From NCBI RefSeq assembly GCF_006738645.1, contig NZ_AP019700.1:62001-126000 (forward strand): a stretch of 64,000 nt of DNA, read 5' to 3'. This document shows, one piece after another, positions 1-64,000 of the stretch. The position numbers and the translations under genes are program-made. This stretch comes from Stella humosa. GTDB taxonomy: Bacteria; Pseudomonadota; Alphaproteobacteria; ATCC43930; Allostellaceae. Positions within the stretch are counted from its first letter, which is position 1, and the number at the start of each line of letters is the position of its first letter. The notes below the pieces were generated by a model. That model was not told where the DNA came from, did no database searches, and worked only from the letters and a program-made list of their open reading frames with translations.

Positions 1-381
1 GGGCCCAAGCTCGCTGTCGGGCTGGGCGGCACCCCAGGCGAGGACCAGGCGCGCCAGCAGCATCTGCCGGCTGAGGCCGGTCAGCGCCTGCGGGCTTTCC
101 AGCCCGCCGTCCGGCCCGGTCTCGTCGATCGGCGCCAGCAGCAGTTCGTCGGCGTCGACGTCGCCCAGCGGCGTCATGCGCGGCAGCAGCAGGGGCCGGC
201 CGTCGCCCAGGCGCAGGAAGGCTTCGCGCAACGCCCGCCCGGCACGACGGGTCGGCAACAGCACCGTCATCCGCGCCAGGCGCAGCGGGTCGCCCCCGGC
301 CTGGGCCAGCAGCCCTTCGGCCAGGGCATCGACGAACGGAATGCCGGCCGGGATCGAATGGATGTTCGGCCGGTCGGGCAT
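1..381 (-). CDS. addB: AddB, double-strand break repair helicase-nuclease subunit (N-terminal part, cut by window edge)
   Basis: The first 127 residues of AddB, which with AddA forms the helicase-nuclease that processes DNA double-strand ends for RecA loading. The frame stays open from the ATG at 381 to base 1. The fragment has the family's N-terminal pattern: LPTRRAGRALREAF at residues 42-55, followed by LLLPRMTPLGDVD at 64-76. The start lies 14 bases after the murU stop, so it is probably the last-but-one gene of a tsaE-amgK-murU-addB(-addA) operon, the usual alphaproteobacterial order. The nuclease domain and its iron-sulfur cysteines lie outside the window. The identification rests on motif and neighbourhood. 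Confidence 0.85.
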   Translation of the reverse strand, partial: MPDRPNIHSIPAGIPFVDALAEGLLAQAGGDPLRLARMTVLLPTRRAGRALREAFLRLGDGRPLLLPRMTPLGDVDADELLLAPIDETGPDGGLESPQALTGLSRQMLLARLVLAWGAAQPDSELGP

Positions 382-395
382 GGCGGGCAGCCGGC

Positions 396-1118
396 CTAGA
401 GCCAGATGCGCTGGGTGGCCAGCGCCTCCTCGGCGTCGGCCAGGGCCTGGGGCGTGCCGACGTGGTACCACTCACCGTCATGCACCAGCCCGCCCAGGCG
501 GCCGGCCTCGGCGGCCCGGTCATACAGGCGGTTCAGCGAGAAGGGGCCGTCGGGCGCCTCGGCGAACAGGCGCGGGTGCAGGACCTGGATGCCGGCGAAC
601 AGGTAGGGCGGGATCTCGCCCGGCTTGGGCCGGCGGATGCTGCCGTCCTGGCTCAGCATGAAGTCGCCGCGCCCGTCGTAGCCGACCGCCGACACCGTCC
701 GTTGCAGCAGCAGCAGCGCGTCCATGCGGCCCTCGTCCCAGGCGCCGGCCAGGCGATCGAGCGCCGAGCGCTTGCCGTTGCGCCACAGGATGTCGCCATT
801 GACGACGAAAAAGGGGTCCGGCCCCAGCAGCGCCAGGGCATGCCGCACGCCGCCGCCCGTCTCCAGCAGCGTCTCCTCGCGCGATTCGACGATGCGCGGC
901 CGGTCGCGCCGGGCAAGGTGGCCGGAAAGCTGGTCGGCCTTGTGGTGCAGGTTCACGACCGTCTCCTCGACCCCGGCCTCGGCCATGCGGTCGAGGATGC
1001 GGTCGATCAGCGTCTCGCCCGCGACGGCGACCAGCGGCTTGGGCAGGCTGTCTGTCAGGGGCCGCATGCGGGTGCCCAGCCCCGCCGCCAGCACCATCCC
1101 CCGGCGGATCGCGGTCAT
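396..1118 (-). CDS. murU: N-acetylmuramate alpha-1-phosphate uridylyltransferase
   Basis: A 240-residue nucleotidyltransferase that would convert MurNAc-1-phosphate plus UTP to UDP-MurNAc in peptidoglycan recycling, bypassing de novo UDP-MurNAc synthesis. The signature LAAGLGTRMRPLT is at residues 10-22, PKPLV at 26-30, ETGGG at 86-90 and the metal-binding NGD at 107-109. I chose the ATG at 1118 because it overlaps the stop of amgK (ATGA) and puts the glycine-rich signature near the N-terminus; a longer in-frame extension exists but is Arg/Ala-rich and unlike the family. The pairing with amgK makes the MurU assignment firmer than a generic sugar-phosphate nucleotidyltransferase. Confidence 0.9.
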   Translation of the reverse strand: MTAIRRGMVLAAGLGTRMRPLTDSLPKPLVAVAGETLIDRILDRMAEAGVEETVVNLHHKADQLSGHLARRDRPRIVESREETLLETGGGVRHALALLGPDPFFVVNGDILWRNGKRSALDRLAGAWDEGRMDALLLLQRTVSAVGYDGRGDFMLSQDGSIRRPKPGEIPPYLFAGIQVLHPRLFAEAPDGPFSLNRLYDRAAEAGRLGGLVHDGEWYHVGTPQALADAEEALATQRIWL

Positions 1119-2134
1119 GCCGCACCCCGCGCGGGCGGGGCGGTGCGCCATTCCGCCGGCACGTGCCGGTCGAGCCATTCGGCGATCGGCGCCAGTGCGG
1201 GGTGCCGCAGGTCGCGCGCGACCAGGCCCCAGACGCGGTCCATGAAGGGCAGGTAGTGCGGCTTGCCGTCACGCCGGTCGAGCCGGGTGAAGACACCGAT
1301 GATGCGCAGGTTGCGCTGTGCGCCCAGCACGGCATAGGCGTGGGCGAACCCGTCCGGGTCGGCAACCCCGGCGCGATCGAGATAGCGTTGGTACATCATG
1401 GCTCCGAGATCGGCCGGGACGTCGCGGCGGGCGTCCTCCAGCAGCGAGACGAGATCGTAGGCGGCGGGACCGCTGACCGCATCCTGGAAGTCGAGCAGCC
1501 CGCAGCGCGCGATGCCCGCGCGTTCCGGCAGCCACATCAGGTTGCCGACGTGATAATCGCGCAGCACCAGGGTGGGCGGCCCCAGGGGGGCAGCCGCCAG
1601 CACCGCCGTCCAGCGGTCGAGATAGTCGGCACGGACCCCCGCCTCGGTCTTCCGGCCCGTCCAGGCGGGCAGGAACCAGTCCGGCACCAGGGTCGATTCC
1701 TGCAGGATACGGCCGGTATCGTAGGCCGGCAGCCGCGCCATGTCGGCGGCCGTGACGCGCGCCTGGACGGCGACGAGCAGGTCGATGGCCGCGCCATAGA
1801 GCAGTACCGGGTCAGTGCCGGCTTCCAGCAGGCTGGCATAGGTGCCGTCGCCCAGGTCCTCCTCGAGCACCAGCCCCTGGCCGGTGTCGTGGGCCAGGAT
1901 GGCGGGCACGCTGAATCCCAGCCGCCCCAGCAGGCCCGCCACGTTGAGGAACGGCCGCACGTCTTCCATCGGCGGCGGCGCATCCATCAGGACGGCCGTG
2001 CCGCCCGTACGCGCCAGGCGCAGATAGCGGCGGAACGACGCATCGCCCGCCAGCGGCCGGGCCACGGCATCGGCCCAGCCGGCGCGTTCCAGGAAGGCGG
2101 CGATCGCCGCGGGGCGGCCTGCGGTCGCGGTCAT
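1115..2134 (-). CDS. amgK: Anomeric MurNAc/GlcNAc kinase
   Basis: A 339-residue aminoglycoside-phosphotransferase-fold kinase. AmgK phosphorylates MurNAc (and GlcNAc) at C1 to supply MurU. The nucleotide loop GDASFRRY is at residues 30-37, the catalytic-loop equivalent LRDYHVGNLMWL at 191-202 and the metal-binding DFQDA at 215-219. Both ends overlap neighbours by the four bases ATGA: its start overlaps the tsaE stop and its stop overlaps the murU start. The three are therefore probably translationally coupled. Homologues are often annotated only as phosphotransferase; the adjacent murU supports the specific call. Confidence 0.9.
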   Translation of the reverse strand: MTATAGRPAAIAAFLERAGWADAVARPLAGDASFRRYLRLARTGGTAVLMDAPPPMEDVRPFLNVAGLLGRLGFSVPAILAHDTGQGLVLEEDLGDGTYASLLEAGTDPVLLYGAAIDLLVAVQARVTAADMARLPAYDTGRILQESTLVPDWFLPAWTGRKTEAGVRADYLDRWTAVLAAAPLGPPTLVLRDYHVGNLMWLPERAGIARCGLLDFQDAVSGPAAYDLVSLLEDARRDVPADLGAMMYQRYLDRAGVADPDGFAHAYAVLGAQRNLRIIGVFTRLDRRDGKPHYLPFMDRVWGLVARDLRHPALAPIAEWLDRHVPAEWRTAPPARGAA

Positions 2135-2577
2135 CGGGTGCTCAACAGGGGCATGCGGTCGATCCAGCTGGCGTATGGGGTAAGCGTGGCCTGGCGCACC
2201 TGGCCGGCGTCGAAGCCGATGGCGACTTCGAGGCGGTCGCGCGGCAGCAGGCCGGCGATGCGGTCCGGCCATTCGATGAGGACGATGGCGTGGCCGAAGG
2301 CATCTTCCAGCCCCAGCTCGATCGCCTCGTCGGGCCGTGCAAGGCGATAGAGGTCGGCATGCCAGATCTCGTCCTCGACCTCGCCATAGGTCTGCACCAG
2401 GGTGAAGGTCGGGCTCGGCACCTCCTCGTCCGGGCGCCCCAGGCGCTGGCGGATGAAGGCGCGGGCCAGCGCCGTCTTGCCGGCGCCGAGATCGCCCGAC
2501 AGCGCGATGGTGTCGCCGCTTCGTGACAGCCGTGCCAGTGCCGCCGCCAGTCGCTCTGTCGCGGCCATGTCCGGCAA
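2131..2577 (-). CDS. tsaE: tRNA t6A biosynthesis ATPase TsaE
   Basis: A 148-residue P-loop ATPase of the TsaBDE complex that makes N6-threonylcarbamoyladenosine at position 37 of ANN-decoding tRNAs. Walker A GDLGAGKT is at residues 28-35, the family SPTF motif at 55-58, HADLYRL at 73-79 and EWP at 102-104. The length is normal for the family. It is the first gene of the minus-strand operon in this window and overlaps amgK by ATGA. The next gene upstream is on the other strand, so the operon promoter should lie in 2578-2728. Confidence 0.93.
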   Translation of the reverse strand: MPDMAATERLAAALARLSRSGDTIALSGDLGAGKTALARAFIRQRLGRPDEEVPSPTFTLVQTYGEVEDEIWHADLYRLARPDEAIELGLEDAFGHAIVLIEWPDRIAGLLPRDRLEVAIGFDAGQVRQATLTPYASWIDRMPLLSTR

Positions 2578-2728
2578 GGGGATGAGGAGCGGGTGGGGCG
2601 GTTTTCATGGCCGGAAGAAGGGGCGGCGGGAGGGGTGGCGGCAAGGGTTGCGGAGTTCGGAAGTCGCCATCATGTTACGGCGAATTCGCCGCCAAGCCTT
2701 CGTTCTAGATCCCAGGCCGGGAGTCGCC

Positions 2729-3751
2729 ATGTCAAGCGCCGCACACGAGACCGACGTCGTCATCATCGGCGCCGGCCCCGTCGGACTGTTCGCCATCTTC
2801 GAATGCGGCATGCTGCGCATGCGCTGCCACGTGGTGGACGCCCTCGACACGGCGGGCGGCCAGTGCGCGGCGCTCTATCCCGAAAAGCCGATCTACGACA
2901 TCCCGGGCCATCCCCGGATCGATGCCGCCGACCTGATCGACCGGCTGGTGGAGCAGGCCGCACCCTTTTCTCCGGTCTATCACCTGGGCCAGCAGGTGAC
3001 GGCGCTGGTGCAGGACGGCGAGCGGTTCCATGTCGAGACCTCGACCGGCACCCGCATCACCGCGCGCGCCGTCGTCGTCGCGGCCGGCGTCGGCGCCTTT
3101 GGCCCCAACCGCCCGCCGCTCGACGGGATCGAGGCCTATGAGGGACGCAGCGTCTTCTACATGGTGAAGCGGCGCGAGGACATGCGCGGCAAGCGCGTCG
3201 TCATTGCCGGCGGCGGCGATTCGGCGGTCGACTGGGCGCTGGCGCTGGCCGGCATCGCCGCCAGCATCATGGTCGTGCACCGCCGGCCCAAGTTCCGCGC
3301 GGCACCCGAAATGGCCGCCCGCCTCGACCAGCTGGCCCGCGACGGCGCGATCGAGCTGGTCGTGCCCTACCAGCTGCACGCCCTGGCCGGGGCCGGCGGC
3401 ATGCTGACCGGGGTCGACGTCGCGACGCTGGACGGGGTGGTGCGCCGCCTCGATGCCGATGTCCTGCTGCCCTTCTTCGGGCTGGCCATGAACCTCGGGC
3501 CGATCGCCGAATGGGGTCTCGACCTCGACCGCAGCCACATCGCGGTCGAGCCGTCGACCTGCGCCAGCAGCGTGCCCGGCATCCATGCGGTGGGCGACAT
3601 CGCCAGCTATCCCGGCAAGCTGAAGCTGATCCTGTCGGGTTTCGCCGAGGCCGCCGCCGCCGCCCACGCCATCCGCGGCCGCATCTTCCCGGGCGAGGTG
3701 CTGCATTTCGAGTATTCGACCACCCAGGGCGTGCCGGGCCTCGCTGCGTGA
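2729..3751 (+). CDS. Ferredoxin--NADP(+) reductase, thioredoxin-reductase-like type
   Basis: A 340-residue two-dinucleotide-domain flavoprotein. The FAD-binding GAGPVG is at residues 14-19, TAGGQCAALYPEK at 41-53, and the NADPH-binding GGGDSAVDWA at 161-170. The redox CxxC of true thioredoxin reductase is missing, which is the hallmark of the TrxR-like ferredoxin/flavodoxin-NADP reductases. The C-terminal HAVGDIASYPGK region completes the FAD site. The ATG at 2729 is preceded by GGGAG at 5 bases spacing. It stands alone, divergent from tsaE and convergent with trpF, where alphaproteobacteria more often have trpB next to trpF. Confidence 0.85.
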   Translation: MSSAAHETDVVIIGAGPVGLFAIFECGMLRMRCHVVDALDTAGGQCAALYPEKPIYDIPGHPRIDAADLIDRLVEQAAPFSPVYHLGQQVTALVQDGERFHVETSTGTRITARAVVVAAGVGAFGPNRPPLDGIEAYEGRSVFYMVKRREDMRGKRVVIAGGGDSAVDWALALAGIAASIMVVHRRPKFRAAPEMAARLDQLARDGAIELVVPYQLHALAGAGGMLTGVDVATLDGVVRRLDADVLLPFFGLAMNLGPIAEWGLDLDRSHIAVEPSTCASSVPGIHAVGDIASYPGKLKLILSGFAEAAAAAHAIRGRIFPGEVLHFEYSTTQGVPGLAA

Positions 3752-3784
3752 CGGAGCGCCAGGCGCAACGGTGGCAGGGTTACC

Positions 3785-4429
3785 CTAAAGCGCGCGGGCA
3801 GCGGCCAGGAAGGCGGCGATCCTGGCCGGGTTCTTGACGCCCGGCGCATCCTCCACGCCCGACGATACGTCGACCGCGTCGGCACCCGTCATGCGCACCG
3901 CCGCGGCCAGGTTGTCGACCGTCAGGCCACCCGACAGCATCCAGGGCACGGCCCATTGCCGGCCGGCCAGCAGGCGCCAGTCGAAGGGCAGGCCGTTGCC
4001 GCCGGGCAGCGCGTCGGCGCGCCTGGGCGGCTTGGCGTCGAACAGCAGGCGGTCGGCGACCGTCGTATAGGGCAACGCGCCCGCCACGTCCTCGGGTTCG
4101 GCGATCGCCAGCACCTTCATCACCGGCAGCCCGAAGCGGGCGCGGACGGCCGCGACCCGCTCGGGCGTTTCCGCGCCGTGCAGTTGCAGCAGGCCGAGCG
4201 GCGCCTCGGCCAGGGTGGCGGCGATCAGCGCGTCGTCGGGATCGACGAAGAGGCCGACCTTCACCGGCGTGGCCGAAGTGCCCGCGATCAGTCGTCCCGC
4301 CTCGGCCGGCGTCACGTAGCGGGGCGAGCGCGGATAGAAGACGAAGCCCAGATAGGCGGCCCCGCCGTCGACGGCGGCCGCCACCCCATCCGGCCGGTTC
4401 AGGCCGCAGATCTTGACCGCGACCGGCAT
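3785..4429 (-). CDS. trpF: Phosphoribosylanthranilate isomerase
   Basis: A 214-residue TIM-barrel enzyme for the third step of tryptophan synthesis (PRA to CdRP). KICGL with the catalytic cysteine is at residues 6-10, QLHG lies in the middle, and the phosphate-binding LSGGL and DVSSGVED segments are near the C-terminus. The start is 2 bases from the stop of the ornithine cyclodeaminase-family gene, so the two are almost certainly co-transcribed. trpB and trpA, the usual followers in this class, are not downstream; the next gene is convergent. Confidence 0.93.
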   Translation of the reverse strand: MPVAVKICGLNRPDGVAAAVDGGAAYLGFVFYPRSPRYVTPAEAGRLIAGTSATPVKVGLFVDPDDALIAATLAEAPLGLLQLHGAETPERVAAVRARFGLPVMKVLAIAEPEDVAGALPYTTVADRLLFDAKPPRRADALPGGNGLPFDWRLLAGRQWAVPWMLSGGLTVDNLAAAVRMTGADAVDVSSGVEDAPGVKNPARIAAFLAAARAL

Positions 4430-4431
4430 GG

Positions 4432-5403
4432 TCAGAGCCGCTGCACGACGAGTTCGGCCGCAGCCAGGTCCTCCAGCGCGGTGCCGACCGACTTGAAGTA
4501 GGTGATCTCGTCGTCGTGTTCGCGGCCCGGCACGGTGCCGCGGGCGAGGTCGAACAGGTCGCCGACCACGTCGCCCGCGCCGATGACCCCGGCCGCGATC
4601 GGCTGCACCAGGTCGCCCGCCTCGTGCAGCGCGCCCTCGCGGGTGTCGACGAAGATGCGCGCCCGGCGCACCGCCTCGTCGTCGGCCTCGCGCATGGTGG
4701 GCGTGAAGCCGCCCACCAGGTCCAGGTGGCAGCCGGGCGCCAGCCACTCGCCGCGCACCAGGGGCTCGTTGGCCAGCGTGGCGCAACTGACGATGTCGGC
4801 ATCCCGCACGGCCCGGCCGAGATCGCCCACGGCCTCGGCCGCGAAGCCCTCTTCGGACAGGGTACGGGCAAGCGTCTCGGCCGCCTCGCGGCGGCGGCCC
4901 CAGACCGCGACCTGGCGGATCGGCCGCACGGCGGCATGGGCACGGACCAGGTGCGGGGCGAGCGCGCCCGTGCCGACGATCACCAGCCGGCCGGCGTCGG
5001 CCCTGGCCAGACGCGATGCAGCCAGCGCGGAGGCCGCAGCCGTACGGCGCACGGTCAGCATGCTGCCGTCGATCACGGCCTTCGGCGCCCCGGTGGCGCC
5101 GTCGAGCAGCAGGTAGGTGCCGATGACTGCCGGCAGGCCGCGCCGGCCATTGTCGGGATAGACGGTGACGATCTTGATGCCGACGGCGCCGCCGCGGCTC
5201 CAGGCCGGCATCAGCAGCAGCATGGCATCGCGCCCGGCCGGCTGGGCGATCGGGTGATGGTGGCGCAGCGGCACCTCGCGCCCAGCGCGGAAGGCCTCGT
5301 CCAGCGCGTGTACCAGCGACGGGAAATCGAGCGTACGCTGCACCGTCGCGGCGTCGACGATGCGCGGGGCGGCGGAGGCGGGGGCGGAGGCGTCGCTGCT
5401 CAT
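4432..5403 (-). CDS. Ornithine cyclodeaminase / mu-crystallin family protein
   Basis: A 323-residue NAD(P)-dependent enzyme of the ornithine cyclodeaminase/mu-crystallin family. LTVRRTAAAS at residues 116-125 and the Rossmann GTGALAP at 144-150 are typical. Members include ornithine cyclodeaminase, alanine dehydrogenase and ketimine or Delta1-pyrroline-2-carboxylate reductases, and the sequence alone does not show the substrate. It is inserted between lapA and trpF, which are usually neighbours in alphaproteobacteria, so it is probably a lineage-specific addition to this operon. Confidence 0.8.
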   Translation of the reverse strand: MSSDASAPASAAPRIVDAATVQRTLDFPSLVHALDEAFRAGREVPLRHHHPIAQPAGRDAMLLLMPAWSRGGAVGIKIVTVYPDNGRRGLPAVIGTYLLLDGATGAPKAVIDGSMLTVRRTAAASALAASRLARADAGRLVIVGTGALAPHLVRAHAAVRPIRQVAVWGRRREAAETLARTLSEEGFAAEAVGDLGRAVRDADIVSCATLANEPLVRGEWLAPGCHLDLVGGFTPTMREADDEAVRRARIFVDTREGALHEAGDLVQPIAAGVIGAGDVVGDLFDLARGTVPGREHDDEITYFKSVGTALEDLAAAELVVQRL

Positions 5404-5424
5404 GCTGTCACCCGGGCGCTGGGG

Positions 5425-5793
5425 TTACCGGTCCTGCTGGGAGGCGACGAGGGTGCGGCCGCGGCTGGGCGCGACCGTACCCAGGGTGGGACCGGCGCCG
5501 CCGTCGCCCTCGGCGATCCGTCGGCGCAGCGTCTGCACCTCGCGCTCGAGGGCGTCGATGCGGCGGCCGCGGCGGCGCAGCTCGCGCCGCTGGATGCCGG
5601 CCGAGACCCAGGTCGCCGCCGCCCCGATGGCCAGCCCCACCGACACCGCCGACAGGATCACCAGGAAGGCCGGGACGGTGACGATGAAGGGCAGCGGCCA
5701 CAACTCCAGCGACACCAGGCCGCGATTGGTCACGGCGAAGGCGGCGATCGCCGCCAGCAGCGGCAGGGTCAGGAGCCAGAAGAGAATGCGCAA
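5425..5793 (-). CDS. lapA: LapA-domain (DUF1049) membrane protein
   Basis: A 122-residue protein with two membrane segments (about residues 3-22 and 34-58) and a charged helical cytoplasmic tail at about 65-95 likely to form a coiled coil. This matches the LapA/YciS family, whose enterobacterial members assist lipopolysaccharide assembly and LpxC turnover. The start is a TTG at 5793, 12 bases after the ihfB stop; no clear Shine-Dalgarno is seen, so coupling to ihfB is likely. The order sppA, ihfB, lapA is conserved in the class. Confidence 0.75.
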   Translation of the reverse strand: MRILFWLLTLPLLAAIAAFAVTNRGLVSLELWPLPFIVTVPAFLVILSAVSVGLAIGAAATWVSAGIQRRELRRRGRRIDALEREVQTLRRRIAEGDGGAGPTLGTVAPSRGRTLVASQQDR

Positions 5794-5805
5794 AGGGGAA
5801 TCCCG

Positions 5806-6090
5806 TCACTCGGCCGTGTTGAGGCGTTCGCGGAGCTGCTTGCCGGTCTTGAAGAAGGGCGTGCGCTTGCGCTCGACCTTCACCGCCTCGCCCGTGCGCG
5901 GGTTGCGGCCGACGCGCGGGTCGCGGTCCTTCACCGAAAAGGCGCCGAAGCCGCGCAGTTCCACCCGGTCGCCGCGCGCCAGCGCCTCGGTCACCTCCTC
6001 GAAGATGGTGGTGACGATGCGCTCGACATCGCGCTGGTAGAGGTGGGGGTTGAGTTCCGCCAGCCGCAGGATCAGTTCGGACTTCGTCAT
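5806..6090 (-). CDS. ihfB: Integration host factor subunit beta
   Basis: A 94-residue DNA-bending protein of the HU/IHF family that pairs with IHF alpha. The beta-arm tip GRNPRTGE is at residues 61-68 with the intercalating proline at 65; the N-terminal MTKSELI and [12 protein letters not shown] near the end fit IHF beta. The ATG at 6090 is chosen because AGGAGG lies just upstream; the longer reading frame is unsupported. It follows sppA in the same direction and lies 12 bases before lapA. Confidence 0.93.
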
Positions 6091-6148
6091 CGCAGCACCT
6101 CCTCGGAGCTTCCGACTCGCCTCGCGGGACGGTTGACCGGCGGATGTC

Positions 6149-7069
6149 TCAGTCGCCGGCACCGCTGCCAGGGTGCCAAACCGATATTGGACCGTCAACC
6201 CTAAGTCTCTCAGCAAAAAGGGTTTTTCCAATGAGGCCGAGCGCGGACCCGGTCCAGGAGGTGGATTCGCCGGGGCGAACGTCGATCGCGCGCAGCTTGC
6301 CCGGCACGTCCTTGCTCGCCTCCAGCCAGGCGCGCGCGGCCGGTTCGCCGCCGCTTTCGTCGACCAGGCCCAGCTCGCGGGCCTGGCGGCCGGTATAGAT
6401 GCGGCCGTCGGCCAGCTCCACCGCGCGCGGCCGGTCGAACTTGCGGCGCAGCGCCACCAGGTCGACGAACTGGTCGTAGAGGTCGCGGACGACGGCGGCG
6501 GCGGCTTCGCGCGCGGCCGGGGTCAGGGGCTCCAGCGGGCTTGGCGTGCCTTTCAGGGGCGCGCTCTTGATCGTCTCCGGCTTCACGCCGATGCGCTCCA
6601 GCAGGCCGGTGATGTCGGCCGACTGCATGATGACGCCGATCGAACCGGTGACGCTGGAATCGCGCACGAAGATGCGCTCGCCGGCCAGTGCCGCCATGTA
6701 GGCGGCCGAGGTGCCCAGCGAATCGATGACGGCGACGGTCGGCTTCTTCTCGGCCAGCGCGCTCAACGCCCGGTACAGCCCCTCGCCGCCCCCGACCGCG
6801 CCGCCGGGGCTGTCGATGCGCACCACGACCGCGCGGACTTCGTCGTCCTCGGCCAGCTTGCGGATGGCCTCGTCGCGGGCGGAATCGTCGGAAATGAAGC
6901 CGGTCACCCAGACGCGGGCGACATAGGGGCGGCCGAACAGGTCGCCCTCGGAATCCACGGCCAGCAGGGCGGCTGCAAGCACGGCCAGCACGGCCACCAC
7001 CCGCCATATGCCCAGCCGTCGCTTCAGGCGGCGGCGGTCGATCAGGGCGTCGGGGCTGCTTCCGGGCAT
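6149..7069 (-). CDS. sppA: Signal peptide peptidase SppA (S49 family)
   Basis: A 306-residue inner-membrane serine protease that degrades cleaved signal peptides. One N-terminal membrane anchor spans about residues 20-40. SPGG is at 87-90, the nucleophile Ser121 sits in GTSAAY, and Lys173 in PLKGTPSP is the likely general base. This is the short one-domain form rather than the 67K E. coli type. It lies between rpsA and ihfB, the conserved alphaproteobacterial order. Confidence 0.9.
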
Positions 7070-7148
7070 CCGGTCAATCTGGCAGTCTGAAGGGGAAAAT
7101 CAGGGAAAGGGGAGCGGGCGACAGCCGAAGCCGCCGCCCGCAACCCGA

Positions 7149-8855
7149 TCAGTCTTCGGTCTTCTCGCGATCCTGACGGGCGCGGTTCATGGCCGCTCCC
7201 AGGATGTCGCCGAGGCTGGCGCCGGAGTCGGACGAGCCAAACTCGGCCATCGCCCGCTTCTCCTCGTCGAGCTCGCGCGCCTTGATCGACAGGGTCACCT
7301 TGCGGGTGGCACGGTCGATGTTGGTCACCTTGGCGTCGACCTTCTCGCCGATGGCGAAACGGTCGGGCCGCTGCTCGCTGCGATCACGCGACAGCTCGGA
7401 CTTGCGCACGAAGCCCGGGACGCCGTCGGCCATGGTCACGTCGAGACCACCTTCCTGGACGCCCGTGACGGTGCAGGTCACGACCTGGCCCTTGGTCATC
7501 TTGCCGAGCGCGGATTCGAACGGATCGCTCTCGAGCTGCTTGATGCCCAGGCTGATGCGCTCCTTGTCGATGTCGACGTCGAGCACCTTGACCTTGACCT
7601 GGTCGCCCTTGCGGAAGTCCTGGATCGCGGTCTCGCCCGGACGGCTCCAGTCGAGGTCGGAGAGATGGACCATGCCGTCGATATCGCCGGGCAGGCCCAC
7701 GAACAGGCCGAACTCGGTGATGTTGCGGACTTCGCCCTCGAGTTCGGTACCCGACGGGTACTTCTCGATAAACGCCTCCCACGGGTTCTCCAGGCACTGC
7801 TTCAGGCCGAGGCTGATCCGCCGCTTCTGCGGATCGACGTCGAGGACCATGACCTCGACTTCCTGGCTGGTGGAGACGATCTTGCCCGGATGCACGTTCT
7901 TCTTGGTCCAGCTCATCTCGGAGACATGGACCAGGCCCTCGACCCCCGGCTCCAGCTCCACGAAGGCGCCGTAGTCGGTGATGTTGGTGACGCGACCGCG
8001 GAACTTGGCGCCGGCCGGATACTTCAGCTCCACGCCTTCCCACGGGTCGGCCTCGAGCTGCTTCATGCCGAGCGAGATGCGCTGGGTCTCGGGGTTGAAG
8101 CGGATCACCTGCACCTTGACCGACTGACCGATGGTCAGGGCCTCGGACGGGTGATTGATGCGGCGCCAGGCGATGTCGGTGACATGCAGCAGGCCGTCGA
8201 CGCCGCCCAGGTCCACGAACGCGCCGTAGTCGGTGATGTTCTTCACCACGCCGGTCAGGATCTGGCCTTCCTTCAGGCTGGCCACCAGCTCCGAGCGGGC
8301 CTCGGCGCGCGACTCTTCGAGCACGGCACGGCGCGACACCACGATGTTCCCGCGCGAGCGGTCCATCTTGAGGATCTGGAAGGGCTGCGGCGTGCCCATC
8401 AGCGGGGTCACGTCGCGCATCGGCCGGATGTCGACCTGGCTGCCGGGGAGGAAGGCGACCGCGCCGGACAGGTCGACGGTGAAGCCGCCCTTGACCCGGC
8501 CGAAGATGACGCCGTTGACCCGGGCATTGTCCTGGAACGACTTCTCGAGCTGCGACCACGCCTCTTCGCGGCGGGCCTTCTCGCGGCTCAGGACGGCTTC
8601 GCCGTTCTTGTCTTCCATGCGCTCCAGGAAGACTTCGACCAGATCGCCCGGCTTGATCTCGGGCGGGGCGCCCGCGACCGAAAACTCCTTCAGGGGCACC
8701 CGACCTTCGGATTTCAGACCCACGTCGACCAGCGCGAAATCGCCGTCCACGGAGATCACGGTCCCCTTGATGACCGTACCTTCGAGCCCGCCGCTACGGC
8801 CAAGGCTCTCGTTCAGGAGATCGGCAAAGCTCTCTTTGCGTGCCGCTTCCGCCAT
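7149..8855 (-). CDS. rpsA: 30S ribosomal protein S1
   Basis: A 568-residue protein with six S1 RNA-binding repeats at roughly residues 26-92, 110-176, 198-266, 284-352, 371-440 and 456-526, the full bacterial set. Repeats 3 and 4 share the strongest NITDYGAFV pattern. It binds mRNA upstream of start codons and delivers it to the 30S subunit. The ATG at 8855 is preceded by GAGGAAA at normal spacing, which decides the start against a longer frame. It follows cmk in the classic aroA-cmk-rpsA order. Confidence 0.97.
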   Translation of the reverse strand: MAEAARKESFADLLNESLGRSGGLEGTVIKGTVISVDGDFALVDVGLKSEGRVPLKEFSVAGAPPEIKPGDLVEVFLERMEDKNGEAVLSREKARREEAWSQLEKSFQDNARVNGVIFGRVKGGFTVDLSGAVAFLPGSQVDIRPMRDVTPLMGTPQPFQILKMDRSRGNIVVSRRAVLEESRAEARSELVASLKEGQILTGVVKNITDYGAFVDLGGVDGLLHVTDIAWRRINHPSEALTIGQSVKVQVIRFNPETQRISLGMKQLEADPWEGVELKYPAGAKFRGRVTNITDYGAFVELEPGVEGLVHVSEMSWTKKNVHPGKIVSTSQEVEVMVLDVDPQKRRISLGLKQCLENPWEAFIEKYPSGTELEGEVRNITEFGLFVGLPGDIDGMVHLSDLDWSRPGETAIQDFRKGDQVKVKVLDVDIDKERISLGIKQLESDPFESALGKMTKGQVVTCTVTGVQEGGLDVTMADGVPGFVRKSELSRDRSEQRPDRFAIGEKVDAKVTNIDRATRKVTLSIKARELDEEKRAMAEFGSSDSGASLGDILGAAMNRARQDREKTED

Positions 8856-9016
8856 GTGTTTCCTCGAGACTCCCCCGATTGGATGAATGGACGTCGTCCG
8901 GGAGAGAGGATGGACGGCCAGTGCCACCGGCGATCGACGGGTGCGGCGGCGTTTACCCGATCCTGCAGATAGCCACCGGCCCGGCCCCGACTCTTGGTCG
9001 GGACCCGTGCCGGCGA

Positions 9017-11084
<2,068 letters not shown>

Positions 11085-11241
11085 CGGCGCCGGGCGACAC
11101 CGCGCCGGACACCCGTCCGCGCCGCGGTCGCCTTGTGCCTCAGTTGCTTAAAGTCTTTGACAGGGCGCGCCCCCCGTGGCAATCGGCGCCACTTGTGCCG
11201 GGCGGACAGCATTCGACGGCGGATTTTCTGGAGCGACCGAA

Positions 11242-11571
11242 TTGGCAAAACCGGAATGGGGCCTGAAGCGTATTTGCCATAGCTGCGGCACGCGCTACTA
11301 CGACATGCGCCGCCCTTCGATCATCTGCCCGAAGTGCGGTACCGAGTTCGATCCCGAGGCCCTGTTGAAGAGCCGGCGTGGCCGCGCGACCGTGATTGCC
11401 GGTGGTGCTGCGGTGGCCGATGCCGCGGTGCCCGATGACGAGGTCCTGGCCGACGACGCCGAGAAGGGCGACGAGGAGGAGGAACTGATCGAGGACACCT
11501 CCGAGCTCGGCGAGGACGATGACGACGTGGCCGAAGTGATCGAGAACGTCGACGAGGACGACGAGCGCTAG
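11242..11571 (+). CDS. TIGR02300 family zinc-ribbon protein
   Basis: A 109-residue alphaproteobacterial protein of unknown function. A zinc-ribbon with cysteines 12, 15, 29 and 32 (CHSC and CPKC) occupies the N-terminus; residues from about 63 to the end form a very acidic tail of Asp and Glu. The start is taken as TTG at 11242 because the family begins with MAKPEWG and GGAG lies 8 bases upstream; an in-frame upstream codon would add a poor 22-residue extension. It is followed by tRNA-Ala, a common arrangement. Confidence 0.85.
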   Translation: MAKPEWGLKRICHSCGTRYYDMRRPSIICPKCGTEFDPEALLKSRRGRATVIAGGAAVADAAVPDDEVLADDAEKGDEEEELIEDTSELGEDDDDVAEVIENVDEDDER

Positions 11572-11598
11572 GCGGGATAATCGCCGCCGCCGCGATTT

Positions 11599-11627
11599 TC
11601 CGCTTGCGCGGCGTCGGCGGCACCCCC
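11599..11627 (+). promoter_or_regulatory. Candidate promoter for tRNA-Ala
   Basis: A TTGCGC box, a 17-base spacer and a CTATGA box lie about 65 bases upstream of the tRNA-Ala gene. This resembles other stable-RNA promoters of the class and the ones I see before tRNA-Thr and rpmI here. The boundaries are approximate to one or two bases. Confidence 0.35.
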
Positions 11628-11693
11628 TATGAGAGGCGCCCCGGAGCGGTGGGTTCCCAAGCCCGCCGCGACGCGACAGGATAGACGGGGTTC

Positions 11694-11769
11694 GGGGCTG
11701 TAGCTCAGTTGGGAGAGCGCGTGAATGGCATTCACGAGGTCAGGGGTTCGATTCCCCTCAGCTCCACCA
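11694..11769 (+). tRNA. tRNA-Ala (GGC)
   Basis: A 76-base tRNA with encoded CCA. The acceptor stem pairs GGGGCTG with CAGCTCC (one G-T pair), the anticodon stem is CGTGA/TCACG and the 7-base loop ATGGCAT gives anticodon GGC, which reads GCC and GCU. The T loop GTTCGATTC is canonical. It lies between the TIGR02300 gene and a strong terminator. Confidence 0.97.
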
Positions 11770-11777
11770 TCCGCCCG

Positions 11778-11808
11778 AAGGGCCCGGCGAGCGATCGCCG
11801 GGCCCTTT
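11778..11808 (+). terminator. Intrinsic terminator after tRNA-Ala
   Basis: A perfect 13-base-pair stem (arms 11778-11790 and 11795-11807) with a GCGA loop follows the tRNA by 8 bases. The right arm ends in TTT, so the U tract is short but the stem is very GC-rich. It separates the tRNA from hsp20. Confidence 0.75.
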
Positions 11809-11852
11809 GCACGTCCGGGCCCCGCTCGCGCCGGGCAGGGGCCAACTGCGTG

Positions 11853-11882
11853 CTTGATGTGCGCCGCGTTCATCCCAAATGA
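11853..11882 (+). promoter_or_regulatory. RpoH (sigma32)-type heat-shock promoter of hsp20
   Basis: CTTGAT at 11853-11858, a 15-base spacer, then CCCAAATGA from 11874. This fits the CTTGAA...CCCAT heat-shock pattern recognised by RpoH. Transcription would begin near 11888, leaving about 85 bases of leader before the hsp20 ATG, enough for the thermometer described next. Confidence 0.5.
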
Positions 11883-11940
11883 TAGCCCACGGACGCGGCC
11901 TTCGGGGCGGGTCCGGCCCGGGTGCCGCAAGGGCCCATCC

Positions 11941-11975
11941 ACCTGCTCGCTCGCATCTCGAGGGGGAGGCACATG
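11941..11975 (+). promoter_or_regulatory. ROSE-like RNA thermometer at the hsp20 ribosome binding site
   Basis: The bases TCGCTC at 11947-11952 can pair with GGGGGA at 11962-11967, which is the Shine-Dalgarno sequence, leaving one G-G mismatch (11949 with 11965) in the middle. The helix extends outward through C11946-G11968, a bulged G11969, G11945-C11970 and T11944-A11971. In ROSE elements of alphaproteobacterial small heat-shock genes, a conserved UYGCU sequence pairs with the Shine-Dalgarno and includes a G-G pair. The match here is by eye, not by folding. Confidence 0.45.
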
Positions 11976-12437
11976 ACGCGTCTATCGTTGCTCAACAGCC
12001 CGTTGCTGCTCGGCTTCGACCATGTCGAGCGGGTGCTCGACCGCGTGTCGAAGGCGTCCACGGACGGCTATCCACCCTACAATATCGAACAGATGAGCGA
12101 GGACGGGCTGCGCATCAGCTTGGCCGTCGCCGGCTTCACGACCGACGAACTGTCCGTCCAGATCGAGGACAACCAGCTTGTCGTGCGCGGGCGGCAGCGG
12201 GACGACACCGCGCGCGTCTTCCTCCACCGCGGCATCGCCGCCCGGCAGTTCCAGCGCAGCTTCGTGCTGGCCGAGGGCATCGAGGTCACCGGCGCCCATC
12301 TCGACAACGGGCTGCTGCATGTCGACCTGCGGCGACCGCCGGTGGAAAGCCGGGTTCGCACCATCCGCATCGACGGCACGAACGGTGCAGGAAACAACGG
12401 GTCAGAGGCCGCCGTCGGCGTTTCGCGGCGGGCCTGA
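11973..12437 (+). CDS. Small heat-shock protein, Hsp20/IbpA type
   Basis: A 154-residue alpha-crystallin-domain holdase chaperone. The N-terminal region MTRLSLLNSPLLLGFDHVER is typical of the class A alphaproteobacterial IbpA-like proteins, and the PPYNIE...EDGLRISLAVAGF segment (about 34-58) starts the crystallin domain. The start at 11973 follows GGGGAGG by 3 bases. It sits before a DUF1150 gene, the usual companion, and behind a heat-shock promoter and thermometer-like leader. Confidence 0.93.
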   Translation: MTRLSLLNSPLLLGFDHVERVLDRVSKASTDGYPPYNIEQMSEDGLRISLAVAGFTTDELSVQIEDNQLVVRGRQRDDTARVFLHRGIAARQFQRSFVLAEGIEVTGAHLDNGLLHVDLRRPPVESRVRTIRIDGTNGAGNNGSEAAVGVSRRA

Positions 12438-12479
12438 CGGCATCGCCTGATCGGGACGGCCGGCTCCAGGAGATTTGAG

Positions 12480-12695
12480 ATGAATGCGACGGAAAAGCTG
12501 AAGCAGCTATCGGTTCAGGATTTCGCCCAGCTCGGGCTGCCGAGCCTGGCCTATGTGCGGCGGGTGATGGTGGACGACGAGGTCCGCTTCGCCATCCACG
12601 CGGCCGACGGCTCCAGCATGGGCATCGCGCCCGACATGGACGTCGCCTTCGCCGCCGTGCGCCAGCACGACATGGAACCCCTCAGCGTCCACTGA
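12480..12695 (+). CDS. DUF1150 family protein
   Basis: A 71-residue protein with no signal peptide or membrane segment. The pattern LAYVRRVMVDDEVRFAIHAADG followed by a short acidic-aromatic end fits DUF1150, a small family nearly confined to alphaproteobacteria and normally encoded just after an hsp20 gene. AGGAG lies upstream of the ATG. Function is unknown; its position suggests co-expression with the chaperone. Confidence 0.85.
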   Translation: MNATEKLKQLSVQDFAQLGLPSLAYVRRVMVDDEVRFAIHAADGSSMGIAPDMDVAFAAVRQHDMEPLSVH

Positions 12696-12761
12696 CCGCG
12701 GGCGATGTCGCCGGCACCGGGCCATCCGGGTGCCGGCGGTGCTGCCACCCGGCCCTGACGC

Positions 12762-13226
12762 TCAGGCGGACGGGGCCACGGTCTGGCTGGTGAGGATGGC
12801 GAACAGCGCGTCGGCGCGGTCGGTGCCGCGCAGCTTCTCGCAGGTGGCGCGGTCGCGGAACAGCCGCGACACGCGCGCCAGCGCCTTCAGGTGATCGGCG
12901 CCGGCACTCTCCGGCGCCAGCAGCAGGAACAGCAGGTCGACGGGATGCTCGTCGATCGCGTCGAAGTCGATCGGCCGGTCGAGGCGCGCGAACACGCCGA
13001 CGATGCGCTCCAGCTCCGGCAGCTTGCCGTGGGGGATGGCGATGCCGTTGCCCACGCCCGTCGTGCCCAGGCGTTCGCGCTCCAGCAGGACATCGAAGAT
13101 GGCCCGCTCGCCCAGTCCGGTGATCTGGGCCGCCTTCTTCGCCAGTTCCTGCAGCGCCTGCTTCTTGCTGCCCACCTTCAGCCGGGCGATCACCGCGTCG
13201 GGGGTCAACAGATCGTCGATATCCAT
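12762..13226 (-). CDS. ptsN: PTS IIA-like nitrogen regulatory protein
   Basis: A 154-residue EIIA-Ntr protein that receives phosphate from NPr and modulates potassium transport, stringent response and sigma54-related functions. The phosphorylatable His66 is in GIAIPHGK. The ATG at 13226 is preceded by GAGGA; an upstream in-frame codon would add eight residues. It is near rpoN as expected, but the hpf (ribosome hibernation) gene normally between rpoN and ptsN is absent. Confidence 0.95.
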   Translation of the reverse strand: MDIDDLLTPDAVIARLKVGSKKQALQELAKKAAQITGLGERAIFDVLLERERLGTTGVGNGIAIPHGKLPELERIVGVFARLDRPIDFDAIDEHPVDLLFLLLAPESAGADHLKALARVSRLFRDRATCEKLRGTDRADALFAILTSQTVAPSA

Positions 13227-13599
13227 GGATGTCCTCGAGAGGGTTCGCACCGTGCCGGTACCGCCTTGCCGGGGGCAACTTTCGCGCCGCGGGCCGCTCG
13301 GACGGGGGGCGGTGCCGCGGAACGACGCTGCCGGACTGCCAGGAAAAGCCCCACTACTTGGGAAAGCCCCCGGGCGGCCGGTAGGTGCGAAGTTTCGGAT
13401 GTGCGGGTATCAGCCCGCCAAGCACCGATCGAATGCGTTTCCGTCGATTGATGAACATGTCGCCGCGGCCGCGCCTGGTCCCCGAAGGCCGCTAGCCGGG
13501 TGCGTTGAGCCACCCTGGCGCGGTCGGGAACCTACGAGTACCCCATGTCCCAGTCAAGCCGGCCGCGGCCGGTCGGATTTCCCCATTCCCGGCAAGCGG
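13227..13599. other. 373-base gap between rpoN and ptsN without a recognisable gene
   Basis: In most proteobacteria this place holds hpf/raiA. The gap is too short for an alphaproteobacterial long-form Hpf (about 190 residues) and the minus-strand frame through it reads as Arg/Pro-rich shadow sequence. I see no convincing terminator or promoter. The GC content looks like the flanks, with short palindromes such as GGCCGCGGCC. Confidence 0.6.
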
Positions 13600-15096
13600 C
13601 TAGGCCGGCGCCCACTTGGCGCGCCGGCGCTCGACCGACGAGGGAATCCGCATTGCCTCGCGATATTTGGCGACGGTGCGCCGGGCGATGTCGACGCCGC
13701 CGCGCTGCAGCTCGCTGACGATCTGGTCGTCCGACAGCACGCGGTCCGCGGCCTCGCCGTCGATCAGGGTGCGGATGCGGTGGCGCACCGCCTCGGCCGA
13801 ATGGGCGGCGCCGCCATCGACCGACTGGATCGAGGCGGTGAAGAAATATTTCAGCTCGAAGATGCCGCGCGGGGTGGCGATGTACTTGTTGCTGGTCACC
13901 CGGCTGATCGTGCTCTCGTGCAGCGATACCGCGGCTGCGATGTCGCGCAGCACCAGCGGCCGCAGGTGGGCCACGCCATGCATGAAGAAGCCATGCTGCT
14001 GGCGCACGATCTCGGCTGCCACGCGCAGGATCGTGGTCGCCCGCTGGTGCATGGAGCGCACCAGCCAGTTGGCCGATTGCAGCCGCTCGGCCAGGTAGCC
14101 GCGGTCGCCCTTGTCGCGCGTGCCGCGGCTGACGGTCGTGAAGTAGCGGTGGTTGACCAGCACCTGGGGCAGGGTGTCCGGGTTCAGCTCCACGGCCCAG
14201 CCGCCGTCGCTCTGCGGCCGCATCATGATGTCGGGGACGATCGGCTGGGCGGGCTCGGAATCGAACACGAGGCCGGGCTTGGGGTCGAGCGAGCGGATCT
14301 CGGCCATCATCGCGGCCAGCGCCTCGCCATCCACCTGGCACAGCCGGCAGAGCGCCTGGCGGTCGCGCCGGGCCAGCAGGTCGAGATGGTCGAGCATGGT
14401 CCGCATCGCGGGCGTCAGGCGGCCGCGATCCTCGAGCTGCAGGGCCAGGCATTCCGCCAGCGAGCGGGCGAAGACGCCGGGCGGGTCGAAGCGCTGCATC
14501 CGGGCCAGCACCGACAGCACCTGCTCTGCCGGGCATCCCAGCAGGCCGGCGATCACCTCGACATCGGCCTCCAGGTAGCCCGTGGGCGCGATCCCGTCGA
14601 CGATATGCAGGCCGATCAGGCGCTCGCCCGCATCGGCGATCTCGATCATCAGCTGCGTCAGCAGGTGGTCGCGCAGGGTCTCGGCGCGCTGCACCGAATC
14701 CAGCGGGTCGCCCGAGCCGTCCTCGAAGCTGCCGCCCGACACCTTGTTCCAGCGCAGCCCGTCGCCCTCGCCGCCGGCACCGCCAAACGCGGGCTCGCCG
14801 CCGTCGGCCGGGCCGTTGGTCGATTCCTCGGGGTGCCAGTATTCGTCGAACTCCTCGCCGAACGGCCCTTCGGCCTCGGCGGCGGGTTCCGGCCGCTCGG
14901 GCGCCTCGCCGGCGGGGGGCGCGCCGTCCTCGCGCTCCAGCAGCGGGTTGCGCTCCAACTCGTCGTCGACGAAGGCCGCCAGCTCCAGGTTCGACATCTG
15001 CAGCAGCTTGATCGCCTGCTGCAACTGCGGCGTCATCACCAGGGACTGCGACTGGCGCAGCTCCAGTCTCGGCGCGAGCAGCATGGAGCGGGCCAC
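13600..15096 (-). CDS. rpoN: RNA polymerase sigma-54 factor
   Basis: A 498-residue sigma54. Region I (LRQSQSLVMTPQLQQAIKLL) is N-terminal, an acidic region II spans about residues 50-115, and the RpoN box ARRTVAKYREA is at about 471-481, followed by a basic tail. It directs transcription of nitrogen and other activator-dependent genes. The listed start is a GTG whose T-A-G-T-G overlaps the lptB stop; an ATG four codons on (15084) is an equally good start, and neither has a clear Shine-Dalgarno. Confidence 0.95.
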   Translation of the reverse strand: MARSMLLAPRLELRQSQSLVMTPQLQQAIKLLQMSNLELAAFVDDELERNPLLEREDGAPPAGEAPERPEPAAEAEGPFGEEFDEYWHPEESTNGPADGGEPAFGGAGGEGDGLRWNKVSGGSFEDGSGDPLDSVQRAETLRDHLLTQLMIEIADAGERLIGLHIVDGIAPTGYLEADVEVIAGLLGCPAEQVLSVLARMQRFDPPGVFARSLAECLALQLEDRGRLTPAMRTMLDHLDLLARRDRQALCRLCQVDGEALAAMMAEIRSLDPKPGLVFDSEPAQPIVPDIMMRPQSDGGWAVELNPDTLPQVLVNHRYFTTVSRGTRDKGDRGYLAERLQSANWLVRSMHQRATTILRVAAEIVRQQHGFFMHGVAHLRPLVLRDIAAAVSLHESTISRVTSNKYIATPRGIFELKYFFTASIQSVDGGAAHSAEAVRHRIRTLIDGEAADRVLSDDQIVSELQRGGVDIARRTVAKYREAMRIPSSVERRRAKWAPA

Positions 15097-15872
15097 TAGA
15101 GGCTGAACCGCTCTCCGAGGTACACTCGTCGGACGTCGGCGTGGGCGACGATGGCCGAGGGTGGACCTTCCATGAGGACGCGCCCTTCATGGAGGATGTA
15201 GGCGCGGTCGACGATCTCCAGCGTCTCGCGGACATTGTGGTCCGTGATCAGCACGCCGATGCCGCGGTCCTTGAGGTGCGAGACGAGCGCGCGGATATCG
15301 CCCAGCGCGATCGGGTCGATGCCGGCCAGCGGCTCGTCGAGCAGGATGAAATGCGGGCGGGTCGCCAGCGCGCGGGCGATCTCCACCCGCCGCCGCTCGC
15401 CGCCCGACAGCGCCAGCGCCGGGGCGCGGCGCAGGTGGGTGATGGAGAATTCGGCCAGCAGCTCTTCCAGCATCGCCTCGCGGGCGTCGCGGACGGGCTC
15501 GGCCACTTCCAGGACGGCGCGGATGTTCTGCTCGACGGTCAGGCCGCGGAAGATCGAGGCCTCCTGCGGCAGGTAGCCGATGCCCAGCCGAGCCCGGCGG
15601 TACATCGGCAGGTCGGTGATGTCCTGGCCGTCCAGCGTGATGGTGCCGACGTCGGGCGTGATCAGCCCGGTGATGATGTAGAAGCAGGTGGTCTTGCCCG
15701 CCCCGTTGGGACCCAGCAGGCCGACGGCCTCGCCGCGGCGCACCGCGATGCTGACATCGCGCAGGACCGGGCGCTTCTTGAACTGCTTGCCAAGGTTGCG
15801 CGCCACCAGCCCCGGATTGTCGGCGACGAGGCGCAGGTTCTCCCGCTCGACCTGGGCGGATGCGGTCTTCAT
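15096..15872 (-). CDS. lptB: LPS export ABC transporter ATP-binding protein
   Basis: A 258-residue ATPase that powers lipopolysaccharide extraction with LptF, LptG and LptC. Walker [10 protein letters not shown] is at residues 54-62, the signature [15 protein letters not shown] and Walker [12 protein letters not shown] follow, with the switch His in ITDHNVRET. An N-terminal extension of about 20 residues precedes the usual start. Its start overlaps the lptA stop and its stop overlaps the rpoN start. Confidence 0.96.
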
Positions 15873-16810
15873 TGCCGTGGCCTCGCTCCGCCCGTGGGGG
15901 CGGCCGGCTTGCGGGCGGGAATGATGGGGGCCGCCACCGCCGCGGGGGCCCCCGGCGCCGGCGCGGCGGCCGGCGTCCCGGCCGGGGCCGGCGTGCCCGC
16001 ACCCTCGCGGTTGGGGACGAAGAGGCCGGTGACGCGGCTCGGCTGGCCATCCTGGGCCGGGGCCGGCAGGATGCGGCTGACGCCGTTGTTCAGGTCGACC
16101 ACGGCATATTCGCCGTTCAGTTGGTTCTGCCCGCGGGTGATGCGCACCTTGCCGCGCAGGGTGGCGATGCCGCGCTCCAGGTTGTAGACGCCGGTCTCCG
16201 CGTGGGCGGTCTCGGCCGCGCTGGCGACGACGACGTTGCCGAAGGCATCGACCCGCCGGACCTCGCGACCGCCCTTGGCGCCTTCGCCCAGCGTCGCGGT
16301 CAGGGTGTCGGCGCGGATCTTCTTGTCCTCGCGCGAGGCGGTCGCTGCGCCGCGGGCGACGGCCAGTTGGCGCTGCTCCCAGAATTCCAGGCTGTCGCGG
16401 GCGGTCACCACGTCGTTGCCCGCGGTCATGCGGATGTCGCTGCCCGTCATCACGAAGACCTGGCGGTCGATCTCATAGACGCCGCGGTCGCCCTGGACGG
16501 CGCCCTGGGCCGAGGTGATGCGCACCTTGCCGTCGGCGACGACCCGGAACACCTCGGTCCCGCCGGTGGCGTTCTCGCGGTAATAGGCGGTCAGCGTGTC
16601 GGCCGCGACCGCGGTGTCGCCGCGCGTCGCCTTGGCGTTGCCGCGGGCGATGTAGGCCTTGCTGTTCTGCTGCCACTCGATGCCCTCGTCGGCGAGGATC
16701 TCGACCGGCTTGTCGCCGCCGTCGGCGCCGAACATGCCGCCAATCTGGGCGGTGGCCGGGGCGGACAGCAGGGCCATCAGACCCGCCAGCGCCAGGATGG
16801 GGCGGATCAT
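15869..16810 (-). CDS. lptA: LPS transport periplasmic protein LptA (OstA-like)
   Basis: A 313-residue periplasmic protein with a signal peptide (about residues 1-22, ending in APATAQ) and a beta-jellyroll OstA-like domain that bridges LPS between the membranes. It is longer than E. coli LptA because of a Pro/Ala-rich tail of about 45 residues. Its start overlaps the lptC stop by ATGA and its stop overlaps lptB, so the three are a coupled transport operon. Confidence 0.9.
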
Positions 16811-17592
16811 GGCTGCCGGATCCCCTGGCCGGGACTGGCGGCCGGGCCCGGACCGCCCTGCGGCACCGGGCTCTTCTGCGGACCCTGGTTCATTGGTGCT
16901 CCCTGGGGCATCAACAGCCGGGACTTGCCCTTGAATTCCACAACCTGTCCCTTCTGCAGCACGCGGAAACCCTCGGCCTCGACGGTGCCGCCGGGGCCGT
17001 GGCCGCGCACGGGGTCGTTGCCGTCGACCATTCCGGTCTTCATGTCGACCCGCGCCACCTCCGTCTCGAAGACGTAGCCGTCGTCGCGCCGCACGCGCAC
17101 CGTGCCCATGAGGTCGAGCATCTTGCCGGCCCCGTCATAGACGCCGGATTCGGCGGCGATGGCGACGCCGGTGCCATTCTCGAGCGTCATGTTCGCCTTC
17201 GGCACCTCGAGCGCCACGAAGTTCTTGTCGCGCGGGTTCTGCACCGCGCCCTCCGCCGTCAGGAGGTAGGGACGGTTGCGCTCGTCGACGCCCTGGTAGC
17301 GGGCGTTGCTCATGCGCAGCGTCGATACCTCGTTGGGATCGAGCTTCAGGCTTTGCAGGCGGAAGCCCTCCACCCCGCGATGGATCTGCGGCCAGATCGC
17401 GACCAGCGCCAGCAGCCCGATCGCCAGGATCGGCAGCAGGTAGCGCAGCAGCGACACGAGCCGGCTGTAGCGCGCATCGTGGCGCCGCGGCGACGACGGC
17501 GACCAAGCGAGCGCGCGCGCGGCCCGTGCCGTACTGCCGGGTCCGCCGGCAAGTCCCGGCGGCAGGCGCGGCTGCTGGGGCTGGATGGCCAT
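16807..17592 (-). CDS. lptC: LPS export inner-membrane protein LptC
   Basis: A 261-residue bitopic protein. A basic cytosolic segment (about residues 1-45) is followed by a membrane anchor (about 48-68) and a periplasmic LptC/OstA-like domain, with a Pro/Gln-rich end. It receives LPS from LptBFG and passes it to LptA. I chose the ATG at 17592, 5 bases after the kdsD stop; the longer reading frame upstream is only the shadow of kdsD. Confidence 0.87.
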   Translation of the reverse strand: MAIQPQQPRLPPGLAGGPGSTARAARALAWSPSSPRRHDARYSRLVSLLRYLLPILAIGLLALVAIWPQIHRGVEGFRLQSLKLDPNEVSTLRMSNARYQGVDERNRPYLLTAEGAVQNPRDKNFVALEVPKANMTLENGTGVAIAAESGVYDGAGKMLDLMGTVRVRRDDGYVFETEVARVDMKTGMVDGNDPVRGHGPGGTVEAEGFRVLQKGQVVEFKGKSRLLMPQGAPMNQGPQKSPVPQGGPGPAASPGQGIRQP

Positions 17593-17597
17593 CGCCG

Positions 17598-18596
17598 TCA
17601 GGCGACCCCGGCCCGCAGGATGTCGTGGATGCGCAGGATGCCGATCGGCCGGCCGGCCGCGTCGACGACGAAGAGGCAGTAGATCTTGCTCTCGTTCATG
17701 AAGCCCAGCGCCTCGGCCGCCAGCGCGTCGGGCGTCATGGTGCGCGGCGTGCGCGTCATCACCCGCCCGGCCGGGCGGCTCAGGAAGTCGGGCGCCATGT
17801 TGCGCCGCAGGTCGCCGTCGGTGATGACGCCGGCCAGCACGCCTTCGGCATCGACCACGCCGACGATGCCGAAGGTCTTGGCGGTCATCACCAGGACCGC
17901 GTCGGCCATGACCATCTCGGGCAGGCAGAGCGGAATCTCGTCGCCGCGGTGCATCAGGTCGGCCACCCGCAACAGGCGCCGGCCGAGCTTGCCACCCGGA
18001 TGGAACACCCGGAAGTCCGCATCGGAGAAGCCGCGCCGCTCCAGCAGGGCGACGGCGATGGCATCGCCCAGGGCCAGCATCTGCGTGGTGGACGTGGTCG
18101 GCGCCAGGCCCAGCGGGCAGGCTTCCGCCGTATCGGGCAGGATCAGCGCCACGTCGGCGGCATCGGCGAGCGCGCTCGGCCGCCGCCGGGTCATCGCCAC
18201 CAGCGGGATGGAGAAGCGGCTGGCATAGGCGATGATGTCGGCCAGCTCCGGCGTCTCGCCGGAATTCGACATGGCCAGCACGACGTCGCCGGCCGCGATC
18301 ATGCCGAGGTCGCCATGGCTCGCCTCGGCCGGATGGACGAAGATGGCGGGCGTGCCGGTGGAGGCGAGCGTGGCGGCGATCTTGCGCGCCACATGCCCGC
18401 TCTTGCCCATGCCGGTGACGACGACGCGGCCGCGCACGGCGGCGAACAGGTCGAGGGCGGCCACGAAGGCATCGCCCAGGCTGGCCGACAGCGCCTCGAT
18501 CCCGGCCGCCTCCAGGCGTAGCGTGCGCCGTGCCGACTGCACGTCGGCAGCCGGTTGCGGGTCGCCGGCCCCCTGCAAGTCGGCAGACAGGGTCAT
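17598..18596 (-). CDS. kdsD: D-arabinose 5-phosphate isomerase (KpsF/GutQ family)
   Basis: A 332-residue SIS-domain isomerase plus two CBS domains, which interconverts ribulose 5-phosphate and arabinose 5-phosphate for Kdo synthesis. The SIS motifs GMGKSGHVA and SNSGET are clear, and the CBS pair fills the C-terminal half. The ATG at 18596 is preferred since it gives the family length; an ATG at 18686 would add 30 residues, and neither has a good Shine-Dalgarno. Its placement next to lptC recalls the enterobacterial kdsD-kdsC-lptC order, but kdsC is missing here. Confidence 0.9.
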   Translation of the reverse strand: MTLSADLQGAGDPQPAADVQSARRTLRLEAAGIEALSASLGDAFVAALDLFAAVRGRVVVTGMGKSGHVARKIAATLASTGTPAIFVHPAEASHGDLGMIAAGDVVLAMSNSGETPELADIIAYASRFSIPLVAMTRRRPSALADAADVALILPDTAEACPLGLAPTTSTTQMLALGDAIAVALLERRGFSDADFRVFHPGGKLGRRLLRVADLMHRGDEIPLCLPEMVMADAVLVMTAKTFGIVGVVDAEGVLAGVITDGDLRRNMAPDFLSRPAGRVMTRTPRTMTPDALAAEALGFMNESKIYCLFVVDAAGRPIGILRIHDILRAGVA

Positions 18597-18809
18597 GTTC
18601 TGGGCAAGTGCCGTCACAAAATCGTCCGATTGCCAGCGTGGAGGCCAACGAAAGCGGCCGGATTTCAGGCCCGTAGCCAGGGCCATGTTGCTATGCGGAA
18701 TATGCGCTCGACCCCCCGAAAGGTCAACGCGACCACGCGTGGAGTGGCCGGGGGCCGCCCCACCCGGGCGGCGAGGCCCGCTTCGCCGGATATGCGGTGT
18801 CGGCGTCGC

Positions 18810-19421
18810 CTAGTGGGCGAAAATGTCTTCCTCGGCCCAGCCCGCCAAGTCCAGCAGGGCCCGGCTCGGCAGGAAACGGAAGCAGGCCGCGGCCAGCTCG
18901 GTGCGGCCCTCGCGCGCCAGCATCTCGTCGAAGCGCGCCTTCAGCCCGTGCAGGTGCAGCACGTCCGAGGCGGCATAGCGCTGCTGCTCGTCGGTCAGGC
19001 GGGCGGCACCCCAGTCCGATGATTGCTGCTGCTTGGACAGGTCGACACCCAGGATCTCGCGGCAGATATCCTTCAGGCCGTGGCGGTCGGTGAAGGTGCG
19101 CGTCAGGCGCGAGGCGATCTTGGTGCAATAGATGGGGGCGGCGACGACGCCCAGATAGCGGTGCAGCACCGCCACGTCGAAGCGCGCGAAGTGGAACAGC
19201 TTGACGATGGCGCGGTCGGCCAGCAGCGCCTTCAGGTTCGGGGCGTCGTAGGCGCCCTTGGCGAACTGCACCAGGTGCGCCGTGCCGTCGCCGGCCGAAA
19301 GCTGAACGAGGCAGAGCCGGTCGCGATGCGGGTTGAGGCCCATCGTCTCCGTGTCGATGGCGACGCAGGCGCCGAAATCGATGCCGGCCGGCAGGTCGCC
19401 GCGATGGAGGGTGATGGTCAA
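18810..19421 (-). CDS. rnd: Ribonuclease D-type 3'-5' exonuclease (single-domain)
   Basis: A 203-residue DEDD exonuclease. The first metal ligands are in DTETMGL (Asp23, Glu25), later Asp in HFARFDVAVL and the final motif in YAASDVLHL. HRDC domains of full-length RNase D are missing, as in the short form usual at this alphaproteobacterial locus. The start is uncertain: TTG at 19421 has AGGTGG at 5 bases spacing and yields the family-like MTITLHRGDLP; a GTG three codons upstream is the alternative. Confidence 0.85.
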   Translation of the reverse strand: MTITLHRGDLPAGIDFGACVAIDTETMGLNPHRDRLCLVQLSAGDGTAHLVQFAKGAYDAPNLKALLADRAIVKLFHFARFDVAVLHRYLGVVAAPIYCTKIASRLTRTFTDRHGLKDICREILGVDLSKQQQSSDWGAARLTDEQQRYAASDVLHLHGLKARFDEMLAREGRTELAAACFRFLPSRALLDLAGWAEEDIFAH

Positions 19422-19484
19422 GCGACCCACCTATGTCCGGAGAGGGAAAGCCGCGACCCCTGCCCGGAAATTCGGGGAGGGGGA

Positions 19485-19571
19485 TGGTGCCCAGGAGAAG
19501 ACTCGAACTTCCACGACCTTTCGGCCACAGGTACCTGAAACCTGCGCGTCTACCAATTCCGCCACCTGGGC
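19485..19571 (-). tRNA. tRNA-Leu (CAG)
   Basis: An 87-base class II tRNA with encoded CCA. The anticodon stem CAGGT/ACCTG encloses the loop TTCAGGT, giving anticodon CAG for CUG codons, the dominant Leu codon in this genome. The variable arm pairs GTGGCC...GGTC-type bases and the T arm GTTCGAGTC is canonical. It is transcribed away from the NDUFA9-like gene. Confidence 0.96.
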
Positions 19572-19587
19572 TCGGGGCGGGTCGGTG

Positions 19588-19615
19588 GTTACAGCCGCCG
19601 GGCCGGTCCTGTCAA
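19588..19615 (-). promoter_or_regulatory. Promoter of tRNA-Leu
   Basis: On the minus strand TTGACA (19615-19610) is followed after 16 bases by TGTAAC (19593-19588), with transcription expected near 19581, about ten bases before the mature 5' end. A consensus -35 box this close to a tRNA is persuasive. Confidence 0.55.
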
Positions 19616-19752
19616 TCATCCTGTTGCGTCGACGTGCGGCGATCGGGACCGTTCCGGCCGGTCCGAGCGGGTGGTGCGAAGGGCCCCCGGGGATATATAA
19701 GCGGCTGGATATGGTGCGTCCGGCGTGGCGCAGGGGTCGAAAGGGACGGTAG

Positions 19753-20691
19753 ATGCGAGCGACAGTCTTCGGCGCTTCGGGTTTCATCGGGCGCTATGTC
19801 GTGCGGCGGCTGGCCGCCGAGGGGGCGGTCGTGGTGGCCGCGGTGCGGCATCCGGACGCGGCCCTGTTCCTGAAGCCGATGGGCAATGTCGGGCAGATCA
19901 CCCCGGTGCGCGCGCCGGTCGGCGACGATCAGGCGGTGGCCGCGGCCGTGGCCGGCAGCGACGTCGTCATCAACCTGGTCGGCATCCTCTACGAGCACGG
20001 GACCCAGCGCTTCGATGCCGTCCAGCGCGACGGCGCCGAGCGGGTGGCCCGCCTGGCCAAGGCGGCCGGCGTCGGCCGCCTGATCCAGATGTCGGCGATC
20101 GGCGCCGATGCCGCGTCGAAGTCGGACTATGGCCGCAGCAAGGGCCAGGGCGAGCAGGCGGTGCGGGCGGCCTTCCCGGAGGCCACGATCCTCCGGCCCA
20201 GCATCGTCTTCGGGGCGGAGGACGATTTCTTCAACCGCTTCGCGGCCATGGCCAAGCTGCTACCGGCGCTGCCGCTCATCGGCGGCGGGCACACGAAGTT
20301 CCAGCCGGTCTATGTCGACGACGTGGCCGAGGCGGTGATGCGCGCGCTGGCCGATCCGGCGACGGCCGGCCGCACCTACGAGCTGGGCGGTCCCGGCGTC
20401 TACAGCTTCGCCGACCTGATGCGGATGATGCTGGCCCAGATCGGCCGCCGCCGCTGCCTGGTGCCCGTGCCGTTCGGCATCGCCCGGGCCCAGGCTTGGT
20501 TGCTGGAGAAGCTGCCGGTGCCGCCGCTCACGCGCGACCAGTTGCGGATGCTGGAGCAGGACAACGTCGCCGGTGCCGGCCCAGGGCTGGCCGACCTCAG
20601 GATTCGGCCGACCGCGCTGGAGGCGGTGCTGCCGACCTATCTCGACCGGTATCGCAAGGGCAATATCTTCCCCGAGCGCAACTACCGATAG
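19753..20691 (+). CDS. Complex I NDUFA9-like subunit family protein (atypical SDR)
   Basis: A 312-residue atypical short-chain dehydrogenase of the group related to the mitochondrial 39-kDa complex I subunit NDUFA9. The nucleotide motif GASGFIGR is at residues 7-14. The family's catalytic Tyr-Lys pair is not typical, consistent with a structural or assembly role for bound NADPH. Homologues are widespread in alphaproteobacteria as stand-alone genes. GATATATAAG lies about 60 bases upstream and may be part of its promoter, but I see no matching -35 box. Confidence 0.85.
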   Translation: MRATVFGASGFIGRYVVRRLAAEGAVVVAAVRHPDAALFLKPMGNVGQITPVRAPVGDDQAVAAAVAGSDVVINLVGILYEHGTQRFDAVQRDGAERVARLAKAAGVGRLIQMSAIGADAASKSDYGRSKGQGEQAVRAAFPEATILRPSIVFGAEDDFFNRFAAMAKLLPALPLIGGGHTKFQPVYVDDVAEAVMRALADPATAGRTYELGGPGVYSFADLMRMMLAQIGRRRCLVPVPFGIARAQAWLLEKLPVPPLTRDQLRMLEQDNVAGAGPGLADLRIRPTALEAVLPTYLDRYRKGNIFPERNYR

Positions 20692-20767
20692 GTCGATCCA
20701 CCATATAGGTCCGGTATGGTACAAATATCGATCGTGACCAGCGTCTCCCGGAGGTGACTTGAGGGGC

Positions 20768-20807
20768 TTGCCGATAAATTAGGCAATAAAGGTCACGATT
20801 GTTGACC
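20768..20807. promoter_or_regulatory. Two inverted repeats upstream of gltD
   Basis: TTGCC at 20768-20772 and GGCAA at 20782-20786 flank nine AT-rich bases; GGTCA at 20791-20795 and TGACC at 20803-20807 flank seven. They lie in the only AT-rich patch of the gltD leader, 100-140 bases before the start codon, where an operator would be expected. The regulator is not identifiable from sequence. Confidence 0.35.
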
Positions 20808-20905
20808 ATCATCCGTTTTTTCGCTCGCGCGCGGGAAAATCTTCCCGTAAGACGGTCCCGTTCGGCCCCTGGTGGGTCGGTCAGCCTCGATGCTGGGAGG
20901 GGCGG

Positions 20906-22345
20906 ATGGTGGAAAAGCTGCTGCGGTTCGTGTCGGTTGCCAAGGAGATGCCGGCCAAACGGCCGGCCGATGGGCGCCGCCAGGATTTCGACGAGATCTA
21001 TGCGCAGTACGCGGCCGACCGCGCGCAGCAGCAGGCGAGCCGCTGCTCGCAATGCGGCATCCCCTATTGCCAGATCCACTGCCCGCTGCAGAACAACATC
21101 CCCGACTGGCTGAAGCTGACGGCCGAGGGCCGGCTGGAGGAGGCCTACGAGGTCTCCTCGGCGACGAACACATTCCCCGAGATCTGCGGCCGCATCTGCC
21201 CCCAGGACCGCCTGTGCGAGGGCAACTGCGTCATCGAGAAGGGGTTCGAGTCCGTCACCATCGGCTCGGTCGAGAAGTACATCACCGACACCGCCTTCGA
21301 GCGCGGCTGGGTGCAGCCGGGCCTGCCCCGGCGCGAGCTGGCGCAGTCGGTCGGCATCGTCGGCGCCGGCCCGGGCGGGCTGGCGGCGGCCGACATCCTG
21401 CGCCGGCGCGGCTACCAGGTGCATGTCTATGACCGCTACGACCGCGCGGGCGGCCTGCTCGTCTATGGCATTCCCGGCTTCAAGCTGGAAAAGCACATCG
21501 TCACCCGGCGCTACGACCTGCTGGTGGCCGCCGGGGTGAAGTTCCATCTCGGCGTCGAGATCGGCCGCGACCTCTGCATGTCCGACCTGCGCCAGCGCCA
21601 CGACGCGATCCTGATCGCGACCGGCGTCTACAAGGCGCGCGACATGCAGATGCCGGGCGTGGGCCTGCCCAGCGTCGTGCCGGCGCTGGACTACCTGACG
21701 GCCAGCAACCGCAAGGGCTTCGGCGACGCGGTGCCGGAGTTCGACAACGGGTCGCTCGATGCGGCCGGCCGGCATGTCGTCGTCATCGGCGGCGGCGACA
21801 CGGCGATGGACTGCGTGCGCACGGCCGTGCGCCAGGGTGCGAAGTCGGTGAAATGCCTCTACCGCCGCGACCGGCGCAACATGCCGGGCTCGCAGCGCGA
21901 GGTGAACCACGCCGAGGAGGAGGGCGTCGAGTTCGTCTGGCAGGCCGCCCCCGATGCCTTCACCGGCGCGTCGGCGGTCAAGGGCGTGCGCGCCCACCGC
22001 ATCCATCTGGGCATGGCGGATTCGACCGGGCGCCAGACCCCGCAACCGATCGAGGGCTCGTCCTTCACCCTGAAGGCCGACCTGGTGATCAAGGCGCTGG
22101 GCTTCGACCCCGAGGACATGCCGGCGATGTTCGACACCTCCGACCTGGCCGTCACCCGCTGGGGCACGGTCAAGGTCGACCACCGCTCGATGATGACCAG
22201 CCTCGACGGCGTCTTCGCCGCCGGCGACATCGTGCGCGGCGCGTCCCTCGTCGTCTGGGCGATCCGCGACGGCCGCGATGCCGCCGACCAGATGCACAGC
22301 TACCTCCAGGCCAAGGCCAGCCAGGCCCTGGCCCGGGCTTCCTGA
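20906..22345 (+). CDS. gltD: Glutamate synthase (NADPH) small subunit
   Basis: A 479-residue flavoprotein that passes electrons from NADPH to the large subunit. Two Fe-S cysteine clusters are at residues 47, 50, 55, 59 and 94, 98, 104, 108; FAD-binding GAGPGG is at 153-158 and an NADPH motif GGGDTAMDC follows. The ATG at 20906 has GGGAGG upstream. It precedes gltB by 15 bases; this small-then-large order with gltB downstream is common in alphaproteobacteria. Confidence 0.96.
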   Translation: MVEKLLRFVSVAKEMPAKRPADGRRQDFDEIYAQYAADRAQQQASRCSQCGIPYCQIHCPLQNNIPDWLKLTAEGRLEEAYEVSSATNTFPEICGRICPQDRLCEGNCVIEKGFESVTIGSVEKYITDTAFERGWVQPGLPRRELAQSVGIVGAGPGGLAAADILRRRGYQVHVYDRYDRAGGLLVYGIPGFKLEKHIVTRRYDLLVAAGVKFHLGVEIGRDLCMSDLRQRHDAILIATGVYKARDMQMPGVGLPSVVPALDYLTASNRKGFGDAVPEFDNGSLDAAGRHVVVIGGGDTAMDCVRTAVRQGAKSVKCLYRRDRRNMPGSQREVNHAEEEGVEFVWQAAPDAFTGASAVKGVRAHRIHLGMADSTGRQTPQPIEGSSFTLKADLVIKALGFDPEDMPAMFDTSDLAVTRWGTVKVDHRSMMTSLDGVFAAGDIVRGASLVVWAIRDGRDAADQMHSYLQAKASQALARAS

Positions 22346-22360
22346 CGGGAGGGCCCAGCC

Positions 22361-25300
22361 ATGACCCAGTTCGTTCCGGAAACGGGAGAAGAGTTCGTCG
22401 CCGCCTACCAGGTCGAGGCCAAGCGCCTCGCCCGCGACGGCATGTACGATCCGGCGGAGGAGCATGACGCCTGCGGCGTCGGCTTCGTCTGCGCGATCGA
22501 CGGCAAGCCGCGGCGCTCGGTGGTGGAGGCCGCGATCGGCGCGCTGAAGTCGATCTGGCATCGCGGTGCCGTCGATGCCGACGGCAAGACCGGCGACGGC
22601 GCCGGCATCCATGTGCAGATCCCGCACGACTTCTTCCTGGAGCATATCCGCCGCACCGGCAACGAGCCGGCGGCTGGACGGCTGGCGGTGGGCCAGGTGT
22701 TCCTGCCGCGCACCGACCTGGAGGGCCAGGAGCGCTGCCGCGCCATCGTCGAGACCGAGATCCTGAACTTCGGCTACTCGATCTTTGGCTGGCGCCAGGT
22801 GCCGGTGAACATCGACATCATCGGCGACAAGGCCAATGCCACCCGGCCCGAGATCGAGCAGATCATGATCGCCAACGCGAACCAGCCGGATCCGGACCGG
22901 TTCGAGCGCGATCTCTACGTCATCCGCCGGCGGATCGAGAAGAAGGTCATCGCCGACCAGATCAAGGACTTCTACATCTGCTCGTTGAGCGGCCGGTCGA
23001 TCATCTACAAGGGCATGTTCCTGGCCGAGCAGCTAACGACCTTCTATCCGGACCTGCTCGACGAGCGTTTCGTCTCGAGCTTCGCCATCTATCACCAACG
23101 CTACTCGACCAACACATTCCCGACCTGGCCGCTGGCCCAGCCCTTCCGGATGCTGGCGCACAATGGCGAGATCAACACGCTGCGCGGCAACGTGAACTGG
23201 ATGAAGAGCCACGAGACGCGCATGAGCGCCGAATCCTTCGGCGACTTCATGCATGACGTGAAGCCGATCATCCAGTCGGGCGGCTCGGATTCGGCGGCCC
23301 TCGACAACGTCTTCGAGGTGCTGGTCCGCGGCGGCCGCAGCGCGCCGATGGTGAAGACGCTGCTCGTGCCCGAGGCCTGGGTCGGCCACAAGGGCATGCC
23401 GACCGCCTTGCAGGACATGTACAGCTACTGCAACTCGGTCATGGAGCCGTGGGACGGGCCGGCCGCGCTGGCCGCGACCGACGGGCGCTGGGTGATCGGC
23501 GGCATGGACCGCAACGGCCTGCGGCCGATGCGCTACACGATCACGGGCGACGGCCTGCTGGTGGTGGGCTCCGAGACGGGCATGGTCCGTGTCGAGGAAA
23601 GCACCGTCGTCGCCAAGGGCCGCGTCGGCCCCGGCCAGATGATCGCCGTCGACATGGCCGAAGGCCGCCTCTATCGCGACCGCGAGATCAAGGAAGAGCT
23701 GGCGGGCTCGCTGCCCTTCTCGAATTGGGTGAAGAACATCACGGTCATCGACCAGTTGATCCGCAAGGGCACGGTCGAGACGGTGGAGTTCGACCGCGAG
23801 GAACTGCGCCGCCGCCAGGTCGCGGTCGGCTGGTCGCTGGAGGATGTCGAGCTGCTGCTGCAGCCGATGGCCGAGGAGGGCAAGGAGGCGGTGGGCTCGA
23901 TGGGCGACGACGCCGCTCTGGCCGTGCTGTCCGAGCGCTATCGCGGCCTGCACCATTTCTTCCGGCAGAACTTCAGCCAGGTCACCAACCCGCCCATCGA
24001 TTCGCTGCGCGAGCGCCGCGTGATGACGCTGACGACCCGGCTCGGCAACCTCGGCAACGTGCTGGACCAGGACGAGACGCAGCTCCGCCTGCTCCAGCTC
24101 GATTCGCCGGTGCTGCTGAATGCCGAGTTCGAGGCGATGCGCGCCCACATGGGCGACACGGCGGTCGAGATCGATTGCACCTTCGAGCCGGCGGCCGGCG
24201 ACCACGCGCTGCGCGACGCCATCGCCCGCATCCGCCAGGAGGCCGAGGACGCGGTGCGCGGCGGCTGCAGCCATGTCGTGCTGTCGGACAAGGGCGTCGG
24301 CCTCGGCCGGGCGCCGGTGCCGATGATCCTGGCGGCGGGTGCCGTGCACTCCTACCTCGTGCGCCAGCAGCTCCGCACCTTCACCTCGGTCAATGTCCGC
24401 TCGGGCGAATGCCTGGACGTGCACTATTTCGCCGTCCTGATCGGCGTCGGCGCCACCACGGTCAACGCCTACCTGGCGCAGGAGACGATCGCCGAGCGCC
24501 ATCGCCGCGGCCTGCTGGGCGATGCCCCGCTCGAGGCCTGCCTGCGCCGCTACAAGGAGGCGGTCGACCAGGGCCTGCTGAAGATCATGTCCAAGATGGG
24601 CATCTCGGTCATCAGCTCGTACCGCGGCGGCTACAACTTCGAGGCGGTCGGCCTGTCGCGCACCCTGGTGGGCGAATATTTCCCCGGCATGACCTCGCGC
24701 ATCTCCGGCATCGGGCTGACCGGCATCCAGCGCCGGGTGCAGCAGATCCATGGCCGGGCCTTCGACGAGGACTTCGTGGCCCTGCCGGTCGGCGGCTTCT
24801 ACCGCGTGCGCGGCGGCCAGGGCGACCCGCATGCCTTCGACGGCACGCTGATCCACACCCTGCAGCAGGCCTGCGCCAACGATTCCTACGCGACCTACCG
24901 GCGCTATTCCGAGGGCGTGCGGCGGATGGCGCCGGTATCCCTGCGCGACCTGCTCGACTTCCAGACCCGGCGGCCGGCGGTGTCGGTCGACGAGGTGGCC
25001 TCCATCACGGAGATCCGCAAGCGGCTGGTGGCACCCGGCATCTCGCTGGGCGCCCTGAGCCCCGAGGCGCACGAGACGCTGTCGATCGCCATGAACCGCA
25101 TCGGCGCCAAGTCCGACTCGGGCGAGGGTGGCGAGGACCCGGCGCGCTACAAGCCGCGCGCCAACGGCGACAACGCGTCCTCGGCCATCAAGCAGATCGC
25201 GTCGGGCCGCTTCGGCGTCACGGCCGAATACCTAAACAACTGCCGCGAGATCGAGATCAAGGTGGCCCAGGGCGCCAAGCCCGGCGAAGGCGGCCAGCTA

Positions 25301-26914
25301 CCCGGCTTCAAGGTGTCGGAGATGATCGCCCGCCTGCGGCACTCGACGGCCGGCGTCAGCCTGATCTCGCCGCCGCCACACCACGACATCTACTCGATCG
25401 AGGATCTGGCCCAGCTCATCTACGACCTGAAGCAGATCAACCCCGACGCCAAGGTCTGCGTGAAGCTGGTCTCGCGCTCGGGCATCGGCACGATCGCGGC
25501 CGGCGTCGCCAAGGCCAAGGCCGACGTGATCCTGATCTCGGGCCATTCCGGCGGCACCGGCGCCAGCCCGCAATCCAGCATCAAATACGCCGGCATGCCG
25601 TGGGAAATGGGGCTGACCGAGGCCCACCAGGTGCTGGTGCTGAACCGCCTGCGCCACCGCGTGCGGCTGCGCGTCGACGGCGGCATCAAGACCGGGCGCG
25701 ACGTGGTGATGGCGGCGATCCTGGGCGCCGAGGAATACGGCCTCGGCACCGCCTCGCTGGTCGCCATGGGCTGCATCCTGGTGCGCCAGTGCCATTCCAA
25801 CACCTGCCCGGTCGGCATCTGCTCGCAGGACGAGAAGCTGCGCGCCAAGTTCGAGGGCACGCCCGAGAAGGTGGTGAATCTCTTCAGCTTCGTGGCCGAG
25901 GAGGTGCGCGAGATCCTGGCCAGCCTGGGCGCTCGCTCGCTGGAGGAGGTGATCGGCCGCACCGAGCTGCTGGCCCAGGTCAGTCGCGGCAGCTCCGACC
26001 TCGACGACCTCGACCTGAACCCGATCCTGGTCGAGCCCGATCCGGGCGGCAATGCGCGCTACTGCACGCTGGAGGGCCGCAACGAGGTGCCCGACACGCT
26101 GGACGCCCAGATGCTGACCGACGCGCACGCCCTCTTCGAGGCGGGCGAGAAGATGCAGCTCACCTACAACACCCGCAACACCCAGCGCGCGGTGGGCACG
26201 CGGCTGTCGTCGATGATCACCCGGCGCTTCGGCATGACCGGGCTGCAGCCGGGCCACATCACCGTGCGCCTGCGCGGCTCGGCCGGTCAGTCTCTTGGGG
26301 CATTCGCCGTGCAGGGGCTGAAGCTCGAGGTGTTCGGCGACGCCAACGACTATGTCGGCAAGGGCCTGTCGGGCGGCACCATCGTGCTGCGGCCGATGAC
26401 GGCGAGCCCGCTCGTGACCAACGAGAACACGATCATCGGCAACACCGTGCTCTATGGCGCGACGGCGGGCCGGCTGTTCGCGGCGGGCCAGGCGGGCGAG
26501 CGCTTCGCCGTCCGCAACTCGGGCGCCACGGCGGTGGTCGAGGGCTGCGGCTCGAACGGCTGCGAGTACATGACGGCCGGCACCTGCGTCGTGCTGGGCG
26601 GGGTCGGCGACAATTTCGGCGCCGGCATGACGGGCGGCATGGCCTTCATCTACGACCGCGAGGGCCACTTCCCGGTGCGCGTCAACCCCGAGACGCTGCT
26701 GTGGGGCCGGGTCGAGATGCCCCATTGGGAAGGCGTGCTGCGCGACCTGATCGCGGAGCACGTCCGCGAGACCCAGTCGCGCTTCGCAGCCCAGCTCCTG
26801 AACGACTGGCAGACCGAGATCGGGCACTTCTGGCAGGTCGTGCCCAAGGAGGTGGCGGCCAAGCTGGCCCAGCCCTTCCAGCGGCCGGAGGCCCAGGCGG
26901 TCGCCGGCGACTGA
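22361..26914 (+). CDS. gltB: Glutamate synthase (NADPH) large subunit
   Basis: A 1517-residue multidomain enzyme that makes two glutamates from glutamine and 2-oxoglutarate. A 37-residue propeptide ends before Cys38 in DACGVGF, the amidotransferase nucleophile. The FMN/synthase domain lies in the C-terminal half with the 3Fe-4S cysteines in CHSNTCPVGIC at about residues 1143-1154, followed by the right-handed beta-helix domain. It works with GltD in the main ammonia assimilation route and ends 12 bases from a convergent gene. Confidence 0.97.
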   Translation: MTQFVPETGEEFVAAYQVEAKRLARDGMYDPAEEHDACGVGFVCAIDGKPRRSVVEAAIGALKSIWHRGAVDADGKTGDGAGIHVQIPHDFFLEHIRRTGNEPAAGRLAVGQVFLPRTDLEGQERCRAIVETEILNFGYSIFGWRQVPVNIDIIGDKANATRPEIEQIMIANANQPDPDRFERDLYVIRRRIEKKVIADQIKDFYICSLSGRSIIYKGMFLAEQLTTFYPDLLDERFVSSFAIYHQRYSTNTFPTWPLAQPFRMLAHNGEINTLRGNVNWMKSHETRMSAESFGDFMHDVKPIIQSGGSDSAALDNVFEVLVRGGRSAPMVKTLLVPEAWVGHKGMPTALQDMYSYCNSVMEPWDGPAALAATDGRWVIGGMDRNGLRPMRYTITGDGLLVVGSETGMVRVEESTVVAKGRVGPGQMIAVDMAEGRLYRDREIKEELAGSLPFSNWVKNITVIDQLIRKGTVETVEFDREELRRRQVAVGWSLEDVELLLQPMAEEGKEAVGSMGDDAALAVLSERYRGLHHFFRQNFSQVTNPPIDSLRERRVMTLTTRLGNLGNVLDQDETQLRLLQLDSPVLLNAEFEAMRAHMGDTAVEIDCTFEPAAGDHALRDAIARIRQEAEDAVRGGCSHVVLSDKGVGLGRAPVPMILAAGAVHSYLVRQQLRTFTSVNVRSGECLDVHYFAVLIGVGATTVNAYLAQETIAERHRRGLLGDAPLEACLRRYKEAVDQGLLKIMSKMGISVISSYRGGYNFEAVGLSRTLVGEYFPGMTSRISGIGLTGIQRRVQQIHGRAFDEDFVALPVGGFYRVRGGQGDPHAFDGTLIHTLQQACANDSYATYRRYSEGVRRMAPVSLRDLLDFQTRRPAVSVDEVASITEIRKRLVAPGISLGALSPEAHETLSIAMNRIGAKSDSGEGGEDPARYKPRANGDNASSAIKQIASGRFGVTAEYLNNCREIEIKVAQGAKPGEGGQLPGFKVSEMIARLRHSTAGVSLISPPPHHDIYSIEDLAQLIYDLKQINPDAKVCVKLVSRSGIGTIAAGVAKAKADVILISGHSGGTGASPQSSIKYAGMPWEMGLTEAHQVLVLNRLRHRVRLRVDGGIKTGRDVVMAAILGAEEYGLGTASLVAMGCILVRQCHSNTCPVGICSQDEKLRAKFEGTPEKVVNLFSFVAEEVREILASLGARSLEEVIGRTELLAQVSRGSSDLDDLDLNPILVEPDPGGNARYCTLEGRNEVPDTLDAQMLTDAHALFEAGEKMQLTYNTRNTQRAVGTRLSSMITRRFGMTGLQPGHITVRLRGSAGQSLGAFAVQGLKLEVFGDANDYVGKGLSGGTIVLRPMTASPLVTNENTIIGNTVLYGATAGRLFAAGQAGERFAVRNSGATAVVEGCGSNGCEYMTAGTCVVLGGVGDNFGAGMTGGMAFIYDREGHFPVRVNPETLLWGRVEMPHWEGVLRDLIAEHVRETQSRFAAQLLNDWQTEIGHFWQVVPKEVAAKLAQPFQRPEAQAVAGD

Positions 26915-26926
26915 CGCGGTCCGCGC

Positions 26927-27586
26927 TCAGCAGCCGTGGAAGCCGCCTCCGGCAACGGGGGCGGCGGCCAGGATGCCCAGGATGCGTGGGCCGTCGCTTG
27001 CCGGCTCGATCACCAGGGCCGCACCCTCGGGCAGAGCGTCGCCGCCGACGGCGGGCCCCAGCACCATGATCGCCGGCGTGCGGTGGCCTACCAGCACCCG
27101 GTTGGCACCGGCCGGCGGGGCTTCCGCCAGCAACCGGCGATGGCCGGCCAGCACCTGGTCGAGCTTCCCGCCGGCATAGTCGTCGGCCAGCAGGTCGTCC
27201 GTCACCTGGACATGGTCGTCGCCGAAGGCGATCTCGGCCGTGTCGCGCGCCCGGAACACCGGCCCGGCCAGGATGGGCCGCGCCAGCGGCACCGCGAGGT
27301 CGCGCAGCACGGTGCCGATGCGCCGCGCCTGCTCCTGCCCGCGGGTGGAGATGTTGCGCTGGCCGTCGCGGTCGCCGATGCGGAAGCTGCGGTCGCACGG
27401 CATGCCGATCGTATCGGCGTGGCGGAAGAACAGGACGAGCCCACCCGCCCGCAGGCGCGCCACCAGGGCGTCCCCCTCCGGCGTGCCGACCACGGCGGCG
27501 CGCAGGCCGGCGGCCCCGGCCGGGGCCGCCGGCATCGTGGCAAGCATCAATGCGGCCAGCAGCAGCCGGCGCAGGGCCGCCCTCAC
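26927..27586 (-). CDS. Secreted histidine phosphatase family protein
   Basis: A 219-residue protein with a signal peptide (about residues 1-25, MRAALRRLL...PAGAA). The histidine-phosphatase signature appears as FFRHADT with the phosphate-accepting His at 56, rather than the usual RHG; a second conserved His lies in GHRTPAI. It is probably a periplasmic or exported phosphatase of unknown substrate. The start is GTG at 27586. It follows the small gene at 27603 by 16 bases on the same strand. Confidence 0.75.
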   Translation of the reverse strand: MRAALRRLLLAALMLATMPAAPAGAAGLRAAVVGTPEGDALVARLRAGGLVLFFRHADTIGMPCDRSFRIGDRDGQRNISTRGQEQARRIGTVLRDLAVPLARPILAGPVFRARDTAEIAFGDDHVQVTDDLLADDYAGGKLDQVLAGHRRLLAEAPPAGANRVLVGHRTPAIMVLGPAVGGDALPEGAALVIEPASDGPRILGILAAAPVAGGGFHGC

Positions 27587-27602
27587 GGCCGGCAGCGGAT
27601 GC

Positions 27603-27794
27603 TCAGGCGTTGGCCGTCGTCACCGACTGGGCGAATTCCTCGACCGCGTGCTCGTGCCCCTCGGGATCGATGACCCGCACGTTGCGGAAGCTGGCGGCTT
27701 CCAGCTCGCGGGCCTTCTTCAGGGCGGCCACGGCGTTGGTGCGTTCCAGGCCGATGGCGCCCGTCGCGTCGGCGGCGGAGATGCGATAGGTCAT
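27603..27794 (-). CDS. Conserved small hypothetical protein (63 aa)
   Basis: A 63-residue soluble protein beginning MTYRISAADATGAIGLER, with a helix-like LKKARELEA stretch and a VIDPEGHEH turn; it ends in TTANA. GAGGAG precedes the ATG at normal spacing, which decides this start. No membrane segment or cysteine is present. I recognise no function. It may form an operon with the downstream histidine phosphatase gene. Confidence 0.6.
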   Translation of the reverse strand: MTYRISAADATGAIGLERTNAVAALKKARELEAASFRNVRVIDPEGHEHAVEEFAQSVTTANA

Positions 27795-27883
27795 GGGCTC
27801 CTCCTGTTGTTGTTCAGGGATATTAGGGGTGTCTTGCGGGGGACGCACAAGGGGCCGCCGCTGTGCCGGCCAAGGAATCCGCG

Positions 27884-27913
27884 TTGACAGCCGGCATATC
27901 CGCTTCCTATTTT
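27884..27913 (+). promoter_or_regulatory. Sigma70 promoter of the asd leader
   Basis: A perfect TTGACA at 27884-27889 is followed after 18 bases by TATTTT at 27908-27913 (or after 17 by CTATTT). Transcription should start at about 27920, within a few bases of the leader-peptide ATG at 27923. The leader would then be nearly leaderless at its 5' end. Confidence 0.6.
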
Positions 27914-27922
27914 CCCGCCCGC

Positions 27923-28000
27923 ATGTTCATCCGGACCCTCAAGCGCACCGCCACTACCAAGAAGCCCGCCGCGGGGCGGCTTCGGTTGCGCGTGCGCTGA
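27923..28000 (+). CDS. Thr/Lys-rich leader peptide controlling asd (25 aa)
   Basis: A 25-codon open frame starting at ATG 27923 and ending TGA at 28000. It encodes four Thr, three Lys and one Ile; the central run is Thr-Ala-Thr-Thr-Lys-Lys at codons 9-14 (27947-27964), followed by an Arg-rich tail. Thr and Lys are end products of the aspartate pathway for which the downstream gene asd is needed. No Shine-Dalgarno is present, consistent with a transcript that begins at or just before this ATG. Known leader peptides of amino-acid operons in the class have similar form. Confidence 0.7.
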   Translation: MFIRTLKRTATTKKPAAGRLRLRVR

Positions 28001-28060
28001 CGGACGGCACATAGCGAAAAACCGAAGGGCCCCGCCGGACTGGTGGGGCCCTTCGGTGTT
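27962..28060 (+). terminator. Transcription attenuator upstream of asd (antiterminator and terminator)
   Basis: Terminator: CCGAAGGGCCCC (28022-28033) pairs perfectly with 28045-28056, plus A28021-T28057, followed by GTTT. Antiterminator: GGGGC (27973-27977) pairs with GCCCC (28029-28033) and CTTCGGTT (27980-27987) with AACCGAAG (28020-28027), which uses up the terminator's left arm. A third hairpin, AAGCC(C)GCC at 27962-27970 with 27975-27982, would block the antiterminator. The Lys-Lys codons sit at its left arm, so a ribosome stalled there frees the antiterminator. Pairings were derived by eye. Confidence 0.75.
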
Positions 28061-28111
28061 TCGGGGCCCTTCCTCCGCCGGTGCCATGCCCGAACGAGAG
28101 GATCGAGGAGC

Positions 28112-29197
28112 ATGAGTCCGGACCAGCATTTCGCCGCGGCGGCAGACCTTTCCGCCCATACCCGGCTTCCCGCCAGCCCCAGGCTTCCCGCGAACCCCGC
28201 CGTTGCCATCGTCGGCGCCACCGGCGCGGTCGGCGTCGAGCTGCTCGCCTGCCTGGAGGATCGCGGCTTTCCCTTGTCCAGCCTGCGCCTGCTGGCCTCG
28301 CCGCGCTCGGCCGGCAAGACGGCCGTCTTCCGCGACCGGACGCTGGCGATCGAGGCGCTGGGCGAGAACAGCTTCGCCGGCATCGACCTGGCCCTGTTCT
28401 CGGCCGGCAGCGGCATCTCGCGCCAGTACGCGCCGATCGCGGCCGCCGCGGGCGCGGTCGTCGTCGACAATTCCTCGGCCTTCCGCATGGACGACGCCGT
28501 GCCGCTGGTGGTGCCGGAGGTGAACCAGGCGGCATCCGAAGGCCATCGCGGCATCATCGCCAACCCCAACTGCGTGGCGATCATCGCCGCCGTGCCGCTG
28601 TGGCCGCTGCACCGGCTGAGCCCGATCGCGCGCGTGATCGCTTCCACCTACCAGGCGGCCTCTGGCGCTGGGGCGGCCGCCATGGAGGAGCTGCGCGCCT
28701 CGACCGCGGCCTATCTGGAGGGGCGCCACTACGCCAACACCGTGCTGGCCCACCCCTATGCCTTCAACCTCTTCAGCCACGACACGGCGGTCGACCCGGC
28801 CACCGGCAGCAATGGCGAGGAGGCCAAGGTGATGCAGGAACTGCGCAAGATCATGGCGCTGCCGGACCTGCGCGTCGGCATCACCTGCGTGCGCGTGCCC
28901 GTCCTGCGCGCCCACTCGATCGCCATGACGGTGGAGTTCGAACGCCCGGTCGGCCTGGACGAGGTCCGCGCTGCCCTGTCGGCCGCCCCCGGCGTGCGCT
29001 TGGTGGACGACGTCGCCGGCAACCACTTCCCGATGCCGCGCGAGGCATCCGGCCAGGGCGATGTGCTGGTGGGCCGCATCCGCCACGACGCGAGCGACCC
29101 ATCGGGCCGCTCGGTCATGCTGTTCGTGGCGGGCGACCAGTTGCTGAAGGGGGCGGCGCTGAACGCCGTCCAGATCGCCGAGCGCCTGCTGCCGTAG
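28112..29197 (+). CDS. asd: Aspartate-semialdehyde dehydrogenase
   Basis: A 361-residue enzyme that reduces aspartyl phosphate to aspartate semialdehyde, the branch point for lysine/diaminopimelate, threonine, methionine and isoleucine. GATGAVG is at residues 35-41 and the active-site Cys154 is in NPNCVA. About 30 extra residues precede the first beta strand; the ATG at 28112 follows GAGGAG, so the extension is probably real, though a shorter start cannot be excluded. It stands alone behind an attenuator. Confidence 0.93.
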   Translation: MSPDQHFAAAADLSAHTRLPASPRLPANPAVAIVGATGAVGVELLACLEDRGFPLSSLRLLASPRSAGKTAVFRDRTLAIEALGENSFAGIDLALFSAGSGISRQYAPIAAAAGAVVVDNSSAFRMDDAVPLVVPEVNQAASEGHRGIIANPNCVAIIAAVPLWPLHRLSPIARVIASTYQAASGAGAAAMEELRASTAAYLEGRHYANTVLAHPYAFNLFSHDTAVDPATGSNGEEAKVMQELRKIMALPDLRVGITCVRVPVLRAHSIAMTVEFERPVGLDEVRAALSAAPGVRLVDDVAGNHFPMPREASGQGDVLVGRIRHDASDPSGRSVMLFVAGDQLLKGAALNAVQIAERLLP

Positions 29198-29202
29198 GCG
29201 CC

Positions 29203-29238
29203 GCGGCGGCCGCCGGTCAGGAGATCGGCGGCCGCCGC
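29203..29238. terminator. Bidirectional hairpin between asd and the convergent amidase
   Basis: A perfect 12-base-pair stem (arms 29203-29214 and 29227-29238) with a 12-base loop lies between the converging stop codons, overlapping the amidase stop. It has no T tract of note, so it is a terminator by position and stability rather than by full consensus. Confidence 0.4.
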
Positions 29239-30647
29239 TTGTCCCAGGGGCGGGCGAGCTCGAGCTGGGCCGCCAGCCGCAGCAGCGTCGCCTCGTCGCC
29301 GAAGCGGCCGACGAAATGGATGCCGATCGGCAGCCCCTCGTCGTTCCAGGCGAGCGGCAGCGAGATGGCGGGCAGGCCGGCCGCGTTCTCCACCGGGGTG
29401 AAGGGGATGTAGGCGCGCAGGTTCGCGCGGTAGCGATCCTGGTCCATGTCCATCATGTCGATCTCGCCCAGGCGCACCGGCGGCTTGGCCAGGGTCGGCG
29501 TCAGCATGACGTCGTAGCGCTCCATGAAGTTGCCCAGGCGCCGCCCGAGCGCGTGGATGATGATGATGGCGCGGGCATAGTCGGCCCCCGTCACCTTGGT
29601 CCGCCCCATCTCGGCGAAGGCCCAGGTGGCGCGCTCCAGCTCGTCGGGCCGGGCGGCGCGGCCGAGCGAGGCCTCGCGGAAATTGATCGTGGTGGCGACG
29701 TTGGAGGCGATGATGGTGGCGAACGCCTCCCACAGGGCGTCGTGGTCGATCGGCGGGTCGGCCTCCTCCACGACATGGCCCATCTCGGCGCAGAGCTTCG
29801 CCGCGTCGTGCAACGCCTTCATGCAGTCGGGATGGATGGTGACGTCGGCCGGCACCGTGGTCGACAGCGCGATGCGCAGCCGGCCGGGTGCGGCCCCCAC
29901 CTCCGACAGGAACGGCCGCGCCTTGGGCGGGCAGGCATAGGGGTCGCCCACCGCCGGCCCCTCGACCGCGTCGAGGGCGGCTGCCGTGTCGCGGACGCTG
30001 CGGCTGACGACCAGGCCGGCCGACAGGCCGTTCCAGCCCTCGCCGACGTCGGGCCCCATCGGGCAGCGTGCGCGAGTCGGCTTCAGCCCGACCAGGCCGC
30101 AGGCCGAGGCCGGGATGCGGATGGAGCCGCCGCCGTCGGTCGCATGCGCGATCGGTACCATGCGGGCGGCGACCGCCGCCGCCCCGCCGCCGCTCGACCC
30201 GCCAGCCGAGCGCTCAATGTTCCAGGGATTCCGAGTCGGCCCGAAGCGGGTGGGCTCGGTCGTCGGCACCAGGCCGAATTCGGGCGAGTTGCTGCGCCCC
30301 AGCACCGCCAGCCCGGAACTGCGCAGGCGGGTGACGATCTCGGAATTGTGGTCGGCCAGGAAGCCGTCATAGAGCCGGCTGCCGTTGCCGCTCGGCTCGC
30401 CGGCATCCAGCGCGTAGAGGTCCTTCAGCAGGAAGGGGACGCCGTGGAACGGCCCCTGCGGCAGGCCCAGCCGGGCCTCGCGCCGGGCCCGGTCGAACTG
30501 GCGGTGGGACACGGCGTTCAGCTTGGGGTCGATCGCCTCGATGCGGGCGATCGCCGCTTCCATCACCTCGGCCACCGACACCTTGCCGTCGCGGATCAAC
30601 GCCGCCAGGCCGAGCGCGTCGTACTGGTCGTATTCCTTGAACGCCAT
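29217..30647 (-). CDS. Amidase-signature family hydrolase
   Basis: A 476-residue amidase-signature enzyme. The catalytic Lys75 is in LLKDLY, the cis-Ser in GGSSGGG at about 149-155 and the nucleophilic Ser175 in DGGGSIRIPAS. It would hydrolyse a carboxamide or ester, but the substrate is not evident. It is not GatA: no gatB or gatC is near. It is a single gene between convergent asd and divergent fzlA-like gene. Confidence 0.88.
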   Translation of the reverse strand: MAFKEYDQYDALGLAALIRDGKVSVAEVMEAAIARIEAIDPKLNAVSHRQFDRARREARLGLPQGPFHGVPFLLKDLYALDAGEPSGNGSRLYDGFLADHNSEIVTRLRSSGLAVLGRSNSPEFGLVPTTEPTRFGPTRNPWNIERSAGGSSGGGAAAVAARMVPIAHATDGGGSIRIPASACGLVGLKPTRARCPMGPDVGEGWNGLSAGLVVSRSVRDTAAALDAVEGPAVGDPYACPPKARPFLSEVGAAPGRLRIALSTTVPADVTIHPDCMKALHDAAKLCAEMGHVVEEADPPIDHDALWEAFATIIASNVATTINFREASLGRAARPDELERATWAFAEMGRTKVTGADYARAIIIIHALGRRLGNFMERYDVMLTPTLAKPPVRLGEIDMMDMDQDRYRANLRAYIPFTPVENAAGLPAISLPLAWNDEGLPIGIHFVGRFGDEATLLRLAAQLELARPWDKRRPPIS

Positions 30648-30785
30648 CGCTTGCCACTCCCATCGTCTGCGGGCCGCAGGCTAGCATGGCGGCGGCCCGG
30701 CCAGACCACCCCCAACGCCGGACGGCCGGGCATTTCGTCAGCGCGCCTTTGATTGCCGGCCGGCTTTGACTAGGATCGCCGCACG

Positions 30786-31454
30786 ATGCGGATGCTTCAT
30801 CATTTCTGGCTTTCGGCCCCCTCGCGCAAGGTGCGGATCGCGCTGCGCGAGAAGGACATTCCTTTCGAGACCACGCTGGAGAAGCCGTGGGAGCAGCGGC
30901 CCGAGCTGTTGGCGCTCAACCCGTCCGGCGAGGTGCCGGTGCTGGTCGAGCCGCAGGGCTTCGCCCTGGCCGATGGCCAGGCCATCTGCGAGTTCCTGGA
31001 GGAGGTCTATCCGCAACGCCCGCTGATGCCGCGCGAGGTACGGGCGCGGGCGGAGGTGCGGCGCCTGATCGGCTGGTTCGACGGCAAGTTCGCGCGCGAG
31101 GTCACCGACACGCTGGTCGGCGAGAAGATGATCAAGCGCATGACCCGGCGCGACACGCCGAACTCGGCCCTGATCCGGCTCGGCCTGTCGTCGATCCGCC
31201 ACCACCTGGCTTATATCGGCGAGCTGGCCGAGCGGCGGCGCTGGCTGGGTGGCGACGAATTCTCGCTGGCCGACATCACGGCAGCCGCCCACCTGTCGGC
31301 GGTGGACTATCTGGGCGACGTGCCGTGGAGCGAGTGCGAGCCCGCCAAGGACTGGTATGCGCGCATCAAGTCGCGGCCGAGCTTCCGCCCCATCCTGGCC
31401 GACCATCTGCCGGGCGCGCCGCCGCCGCCGCACTACGCCGACCTGGATTTCTGA
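30786..31454 (+). CDS. FzlA-like glutathione S-transferase family protein
   Basis: A 222-residue GST-fold protein: thioredoxin-like N-terminus with SRKVRIAL and NPSGEVPVL, then an all-helical C-terminus with DEFSLADI. It lacks a recognisable catalytic Tyr or Cys and ends in the segment HYADLDF. This C-terminal tail and overall form match, as I recall it, FzlA, the FtsZ-binding GST-like division protein of alphaproteobacteria. The neighbouring NAD-dependent epimerase gene is also often near fzlA. The alternative is an ordinary GST. Confidence 0.65.
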   Translation: MRMLHHFWLSAPSRKVRIALREKDIPFETTLEKPWEQRPELLALNPSGEVPVLVEPQGFALADGQAICEFLEEVYPQRPLMPREVRARAEVRRLIGWFDGKFAREVTDTLVGEKMIKRMTRRDTPNSALIRLGLSSIRHHLAYIGELAERRRWLGGDEFSLADITAAAHLSAVDYLGDVPWSECEPAKDWYARIKSRPSFRPILADHLPGAPPPPHYADLDF

Positions 31455-31478
31455 CCGTCCCCTCGCGGGGGGACTCGG

Positions 31479-32330
31479 TCAGCGCCTGGCCGGCTGCTGG
31501 CCGGTGCCCGGCTCCACCTTCACGTCGAGCTTCTCCAGGTTGGCGCGGGCGGCGTCGCCGGCCGGCCCGTCCGGGGCCAGCCGCAGCACCTGGATCCAGT
31601 CGGCCCGCGCCTGGGTGGCGTCGTTGCGCAGGCGGCGGATGATGCCGCGCTCCAGCAGCGCGTCGACCGACCGCGGGTCGAGTGTGAGCGCCCGGGCCAG
31701 ATCCTCCTCCGCCAGCTCCAGGCTGCCGACCCAGCGATAGGCCGTGGCCCGCAGCACCAGCGGGTCGGCGCGGCGCGGCGCCAGCTCGATCGCCCGATTG
31801 AGGTCGTCGATCGCCTCCCAGTAGTTTCTGGCCGATCCCAGCACGACGCCGCGGTCGATCCACAGGTCGGCGTCGTCGGGCGCGATCTTCACCGCCTGGG
31901 TCAGCACCGCGTGGGCGCGCTCGGGCATGCGCGCCGCCAGCCAGGCCTGGGCCGCCTGCGACAGCAGCTCGACCCGGACGCGGATCGCATCGCCCTGGCC
32001 CGTCGTGCCCAGCCGCTCCAGCCGGATCGCGGCCTCCGCCGGCTGGCCCAGCGTCAGCAGGGCGACGGCCGCGCAATGGCGCGCTTGCAGCCCGCCGCCG
32101 CGGCCCTCCCACGCCGTTGCCGCCTCGAACGCCTCGGTCCCCTGGGTGCGGGCCTGGCGCATGCAGCGCGTGTATTCCTCGTTGTTGGCCTGCTGCGCGG
32201 GCGGCGCGGGGGCGGCGGCCGGCGGCGGCTGGCGGCTCGCGGCCGGACGCTGGCCCTGGGCCAACGACGGCGTTGCGGTCAGAAGCAGCGCCAGCGCCGC
32301 CAGGGCGAGTCGGGTCGGGGTGGTCACCAT
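31479..32330 (-). CDS. Secreted tetratricopeptide-repeat protein
   Basis: A 283-residue protein with a signal peptide (about residues 1-24, ending in SLAQ), a low-complexity Pro/Ala/Gln stretch to about residue 47, and about four TPR motifs in residues 120-260, such as the DADLWIDRGVVLGSARNYWE unit. It is probably a periplasmic scaffold. The ATG at 32330 gives the signal peptide; longer frames upstream are unlikely. It converges with the GST gene and diverges from the epimerase. Confidence 0.7.
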   Translation of the reverse strand: MVTTPTRLALAALALLLTATPSLAQGQRPAASRQPPPAAAPAPPAQQANNEEYTRCMRQARTQGTEAFEAATAWEGRGGGLQARHCAAVALLTLGQPAEAAIRLERLGTTGQGDAIRVRVELLSQAAQAWLAARMPERAHAVLTQAVKIAPDDADLWIDRGVVLGSARNYWEAIDDLNRAIELAPRRADPLVLRATAYRWVGSLELAEEDLARALTLDPRSVDALLERGIIRRLRNDATQARADWIQVLRLAPDGPAGDAARANLEKLDVKVEPGTGQQPARR

Positions 32331-32444
32331 GCGGCGCACACTGGCGCTGCCGCCGGCCGAAGACAAGTTACGGCCCCGATAGCCGGCGCCCTGCCAGCCG
32401 GTGATGCCGCATGCCTGCCGCATTCGGCGCATAGGAAGCGGGAC

Positions 32445-33347
32445 ATGGATCCATCCTCTCCGAGACTGTTCTGCTTCGGTCTGGGCTATGTCGGCTTGGC
32501 CGTCGCCCGCGACCGCCTGGCGGCGGGCTGGCGGGTCGCCGGTACCGCGCGCGATCCGGGTCGGCTGGCGCGGGCGGCGGCCGCGGGCATCGAAGTCCAC
32601 CGCTTTGCCGGCGATGCGCCGCTCGACCCCGCCGTGCTGGCCGGCACCACGCACCTTATATCGACTGCCGCCCCCGACGGCGCCCGCGACCCGGTCCTGG
32701 CCGCCCTGGCACCGGCCATCCGCGCGCTGCCGGGCCTGCAATGGGTCGGCTACCTGTCCTCGACCGGCGTCTATGGCGACCGCGGCGGCGGCTGGGTGGA
32801 CGAGGACGTGGCGCCGCAGCCCAGCGGCCCGCGCGGCCGCCATCGTCTGCAGGCCGAGGAGGCGTGGCGCGACCTCTGGCGCCATCATGGAAGCCCGGTC
32901 CATGTCTTCCGCCTGGCCGGCATCTACGGCCCCGGCCGCAGCGCCATCGACCAGATGCGCGCCGGGGCAGCCCGGCGCATCGTCAAGCCGGGCCAGTTCT
33001 TCTCGCGCATCCATCGCGACGACATCGTGGCCGTGCTGCGCGCGTCGATGGCCGCCCCCCGGCCAGGGTCGGTCTACAATCTGGCCGACGACCTGCCGGC
33101 CGCACCCGACGAGGTGGTGGCCTATGCCGCCGGCCTGCTGGGTGTCGACCCGCCGCCGGCTGAGCCCTATGCCGAGGCGGAGGCGACGATGTCGCCGATG
33201 GCGCGCTCCTTCTATGCCGACAACCGCCGCATCTCGAACCGGCGCATCCGGCAGGACCTCGGGGTGGCGCTTGCCTACCCGACCTATCGCGAAGGGCTGT
33301 CGGCGATCGCGGCGACACTGCCCGCACCCGGCCCGTCCGGCGGCTGA
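32445..33347 (+). CDS. NAD(P)-dependent epimerase/dehydratase-like (extended SDR) protein
   Basis: A 300-residue Rossmann protein related to NAD-dependent epimerases of the YeeZ-like group. The dinucleotide motif reads GLGYVG at residues 12-17, SSTGVYGD follows at about 105, and FRLAGIYGPGRSA marks the substrate half. The canonical YxxxK is replaced (HRLQAEEAW), so catalysis may be modified or lost. AGGAAG precedes the ATG at 32445. Its 3' end overlaps the opposing hydrolase gene by 64 bases. Confidence 0.8.
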   Translation: MDPSSPRLFCFGLGYVGLAVARDRLAAGWRVAGTARDPGRLARAAAAGIEVHRFAGDAPLDPAVLAGTTHLISTAAPDGARDPVLAALAPAIRALPGLQWVGYLSSTGVYGDRGGGWVDEDVAPQPSGPRGRHRLQAEEAWRDLWRHHGSPVHVFRLAGIYGPGRSAIDQMRAGAARRIVKPGQFFSRIHRDDIVAVLRASMAAPRPGSVYNLADDLPAAPDEVVAYAAGLLGVDPPPAEPYAEAEATMSPMARSFYADNRRISNRRIRQDLGVALAYPTYREGLSAIAATLPAPGPSGG

Positions 33348-34114
33348 CCGGCCTCGGCCAGCTCGGCCGCGGCCTGGTCGGCCAGGGCTGTCACCGTGTC
33401 GACCAGGCGGGCCAGGTCGGGCGGGCGCGACAGGCGGTGGTCGCCCTCCTTCACCAGGGTCAGGGCGGCGTCGGTCGCGTCGATATGCTCCAGCAGCCGC
33501 TGCGACACCTGCCAGGGCACGTCGCGGTCCTGCAACCCGTGGATCAGCCGCAACGGGCAGGCGATCGGCAGCGTGTCGCGCAGCACCAGGTGGCGGCGGC
33601 CCTCCTCGATCAGGCGCAGCGTGATGGGGTAGGGCTCGTCGCCATATTCACTGGGCTCGTTCCACACGCCGTCGCGCAGTAGCGTGCGCCGGACCGGCTC
33701 GGGGAACTCGTTCCACATCAGGTCTTCGGTGAAGTCCGGCGCGGCCGCCAGCCCCACTAGGCCGGCCACCCGCCCGGGCCGGGCGAGCGCCGCCAGCAGC
33801 ATCAGCCAGCCGCCCATGCTGGACCCGACCAGGATCTGCGGGCCGCTGGTCAGGCGATCGAGCGCCAGGATCGCGTCGTCGGCCCAGGCGCCAATGGTGC
33901 CGTCGACGAAGCGGCCGGACGACTGGCCGTGGCCGCGATAGTCGAAGCGCAGGAAGGGTCGGCCGGCGGCGCGGCATGCCGCCTCCAGCGCGGTCGCCTT
34001 GGTCCCGGTCATGTCGGACATGAAGCCGCCCAGGAACACCACGCCCGGCCCGGTGCCGGCCGTGCGGACATAGGCGATCCGCTCGCCCATCTGTTCGATG
34101 AAGCCTTCGTCCAT
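33284..34114 (-). CDS. Alpha/beta hydrolase (ABHD10-like)
   Basis: A 276-residue alpha/beta hydrolase. The nucleophile Ser99 is in GSSMGG, the acid is likely in HGLQDRDVPW and the His in EGDHRLS. The N-terminal GGFMSDMTGTKA segment resembles ABHD10-type depalmitoylase/esterases, as does FDYRGHGQS. The substrate is unknown. Residues after about 255 are a Pro/Gly-rich tail that overlaps the convergent epimerase gene, so the tail could be a consequence of stop-codon drift. Confidence 0.85.
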   Translation of the reverse strand: MDEGFIEQMGERIAYVRTAGTGPGVVFLGGFMSDMTGTKATALEAACRAAGRPFLRFDYRGHGQSSGRFVDGTIGAWADDAILALDRLTSGPQILVGSSMGGWLMLLAALARPGRVAGLVGLAAAPDFTEDLMWNEFPEPVRRTLLRDGVWNEPSEYGDEPYPITLRLIEEGRRHLVLRDTLPIACPLRLIHGLQDRDVPWQVSQRLLEHIDATDAALTLVKEGDHRLSRPPDLARLVDTVTALADQAAAELAEAGQPPDGPGAGSVAAIADSPSR

Positions 34115-34137
34115 CGCCTGGGGTAATCTCGCGAGTC

Positions 34138-35361
34138 GTGGAAACCTCGATCAACCATAACATGGAGCCTCGGCTCGGCACCGGGCTGGCATCGCCGTCC
34201 GCGCCGCGGACCGTCCTGCAACTGCTGCCGGCCCTGCATGTGGGCGGCGTCGAGCGCGGCACCGTCGATGTCGCACTGGCCCTGCGCGCCGCCGGCTGGC
34301 GGGCGGTGGTGGCATCCGCCGGCGGCCCGCTGGTGGCGGAGCTGGAGCGCGCGGGCGCGGTGCACGTCACCCTGCCGCTCGACAGCAAGAACCCGCTCAC
34401 CATCCGCGCCAACTCCCGCCGCCTGGTGGAGGTGATCGACCGCTACGACATCGACATCGTCCATGCGCGCAGCCGGGCGCCGGCCTGGGCCGGGTGGCTG
34501 GCCGCGCGCGCCGCCGGCCGGCATTTCGTCACGACGTTTCACGGCACGCACAGCCACGGCAACTGGGCCAAGCGGCGCTACAACGCCATCATGGGCCGGG
34601 GCGAGCGCGTCATCGCCATCTCGCAATTCATCGCCGAGCATGCCTATGGCGTCTACGGCGTGCCGCCCGAGCGCATCCGCATCATTCCGCGCGGCATCGA
34701 CTTCCGCCGCTTCGATCCCCATGCGGTCAGCGGCGAGCGGGTGATCCAGGTGGCCAGCCAGTGGCGCCTGCCGGACGGCGTGCCGGTGATCATGCTGCCC
34801 GCCCGCTTCAGCCGCTGGAAGGGCCATGAGGTGCTGATCGACGCCATCGCCCGGCTCGGCGACCGCGAGCTGATGTGCGTCCTGGTCGGCGCCACCCAAG
34901 GGCGCGACGCCTATCGCACCGAGCTGGAGGCGCTGATCGTCGCCAAGGGGCTGGGTGGGCGCATCCAGATGGTGCCCGACTGCCGCGACATGCCGGCGGC
35001 CTATATGCTGGCCGACGTCGTGGTCGCCCCCTCGACCGAGCCGGAGGCATTCGGCCGGGTGCCGGTGGAGGCGCAGGCGATGGGCCGCCCGGTGATCGCG
35101 ACCGACCATGGCGGCGCGCGCGAGACCGTGATCTCGGGCGAGACCGGGCTGCTGGTCCCCCCTGGCGATGCGGCTGCCCTGGCGTCCGCCATCGCCGACG
35201 CGCTCGACCTGCGCATGGAAGAACGCCGGCTGCTGGGCGAGCATGCGATCGCCCATGTCCGGGCCAATTTCGATCTCGGCCGGATGTGCGCCGAGACGCT
35301 GGCGGTCTATGCGGAGATCCTGGGCATCGGCGACGCCAGACAGCACAGCATCGCTGCGTGA
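34138..35361 (+). CDS. Glycosyltransferase family 4 protein
   Basis: A 407-residue GT-B glycosyltransferase. The acceptor-side motif LPALHVGGVERGTVDVA is at about residues 30-45 and the donor-binding EPEAFGRVPVEAQAMG with later GGARETV in the C-terminal half. It likely acts at the inner membrane in LPS or capsule assembly. The start is GTG at 34138; an ATG at 34162 with the same frame is possible. Its stop overlaps the start of the next gene by GTGA. Confidence 0.85.
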   Translation: METSINHNMEPRLGTGLASPSAPRTVLQLLPALHVGGVERGTVDVALALRAAGWRAVVASAGGPLVAELERAGAVHVTLPLDSKNPLTIRANSRRLVEVIDRYDIDIVHARSRAPAWAGWLAARAAGRHFVTTFHGTHSHGNWAKRRYNAIMGRGERVIAISQFIAEHAYGVYGVPPERIRIIPRGIDFRRFDPHAVSGERVIQVASQWRLPDGVPVIMLPARFSRWKGHEVLIDAIARLGDRELMCVLVGATQGRDAYRTELEALIVAKGLGGRIQMVPDCRDMPAAYMLADVVVAPSTEPEAFGRVPVEAQAMGRPVIATDHGGARETVISGETGLLVPPGDAAALASAIADALDLRMEERRLLGEHAIAHVRANFDLGRMCAETLAVYAEILGIGDARQHSIAA

Positions 35362-36302
35362 CCGCGGCCGGGGCGGCAGCCCCTGTTCTCGTCATGAAGC
35401 ATGGCGCGCTGGGCGACCTGGTCCAGGCGACCGGGCCGATGCAGGCCATCCGCCACCATCATCCGGGTGCCCGCATCACCCTGCTGACGACCCGGCCGTT
35501 CGCCGACTTCATGGCCGGCTGTCCCTGGATCGACGCCGTCTGGGTCGACGACCGGCCGCCGGCCTGGAACCTGCCGGCGGTGCTGCGGCTCGGCCGGCGG
35601 CTGCGCGGCGGCGGGTTCGGGCGGGTCTACGACCTGCAGACGTCGGGCCGGTCCAGCCGCTACCTGCGCTTCTTCGGCCGGCCGCGGCCGGAATGGTCCG
35701 GCATCGCGGCCGGTGCTTCGCACCCCCATGCCAACCCCGATCGAGACCGCATGCACACGCTGGATCGCCAGCGCGAGCAGTTGGCGATGGCGGGCATCGC
35801 CCGGGTGCCGCCGCCTAGCCTCGACTGGGTGGCCGACGGCCCGCTGCCGCCGGGCGTGCCCGACCGGCCGTTCGTCCTGCTGGTGCCGGGCGGCTCGGCC
35901 CATCGGCCCGAGAAGAGATGGCCGATCGACCGATTCGCCGGGCTTGCCGCGGAGTTGGCCGCGGCGGGCATCGCGCCGGTCGTGGTCGGCGGTGGCGGCG
36001 AGCGACCGCTGGCGGCGGCCATCCGCGCCGCTGCCCCGGATGCCGTGGACCTGACCGGGGCGACCGGCCTGGCCGACCTCGTGCGGCTCGGGCGACGGGC
36101 GCAGGCGGTCGTCGGCAACGACACCGGGCCGGTCCATCTGCTGGCCGTGGCCGGCGCGCCGACGGTGGTTCTCTTCTCGGCCGCGTCGGACCCGGCCCTG
36201 TGCCAGCCGCGCGGGGCGGCCGTCCGCGTACTGCGTGAATCGGCCCTGGCCGACCTCGGAGTCGGGTCCGTCGCCGCGGCCCTGGCGGCGCTCGCGCCAT
36301 AG
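35358..36302 (+). CDS. Glycosyltransferase family 9 (heptosyltransferase-like) protein
   Basis: A 314-residue GT-B enzyme of the ADP-heptose:LPS heptosyltransferase family. The N-terminal KHGALGDLVQATG, the nucleotide-binding PGGSAHRPEKRWP and the VGNDTGPVHLLAVAG motif with Glu/Asp ligands are all present. The GTG start at 35358 overlaps the preceding gene's stop, so the two glycosyltransferases are probably made together, and the pair most likely extends LPS core sugars. Confidence 0.88.
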   Translation: MTAAGAAAPVLVMKHGALGDLVQATGPMQAIRHHHPGARITLLTTRPFADFMAGCPWIDAVWVDDRPPAWNLPAVLRLGRRLRGGGFGRVYDLQTSGRSSRYLRFFGRPRPEWSGIAAGASHPHANPDRDRMHTLDRQREQLAMAGIARVPPPSLDWVADGPLPPGVPDRPFVLLVPGGSAHRPEKRWPIDRFAGLAAELAAAGIAPVVVGGGGERPLAAAIRAAAPDAVDLTGATGLADLVRLGRRAQAVVGNDTGPVHLLAVAGAPTVVLFSAASDPALCQPRGAAVRVLRESALADLGVGSVAAALAALAP

Positions 36303-36394
36303 ACCCCTTGCAAGGCTGACCGTCATCGTTAGATTGAGGCATGCGGCGGGCGCCAAAGGCCGGCCTGCATTGCCATGACCACAGGAGACGATTC

Positions 36395-36931
36395 ATAGCC
36401 AGACCCCCATTCGAGCCGACGCCGTCCCGCGACGGGCCGCGCGTCAACAACGAAATCCGCGTGCCGCGCGTGCGCCTGGTCGATGAGCGCGGTGAGATGG
36501 TCGGCGTCGTGACCACGCCCGAAGCCATCACCATGGCGGAAGAGGCAGGGCTCGACCTCGTGGAAGTGGCGCCGAACGCCGATCCACCCGTCTGCAAGAT
36601 CCTCGACTTCGGCAAGTTCAAGTACGAAGAACAAAAGAAGAAGAACGAGGCGCGCAAAAAGCAGAAGATCATCGAGGTCAAGGAAATCAAGCTTCGTCCT
36701 GGCATCGACGATCACGACTACGACGTGAAGATGCGCAGCATGCAGAAGTTCATCGAGGAAGGCGACAAGGTGAAGGTCACCTTGCGGTTCCGTGGGCGCG
36801 AAATGGCGCACCAGGATCTGGGCCTCCAGGTGCTGATCCGCGTGCGCGACGACCTGGATGAAGTGGCCAAGGTCGAGCAGATGCCGCGCCTGGAAGGCCG
36901 GCAGATGGTCATGGTGATGTCGCCCAAGTGA
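36395..36931 (+). CDS. infC: Translation initiation factor IF-3
   Basis: A 178-residue IF-3 with the N-terminal domain, the Lys-rich linker ([16 protein letters not shown]) and the C-terminal IF3_C domain ending in [10 protein letters not shown] take ATA at 36395 as start: it has AGGAG at 7 bases spacing and gives the usual N-terminus, and infC genes are known for non-AUG starts that allow IF-3 autoregulation. An upstream ATG in the same frame has no Shine-Dalgarno. Confidence 0.93.
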
Positions 36932-36938
36932 CGGTGCG

Positions 36939-36978
36939 AAGGGCGCCCACGGCCGCACCCGGCCGCGTGGCTGCCCTT
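36939..36978 (+). promoter_or_regulatory. Long imperfect hairpin after infC
   Basis: AAGGGC (36939-36944) pairs with GCCCTT (36973-36978), CCA with TGG, and two CGGCCG copies (36950-36955, 36960-36965) with a CACC loop. It could end infC transcription or serve as a binding site for a ribosomal protein. It overlaps the -35 box of the next promoter by two bases. Confidence 0.35.
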
Positions 36979-37005
36979 GCCATCCTGGCGCGGCGTCGCT
37001 ATAAG
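36977..37005 (+). promoter_or_regulatory. Promoter of rpmI-rplT
   Basis: TTGCCA at 36977-36982, a 17-base spacer and TATAAG at 37000-37005 on the plus strand. It would give a leader of about 90 bases for rpmI. The match to the sigma70 consensus is good for this GC-rich genome. Confidence 0.5.
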
Positions 37006-37100
37006 CCCCGCTCCCGCCGGCGGCCGGGCTGGTGCGCACATTCGCGCGCACAAACGGGCATGCCTTCGCTGCGGCGCGTGACCAATCGAGAAGGACCGAA

Positions 37101-37304
37101 ATGCCCAAGATGAAGACGAAGAGCGGGGCGAAGAAACGCTTCCGCACGACCGGCACCGGCAAGCTGGTGGCCAACGTGGCGCACAAGCGCCATCGCCTGG
37201 TCAGCAAGCCGCAGAAGATGAAGCGCAAGGCGCGCGGCACCATGATCCTCGCCGACGGCGATGCGCGTCAGGTGCTGAAGTACATGCCTTACGCACGGGG
37301 GTAA
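37101..37304 (+). CDS. rpmI: 50S ribosomal protein L35
   Basis: A 67-residue basic protein starting MPKMKTKSGAKKRF, the L35 signature. The ATG at 37101 follows GAGAAGGA; a longer in-frame extension lacks support. It precedes rplT by 6 bases in the infC-rpmI-rplT cluster. Confidence 0.97.
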   Translation: MPKMKTKSGAKKRFRTTGTGKLVANVAHKRHRLVSKPQKMKRKARGTMILADGDARQVLKYMPYARG

Positions 37305-37310
37305 TCGAAT

Positions 37311-37691
37311 ATGGCCCGCGTAAAGAGGGGCGTGACCGCACACGCCCGGCACAAGAAGGTTCTCGACATGGCCACGGGTTACCGTGGTCGCGCGAAGTCG
37401 AGCTTCCGTATCGCCATCGAGAAGGTCGAGAAGGGGCTGCAATATGCCTATCGCGACCGCCGCAACAAGAAGCGCGATTTCCGCGGTCTGTGGATCCAGC
37501 GCATCAATGCCGGCGCGCGCGAATACGGCATGACCTATTCGCAGTTCATGAACGGCATCAAGAAGGCTGGGATCGAGGTCGACCGCAAGGTGCTGGCCGA
37601 TCTGGCCGCGCGCGAGCCGACCGCCTTCAAGGCGCTGGCCGACCAGGCCCAGGCGGCCCTCGACCAGGCCGCCCAGGCCCAGGCTGCCTGA
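37311..37691 (+). CDS. rplT: 50S ribosomal protein L20
   Basis: A 126-residue protein with the long basic N-terminal helix ([16 protein letters not shown]) and globular C-terminus of L20, plus an Ala/Gln-rich tail of about ten residues. L20 is also an autoregulator of this operon in other bacteria. A terminator follows before pheS. Confidence 0.97.
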
Positions 37692-37810
37692 AGCCGAGCT
37701 GGGGCAGGAAGATGATGGGCGCACGGGGTCGATTTACGGGCATGTTCTGAGCCCCGCGGTCGACCTCGCGGGCCCGGCGGATGGCGTTCATCCCCGGGCC
37801 AGCCAGCACC

Positions 37811-37835
37811 AAGGGGCCGGAAACGGCCCCTTTTT
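37811..37835 (+). terminator. Intrinsic terminator between rplT and pheS
   Basis: AAGGGGCCG (37811-37819) and CGGCCCCTT (37824-37832) with a GAAA tetraloop, ending in five T (37831-37835). This is a textbook intrinsic terminator. pheST would need its own promoter or controlled read-through; a 12-codon open frame with two Phe codons lies upstream (37712-37750). Confidence 0.8.
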
Positions 37836-37916
37836 CTTTGGCTGGGTTTTGTCTTTGGCATGGGTTTCCGGGGATTTGCGACGACGCTCCCCGGTGGATG
37901 ATGGGAAAGGCCGGCG

Positions 37917-38993
37917 ATGACCGATCTGGAGCCGCTGCGCGACCGCCTGATGCAGGCCGTCGCCGATGCGGGAGACCTCGACCAGCTGGAGGCGGTGCGC
38001 CTGGCCGCCCTCGGCCGCAAGGGCGAGATCACCGAGCGTATGAAGACGCTGGGCGGGCTGGCGCCGGACGAGCGGCGGACCGCGGGCCAGCAGTTCAACG
38101 CGCTGAAGGACGAGGTGGCCGCCGTCCTGGAGACGCGCCGCGAGGTGCTGCAGGCCGAGGCGCTGGGCCGCCGCCTGGCGGCCGACCGCATCGACGTCAC
38201 CCTGTCGCCGCGGCCCGAGTCCGAGGGGCGCATCCACCCGATCAGCCAGACCATCGACGAGCTGACCGCGATCTTCGCCGACATGGGCTTCTCGGTCGCC
38301 GAGGGACCGCATATCGAGGAGGATTTCTACAACTTCACCGCCCTCAACATCCCGCCCGAGCATCCGGCCCGGCAGGAGCACGACACCTTCTACCTGCCCC
38401 CGCGCGAGGACGGCACGCGGCTGGTGCTGCGCACCCACACCTCGCCGGTGCAGATCCGCACCATGATGCGGGACAAGCCGCCGATCCGGATCATCGTGCC
38501 CGGCCGCACCTTCCGCTGCGACGACGACGCCACCCACTCGCCGATGTTCCACCAAGTCGAGGGACTGGTGGTCGACCGCGCCAGCCACATGGGCCACCTG
38601 AAGGGCTGCCTGATCGAGTTCTGCCGCGCCTTCTTCGACATCGACGACCTGCCGGTGCGGTTCCGCCCCAGCTATTTCCCCTTCACGGAGCCCTCGGCCG
38701 AGGTCGATATCGGCTGCTCGCGCGAGGGCGGCCAGCTCAAAATCGGCCACGGCGCCGACTGGCTGGAGATCCTGGGCTGCGGCATGATCCACCCGAAGGT
38801 GCTGGCCAATGCCGGCGTCGACCCGACCGAGTACCAGGGCTTCGCCTTCGGCATGGGGATCGAGCGCATCGCGATGCTGAAGTACGGCATCCCCGACCTG
38901 CGCACCTTCTATGAATCCGACCTGCGCTGGCTGCGTCACTACGGCTTCGTGCCGCTCGACGTGCCGACGCTCTCCGCGGGGCTGTCGCGATGA
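37917..38993 (+). CDS. pheS: Phenylalanine--tRNA ligase alpha subunit
   Basis: A 358-residue class II synthetase subunit. An N-terminal coiled-coil of about 90 residues is followed by the catalytic core with motif 2 ([15 protein letters not shown]) and motif 3 ([14 protein letters not shown]). The ATG at 37917 gives family length. Its stop overlaps the pheT start by ATGA. Confidence 0.97.
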
Positions 38994-41392
38994 AGATCAC
39001 CCTGTCCTGGCTGCGCGACCATCTGGAAACCGACGCCGACCTCGCCACCGTGTCGGCCCGCCTCACCATGCTGGGGCACGAGGTGGACGGCATCGACGAT
39101 CCGGCCGCCCGCCTGGCGCCCTTCACGGTCGGCTATGTCGTCTCGGCCGTGCAGCATCCCAACGCCGACCGCCTGCGCGTCTGCGTCGTCGATACCGGCA
39201 CCGACCAGGTGCAGGTGGTCTGCGGGGCGCCCAACGCCCGCACCGGCATGAAGGGCGTCTTCGCCCGCGCCGGCACGGTCATCCCCCGCACGGGCGTGCT
39301 GCTGAAGGCCGGCCAGATCCGCGGCGAGGCCTCCAACGGCATGCTCTGCTCGGCCTATGAGATGGGGCTGTCGGACGATCATGACGGCATCATCGACCTG
39401 CCGGAGGACGCCCCGGTCGGGCAGCCCTTCGCGCCGGTGATGGGCCTGGACGACCCGGTCCTCGACATCAAGATCACGCCCAACCGGGCCGACTGCCTGG
39501 GCATCCGCGGCCTGGCCCGCGACCTGGCCGCGGCCGGCGTCGGCCGGCTGAAGCCGCGCCCGCCGGTGACGGTGCCGGGCAGCTTCGCCAGCCCGATCGG
39601 CGTGCGCTTCGACCTGGCGGCCGACGACGCGGCGGCCTGCCCGCTCTATGCCGGGCGCTACATCCGCGGTGTGCGCAATGGCCCGAGCCCGGCCTGGCTG
39701 CAGAAGCGGCTGCTGGCGGTGGGCCTGCGGCCGATCTCGGTGCTGGTCGACATCACCAACTTCTTCACGCTGGACATCGCGCGGCCGCTGCATGTGTTCG
39801 ATGCCGACCGGGTGACGGGTGACATCCTCGTCCGTCGCTGCCAGCCGGGCGAGTCGCTGCACGCGCTGAATGGCAAGATCTACGAGCTGGACGGCGAGAT
39901 GACGGCGATCGCCGACGGCAGCGGCGTCGTCGGGCTGGGCGGCGTGATCGGCGGCGAGACCACCGGCTGCACCGAGGGCACGGTCAACGTCTTCGTCGAG
40001 TCGGCCCTGTTCGATCCGGTGCGCACGGCGGCGACCGGCCGCAAGCTCGGCCTGCAGACCGATGCGCGCTACCGCTTCGAGCGCGGCGTCGACCCGGCCT
40101 CGGCGGTGACCGGGATCGAGGCGGCGACGCGCATGATCATCGAGCTCTGCGGCGGCGAGGCGAGCCAGGTCGTCGTCACCGGCCGCGAGCCCGACCATCG
40201 CCGCCGCATCCGGCTGCACGACGCGCGCGTCGCCACGCTGGGCGGCCTGGCCGTCGCCCCCGACGAGTCCCGCCGCATCCTCGAGGTGCTGGGGGCCAAG
40301 GTCGAGCGCACGGCCGATGCCATGGATGTCGAGGTGCCGTCCTGGCGCGCCGACATCGAGGGCGAGGCCGACCTCGTCGAGGAGGTGCTGCGCGTCCATG
40401 GCTACGACGCCATCCCGGTTGTGCCGCTGCCGCGCGAGCATGCGGTGACGCGGCCGGCCCTCTCGCCGGCCCAGCGCCGGGTCGGCCATGCGCGCCGCCA
40501 GCTTGCCGCCCGCGGGCTGGTGGAGGCGGTCACCTTCTCGTTCATGCCAGGGCCGGATGCCGCCCGCTTCGGGGCGGTGAAGGACGCGCTCCGCCTGGTC
40601 AACCCGATCAGCGCCGACCTCGACGTGATGCGGCCGTCGATCCTGCCGAACCTGATCGCGGCCGCCGGCCGCAACGCCGACCGCGGCTTCGCTGACGGCG
40701 CGCTCTTCGAGATCGGCCCGCAATATGCCGACGACACCCCGGCGGGGCAGTCGCTGGTGGCGGCCGGCATCCGCTCGGGCGAGGCCGTGCCGCGCCACTG
40801 GACGGGCCCCGCGCGCGCGGTCGACGCCTATGACGCCAAGGCTGACGCCCTGGCGGCGCTGGCCGCGCTCGGCGTGCCGGTCGACAACCTGCAGACGACG
40901 ACCGATGCGCCGGCCTGGTACCATCCCGGCCGCTCCGGCGTGCTGCGGCTCGGCACCATGGCGATGGCGCAGTTCGGGGAGCTGCACCCGGCCGTCCTCC
41001 AGGCCATGTCGGTGAAGGGGCCGCTGGTCGGCTTCGAGGTGATGGTCGATGCCGTGCCACTGGCGCGCAGCAAGGGTGGCCATGCCCGCCCGGCGCTGTC
41101 GCTGTCGGCCTTCCAGCCGGTGACGCGCGACTTCGCCTTCCTGGTCGATGGCGGCGTCGCAGCCGAGGCGGTGACCCGCGCGGTCAAGGCGGCCGAGCGC
41201 AAGCTGCTGGCCGGCGTGCGGGTGTTCGACGTCTATCGCGGCCCGGGCGTGCCCGAGGGCCGCAAGTCGATCGCGGTCGAGGTCACGTTGCAGCCGGTGA
41301 CGGCGACCCTGACCGAGGAGGAGATCGACGCCATCGCCGCCCGCATCGTGGCCCAGGTCGCTAAGTCGACCGGCGGCACGCTGCGGACGTAG
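38990..41392 (+). CDS. pheT: Phenylalanine--tRNA ligase beta subunit
   Basis: An 800-residue subunit with the N-terminal tRNA-binding (EMAP-II-like) domain at about residues 39-150, the B3/B4 editing region, B5 domain and the C-terminal FDX-ACB domain (from about 705, with [15 protein letters not shown]). It forms the alpha2-beta2 enzyme with PheS and edits mischarged Tyr. Translational coupling to pheS is expected. Confidence 0.97.
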
Positions 41393-41404
41393 CCGCGGGC
41401 GGCG

Positions 41405-43213
41405 TCAGCGCCGGTCCAACCGCGCGATCGCGGCCAGGACCGGCGCCGTCGTCCCGTCTCCGGCCGGCAGCACCTCGACCCGGTCGGCGTGGCGCCGGAC
41501 CAGGTCGGGGACGGCGCCGGCGGCGTCGGCCGGCAGGAAGGCATGGTCGATGCGGGCAAGGCCCAGGCCGCGTTCGGCGATGCGTTCGGCGGTGGTCCAA
41601 TGGAGCGCCACCCGGGCGGTCGGGTCCTCGACGATGCGGTCGTGCGCGGCCGCCAGCGACGGCGGTTCGCCGCCGATGCGGATGCCGCCCAGAAAGATGC
41701 CCTCCGGCCCGGCATAGCCCACCCCCGGCACCTGGGCCAGGGCGGCTGCGGCCGCGTCCCCGGTCGCCAGCACCAGCACCGTCGGCAACCGGCTCGCGGC
41801 CGGTTCCGGGAAGACGGCGCGCAGGAGCTGGGCTGCCAGCCGATTGGCCTCTATGTCGGTGATGCTCGGCCGGGCGTTGGCCTCCAGGATGGCGAACTTC
41901 TGCTCGCGCCACGGCCGCTCGACGGCCTCGGCCCGGAAGTCGAGCGCCGTGATCGGCATGTCCAGCACGGTCGCGATCCGCTCGAAGAGCTGGATGTTGT
42001 CGGGGTGCGTGTCGGCGGTCACCTCGACCGGATACCCGCCGCGCGACCGCATGGGGGTGGTGCGCACCTCCACCCGCTCGCCGCGGGCCGGCACGGTCTC
42101 AAGCGAGCGGCCGGCGCGGCCCAGCGTCCAGAGCATCTCGCCGTCCACGGTCAGTGGATAGCCCGCCGGGAAGTTCGCCCGACCGGCCGCCAGGTCGGCA
42201 TTGTGCCGCTCGATCAGCCAGGCGATCGCATGCGTCCCGTCCCCCACCACGTAGGGGCGGTTGCGGCGCATCACGATGGCGATGCGGCCGCCGATGACCG
42301 TGGCGCGGAAATCCGGCGTGTCGAGATAGGGCTCGATCATCGCCAAATTGCCGGCTTCCATCGCCTTGGCGAAGGCGGCCGGCACTTCGGCGGCGTCGGC
42401 GACAGCCAGCATGACGCCGCGGGACAGGGAGCCATCGGTCGGCTTGATGACGACGGGAAAGCCGATGCGCTCTGCCGCCAGCACGGCCGCGTCGGCGGTC
42501 GTGGCGATCCGGCACGGCAGGACGGGAATGCCGAGCCCGGCCAGGAACCGCTTGGTCAGCAGCTTGTCCGACGACAGCTTCGAGCCCATGGATGGGGCCG
42601 TCAGCGGCAGGGAATGGTCGAAGCGCACCTGCCGGGCGCCTTCCCCCAGGACCATGGTGCCGGGATAGAGGTGCGACGGGCGGCAGGCGATGCCGGCGGT
42701 CGCCGCCGCTGCGGCGACCACGCGGCTGACCGGGTCGAGGTTGGCGATGGTCGGCTCGGCCTCGGCCGCCTCGCGAAGCTGCGCCATCGCGCCGGCCAGG
42801 CGCTCGGCGATCTCGGCAGGGGTCCCGGGCTTGGTGCAGGCGCCGGCGAGCGTCATCGCCAGGGCGGCGGCGCGCCTTGCCAGGGGCTCGGGTGCGTCGA
42901 ATATGAGGTAGGCCCGCACGATCTGGCTGGCAGCCGGCCGCGGCCGGGCGGCTCGGCGGCCCTGGGCGGCGGCCAAGAGCCTTTCGGTCGTTGCTGCCAC
43001 CAGGTCCATTCCGTCGACCGGGGCGGCCGCATCCTCGTCGGCCGGCAACTCCAGCAGGCTGCATACCGCCTGCCAGCGCGCAACCCATCCGGGGCCCGCG
43101 GCGGCAGTCAGCGTCCCGGGCTCGTCGAAGGCGAGCAGGATCGCCGCATCGGGCCCTTCGATCGACGGGCCGGCGAGGCTGCGGACGGTGGTGACAATGT
43201 CGCGCGTGCTCAT
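41405..43213 (-). CDS. Cyanophycin-synthetase-like ATP-grasp protein, copy A
   Basis: A 602-residue protein whose middle (about residues 205-470) is an ATP-grasp ligase domain like that of cyanophycin synthetase: SSDKLLTKRFL 214-224, VVIKPTDGSLSRGV 254-267, EPYLDTPDFR 294-303, VVGDGTH 322-328 and metal-binding EANARP 444-449. The N-terminus carries a short LAGPS pattern as in CphA. The Mur-ligase domain of CphA is reduced to about 120 residues (to 602): the P-loop is replaced (LATGDAAAAAL) but PEGIFLGG and RGLGLARIDHAFL remain. The substrate is unknown. GAGG precedes the ATG, 16 bases after copy B. Confidence 0.7.
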   Translation of the reverse strand: MSTRDIVTTVRSLAGPSIEGPDAAILLAFDEPGTLTAAAGPGWVARWQAVCSLLELPADEDAAAPVDGMDLVAATTERLLAAAQGRRAARPRPAASQIVRAYLIFDAPEPLARRAAALAMTLAGACTKPGTPAEIAERLAGAMAQLREAAEAEPTIANLDPVSRVVAAAAATAGIACRPSHLYPGTMVLGEGARQVRFDHSLPLTAPSMGSKLSSDKLLTKRFLAGLGIPVLPCRIATTADAAVLAAERIGFPVVIKPTDGSLSRGVMLAVADAAEVPAAFAKAMEAGNLAMIEPYLDTPDFRATVIGGRIAIVMRRNRPYVVGDGTHAIAWLIERHNADLAAGRANFPAGYPLTVDGEMLWTLGRAGRSLETVPARGERVEVRTTPMRSRGGYPVEVTADTHPDNIQLFERIATVLDMPITALDFRAEAVERPWREQKFAILEANARPSITDIEANRLAAQLLRAVFPEPAASRLPTVLVLATGDAAAAALAQVPGVGYAGPEGIFLGGIRIGGEPPSLAAAHDRIVEDPTARVALHWTTAERIAERGLGLARIDHAFLPADAAGAVPDLVRRHADRVEVLPAGDGTTAPVLAAIARLDRR

Positions 43214-43229
43214 GTCGCCTCGCTGGCGC

Positions 43230-45053
43230 TCATGCCCGGTTGAGCATGGCGACTTCCTCCACGACGGCCGCGGCCCGTGCCGCTGCGTCGCCGGCCGGCA
43301 GCGGGTGCACCTGGCGCGCATGCGCCCGCACAAGCTCGATGACGCGCGCGGCCGGATGGCCGGACTCGACCTCGGGCAGATAGGCGTGGTCGATGATCGA
43401 CACACCCAGTCCGGCATGGGTGATGTGGTCGGGCGTCAGCCAGTGGACGGCGACCCCCAGCGTCGGGTCCTGCACCATGCGCTCATGCGCCTCGCCCGCA
43501 CCGACCGGGACCGTCAGCCCGGCCAGATGCAATCCGTCGGCCGACGCCACGGCGGCCGGCAGCCCGAGGCGGGCGATCTCTGCCCGCAGCCGCTCGGGCG
43601 CGTCGCCCGGCTCGGGGTCGAGCACCACGATCGTCGGCAGCCGGACCGTCTCGGCGTCGGGCGCCACGGCCCGCAGGATCACGTCGAAGACCGGGTGTCC
43701 CTTGTAGTTCGCCATGTTGGGGCGCGTGTTGATCTCCAGGATGCCGAACCGCTGTTCGTGCCAGGGCCGCTCGATCGCCTCGGCGCGGAAGTCGATGCCG
43801 CAGACGGTCAGTCCCACCACCGCCATCAGGCGGCGGAACAGCGCGGCGTTCTCCGGATGCAGGTTGGGCGTGACGTCGACGCGGCTGCCGCCCTGGGTGC
43901 GCAGGATCGCATTGGTCCGCAGGATGACGCGGTCGCCCGTCGCCGGCACGGCTGCCAGGGTGAGGCCGACCCGGGCGAGCGTCTGTTCCACATGATCGTC
44001 GACCACGACCGGAAACTGCCGCGAGGCATCGTCCTTCTGGTCGGCCAGCGACTCGTTATGCGCGGCAACCAGTTCGGCCACCGTCGAGCGGCCGTCGCCG
44101 ACGACGAAGGGCGGCACGCGCTCCATCACCATGCCGACCTGGTCGCGCACCATCAGGATGCGGAAGTCGGGCGTGTCGAGGTAGGGCTCGACCATCACGG
44201 CCGAGCCCTCGCCCTCGGCGTTGCGGTAGGCCAGCCGCACCTCTTCGGGCGTGCGGATGTCCAGCCACACGCCGCGCCCGCGGGACGCATCGATCGGCTT
44301 GATCGCCACCGGATAGCCGATCGACTGGGCGGCGGCCACTGCGTCGTCTGCGTTCTCCACCGTCCGATCGGTCAGGACCGGCAGGCCGAACCCCCACAGG
44401 TAGCGCTTGGTGCCCAGCTTGTTGGCGCCCAGGGTGGTGCCGAACTGCGGGGACACGAGCGGCGTGGACCCGTCGAATATGCTCAGGCGGCGGCCTTCTC
44501 CCACCACGGCCAAGCCGGGATAGAGGGTCGACCAGCGCCAGGGCAGGCCCAGGCGCGTCGCGGCCTCCACCAGCACGGCGGCCACCTCCCGCACCGGCGG
44601 CATGGCCAGGTCGGCCGCGGTGGCGCGCAGCCGCTCCAGATCCTGGCGCAGGCGCGCGACCATGATCGGCTGGGCTTCGGCGTTCTGCGTCAGGTCGACG
44701 GTCGCGACCGCGATGCGGGCGGCGGCCAGGGCCAGCGGCCGCGGGATGTCGGGCAGGATGTACTGGCCGGGCGTGCGCGTGGCGCGTGCGCCGCCGCCGG
44801 GCTGGCCCATGGCGATGCCGGCCAGGCAGGCGGCCGCGGATGCCGCGGTCAGGCCGGCCGGCATGGCGGCGGCAATCCCGTAGGTGGCCGGATTGACGCC
44901 GATCGCCAGCATGACCGAGCGCCAGCGGGTGTGCCACCGGCCCTGCATCGTCGCCTCGTTGGCCAGCCCCTGGAACGTCATCGCGATGACGGTTTCCGCG
45001 GCCTCGACGCTGGGGCCATGCAGGTGGCGGACGGTGATCTTGACGTTCGGCAT
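43230..45053 (-). CDS. Cyanophycin-synthetase-like ATP-grasp protein, copy B
   Basis: A 607-residue paralogue of the downstream gene, roughly 40% alike by eye over the ATP-grasp core. LHGPS is at residues 11-15, NKLGTKRYL 211-219, VAIKPIDASRGRGV 249-262, EPYLDTPDFR 289-298, DFRAEAIERPW 421-431 and EINTRP 440-445. The end keeps SADGLHLAGL and GLGVSIIDHAYL but no P-loop. All ATP-grasp ligands look intact, so both copies may be active ligases. It starts 66 bases after the serA stop on the same strand, separated by a hairpin. Function is unknown; amino-acid or peptide ligation is the best inference. Confidence 0.7.
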   Translation of the reverse strand: MPNVKITVRHLHGPSVEAAETVIAMTFQGLANEATMQGRWHTRWRSVMLAIGVNPATYGIAAAMPAGLTAASAAACLAGIAMGQPGGGARATRTPGQYILPDIPRPLALAAARIAVATVDLTQNAEAQPIMVARLRQDLERLRATAADLAMPPVREVAAVLVEAATRLGLPWRWSTLYPGLAVVGEGRRLSIFDGSTPLVSPQFGTTLGANKLGTKRYLWGFGLPVLTDRTVENADDAVAAAQSIGYPVAIKPIDASRGRGVWLDIRTPEEVRLAYRNAEGEGSAVMVEPYLDTPDFRILMVRDQVGMVMERVPPFVVGDGRSTVAELVAAHNESLADQKDDASRQFPVVVDDHVEQTLARVGLTLAAVPATGDRVILRTNAILRTQGGSRVDVTPNLHPENAALFRRLMAVVGLTVCGIDFRAEAIERPWHEQRFGILEINTRPNMANYKGHPVFDVILRAVAPDAETVRLPTIVVLDPEPGDAPERLRAEIARLGLPAAVASADGLHLAGLTVPVGAGEAHERMVQDPTLGVAVHWLTPDHITHAGLGVSIIDHAYLPEVESGHPAARVIELVRAHARQVHPLPAGDAAARAAAVVEEVAMLNRA

Positions 45054-45075
45054 CGCGCGCGGGGCCTCGTTCCCG

Positions 45076-45102
45076 GCCGGGGCGGCGGATTCCGCCCCCG
45101 GC
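45076..45102 (-). other. Stable hairpin between serA and copy B
   Basis: GCCGGGG (45076-45082) pairs with CCCCGGC (45096-45102) and an inner GCGG-ATT-CCGC extends the stem after a two-base bulge. There is no T tract, so it is more likely an mRNA-stability or partial termination element than a full terminator. It lies in the 66-base gap separating serA from the ATP-grasp genes. Confidence 0.4.
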
Positions 45103-45119
45103 GTCCGTGCCTCTTATAG

Positions 45120-46697
45120 CTAGAAACGGATCGTTTTCGCCTGCACAACGTGGGGTAGCGAGCGCACGGTCGCCAGCAGGGCCTCGCCGATCGGCTGGTC
45201 GACCTGGACCAGGCAGATGGCGTCTTCCCCGGGGGCGGCGCGTCCCAGGTGGAAGCTGGCGATGTTCACGCCGGCATCGCCCAGGGCGCGGCCCAGCGCG
45301 CCGATGAAGCCCGGCTGGTCGCGGTTGCGCACGAACAGCATCGGCCCGTCCAGCTCGGCCTCGAACACCATGCCCTGGACCTCGACGACGCGTGGCCGGG
45401 TGCCGCTGAAGAGCGAGCCGGCGACCGTCCGCGCCCGCCCGTTGCAGGTGACCGACACGCGCACCAGGGTCTGGTAGTCCGGCGTGTGCGCGCCCGTCAC
45501 CTCCGTCACCTGCATGTTGCGCTCGCGCGCGATGACGGGGGCCGAGACCATATTGACCGTCTCGAGCAAGGGCGCCAGCAGGCCCGTCAGCATCGCCGCC
45601 GTCACCGGCTTGGTGTTGATGCCGGCGGCGTCGCCCTCGAAGCTGATCTCGACCGACTGGATCGGCTCCTCGGTCAGCTGCCCGGCGAAGCTGCCGAGCA
45701 ACTGGCCCAGCGCCATATAGGGGCGCAGCGTCGCTGCTTCCTCGGCCGACACGGACGGCATGTTGATGGCATTGACGACCGCCCCCGTCAGCAGGAAGTC
45801 CGCCATCTGCTCGGCCACCTGCAGGGCGACGTTCTCCTGCGCCTCGCCGGTCGACGCGCCCAGGTGCGGCGTCACGATGACGTCGTCGCGCCCGAAGAGC
45901 GGGCTGGCCGTCGCCGGCTCGACCGCGAAGACGTCGATCGCCGCCCCCGCGACCTGGCCCGACTCGAGGCCGGCCAGCAGGGCTTCCTCGTCGATCAGCC
46001 CGCCGCGGGCGCAGTTGATGATCTGCACGCCGCGTCGCATCCGGTGGATCGAGGTGGCGTCGATGATGTTGCGGGTGGCCTCCGTCAGCGGCGTGTGCAG
46101 GGTGATGAAGTCGGCCCGCGCGAAGAGCGTCTTAAGGTCGACCTTCTCGACGCCCAGGACCCGCGCGCGGTCCTCGGACAGGAACGGGTCGTAGGCCACC
46201 ACCTTCATGCGCAGGCCCAGCGCGCGGTCGGCGACGATCGAGCCGATGTTGCCGCAGCCGACGACGCCCAGCGTCTTGGCCGTGACCTCCACCCCCATGA
46301 AGCGGTTCTTCTCCCACCGGCCGGCTTGCGTCGAGCGGTCGGCGGCGGGGATCTGGCGGGCCAGCGCCAGCATGAGCGCGATGGCGTGCTCGGCCGTGGT
46401 GATGGAATTGCCGAAGGGCGTGTTCATCACCACGACGCCGCGGGCGGTGGCCGCCCCCACGTCGATGTTGTCGATGCCGATGCCGGCGCGGCCGACGACC
46501 TTCAGCCGGTCGGCGACGGCCAGCACCTCGCGGGTGATCTTGGTCGCCGAGCGGACGGCGACGCCGTCATAGTCGGCGACGATGGCGCGCAGCTCGGCCG
46601 GCTTCAGGCCGGTATTCACATCGACCTCGATCCCGCGCTGGCGGAAGATCTCGACGGCGCGCGGGGACAGGGAATCGGCGATCAGCACCTTGGGCAT
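45120..46697 (-). CDS. serA: D-3-phosphoglycerate dehydrogenase
   Basis: A 525-residue type I enzyme for the first step of serine synthesis. The Rossmann GCGNIG is at residues 147-152, the substrate-binding domain is N-terminal, an allosteric substrate-binding domain is in the middle and a C-terminal ACT domain (about 450-525) senses serine. It lies 82 bases after serC on the same strand, the usual serCA pair. Confidence 0.96.
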   Translation of the reverse strand: MPKVLIADSLSPRAVEIFRQRGIEVDVNTGLKPAELRAIVADYDGVAVRSATKITREVLAVADRLKVVGRAGIGIDNIDVGAATARGVVVMNTPFGNSITTAEHAIALMLALARQIPAADRSTQAGRWEKNRFMGVEVTAKTLGVVGCGNIGSIVADRALGLRMKVVAYDPFLSEDRARVLGVEKVDLKTLFARADFITLHTPLTEATRNIIDATSIHRMRRGVQIINCARGGLIDEEALLAGLESGQVAGAAIDVFAVEPATASPLFGRDDVIVTPHLGASTGEAQENVALQVAEQMADFLLTGAVVNAINMPSVSAEEAATLRPYMALGQLLGSFAGQLTEEPIQSVEISFEGDAAGINTKPVTAAMLTGLLAPLLETVNMVSAPVIARERNMQVTEVTGAHTPDYQTLVRVSVTCNGRARTVAGSLFSGTRPRVVEVQGMVFEAELDGPMLFVRNRDQPGFIGALGRALGDAGVNIASFHLGRAAPGEDAICLVQVDQPIGEALLATVRSLPHVVQAKTIRF

Positions 46698-46779
46698 GGT
46701 GGTCGTCCGTCTTTCGCAAATCTGGATGGCAGGCGGGATGGAGCCGCCGCCCCGCGACGGGGCGGCGGGGATGCCGGCG

Positions 46780-47940
46780 TCAGGCCGCCGCCGCGCGGCT
46801 CACCTCGGCCCAGGCCCAGTCGAGCCAGGGGCACAGCGCCTCGACGTCGGCCGTCTCGACCGTCGCACCGCACCAGATGCGCAAGCCCGGCGGGGCGGCG
46901 CGATGGCTGGCGATGTCGTAGGCCACGCCCGCCTGCTCCAGGCGCCGGGCCAAGTCCTTCACGATCGCCTGCTGGGCGGCGGCCGGCTGGGCTGCGAACC
47001 AGGGGTCGACGATGGCGATGCAGGCCGACGTCCAGGACCGCGACGCAGGGTCGGCTGCCAGGAAATCGACCCAGGGGGTGCGCTCGACCCAGGCGGAAAG
47101 GGCGGCGAAGTTCGCGCGCGAGCGGGCGATCAGGGCATCCAGCCCGCCCACCGCCTCGGCCCATTTCAGCGAGTCGATGGCATCCTCGACGCACAGCATC
47201 GACGGCGTGTTGATCGTCTCGCCCTGGAAGATGCCCTCGTTGATCTTCCCGCCGGGCGTCAGGCGGAAGACCTTGGGCATCGGCCAGGCCGGCTTGTGCT
47301 GCTCCAGCCGGGCGACGGCGCGCGGCGACAGGGCCAGCATGCCGTGTGCGGCCTCGCCGCCCAGCGCCTTCTGCCAGGACCAGGTGACGACGTCGAGCTT
47401 TTCCCAGGGCAGGTCCATGGCATAGGCGGCCGAGGTGGCGTCGCAAATCACCAGGCCCGCGCGGTCGGCCTTGATCCAGTCGGCATCGGGCATGCGCACG
47501 CCCGAGCTGGTGCCGTTCCAGGTCAGGATCACGTCGCGGTCGGTATCGACCTCGGCCAGGTCGGGCAGCCCGCCATAGGGCGCGCGGAAGGCGCGCACGT
47601 CGGTCAGGCGCAACTGCTTGATGATGTCGGCTTCCCAGGTCTCGCCGAAATTCTCCCACACCAGCACGTCGACGCCGCGGGGGCCGAGCAGCGACCACAG
47701 CGCCATCTCGACGGCGCCCGTGTCGGACGCCGGCACGATGCCGAGCCGCCAGTCGGCCGGCATGCGCAGCACGGCGTGGCTGCGGTCGATCACTTCTTTG
47801 AGCTTGGCCTTGCCGGTCCTGGCGCGGTGCGAGCGGCCGAGGAATGCGTCGGAAAGCGCCTGGGGGGTCCAGCCGGGGCGCTTGGCGCACGGGCCGGAGG
47901 AAAAGCACGGATTCGCGGGTCGGACTGCGGGCGTCGTCAT
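46780..47940 (-). CDS. serC: Phosphoserine transaminase
   Basis: A 386-residue PLP aminotransferase of the alphaproteobacterial SerC type, converting 3-phosphohydroxypyruvate to phosphoserine (and often acting in vitamin B6 synthesis). The PLP Lys191 is in WSWQKALGGEAAHG. The ATG is at 47940. The leader upstream carries a repeated element noted separately. Confidence 0.95.
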   Translation of the reverse strand: MTTPAVRPANPCFSSGPCAKRPGWTPQALSDAFLGRSHRARTGKAKLKEVIDRSHAVLRMPADWRLGIVPASDTGAVEMALWSLLGPRGVDVLVWENFGETWEADIIKQLRLTDVRAFRAPYGGLPDLAEVDTDRDVILTWNGTSSGVRMPDADWIKADRAGLVICDATSAAYAMDLPWEKLDVVTWSWQKALGGEAAHGMLALSPRAVARLEQHKPAWPMPKVFRLTPGGKINEGIFQGETINTPSMLCVEDAIDSLKWAEAVGGLDALIARSRANFAALSAWVERTPWVDFLAADPASRSWTSACIAIVDPWFAAQPAAAQQAIVKDLARRLEQAGVAYDIASHRAAPPGLRIWCGATVETADVEALCPWLDWAWAEVSRAAAA

Positions 47941-47944
47941 GTCG

Positions 47945-48030
47945 AGCCTATCCCTTCCAGAATGGCTGCGCCCCGGTGGGGGGGCGTGTCCCGCCGCGGT
48001 GGCTACGCCCGGGAAGGGGGGACAGTCAAT
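47945..48030 (-). promoter_or_regulatory. serC: serC leader with repeated element; possible serC RNA motif
   Basis: On the minus strand the leader contains two near copies of a GGGCGTAGCCA-like element (48010-48000 and 47974-47963), and the first can form a GGGCGT/ACGCCC stem. TTGACT at 48029-48024 with a weak GTAGCC 17 bases on could be the promoter. A serC RNA motif has been proposed in alphaproteobacterial serC leaders; I recall its location but not its exact consensus, so the identity is open. Confidence 0.35.
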
Positions 48031-48116
48031 GGGGGATTTCTCGGCGACGCTGTGGTCTCGCTCGATTCAGTGCTGACGAAGCTTGCGTCGCACTGTCGGT
48101 CGCCGTGGAACTCTCG

Positions 48117-48308
48117 ATGATCCCGTCACGTTTTCCTGGGATGAAGGGCAAGGACACGGCCTCCTCCATGGCGTTCGGCATGGCCTTCGGCGTCGGTATT
48201 GGCGCTGTCCTCGGTGCAGCGGTCGACAATGTGGCGATGGGCGTTGCGGTGGGCGTGGCTTTTGGCGCTGCGATCGGCGCTGCCTTCGGGGCCAGAAGCG
48301 GCGGATAG
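48117..48308 (+). CDS. Glycine-zipper-type small membrane protein (63 aa)
   Basis: A 63-residue protein with a Lys-containing N-terminus followed by two hydrophobic Gly/Ala-rich segments (about residues 18-36 and 39-60) made of GxxxG-like spacing (AFGMAFGVGIGAVLG and AMGVAVGVAFGAAIG). Such proteins are common, are annotated as hypothetical or glycine-zipper proteins, and probably insert in the membrane. The ATG at 48117 has a weak GGAA upstream; an internal ATG at 48141 is possible. Confidence 0.6.
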   Translation: MIPSRFPGMKGKDTASSMAFGMAFGVGIGAVLGAAVDNVAMGVAVGVAFGAAIGAAFGARSGG

Positions 48309-48334
48309 CGTCGCCGCTGCGGATCGTCTACGAC

Positions 48335-48363
48335 TTGGATAGGGTGTCGGGCCGTGTCATAAC
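48335..48363 (+). promoter_or_regulatory. Promoter of tRNA-Thr
   Basis: TTGGAT at 48335-48340, a 17-base spacer and CATAAC at 48358-48363 end about 16 bases before the tRNA 5' end, the expected spacing for a stable RNA. Confidence 0.5.
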
Positions 48364-48379
48364 GCGGTTCGAGCGGCCA

Positions 48380-48454
48380 GCCGGGTTAGCACAGGGGTAG
48401 TGCAGCGGTTTTGTAAACCGAAGGTCGCGGGTTCGAATCCTGCACCCGGCACCA
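48380..48454 (+). tRNA. tRNA-Thr (TGT)
   Basis: A 75-base tRNA with encoded CCA. The acceptor stem is GCCGGGT/ACCCGGC, the D arm GCAC/GTGC, and the anticodon loop TTTGTAA carries TGT (reads ACA). The anticodon stem is CGGT/ACCG with a G-A mismatch at its first position. T arm CGCGGGTTCGAATCCTGC has one mismatch-like position but is typical. Confidence 0.95.
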
Positions 48455-48481
48455 TCGCCCACCATCCGCCGCACCTGCCCG

Positions 48482-49549
48482 TCAGGGCAGGGCGGTGACG
48501 TTGGCGGCCAGCGGCAGCAGGCGGCGGGTAGCGGCCAGCATTTGGTCGACTTCGGCCTCGGTGCCGTCGTGGCGGCAGACCAGGCGGATCAGCTTGGGCC
48601 CGCGGCGCGCGAAGAGGAAGCGCTCGGCCTCCAGGCGGGTGATGACCGCGTCCGGCATCTCGACGAATACCTCGTTGGCCTCCACCGGGACATGCAGCTT
48701 CACGCCGGGCAATGCTGCCAGCCCTTCCGACAGGCGGCGGGCCAGGCCGTTGGCGCGGGCGGCCAACTGCAGGTACAGGCCATCCTCGACATAGGCCAGG
48801 AGCTGGGCCGAGGCGAAGCGCATCTTCGACCAGACATGGCCCGCCCGGCGCAGCCGGAAGACCAGCTCGTGGGCGATGCCGGGGTCGAAGGCGACGATGG
48901 CGTCGCACGACATGCAGCCGTTCTTGGTGGCGCCGAAGGACAATACGTCGACGCCGATCTTCCACGTCATCTCGGCCGGCGTGCAGCCCAGCGTGTCGAG
49001 CGCGTTGGCGAAGCGGGCACCGTCCATGTGCATCTTCAGGCGGTTGGCGCGCGCGACCTCGCCGATCGCGGCCAGCTCGTCCAGCCGATAGACGGTGCCG
49101 AGGTCGGTCGCCTGGGTGACCGACACGCCCGCCGGCTGCGGCTTGTGCGGCTGGCCGACGCCCGCGTCGGCGATCGCCTTGGCCAGCCGGTCGGCGGTGA
49201 TGCGGTACTGCGCACCGGGCAGGAGCTGCAGCTTGGCGCCGCCCGACTGGGCCTCGAAGGCCCCGCATTCGGAGGTCTGGATATGGGCCGTCTCGTGGCA
49301 GTAGATGCCGCCCCAGGGGCGCGTCATGGCCGATAGCGCGATGGCGTTGGCGGCCGTGCCGGTGGCCACAGGGAAGACCCGGACCTCGGTCTCGAACAGG
49401 TCGGACAGCCGGCGGTCGACGGCGCGCGTCGTCTCGTCATTGCCATAGGACGGCGCCGTGCCCCGGTTGGCGGCGACGATCGCCTCCATGATCGACGGGG
49501 CCACGGAGGCGGTGTTGTCGCTGCGAAAGTCGACGGGCTGCGTCGTCAT
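48482..49549 (-). CDS. ltaE: Low-specificity L-threonine aldolase
   Basis: A 355-residue PLP aldolase that cleaves threonine (or allo-threonine) to glycine and acetaldehyde. The PLP Lys209 is in LSFGATKNG and HMDGARFANA is at 174-183. The length and motifs match the beta-eliminating lyase-type threonine aldolases. It is a single gene next to, and convergent with, tRNA-Thr. Confidence 0.9.
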   Translation of the reverse strand: MTTQPVDFRSDNTASVAPSIMEAIVAANRGTAPSYGNDETTRAVDRRLSDLFETEVRVFPVATGTAANAIALSAMTRPWGGIYCHETAHIQTSECGAFEAQSGGAKLQLLPGAQYRITADRLAKAIADAGVGQPHKPQPAGVSVTQATDLGTVYRLDELAAIGEVARANRLKMHMDGARFANALDTLGCTPAEMTWKIGVDVLSFGATKNGCMSCDAIVAFDPGIAHELVFRLRRAGHVWSKMRFASAQLLAYVEDGLYLQLAARANGLARRLSEGLAALPGVKLHVPVEANEVFVEMPDAVITRLEAERFLFARRGPKLIRLVCRHDGTEAEVDQMLAATRRLLPLAANVTALP

Positions 49550-49660
49550 CGGCGGTCGCTCCGGATTGCGGAAGGGAATATGGCGGGACGATAGGGCGGC
49601 GCCGCGATCGCGGCAACAGGGCAGGGCCGGCGGGCGACGCGGAACGGATCGGACGGAATC

Positions 49661-50611
49661 TCAGCGCGGCGCCGGCTCGAAGCCTGCATCGGCATCGACG
49701 GCAGCATCGGGCAGGCGGGCCGCCGCCGGGTCCAGGCGGCAGCCATGCAGGCCAATGGTGCCGCCCGCGGCCACCTGGCGGACGCGGCCCACCACCACGG
49801 TCTCGCGGTCGCGTTCGCGGGCGAAGCGCTGGCGCTCGCGCCGGTCGGCGAAGGTGCAGGCGACGGCAAAGGCCGCACGGCGGCCATTGCGCCATTCATG
49901 CAGGCGGCTGCCATCGACCGCCCGGCCCCGCACCGCGATCGGTCCCAGTGCCGCCAGGGTGCGGCGTGCGGCGGCCGTGCGCCCCTGGCCCGGCGGCAGG
50001 CCGGCCATGGCCGCCTGCGCCAGTGCCGACAACTGGCCCGGCCCATAGACCTGCCGCGGCCGGTCGGCCGGCGTCGGCGCGCGCTCGGCCGGGGCAGGCG
50101 GCGCTTCCGGCCGGGGCCCGGCCAGGTTGCGCAGCACCGCCTCGGCGTCGGCCGTCACATGGGCGATGCGGAAGCGCTGGCCGTCCAGCACCCGCGGCAG
50201 GTCCTGGCAGGCCGCCGGGTCACGCTCGATCGCCTCGCTCGCCTGGGACCGCGAGGCATCTTCCAGCCGGGCCCGGCCGATGGCCAGTTCCGGCGCCTTG
50301 GCCTGGACGGCCGTCATCGCGGCCTCGAACCCGTCGACGCCGTTGGCCTGCCGCCAGCGGCGGTGGGCATCCGCGCGGGCCGGCTGGCCGCCCGGGTCGC
50401 GCCCGTCGCAGGCGGATACCAGGCCGCGCGCCAGGCCGATCGGCACCAGGACATCGGCGATCGCCTGCGAGGCGGCCGTGATCGGGTCGGCCTCCTGGGC
50501 CGCCGTCCGGCCGGGCGCGACCACCGAAAGCAGCATGAGGGCGGCCGCCAGCCGTACTGCTGCCAGTCGTGCTGCCGCCAGCCGTGCTGCCGTCAGCCTG
50601 GGACCGGGCAT
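49661..50611 (-). CDS. Secreted protein of unknown function
   Basis: A 316-residue protein with an N-terminal signal peptide of about 39 residues (cleavage near TAAQ) made of repeated ARLAA units. The mature part has a helical N-terminal half, two or more Cys and a C-terminal region with VRGRAVDGSRLHEWRNGRRAAFAVACTF, a beta-rich segment that may bind a ligand. I recognise no family. The start is uncertain, as several in-frame ATGs lie upstream in a duplicated 15-base unit. Confidence 0.55.
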   Translation of the reverse strand: MPGPRLTAARLAAARLAAVRLAAALMLLSVVAPGRTAAQEADPITAASQAIADVLVPIGLARGLVSACDGRDPGGQPARADAHRRWRQANGVDGFEAAMTAVQAKAPELAIGRARLEDASRSQASEAIERDPAACQDLPRVLDGQRFRIAHVTADAEAVLRNLAGPRPEAPPAPAERAPTPADRPRQVYGPGQLSALAQAAMAGLPPGQGRTAAARRTLAALGPIAVRGRAVDGSRLHEWRNGRRAAFAVACTFADRRERQRFARERDRETVVVGRVRQVAAGGTIGLHGCRLDPAAARLPDAAVDADAGFEPAPR

Positions 50612-50625
50612 GTCTGTCTGGCCTG

Positions 50626-50655
50626 GTGTCATCCTGTGCCGTGTCATCCTGTGCC
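50626..50655. repeat. Perfect 15-base tandem duplication
   Basis: The 15-base unit GTGTCATCCTGTGCC occurs twice in tandem (50626-50640 and 50641-50655) just upstream of the secreted-protein start. Each unit contains an in-frame ATG on the minus strand, so the duplication adds alternative starts. Confidence 0.7.
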
Positions 50656-50816
50656 CTGGCGTCGTCCCTAGCTCCGGGCCCTGTGAAAACCCGACTTTCG
50701 TGCTCTTCGTTCCGGCCCGCGCCCTGGCAAGCCTGTTCGCCGCCGCGGGCGGTCTGTAGATTTCACGGGACCTTACAACGTCCCCGCCGGAAATCCCCGC
50801 CCGAAGGAGCCTTCTA

Positions 50817-52352
50817 ATGCCTGCCGCGCCGCGCGTCGCCATCGGCGGCTTCATGCTCGAATCGAACTGCCACGCCCCGGTCGCGACCGAGGCGGAGTTC
50901 CGCGCCTCCACCTATGCCGAGGGCGACGATATCCTGGTCGACCTGGCGCGGCCCGCGCCGCGCATGCCGGCCACGCTGGGCGGCTTCTGGCGCGCCATGA
51001 ACGACGGCGATCCCTGGGTTCCGGTGCCCCTCGTCATGACCTCGGCCGGGGCCAGCGGCTCGGTCGAGCAGGGCTTCTTCGACCGCGTCGTCGACCAGAT
51101 GTGCCAGCGGCTACAGGCCGCCCTGCCGGTCGACGCCGTCTTCCTGTCGCAACATGGCGCGGCGATCGCCACCGTCGAGCCCGACCCCGATGGCGTGGTG
51201 TTCGAGCGCATCCGCGCCGTCGTCGGCCCCGACGTGCCGATCGTGGCGACGCTCGACCTGCACGCCAACCTCAGCCGACGCATGGTGTCCGAGCCCGACG
51301 CGCTCGTGGTCTATCGCCGCAACCCCCATGTCGACATGGCCGAGCGGGGGGCCGACTGCGCGGCCATCCTGCGCCGCATGCTGGGCGGCATGCGCACGGC
51401 CAAGGCCTACGCCAAGCTGCCCCTGATTCCGCCCTCGGTGACCCAGAACACGAGCGAGGGGCCCTATGCCGACATCATCCGCTATGCCGAGGGGCTGATC
51501 GGCGGCGACATCGTCAACGTCTCGGTTGCGTCGGGCTTCACGTCCGGCGACACGCCCAAGGCCGGCATGTCGGTGATCGTCACCACTGCCGGCGACCCCG
51601 ATCTGGCCGACCGCGTGGCCCGCGACGTGGCGACCCGCGCCTGGGCCGATCGCGCGCGCTACGTCCCGCGCCTGACCTCCCTGGAGGATGCCGTGGCCCG
51701 GGCCCTGGCGGTTGGCCGCGACCCGTCCCTGCCGCCGCTCCTCTTCGCCGACGTGGCCGACAACCCGGGTGGCGGCGGGCGCGGCAACACCATGTGGATC
51801 CTGGAAGCCTTTCACCGCGCCGGGGTCGAGGGTTGCACCGTCGGCATCGTCAACGATCCCGAACTGGCGGCCGAGGCCCATGCGCTGGGCGTCGGCGCCC
51901 GCTTCGAGGCGCGCTTCAACCGGTCGGAGACGCAGGATTTCTCCAAGCCCTTCGCCGCCGCGGCCGAGGTGATGGCGCTGGCGGACGGCACCGTCGTCGG
52001 GCGGCACGGCATGCTGGTGGGCCGCACCCAGCAGCTCGGCCCCAGCGCCCGCCTGCGCCTGGGCGGCATCGACGTGGTCGTGGTCTCGCTGCGCAACCAG
52101 CTTCTCGACCCGGCCCAGATCGAGCAGGTCGGCGTCGACCTGAAGACGGTCCGCTCGCTCGTGGTGAAGAGCCGCGGGCATTTCCGCGCGGGATTCGACG
52201 AGCAGTTCGACCATGACCGCATCATCGAGGTGGATGTGCCGGGGTTGACGACGCCGGTGCTGGCCAAGGCCGGGCTCGTCAACGTGCCGCGGCCGATCTT
52301 CCCCCTCGACAGCGAGGTCGGCTGGGCGCCGCCCAAGAGCTTCGTCGTCTGA
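50817..52352 (+). CDS. M81 family metallopeptidase (MlrC-like)
   Basis: A 511-residue protein of the MlrC/DUF1485 family whose best-known member degrades linearised microcystin. Candidate zinc ligands are in LDLHANLS and in HVDMAERG, with the ADVADNPGGGGRGN signature in the C-terminal half. AAGGAG precedes the ATG. The natural substrate of most relatives is unknown. It diverges from the secreted-protein gene. Confidence 0.85.
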   Translation: MPAAPRVAIGGFMLESNCHAPVATEAEFRASTYAEGDDILVDLARPAPRMPATLGGFWRAMNDGDPWVPVPLVMTSAGASGSVEQGFFDRVVDQMCQRLQAALPVDAVFLSQHGAAIATVEPDPDGVVFERIRAVVGPDVPIVATLDLHANLSRRMVSEPDALVVYRRNPHVDMAERGADCAAILRRMLGGMRTAKAYAKLPLIPPSVTQNTSEGPYADIIRYAEGLIGGDIVNVSVASGFTSGDTPKAGMSVIVTTAGDPDLADRVARDVATRAWADRARYVPRLTSLEDAVARALAVGRDPSLPPLLFADVADNPGGGGRGNTMWILEAFHRAGVEGCTVGIVNDPELAAEAHALGVGARFEARFNRSETQDFSKPFAAAAEVMALADGTVVGRHGMLVGRTQQLGPSARLRLGGIDVVVVSLRNQLLDPAQIEQVGVDLKTVRSLVVKSRGHFRAGFDEQFDHDRIIEVDVPGLTTPVLAKAGLVNVPRPIFPLDSEVGWAPPKSFVV

Positions 52353-52377
52353 CCGGGAGGCTGCCGGCGGGAGGGGA

Positions 52378-53025
52378 TCAGTCCCCTTCCCAGCCGGCGG
52401 CGAAGGGAAAGCGGCGCTTCCAGAAATCGGCCAGGCGCGGATCGGCGTCGACGCGGCGGACGACCTGGGCCATGGCGGGGGCGGCGGCATAGAAGCGCTG
52501 CCGCCACGGCCCGAACCGCGACACCACGGCGACATAGAGGTCGAGCACGGTCAGTCGTTCCCCCAACAGGTAGCGGCCGGGATTGATCTGGCCGTCCATG
52601 ATGGCCCAGCATTCGGCGATCCGGTCATGCACCGCATCGACGACCCGGACATGGAGGTCGGGCGGTGCGCCGATGCGGGCCGGGTCGGGCTTGATCCAGT
52701 GCAGGGCATAGATGGCGGTCGCGACATAGGTCATCCAGCGCAGGAACTGCCCGCGCCGGGCGTCGGCCGGGGCGGGCGCCAGGCCGGCATCCGGGTGGCT
52801 GTCCGCCAGCCAGACGAGGATGGCCGCGCTCTCGGTCATGACGTCGCCGGACGGCAGGATGAGCGTCGGCACCTGGCGCATCGGGTTGGTGGTGCCGACC
52901 CGCTGGCGGGCCTCCTCGTCGATCCAGGTGGCGCCCTCGACCAGCCGGTAGCGGATGCCGAGCAGCGTCATCGCCGCCTCGACCGCGACCGAGCCGGACG
53001 CCGCCGCGCCATAGAGGGTGATCAT
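52378..53025 (-). CDS. Glutathione S-transferase family protein
   Basis: A 215-residue GST with an N-terminal thioredoxin fold (MITLYGAAASGSVAVEAAM, NPMRQVPTLILP, MTESAAI) and helical C-terminal domain with LTVLDLYVAV. The catalytic residue at the usual Tyr/Ser place appears to be Ser11 or nearby. Substrate unknown. It is distinct from the FzlA-like protein earlier in the window and converges with the M81 gene. Confidence 0.82.
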   Translation of the reverse strand: MITLYGAAASGSVAVEAAMTLLGIRYRLVEGATWIDEEARQRVGTTNPMRQVPTLILPSGDVMTESAAILVWLADSHPDAGLAPAPADARRGQFLRWMTYVATAIYALHWIKPDPARIGAPPDLHVRVVDAVHDRIAECWAIMDGQINPGRYLLGERLTVLDLYVAVVSRFGPWRQRFYAAAPAMAQVVRRVDADPRLADFWKRRFPFAAGWEGD

Positions 53026-53172
53026 CGCCGCTCCAATCCGCCTGTGCCCGACATTGCGCCCGGCGAAGCCTAGCCGTTCGCGTGCGAAGACGGAACGGGG
53101 CGGGTATAGAGGGGTTTCCTGCCCCGCCTGCCGCGGGGCGGCGGCCCGCGATCCCGGAGCCCAGGCCCGACC

Positions 53173-54252
53173 ATGACCGATCCCCTAGGACCGCGCGACG
53201 CCCTGGCCGTGATGGCACCGTTCCGCGCCAGTGACTGGCCGGCACTGGCCGCGGCCGCGGCCCGGTTGGACAGCGTGTCCTGGGGCCGGGTCTTCGCCGC
53301 CTTTGCCGCCGCGGCGCTGGCACCCCGATCGGCCGAACGCCTGGCAGACTTGCGGGCACAGGCGGCCCGCCTGCCGGATCTGGCGCGCTACGGCTTCAAC
53401 CTTGCGATCGACGGCACCGACCCGCAATCCCTGCCGGGCCTCGCCCGCATGCTGGACTGCCGGGCGACCTACGCCGCCCACGATGCCTTCGTGCTGGAGT
53501 ACCCCAAATGCGGGCGCACCTGGCTGCGGCTGATGATCGGCCGGGCCGTGGCACTCGCTACCGGCCTCGACCTGGCCGATCCGACGGACCTCGGCCGGCT
53601 GGCGAGCCTGCGGCCGGGGCTGCCGCGGATTCTTGTCACCCATGACGACGATCCCGAATTGAAGCGGGTCGAGGACATCTGGCGCGACAAGACCATCTAT
53701 CGCGGCCGCCGGGTGCTGCTGCAGATCCGCGACCCGCGCGATGTGGTGGTGTCCTATTTCTTCCACCGCACCACCCGCAATCACGAGGCCGCCCCTGTGG
53801 CCCCCTATCAGGGCACGATGGCGACGTTCGCGCGCCACCCGCAGGGCGGCATTCCCAACATCGTCGCCTTCTACAACGCCTGGGCGGCCGGCCGGGACGA
53901 GCCGGCCGCCCTGCTGCGCCTGGACTACGAGGATCTGGTCGCAGACCCCGCCGCCGGCCTGGCGGCGGCCTTGGCCTTCCTGGAGTTGCCGAGCCCGGGA
54001 CCGGACGGCATCCGCGCCGTCGTCGAGGATTCGAGCTTCGCCCGGATGCAGGCGCTGGAGGCGGCGGGCACCGTGCCCGGCCGGCGGCTGACCCTGGTGG
54101 ACCCGTCCAACCCCGAAGCCCGCAAGGTGCGGCGCGGCAAGGTCGGCGGCTATCGCGACTACCTGGCGGCCGACGACATCGCCTGGATCGAGGACTATCT
54201 CGCCCGCCATCTCGACCCCTGGTACGACCGCTACCGGCCGGCCGGGGGATGA
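53173..54252 (+). CDS. Sulfotransferase-domain protein with N-terminal extension
   Basis: A 359-residue PAPS-dependent sulfotransferase. The 5'-phosphosulfate loop YPKCGRTWLR is at residues 110-119 and the 3'-phosphate site IRDPRDVVVSYFFH at 185-198; the C-terminal KVGGYRDYL also fits. The first 105 residues are an unrecognised Ala-rich, perhaps helical extension. The acceptor is unknown. Its stop overlaps the heme oxygenase start by ATGA. Confidence 0.85.
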   Translation: MTDPLGPRDALAVMAPFRASDWPALAAAAARLDSVSWGRVFAAFAAAALAPRSAERLADLRAQAARLPDLARYGFNLAIDGTDPQSLPGLARMLDCRATYAAHDAFVLEYPKCGRTWLRLMIGRAVALATGLDLADPTDLGRLASLRPGLPRILVTHDDDPELKRVEDIWRDKTIYRGRRVLLQIRDPRDVVVSYFFHRTTRNHEAAPVAPYQGTMATFARHPQGGIPNIVAFYNAWAAGRDEPAALLRLDYEDLVADPAAGLAAALAFLELPSPGPDGIRAVVEDSSFARMQALEAAGTVPGRRLTLVDPSNPEARKVRRGKVGGYRDYLAADDIAWIEDYLARHLDPWYDRYRPAGG

Positions 54253-54902
54253 ACGCCGAAGCGCCCGGCCTGGCGCTGGCGCTGCGCCAGGGCACGGCCG
54301 ACCTGCATCGGCGGGCCGAGCAGGCGGGCATCGTCCGCGCGATCCTCGCCGGCCAGGTGCAACGCCATGGCTATGCGCTCTACCTGCGCAACCTGCTGCC
54401 GGCCTACCAGGCGCTGGAGCGCGGGCTCGATTCTCATCGCGCGGCGCCCGGGCTGGCGCCACTGGCGCTGCCGCAGCTCTATCGGGCAGGTGCGATCATG
54501 CGCGACCTGGATGTCCTGACCGGCGCCGGCTGGGCGGACGAGCTGCCGCTGCTGCCGGCGGGCGCGGCCTATGCCGCCGCAGTCGACGCTGCCGCGGCCG
54601 GGGATGGCGCCGGTCTGGCCGGGCATGCCTATACCCGCTACCTGGGCGACCTCAGCGGTGGTCGGATCATGGCCCGGTTGCTGGCCGCCGTGCCGGGGAT
54701 CGGGCCGGCCGCGATGCAATTCCACCGCTTCCCGGAGATTCCCGACATCGGCGCCTTCAAGGACGCCTATCGCGCCGGCCTGGACCGGCTGGGCCGGCGG
54801 CTGGCCGATCCCGGCCGGGTGGTGGCTGCCGCCCGCGCCGCCTTCGCCCACAACATCGAACTGGCCGAGGCGGTCGGGGCGGCAGCCTCGGCCGCGGATT
54901 GA
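54249..54902 (+). CDS. Biliverdin-producing heme oxygenase
   Basis: A 217-residue all-helical heme oxygenase. The proximal heme ligand is probably His20 in TADLHRRAE, and the distal helix is YTRYLGDLSGG at 128-138, the family hallmark. It opens heme to biliverdin, iron and CO. No phytochrome gene is nearby; the gene is translationally coupled to a sulfotransferase, which is an unusual partner. Confidence 0.85.
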   Translation: MNAEAPGLALALRQGTADLHRRAEQAGIVRAILAGQVQRHGYALYLRNLLPAYQALERGLDSHRAAPGLAPLALPQLYRAGAIMRDLDVLTGAGWADELPLLPAGAAYAAAVDAAAAGDGAGLAGHAYTRYLGDLSGGRIMARLLAAVPGIGPAAMQFHRFPEIPDIGAFKDAYRAGLDRLGRRLADPGRVVAAARAAFAHNIELAEAVGAAASAAD

Positions 54903-54909
54903 CGCCGGG

Positions 54910-55827
54910 CTACAGCAGCGGCTTGTCGCGCAGGAGCGCGATCACCGAGGTCGTGTCGTCGTCGGCATGGCCGTGGGACACCATCATGCGGTGCATCTCG
55001 GTTGCCAGCCCCGTCATCGGCATCGGCGTGCGCGTCTCGCGCGCCAGCTCCATGACGATGTCGAGGTCCTTCATCATCGTCCGCAGGTGACCGGTCGGGG
55101 TGAAGTCGCCCGACACCATCTTGGGGATCGACTGGCGCAGCAGCGAGGAATCGGCCCGGCCCCCGGCGAAGGCTTCGGGCAGGCGCATGGCGTCGATGCC
55201 GGCATTCATGGCGAGCTGGATGGCCTCGGCGATGACCGACTTGCAGCCGCCGACGATCACCTGGTTCACCATCTTGGTGGTCTGCCCCGCACCGGACGGC
55301 CCCATGAGGGTGAACGCGCCGGCCAGGTGGGCCACGACCGGGCGCACGAAGTCGAAGTCGACCGCCTCGCCCCCGGCCATCACCGCCATGGTGCCGGCGG
55401 CGGCACCCTGCGGCCCGCCGGACACGGGCGCGTCGATCCAGCCCATGCCGGTCGCCTGGCGCAGGCGCTGGGCCATGGCGCGGCTGCGGGCGGGGTGGAT
55501 GGTCGACATGTCGACCAGCACCCGGCCGACCGACGCCCCCTCGGCGATGCCGCCCGGGCCGAACACGACGGCCTCCACGGCGGCCGTGTCGGAGACGCAG
55601 GTGATGACGATGGCGGCGGCGCGGGCGACGTCGGCCGGGCTCGCGGCCAGCACCGCCCCGGCGTCGACGACGTCCCGCAGCCTGTCCGGATTGCGGCCCC
55701 AGACCACCAGCGGGAAGCCCGCTTTCAGCAGCCGCAGCGCCATCGGCCGCCCCATCAGGCCGATTCCGATGTACCCTACCGTCGGTCGATCCGCGGACGC
55801 CGCCTGCACTTCCGTCATTGCTTCCAT
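54910..55827 (-). CDS. NAD(P)-dependent beta-hydroxyacid dehydrogenase
   Basis: A 305-residue 3-hydroxyisobutyrate dehydrogenase-family oxidoreductase. GIGLMG is at residues 21-26, DAPVSGG at 132-138 and the catalytic Lys185 in GQTTKMVNQ. Candidates are tartronate-semialdehyde, 3-hydroxyisobutyrate or succinic-semialdehyde reductases; the sequence alone does not decide. It converges with the heme oxygenase by 7 bases. Confidence 0.85.
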   Translation of the reverse strand: MEAMTEVQAASADRPTVGYIGIGLMGRPMALRLLKAGFPLVVWGRNPDRLRDVVDAGAVLAASPADVARAAAIVITCVSDTAAVEAVVFGPGGIAEGASVGRVLVDMSTIHPARSRAMAQRLRQATGMGWIDAPVSGGPQGAAAGTMAVMAGGEAVDFDFVRPVVAHLAGAFTLMGPSGAGQTTKMVNQVIVGGCKSVIAEAIQLAMNAGIDAMRLPEAFAGGRADSSLLRQSIPKMVSGDFTPTGHLRTMMKDLDIVMELARETRTPMPMTGLATEMHRMMVSHGHADDDTTSVIALLRDKPLL

Positions 55828-55916
55828 CCCCTCGCTCTGCGCATTGCTGGTTGCGAGGGCTGATCATAGCCGATCGATCGACGAACGGACCCGCCCCGAA
55901 AGAGAAGGCTTTCCGG

Positions 55917-56123
55917 ATGGTAGAAGTGGTTATGGACCCGGCCCGCATCGGGCGGCTGGCCAAGGCGCTGGCATTCATCTGCGGCAAGGACCACCCGACG
56001 ACGGTGGCGCTGCAGACCGCGGCCGAGAGCGGCACGGAACGCGACATCCAGAAGGCGCGTGCCCTGTTCGTGAAGCTGAAGCCCGGCGAGCGCCAGGCCG
56101 CGCTGTCCATGCTGTCGGAGTGA
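55917..56123 (+). CDS. Conserved small hypothetical protein (68 aa)
   Basis: A 68-residue soluble, mostly helical protein (MVEVVMDPARIGRLAKALAF ... GERQAALSMLSE) with one Cys. The chosen ATG at 55917 gives a compact protein; an upstream in-frame codon would add about 33 residues overlapping the divergent gene's start. A Shine-Dalgarno is weak. I recognise no family. Confidence 0.55.
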   Translation: MVEVVMDPARIGRLAKALAFICGKDHPTTVALQTAAESGTERDIQKARALFVKLKPGERQAALSMLSE

Positions 56124-56422
56124 GGGCGGTCGCTGCCGAATTTTCCTAGCGCCCGGCGCGAATTTTGATGCGTTGCAGCATGGGGGCGATCGGGCGGAAA
56201 CAGGCGGCCGACGGGATCGGCTGATCCGGCGATCGGGGGACCTGACTTTAGGGCATTCGCCACTCGCGGGCGCATCCGCCGCTCGCTATGCTCCGGCCCT
56301 CGTCGGCACCGGCCCACGGCCGCGCTAGGGCAACCTGCGCGCCGCCGCTGGCCTTCTCAAGAACCGACCGGATTTTCGCGGTCGCGGCCGGCAGGTCGCG
56401 GGCGCTCCCAGGAGGGAACCAG
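56124..56422. other. 299-base leader upstream of the ABC transporter genes
   Basis: No gene is seen. The stretch should hold the operon promoter; CTATGCT at about 56286-56292 resembles a -10 box but I find no matching -35. The Shine-Dalgarno GGAGGG lies 6 bases before the first ATG. Confidence 0.4.
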
Positions 56423-57790
56423 ATGAGCACAAGCCTATCCGCCAAACTGGCCGCGGCCGCCCCGGCTTTCGCGCTGGCGCTGGCCTTCGGCGTCGCGCTG
56501 GGCACCGGCCCCGCCCTGGCGCAGAAGAAGGTCCAGGTCGAAGTGGCCGCGACCATGCCGGAGTTCGCGCCCCAGGAGCGCGGCATCTGGGACCTCTACG
56601 AGGAACAGAATCCCGGCATCGAGATCAAGCTGATCCAGATCAACGAGGATACCGAGGCGGCCTACAACGCCCGCGTCGCCGCCGGCAACCCGGTCGACAT
56701 CCGCAACAACACCATCCCGGTGCTGGAGAACTACAAGATCTACCAGAACCTGCTGGAGATCGGTTACCCGCACTTCGACCGCCTGAACTATGACGCGCGC
56801 AACATCTTCGAGGTCACCAACGGGGTGAAGGGCTACCTGCCGGCGCTCAACATCCAGCGCGGCAACTTCAGCACCTTCATCTTCTATGGCGACGAGATGA
56901 AGAAGGCCGGCCTCGACCCCAAGACGCAGATCAAGACGGTCGACGACCTGCGCGCCTTCCTGGAGAAGCTGAAGGCCTACACCGCCACCCGTAAGGACCT
57001 GCAATACGTCCTCGACATGGGCTGGCACCCGCTGATGATCGGCCGCGTGATCATCGAGGCCTGGGCCGTCGGCATGGGCGCCAGCAAGGCCGACATCCGC
57101 GCGCTCTATGCCGGCGAGATCAAGTGGACCGACCTCGATCGCAACCCGCTGCTGCCGGCGATCGCGCTCTACAAGGAATTCACCGACAAGGGCTACCTGC
57201 CGCCGAAGTGGTGGCAGCGCGCCTGGGAGACGGAGTTCGAGGCGAGCTTCATCGGCCGCAAGTCGATCCTGACCTTCCACGGCCCCTGGCTGTGGACGAA
57301 GGTGCTGGCGCAGAACCCGCGCGCCGACATCGACGGCTTCTTCTTCCCGCCCAACAAGGACGGGCTGGTGTGGACCGACGGCACGACCCAGCATGGCGGC
57401 TCGGCCCTCTATGAGGTGAACAAGAAGAAGGCCAACCAGGCCGAGACGGTGAAGGCCTTCACTTGGTGGAACGGGCCGGAGGCGGTGAAGCTGCGGGCCG
57501 AGGCGCTGGGCTTCCTGCCGGCGCTCGACGTGTCGTCGGCGGGCGGCGTGAAGCTGACCAACCCGCAGTTCGTGCGGGTCATCAAGCCGGCGCTGGACGC
57601 CAACGTGAAGTTCGACACCAGCGTCAGCGGCCGCCACTCGGCCGAGCGCTGGAAGAAGAAGGGCACGCCCTACGTCCTGACCGACGATGCCTTCGCCCCG
57701 CTGCTGGGCGACTACATCGAAGGCCGGACCGACCTGGCGGGCCTGGCGGCCAAGCTGCAGCAGCGGTGGGACACGGCCTACCAGCGCTGA
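56423..57790 (+). CDS. ABC transporter extracellular substrate-binding protein (carbohydrate type)
   Basis: A 455-residue periplasmic binding protein with a signal peptide of about 34 residues (to ALAQ). The length and two-lobe pattern (e.g. the WTDGTTQHGG and PALDVSS regions) fit family 1 sugar-binding proteins. It has no lipobox. It is the first gene of an operon with two permeases and an ATPase. The ligand is not evident. Confidence 0.85.
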   Translation: MSTSLSAKLAAAAPAFALALAFGVALGTGPALAQKKVQVEVAATMPEFAPQERGIWDLYEEQNPGIEIKLIQINEDTEAAYNARVAAGNPVDIRNNTIPVLENYKIYQNLLEIGYPHFDRLNYDARNIFEVTNGVKGYLPALNIQRGNFSTFIFYGDEMKKAGLDPKTQIKTVDDLRAFLEKLKAYTATRKDLQYVLDMGWHPLMIGRVIIEAWAVGMGASKADIRALYAGEIKWTDLDRNPLLPAIALYKEFTDKGYLPPKWWQRAWETEFEASFIGRKSILTFHGPWLWTKVLAQNPRADIDGFFFPPNKDGLVWTDGTTQHGGSALYEVNKKKANQAETVKAFTWWNGPEAVKLRAEALGFLPALDVSSAGGVKLTNPQFVRVIKPALDANVKFDTSVSGRHSAERWKKKGTPYVLTDDAFAPLLGDYIEGRTDLAGLAAKLQQRWDTAYQR

Positions 57791-57817
57791 CCAGGCTGTC
57801 GCCGGGATAGACGCTTC

Positions 57818-58777
57818 GTGGCGTCCAAAGTCGAGACGACGGCGGCCGGGTCCGGCCGCCGTCGCCGCTTCCGGGCGGGCGGCTGGCGGGAAACCGCGGC
57901 CGACCTGGCCTTCCTGCTGCCCCAGTACCTGCTCTACATCACGCTGACGCTGCTGCCGTTCGCCATCGCCCTGCCGATCCTCTTCACCGACCAGGCCGAT
58001 TTCGTCGACACCAGCATCAAGTATGTCGGGCTCGACAACATCGAGGCGCTGTTCCGGCCGCCGCTCGACGAGCGCTTCTTCGCCGCCGTCCGCCGCACCG
58101 TCATCTTCACGGTACTGAACTACGCGATGGTGTTCGCCTTCGGCTTCATCCTGGCGCTGGCCCTGTTCGAGCTGAAGTCGCGCCTGGTCGGCGTCTTCTT
58201 CACCGTCATCTACGTGCCGTGGATGGTCTCGGGCATCGGCGTCGGCCTGTTGCTGCTGATGCTGTTCTCACCCGACACGGGCACGATCAACCTGGCGCTG
58301 GAGGCCATGGGCCTCGGCCGCAACCTCATCAACATCAAGGACGAATGGACCATGCTGATGGTCCTGCCGGTGATCTATGGCTGGAAGACGGCGGGCTTCA
58401 ACATGGCGATCTTCCTGGGCGGCCTGCTGACGATCCCGCCCGAGACGATCGAGGCGGCCAAGCTCGATGGTGCCCGCTACGTCCAGCGCGTGATCCATGT
58501 CTATGTGCCGCAGATCGTGCCGGCGATCGTCATGGCGACTGTCTTCTGCCTGATCGGGTCGTTCGGCATCTTCGACGAGCTGGTCGGGCTGGGGGCGCTC
58601 TACGGCAACCCCAATGCCGAGTTCCTGTCGATCCTGATCTACAAGCTGGGCTTCAGCAGCGGCCGCGACGGCACCCTGGCCCAGGGCATCACCGCCTCGC
58701 TGGTGGTGTTCTTCCCGCTGCTGATTGCCGCCTTCGCGCTGAACCGCTGGCAGAAGCGCCGGGACTACCGGTCATGA
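57818..58777 (+). CDS. Sugar ABC transporter permease 1 (MalF/UgpA-like)
   Basis: A 319-residue membrane protein with about six transmembrane helices (first near residues 32-55) and the cytoplasmic EAA loop EAAKLDGARYVQRVIHVYVPQI at about 209-230 that contacts the ATPase. The start is GTG at 57818, 27 bases after the binding-protein stop. Confidence 0.88.
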   Translation: MASKVETTAAGSGRRRRFRAGGWRETAADLAFLLPQYLLYITLTLLPFAIALPILFTDQADFVDTSIKYVGLDNIEALFRPPLDERFFAAVRRTVIFTVLNYAMVFAFGFILALALFELKSRLVGVFFTVIYVPWMVSGIGVGLLLLMLFSPDTGTINLALEAMGLGRNLINIKDEWTMLMVLPVIYGWKTAGFNMAIFLGGLLTIPPETIEAAKLDGARYVQRVIHVYVPQIVPAIVMATVFCLIGSFGIFDELVGLGALYGNPNAEFLSILIYKLGFSSGRDGTLAQGITASLVVFFPLLIAAFALNRWQKRRDYRS

Positions 58778-58790
58778 GGGAATCGGGGGC

Positions 58791-59780
58791 ATGAACCGCA
58801 AGGCTCTCCTCGTTGCCGGCCTGGCGATCTATTGCGCGCTGACGCTGGTGCCCTTCTACCTGCTGGCCGTCCGCTCCTTCGTGCCGACGATGGAGGCGAC
58901 GCGCCTGCACCTGTGGGTGCCGCCGCGGCCGGAACTCGAGATGGACGCGCGCATCGGCGACCTCTTCTCGACCTACAATCTCGACAGCCGCGAGCTGCGC
59001 CGGTCGCTCGGCATCAAGGGCTACCTCAACCCGCAGCAGACGCTGCGCGAGATGGTGGCCGACGGCAAGGTCGAGGAGGCGGCGCTGCGCGCCTACCTGG
59101 AGCCCTTCACCAAGTACAACGGCATCCTGACGGTGCTGAAGGGCGGCTTCCTGTCGTCGCTGCTGGCGACGGTGCTGGTGGTCGGCCTGTCGATCGCCAT
59201 CGGCGGCGCGCTCGGCATCGCCACCGGGTCGGTGCTGGCCGGCCTGCGCCGGCGCTGGCACGTCTTCGTCTACAACAGCTACATGCTGAACATGATCATC
59301 CCGCCCCTGATGATCATGCTGCCGCAATACCTGATCCTGGTGCGGTATTTCGGCCTGGGCGACAGCTACCTGTCGCTCATCCTGCTCAACATCAAGGGCA
59401 CGGCGCTCTCGACCATGGTCTTCACCGCCTACATCGCCAGCATCCCCAAGGAGCTGAAGGAGTCCGCCTACATGGACGGCGCCGGCCGGCTCGACTATTT
59501 CGCGCGCATCCTGCTGCCGCTGATGGGCACGCCGTTCGCCGTCTATGCCTCGGTGTCGCTGCCCTGGCAGTGGAACGACCTGATCCACCCGCTGCTGTTC
59601 CTGTCGCCCGAGAAGTACACGCTGCCCGCCTTCATCGCGACGCTGGGCGGCAACCAGTCGACCAACTTCGAGGCGATCTTCTCGGGCGTGCTGCTGTCGC
59701 TGGTGCCGATCCTGGCCATCTACCTGGCCTTGCAGAAACTCTTCATGCGGGCCGCCACCTCGGGCGCGGTAAAGGGCTGA
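58791..59780 (+). CDS. Sugar ABC transporter permease 2 (MalG/UgpE-like) with extra periplasmic segment
   Basis: A 329-residue permease with an N-terminal membrane helix (about 7-28), then a long soluble stretch of roughly 90 residues (about 35-125), before the remaining five helices. The EAA loop reads ESAYMDGAGRLDYFARILLPLM. Ordinary MalG-type permeases have a much shorter first periplasmic loop. It overlaps nothing but sits 13 bases after permease 1. Confidence 0.88.
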   Translation: MNRKALLVAGLAIYCALTLVPFYLLAVRSFVPTMEATRLHLWVPPRPELEMDARIGDLFSTYNLDSRELRRSLGIKGYLNPQQTLREMVADGKVEEAALRAYLEPFTKYNGILTVLKGGFLSSLLATVLVVGLSIAIGGALGIATGSVLAGLRRRWHVFVYNSYMLNMIIPPLMIMLPQYLILVRYFGLGDSYLSLILLNIKGTALSTMVFTAYIASIPKELKESAYMDGAGRLDYFARILLPLMGTPFAVYASVSLPWQWNDLIHPLLFLSPEKYTLPAFIATLGGNQSTNFEAIFSGVLLSLVPILAIYLALQKLFMRAATSGAVKG

Positions 59781-59784
59781 TCGG

Positions 59785-60879
59785 ATGGCGACCCTCGAAC
59801 TTCGCGGCCTGGCCAAGAGCTTCGGCCGCACGCCGGTGCTGGCCGGCCTCGACCTCGCCGTCGCCGACGGCGAGCTGGTGGTGCTGGTCGGCCCGTCCGG
59901 CTGCGGCAAGTCCACCCTGCTGCGCCTGGTGGCCGGGCTGGAGGACGCCACGGCCGGCGACATCCTGCTCGACGGCCGCAGCGTCATCGACGTGCCGGCC
60001 GCCGACCGCGGGGCCGCCATGGTGTTCCAGAGCTACGCGCTCTATCCGCACCAGACCGTCTACGGCAACCTCGCCTTCCCCTTGAAGATGGCCCGCCGGC
60101 CGCGCGCCGAACTGGACGCCAAGGTGCGGGCGGTGGCGGCATTGCTCAACATCGACGGGCTGCTCGACCGGCTGCCGCGCGAGCTGTCGGGCGGCCAGCG
60201 CCAGCGCGTCGCGATGGGCCGGGCGATGATCCGCGAGCCCAGGCTGTTCCTCTTCGACGAGCCGCTCAGCAACCTCGACGTCGAACTGCGGGTGCGCATG
60301 CGGCTCGAGATCGGCCGGCTGCAGCGCGAACTGGGCGTAACCACCCTCTACGTCACCCACGACCAGACCGAGGCGATGACGCTGGCCGACCGCATCGTCG
60401 TGCTGCGCGCGGGCAACGTGGAGCAGATCGGCACGCCGATGGAGGTCTACCACCAGCCGGCGACCCGCTTCGTCGCGGGCTTCATGGGCACGCCGCCGAT
60501 GAACTTCCTGCCGGTGAAGACGATGGCCGAGGAGGCCGGCGGCACCCGCTTCACGCTGGGGCCGGACCTGGCCGTCACCCTGCCGGTCCGGCTGGCTGCC
60601 CAGCCCGAGGTGCTGGGCATCCGGCCCGAGCATATCCACGTCGCCGGGCCGGACGAACCCGGCCGCCTGCCGCCGCTCTCGCACACCAAGCCTGCGGCCG
60701 AGCATCTGGGCGAACGCAGCTACGGCCATGCCAACACGGTCCTGGGCGAGATCGCGCTGCTGCTGCCGGCCGGCGGCACCCTGCCGGACGAGACCCAGGC
60801 CCTGGCGCTGGCGCTCGACGTGGCAGCGCTGCACGCGTTCGCCGCCGATGGCAGCCGGGTCGAGGTCCGGGCGGCCTAG
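59785..60879 (+). CDS. Sugar ABC transporter ATP-binding protein (MalK/UgpC-like)
   Basis: A 364-residue ATPase with Walker A GPSGCGKST at 36-44, LSGGQRQRVAMGRAM, Walker B LFLFDEPLSNLD, the switch His in THDQTEAM and a C-terminal TOBE/regulatory domain. It follows permease 2 by 4 bases and energises the importer. Confidence 0.95.
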   Translation: MATLELRGLAKSFGRTPVLAGLDLAVADGELVVLVGPSGCGKSTLLRLVAGLEDATAGDILLDGRSVIDVPAADRGAAMVFQSYALYPHQTVYGNLAFPLKMARRPRAELDAKVRAVAALLNIDGLLDRLPRELSGGQRQRVAMGRAMIREPRLFLFDEPLSNLDVELRVRMRLEIGRLQRELGVTTLYVTHDQTEAMTLADRIVVLRAGNVEQIGTPMEVYHQPATRFVAGFMGTPPMNFLPVKTMAEEAGGTRFTLGPDLAVTLPVRLAAQPEVLGIRPEHIHVAGPDEPGRLPPLSHTKPAAEHLGERSYGHANTVLGEIALLLPAGGTLPDETQALALALDVAALHAFAADGSRVEVRAA

Positions 60880-60901
60880 GGGCAGGACAGGACGACCGCC
60901 G

Positions 60902-61636
60902 ATGCTGGGGCTCGTCCTGCGCAAGTCGCTCGTCGACACCTGGGATGGCCTGGTGCCGATCTTCGCCGGCAACATCCTGGTGCTGGGGCTGGCGACGATG
61001 GTGGTGACGGCGCTGGAGGCAGCCGCCCGCAGCAATGCCGCCCTGCTGGCGGTCGTGGCGCTGGCTGGTGCGGCCCTGTTGGCGATGACGCTGGCGGCCT
61101 ATGCGGTCCTGGTCGCAGGCTGGGTCGAGCATCGCGCCGTCGACTTGGCGGGTTTGCGCCAGGCGCTGTGGCCGACGGTCCTGCCGGCGGGGCTGGCGGC
61201 GCTGCCGCTGACCGGCCTGGCGATGGGATGCGTCTCCCTGGTCGGTCGGCTCGCCGACGGCGGCACGGCCGGCATCATGGCTGCCACCATCCTGGCGGCG
61301 GCCGGGATCGCGGTGGCCTTGTGGGCGGTCCTGTTGCTGCCGGCGATGGATATGGCTCGGCCGCCCGGCCTGGGGCGGCGGGCGGCGCTGATGGTCTTCG
61401 ACAATCTGGGATATTCGCTGCTCGTGGCAACGATCGCGCTGGCCCTGGCGATCCTGACGGCCGGGCTGCTGCCCGGCATCGGTGGGGCCCTGGTGCTGCT
61501 GCGCAACGCCACCGTCCTGCGGCTGCGGCGCTATCCGGGAGCGCGGCGCCCGGACTGGTCGACGCTGCTAGAAGCGGAAATCCGCCACATGCAGCGGCGA
61601 CCCTGGAAGAGCCTGCTGCTGCCCTGGCGGTCCTGA
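60902..61636 (+). CDS. Polytopic membrane protein at the end of the ABC operon
   Basis: A 244-residue protein with about five hydrophobic helices (near residues 17-40, 46-70, 90-112, 118-145 and 165-195). It shows a loose resemblance to DUF624/YesL-type proteins, which are often encoded with sugar transporters, but I cannot confirm the family. The start lies 22 bases after the ATPase stop and is probably co-transcribed. Confidence 0.6.
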   Translation: MLGLVLRKSLVDTWDGLVPIFAGNILVLGLATMVVTALEAAARSNAALLAVVALAGAALLAMTLAAYAVLVAGWVEHRAVDLAGLRQALWPTVLPAGLAALPLTGLAMGCVSLVGRLADGGTAGIMAATILAAAGIAVALWAVLLLPAMDMARPPGLGRRAALMVFDNLGYSLLVATIALALAILTAGLLPGIGGALVLLRNATVLRLRRYPGARRPDWSTLLEAEIRHMQRRPWKSLLLPWRS

Positions 61637-61709
61637 ATAGGGGGCGGTCCTGAATGCGGGGTGAGAGGCGGGGAGGCCGCATGGCCTCCCCTGGCTCTCG
61701 GGGTGGACC

Positions 61710-61913
61710 CTAGCGCTTGTGCGCTTGGTCGTGCTGGCCGCTGCGCTGGCCGGGATCCTGCGACTGCTGGCCCGGGCTGCCGGGGCGGCGCTGCTCGCCC
61801 TGCTGGGCTTGGTCGCGATCGGCGGGATTCCGGTTGGGATCCTGCTGGTTCTGCTGCTGCTGCGGGTTCGGCTTCTGGGCCGGATTGCTGTTCGGGTTCT
61901 GGGGGTTGGCCAT
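61710..61913 (-). CDS. Small disordered Asn/Gln/Pro-rich protein (67 aa)
   Basis: A 67-residue low-complexity protein rich in Asn, Gln and Pro at the start, with charged Arg/Asp and Gln residues to the end (MANPQNPNSNPAQKPNPQQQ ... DQAHKR). No fold is expected. GGAGA upstream of the ATG supports translation. Similar short low-complexity genes occur in relatives, but a function is not known. Confidence 0.55.
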   Translation of the reverse strand: MANPQNPNSNPAQKPNPQQQQNQQDPNRNPADRDQAQQGEQRRPGSPGQQSQDPGQRSGQHDQAHKR

Positions 61914-62093
61914 GATTATCTCTCCATCGGGTGGGGTTCGATTCTCCGGCCGGAGATAGAGGGACAACCGGCCCCCGGGAGGGGAGTTCCCGGCTGGCGC
62001 CGACTATTTTCCCCGAGCGTGCCACCGCCAGCCGGGCGTCGGCGTTGATCCCGAACGTGCCCCGTTCATCCACCCGGGAAAGACCAACCCACC

Positions 62094-63329
62094 ATGTTCG
62101 AGCCGGAAACGACGGCGCAGCCCGACCTGCGCGGCGGGGTGGCACCCTGGCATGCCGGCGTCACCTTGCCGGAGATGCGGCCGCCGACGGCCGACCTGCG
62201 CTGCGGCGTGCTGATCGTCGGCGCCGGCATCACCGGGTCGCTGATGGCCGAGCACCTGACCCGCATGGGGCTGGACGTGGTCGTCATCGACCGAGAGCGC
62301 CCAGGCTTCGGCAGCACGGCCGCCAGCACCGCCATGCTGCAATGGGAAATCGACACGCCGCTCGGCAAGCTGGCGGACCTCTATGGCTTCGAGCGGGCGG
62401 CACGGATCTACCAGCGCAGCTATGCCGCCGCGCGCGGCCTGTGCGGGGTGATCGACGAGCTGGGGTTGGGCTGCCAGCTCCGCCAGCGGCAGTCCGTCTA
62501 TCTGGCGGCGGGCGATGTCGGCGCGCGTGACCTGCTGGCCGAACATGAATTGCGGACCCGCGCCGGCCTGCCGGGCGATTTCCTCGACTATCGCCTGCTG
62601 CGGCAGAGCTTCGGCTTCGACCGCGAAGCGGCGATCGTCGCCCCCGGATCGGCCGACGCCGACCCGTTGCGCCTGTCGCTGCTGCTGCTGGAAACCGCGA
62701 CCCGGCGCGGTGCCAAGCTGCTGGCGGCCGACGCGGTGGCGTGGAATTCGGGGCTGTCCTCGGTCACGGTCGGATGTGCCGATGGCCGCACGATCGAGGC
62801 CGACCATGTGGTCCTGGCGACCGGCTATGTGATGCCGGACTTCGTGCCGGCCGGCCTGCACCGGCTGGCCTCGAGCTGGGCGGTGGCCACGCCCGTGCAG
62901 CGGCCCGATGCGCTGTGGCCGGAGCGCGCGCTGGTGTGGGAGGCGAGCGAGACCTACGCCTATGCCCGCACCACCGACGACGGCCGCATCGTCATCGGCG
63001 GCGAGGACGACCCCGACCTGATCGAGCCCGACGCCCGCGACCAGGCCATGCCCGACAAGGCGCGTACCCTGCTGGCCAAGCTCCACACCCTGTGGCCGCC
63101 GGCCGTGGCCACGGCCGACTATGTCTGGTCGGGCGTCTTCGGCAGCACGGTGGATGGCCTGCCGCTGATCGGCACGGTGCCGGACCGGCCGCGCATCCAC
63201 GCGGCCTACGGCTATGGCGGCAACGGCATCACCTTCAGTTTCCTGGCCTCCCGCATGATCCACCGCCTGATCGCCGGCGGGCGCGAGGACTGGTTCTCGG
63301 ACTTCGCGATCGACCGCTCCGTTCCGTAG
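62094..63329 (+). CDS. FAD-dependent oxidoreductase of the DAO family
   Basis: A 411-residue amino-acid-oxidase-type flavoprotein. The FAD motif GAGITG is at residues 43-48; the C-terminus holds the second FAD segment VFGSTVDGLPLIG and the GYGGNGITFS region. The first 35 residues precede the Rossmann fold and are not typical. It could be a sarcosine, glycine or D-amino acid oxidase-like enzyme; no partner gene is evident. It converges with the helicase gene by 4 bases. Confidence 0.8.
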   Translation: MFEPETTAQPDLRGGVAPWHAGVTLPEMRPPTADLRCGVLIVGAGITGSLMAEHLTRMGLDVVVIDRERPGFGSTAASTAMLQWEIDTPLGKLADLYGFERAARIYQRSYAAARGLCGVIDELGLGCQLRQRQSVYLAAGDVGARDLLAEHELRTRAGLPGDFLDYRLLRQSFGFDREAAIVAPGSADADPLRLSLLLLETATRRGAKLLAADAVAWNSGLSSVTVGCADGRTIEADHVVLATGYVMPDFVPAGLHRLASSWAVATPVQRPDALWPERALVWEASETYAYARTTDDGRIVIGGEDDPDLIEPDARDQAMPDKARTLLAKLHTLWPPAVATADYVWSGVFGSTVDGLPLIGTVPDRPRIHAAYGYGGNGITFSFLASRMIHRLIAGGREDWFSDFAIDRSVP

Positions 63330-63333
63330 GACC

Positions 63334-64000
63334 CTATCGCCAGATCGCCCGGAGGCGGGCCGCGATGTCGACCGCGCGCCGGGTCGAATCGGTCGCCACC
63401 ACGGTCGGCCGGGCGGGCGGCGGCCAGGACACTTCCTCGAACAGCGGCAGCAGGGCCGGCGGCAGGAAGCGGGTGCGCGCGGCATGGACGTAGCGGTCGC
63501 CGGTCGGCGCCTGCTGGTGGGTGTAGAAGCGGTGCGGCAGCATCAGCGCCAGATGGTCGCGCGCGCGCGTCATGGCGACGTAGAGCAGCCGGCGCTCCTC
63601 CTCGATCTCGTCCGCCCGGCCGGTCGCCAGGTCGGACGGCATGCAGCCATCGACGACGTTCAGCACGTGGACGGCGGTCCACTCCTGCCCCTTGGCGGAA
63701 TGGATGGTCGACAGGATCAGGTAATCCTCGTCCAGGAGCGGCACGCCCGCCTCGTCGCTGGTGGCGCCGGGCGGGTCCAGCGTCAGCTCGGTCAGGAAGC
63801 GTTCGCGGCTGGCATAGCCGGCGGCGATCTGCTCGAGCTGCACCAGATCGGCGGCGCGCGCGGCGGCGTCGGCATGGCGCTCGGCCAGCAGCGGGTCGTA
63901 CCAGGACCGGGCATCGGCCATCTCGGCCGGCCAGCCGGCGGCCCGGCGGTGCAGGCGGCCGACCAGGGCGACGAAGTCCGGCCACAGGGCCTCGGCGCGG
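63334..64000 (-). CDS. UvrD/PcrA-type ATP-dependent helicase (C-terminal part, cut by window edge)
   Basis: The last 222 residues of a superfamily 1 helicase. Motif V lies in ILSTIHSAKGQEW and motif VI in EEERRLLYVAMTRARDHL. The frame is open through base 64000, and the sequence upstream of the internal ATG continues without a stop, so the gene is truncated by the window. The full protein cannot be placed in UvrD, Rep or PcrA. Confidence 0.85.
   Translation of the reverse strand, partial: RAEALWPDFVALVGRLHRRAAGWPAEMADARSWYDPLLAERHADAAARAADLVQLEQIAAGYASRERFLTELTLDPPGATSDEAGVPLLDEDYLILSTIHSAKGQEWTAVHVLNVVDGCMPSDLATGRADEIEEERRLLYVAMTRARDHLALMLPHRFYTHQQAPTGDRYVHAARTRFLPPALLPLFEEVSWPPPARPTVVATDSTRRAVDIAARLRAIWR

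Follow-up and report, generated by a model that had tools for sequence, protein, structure and literature searches.

On balance, two adjacent genes of Stella humosa ATCC 43930, a star-shaped bacterium, appear to encode active single-site ATP-grasp ligases of cyanophycin synthetase (CphA) descent that would make a short peptide or amide and not cyanophycin. The genes, A and B, lie on the minus strand of the window, the 64,000-nucleotide stretch of DNA that was analyzed (Table 1). Both frames are intact and the two proteins show 39% identity across 595 columns (E 1e-115), which bears out the original prediction of diverged tandem paralogues with a CphA-type ATP-grasp core. The start of A is best taken at ATG 43213, 16 nt after the B stop codon; a longer A ORF, up to 43417, would run into B in another reading frame. 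Gene calls in the loci relied on simple ORF scoring, so that some starts may be off (S35_T3 would have 520 or 616 aa). A promoter and terminator consensus scan of positions 41300-45300 gave no match. Chance similarity or an artefact was ruled out by the E value between A and B, the intact frames and the homologues found beside pheT in all four Stella genomes, and a pseudogene reading was rejected because no broken frame was seen in A or B.

Table 1. Features of the A/B array and its borders (positions in the window)
Feature	Position	Strand	Description	Evidence
Gene B	43230..45053	-	CphA-like ATP-grasp ligase with a single site (607 aa); first array gene after serA	ORF, NCBIfam and PDB matches
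B N-terminal domain	44580..45053	-	Residues 1-158, without Cx19HxxEH primer-making motif	G-domain HMM limits, motif scan
B ATP-grasp (G) domain	43617..44579	-	Residues 159-479; K212, K252, R298, R312, D421, E440, N442 kept	
B Mur-ligase remnant	43233..43616	-	Residues 480-607, without P-loop	
Gene A	41405..43213	-	602-aa paralogue of B; start codon 16 nt past B stop	ORF, alignment with B
A N-terminal domain	42725..43213	-	Residues 1-163, without Cx19HxxEH motif	G-domain HMM limits, motif scan
A ATP-grasp (G) domain	41762..42724	-	Residues 164-484; K217, K257, R303, D425, E444, N446 kept	
A Mur-ligase remnant	41408..41761	-	Residues 485-602, without P-loop	
serA	45120..46697	-	Upstream slot border; 81-90% identity to counterparts in three other Stella genomes	
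pheT	38990..41392	+	Other slot border, convergent; 86-87% identity to two other Stella genomes	

Based on NCBIfam searches, the best families for A and B were those of cyanophycin synthetase, NF010623 (219 and 241 bits, respectively) and TIGR02068 (193 and 215 bits), with scores far below the cut-offs of 877 and 850; the third-best match, TIGR03103, reached 125 and 110 bits for a cut-off of 569. CphA1 (7wae, 7lg5) was the best match in both sequence and fold, the AF2 models of A and B (pLDDT 90.5 and 89.5) giving VIA-align Z scores of 32.1 and 29.3 to CphA1 7wae and of 26.3 and 26.1 to CphA2 7ta5. The ATP and Mg residues are identical to those of CphA1 and the Mur remnant can be aligned to the CphA1 Mur domain (that of B to its start), but A and B are about 280 residues shorter, lack the Mur P-loop and have lost most of the Asp and primer residues together with the N-domain peptidase motif. 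As predicted, the Mur part has shrunk to about 120 residues: 118 (A) and 128 (B) residues follow the ATP-grasp domain and show no GxxGKT motif, and a motif scan found the P-loop GTNGKT neither in A and B nor in any of the nine rows of their clade. Rows that carry GTNGK[TS] have 379-445 residues past the ATP-grasp domain, except for one with 177 that ends at a contig end. Both remnants have confidently predicted folds (block pLDDT 77-97 in A and 81-97 in B), and the Mur site, responsible in CphA1 for attaching the second amino acid, would have decayed in A and B to a structural element. No PADLOC-DB family matched A or B at E <= 0.01, and an anti-phage defence role was dropped on this ground.

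The residues of the ATP-grasp site are numbered here as in CphA1 and their roles were carried over from CphA1 papers; those of K220, K261, R309, R323, D431 and E450 are described in sections 7-8 of PMC9427784. These six residues and N452, which comprise the ATP, Mg and carboxylate positions, are kept in all nine Stella rows of the A/B clade, in an alignment that leaves only 67 of the 607 positions of B invariant, so the ligands had rightly been called intact. The Gly-rich loop of A is partly altered (KPTDGSLSRG). Since the ATP and Mg ligands and two arginines are kept, the G domain may activate a carboxylate as an acyl phosphate and then join it to an amine. The substrate side appears to have changed: H267, E215 and R458 are absent from all nine rows, position 394 holds a hydrophobic residue instead of Asn in every one, S396 persists in four, and position 433 is Arg in all. 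An Arg at 454 is likewise found throughout the clade (9/9) and in the six N-acetylglutaminylglutamine-synthetase-type rows, in 5/24 other Stella rows, 2/47 other rows and none of the five CphA2 rows. Given the substitution of the contacts of the incoming Asp (N394 and R458) and of the catalytic loop residue H267, A and B would probably yield a short peptide or an amino-acid amide, species-specific and dispensable, in place of cyanophycin.

We looked for the other components of cyanophycin metabolism. The cyanophycinase profile TIGR02069 (E <= 0.001) had no match in any of the four Stella genomes, which extends the earlier remark that no such gene lies near the pair; no CphA1 passed the cut-off in any of the four, and S. 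humosa and S. vacuolata yielded no complete CphA1. These absences, with that of the Mur site and of most Asp and primer residues, uphold the claim that cyanophycin is not made here by the CphA1 route. They also leave S. humosa and S. vacuolata with no known source of beta-Asp-Arg, and to label A and B by their best family match, as cyanophycin synthetase, would be misleading in genomes with no recognized cyanophycin-degrading enzyme.

A and B could be CphA2 in function and polymerize beta-Asp-Arg, or an analogous dipeptide, supplied ready-made to their single ATP-grasp site, which we consider unlikely. The resemblance to CphA2 (7ta5, 8fxh, 8fxi) is extensive: both have an N domain, an ATP-grasp domain and a short Mur part without P-loop or lid, a length of about 600-640 aa and a single ligase site; both have lost H267 (Lys in 5/5 CphA2 rows) and R458 (0/5), and the Z scores of A and B to 7ta5 are about 26. 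All five CphA2 rows lack the Mur P-loop and have tails of 142-143 aa, and PMC9427784 describes the P-loop and lid as missing in CphA2 as well. The shrunken Mur end, at first taken as unusual, is thus found in ordinary CphA2, and it is the tree and the residues that still set A and B apart. Phylogenetic analysis placed CphA2 within the CphA1 group and A/B elsewhere, as a separate clade made of Stella rows (9/9), in a 91-row tree (support 97) and again in a 50-row tree (support 93). However, an AU test with the same 50-row tree did not reject the union of A/B and CphA2 as one clade (p 0.188). The 91 rows were drawn from 97 candidates, the six omitted comprising one fragment from a cyanobacterium (329 aa), one broken row (455 aa), two rows of synthetases near L172 and two of CphA1. 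Among the five rows called CphA2, one was verified against PDB sequences; among the six called NAGGN-like, three were verified by NCBIfam and score 867-912 bits with TIGR03103. CphA2 also keeps N394 and S396 (5/5 each) where A and B have their hydrophobic residue at 394 together with Arg 433 and Arg 454, B reaches only 109 bits with the solved CphA2 8fxh whereas the cyanobacterial L183 reaches 924, and the missing cyanophycinase weighs against such a function too.

Two further systems were compared. N-acetylglutaminylglutamine synthetase (TIGR03103) has a related ATP-grasp domain and shares with A/B the presence of Arg 454 and the absence of Arg 458, but its ATP-grasp domain is C-terminal, it has no Mur remnant, it keeps N394, and A and B fall under its family cut-off. 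The Mur-dead CphA modules of Paracoccus chinensis and Microvirga ossetica have a CphA-type ATP-grasp module, in P. chinensis as two tandem modules that both lack the P-loop. Unlike A and B, they are joined to a capsule-type domain, PGA_cap (CapA); the P. chinensis modules, which represent this type in the trees, group apart from the Stella rows there.

A and B are one branch of a Stella CphA-like family with fast turnover and divergence. There are 12-13 CphA-like loci in three of the four Stella genomes and three in S. vacuolata; the loci are 48-62% identical between species, against 75-96% for 37 of the 49 flank pairs that were compared. A single Stella-wide expansion was rejected, as 14 chosen Stella rows and the nine A/B rows do not form one clade (AU p 1.9e-5), so the set seems to have several origins; a branch unites A/B only with seven 'DxR' rows (support 92, not starred). 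The best A/B matches between species are 39-51% identical, compared to 81-94% for pheS, pheT, serA and serC. Their orthologue-like pairs show a dN/dS of 0.52-0.60 versus 0.15-0.27 for the neighbours, and some may not be strict orthologues because their dS (0.78-0.99) is about twice that of the neighbours (0.28-0.51). The values below 1 suggest constraint, which could be relaxed given that they are two to four times those of the neighbours. This divergence, and a copy number that ranges from one to four, would fit non-catalytic or decaying paralogues, kept for binding or regulation or on their way to loss. Such a fate seems improbable to us for proteins that retain all seven catalytic residues in 9/9 rows, a dN/dS under 1 and confident predicted folds, and whose copies, as far as read, are open frames (one ending at a contig end).

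If active, as we favour, A and B would be single-site CphA-fold enzymes, likely with new substrates and with products that have seemingly never been sought. Their family would illustrate how a polymerase with two sites is reduced to a ligase with one, in a way seemingly separate from CphA2, and then multiplies within one genus. More speculatively, Stella may have turned a storage-polymer synthetase into lineage-specific, rapidly diversifying single-site ligases, each joining its own carboxylate to its own amine; every species would then make its particular peptides, amides or polyamides, and the A/B array would be the housekeeping-linked branch; we offer this only tentatively. Our literature search found no paper naming both Stella and cyanophycin synthetase.

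CphA-homologous genes adjoin pheT in all four Stella genomes, and the slot between pheT and serA holds two in S. humosa, three in ATCC 35155, one in S. vacuolata and at least two in the fourth genome. A constant pairing, which was originally named as support for a new system, is rejected by these counts. An obligate heteromeric ligase in which A and B each take one step is accordingly very unlikely: the genes are adjacent, P. chinensis fuses two Mur-dead modules in one 1765-aa frame and CphA1 G domains work as dimers whose partner gives E215 (PMC9427784), but S. vacuolata has a single B-type slot gene and no other A/B-clade match, the two serA-side genes of the fourth genome are sisters of each other (100/100) and not A plus B, and ATCC 35155 has four copies, one of them far from the slot. 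This dispersed copy adjoins an MFS-transporter-like gene (by reading of its translation) and a bacterial-like globin gene.

The predicted position directly downstream of serC-serA was confirmed, these genes being co-directional with B and 66 bp away. The serine-related substrate suggested from it is not otherwise supported; against it stand the different surroundings of the dispersed ATCC 35155 copy and the absence of any serA match in the stretch after pheT in 26 other genomes of the order, 19 of which have about 1 kb or more there. The genes around A/B include no partner that would suggest a pathway, and the neighbours of CphA-like genes in 13 regions of other Alphaproteobacteria (one of them, L259, with its CphA-like gene missed by gene calling) include no common partner. 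These regions and a scan of seven proteins, four of them from the same regions, showed two Phosphodiest genes, one histidine kinase and one methyltransferase like that beside the Stella loci L053 and L065.

The genes A and B of S. humosa lie on the minus strand in the order serC-serA, B and A, with pheT convergent on the far side. The two proteins are 39% identical in alignment, their top NCBIfam match is cyanophycin synthetase, far under the cut-offs, and the closest solved structure by sequence is CphA1. The Mur remnant behind their ATP-grasp domains comprises 118-128 residues and lacks a P-loop. The AlphaFold models are confident (mean pLDDT 89.5 for B and 90.5 for A); B aligned with CphA1 (7wae) over 588 residues (Z 29.3, rmsd 4.8) and with CphA2 (7ta5) over 555 (Z 26.1, rmsd 7.6), and A over 583 (Z 32.1, rmsd 4.4) and 548 (Z 26.3, rmsd 7.0), respectively. 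Therefore, the original prediction described the pair correctly as CphA-type ATP-grasp paralogues with a short P-loop-less Mur end.

Coordinates of the genes and loci discussed
Feature	Position	Located in	Strand	Length
A	41405-43213	window	-	602 aa
B	43230-45053	window	-	607 aa
Nearest CphA1 relative	3312727-3314877	S. humosa genome		
S. humosa CphA1 relative, decayed Mur P-loop	6701-8848	L051		
Protein without Pfam match	6472-7461	L048		329 aa
CphA-like gene adjoining methyltransferase	6174-9199	L053		
CphA-like gene adjoining methyltransferase	6054-9130	L065		
CphA-like gene adjoining methyltransferase	6212-8935	L258		
CphA modules with PGA_cap, Paracoccus chinensis	7374-12671	L087		1765 aa
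CphA-type module with PGA_cap, Microvirga ossetica plasmid	7482-10496	L226		
CphA-like gene near Phosphodiest-family gene	4344-5984	L255		
CphA-like gene near Phosphodiest-family gene	8605-10194	L257		

Residue roles were taken from those given for CphA1 in PMC9427784. All nine rows of the A/B clade retain K220, K261, R309, R323, D431, E450 and the nearby N452; among the 24 other Stella rows, R323 is kept in 18, N452 in 21 and the remaining five residues in all. E215, H267, N394 and R458 are found in none of the nine, which carry I, M, V, F or L at position 394. Arg at 454 occurs in 9/9 A/B rows and, as a likeness to the NAGGN synthetase, in 6/6 of its rows (CphA2 0/5, other Stella 5/24, other rows 2/47); Arg at 433, two past the Mg ligand, occurs in 9/9 A/B, 10/24 other Stella and 0/58 remaining rows. 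We infer from these patterns that acyl-phosphate chemistry has been retained and the amine pocket rebuilt, with Arg 454 perhaps assuming a carboxylate contact. We somewhat favour the reading that A and B are single-site ATP-grasp ligases which link a carboxylate to a non-aspartate amine through a single amide bond. With seven of these positions intact throughout the clade, non-catalytic proteins seem unlikely.

The shrunken Mur end is no novelty, being already present in CphA2 and in other alphaproteobacterial proteins. CphA2 is described in PMC9427784 as having neither the Mur P-loop nor the Mur lid, and five cyanobacterial CphA2 rows have P-loop-less tails of 142-143 residues; one of them scored 924 bits against the solved CphA2 8fxh, versus 109 bits for B. 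Among loci fetched from a class search, rows from 14 other alphaproteobacterial genomes lack GxxGK[ST] at the Mur site, five retain it, and eight belong to the synthetase type, which has no Mur portion. In that search (385 genomes, at most three candidates per genome), A/B-type proteins scored 834-899 bits and the top protein outside Stella 254. The shared tail would suit CphA2-like polymerisation by A and B, yet this is improbable: CphA2 keeps N394 and S396 (5/5 each), whereas A/B rows have lost N394 in all cases and S396 in five of nine. This pattern points the same way as the trees. A quick 91-row tree of ATP-grasp domains placed the nine A/B-type rows in a single clade (support 100) and the CphA2 rows in their own (100), nested in a group with CphA1 (97); a 50-row tree gave the same separation (93). 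The idea of a separate clade thus stood in both trees, but an AU test did not reject the union of A/B with CphA2 (p 0.19), and because of this, independent decay of the Mur site in the two groups is favoured, not proven.

Concerning the genomic context, the slot between pheT and serA holds two genes in S. humosa, three in Stella sp. ATCC 35155 and one in S. vacuolata. In G002, of the same genus, one contig carries two genes next to serA, and another has a C-terminal fragment directly behind pheT, probably the same gene split by the contig end. Elsewhere in the order, the pheT loci of 26 genomes show neither an A/B nor a serA match behind the gene; 19 of these loci extend roughly 1 kb or further past it and the other seven less. 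A fourth A/B-type copy in ATCC 35155 adjoins a bacterial-like globin gene and, by reading of its translation, a transporter-like gene. A careful tree recovered a B group of five (100/99), a pair of S. humosa A with an ATCC 35155 gene (97/97) and the two G002 genes as sisters (100/100); the single slot gene of S. vacuolata is therefore of the B type, and A is missing there. Constant pairing, which the original prediction had set as support for a new system, does not hold, and the data lend no support to A and B as a fixed machine. Although A and B are adjacent in S. humosa, an obligate two-component ligase is most doubtful.

The large, fast-changing Stella family around A and B is more interesting than the pair alone. 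The S. humosa genome is one contig of 5,832,650 bp (window, 62001-126000), the size listed for ATCC 43930 (AP019700) in Table 1 of PMC6687932, together with ATCC 35155 (AP019701.1; 5,339,096 bp) and S. vacuolata (5,834,761 bp). Counting TIGR02068 matches at E <= 1e-40 that include the ATP-grasp portion, there are 12 in S. humosa, 13 each in ATCC 35155 and G002, and three in S. vacuolata; thirteen other alphaproteobacterial genomes, picked for having hits, have 1-5 each, Mur-only pieces counted. In the 39 other genomes of the order, no strong counterpart of B turned up (best E 3e-7), and a literature search returned no paper combining 'Stella' with 'cyanophycin synthetase'. A Mur P-loop is present in only one of the 33 Stella sequences that were read at the protein level (L064, a locus of ATCC 35155), and one G002 match also extends over the Mur part. 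The nearest CphA1 relative in S. humosa has a decayed Mur P-loop and a profile match crossing a stop, and its ATCC 35155 counterpart keeps GTNGKT, so that a CphA1-like enzyme could still be present in ATCC 35155 and G002. No match in the four Stella genomes passed the CphA1 cut-off, and a profile search found no TIGR02069 cyanophycinase in any of them, in agreement with the lack of one near A and B noted originally; thus cyanophycin metabolism in S. humosa, with its decayed CphA1 relative, is unsupported.

Comparison of S. humosa with its relatives gave 81-94% identity for pheS, pheT, serA and serC; the best values are 40-51% for A and 39-49% for B. The other Stella CphA-like genes compared show 48-62% between species (11 pairs). 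Of 49 other gene pairs in those regions, 37 are at 75-96% and 12 at 44-72%, several of the latter being direct companions of a CphA-like gene: a weak DehI match (58-65%), a methyltransferase (64%), the glycosyltransferase next to the CphA1 relative of L051 (44% to its ATCC 35155 counterpart) and the L048 protein, whose gene stands 5' of a CphA-like one in three Stella genomes and which has diverged nearly as fast (57-59%). In dN/dS, four A/B orthologue-like pairs gave 0.52-0.60, four other groups 0.41-0.52 and the neighbours 0.15-0.27.

Tandem CphA pairs were also seen in six loci from beta- and unclassified proteobacteria (L068, L073, L081, L091, L098, L129). In all six, Cx19HxxEH is intact in the N domain of the upstream gene (716-786 aa), which shows a gap where the LSTGG loop would be and, in two cases only, a P-loop-like motif. 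The downstream gene (857-887 aa) has lost HxxEH and carries Gln in place of H267, yet GTNGKT is still there; decay within the pairs is complementary. In P. chinensis a single frame joins two Mur-dead CphA modules to a PGA_cap (CapA) domain, and the single-module gene of M. ossetica adjoins type I secretion genes. The methyltransferases of L053, L065 and L258, from Stella and another alphaproteobacterial family, have an unusual and similar start motif, judged by eye; the CphA-like gene of L053 (Stella) is TPR-fused. The two genes near a Phosphodiest-family gene are alphaproteobacterial.
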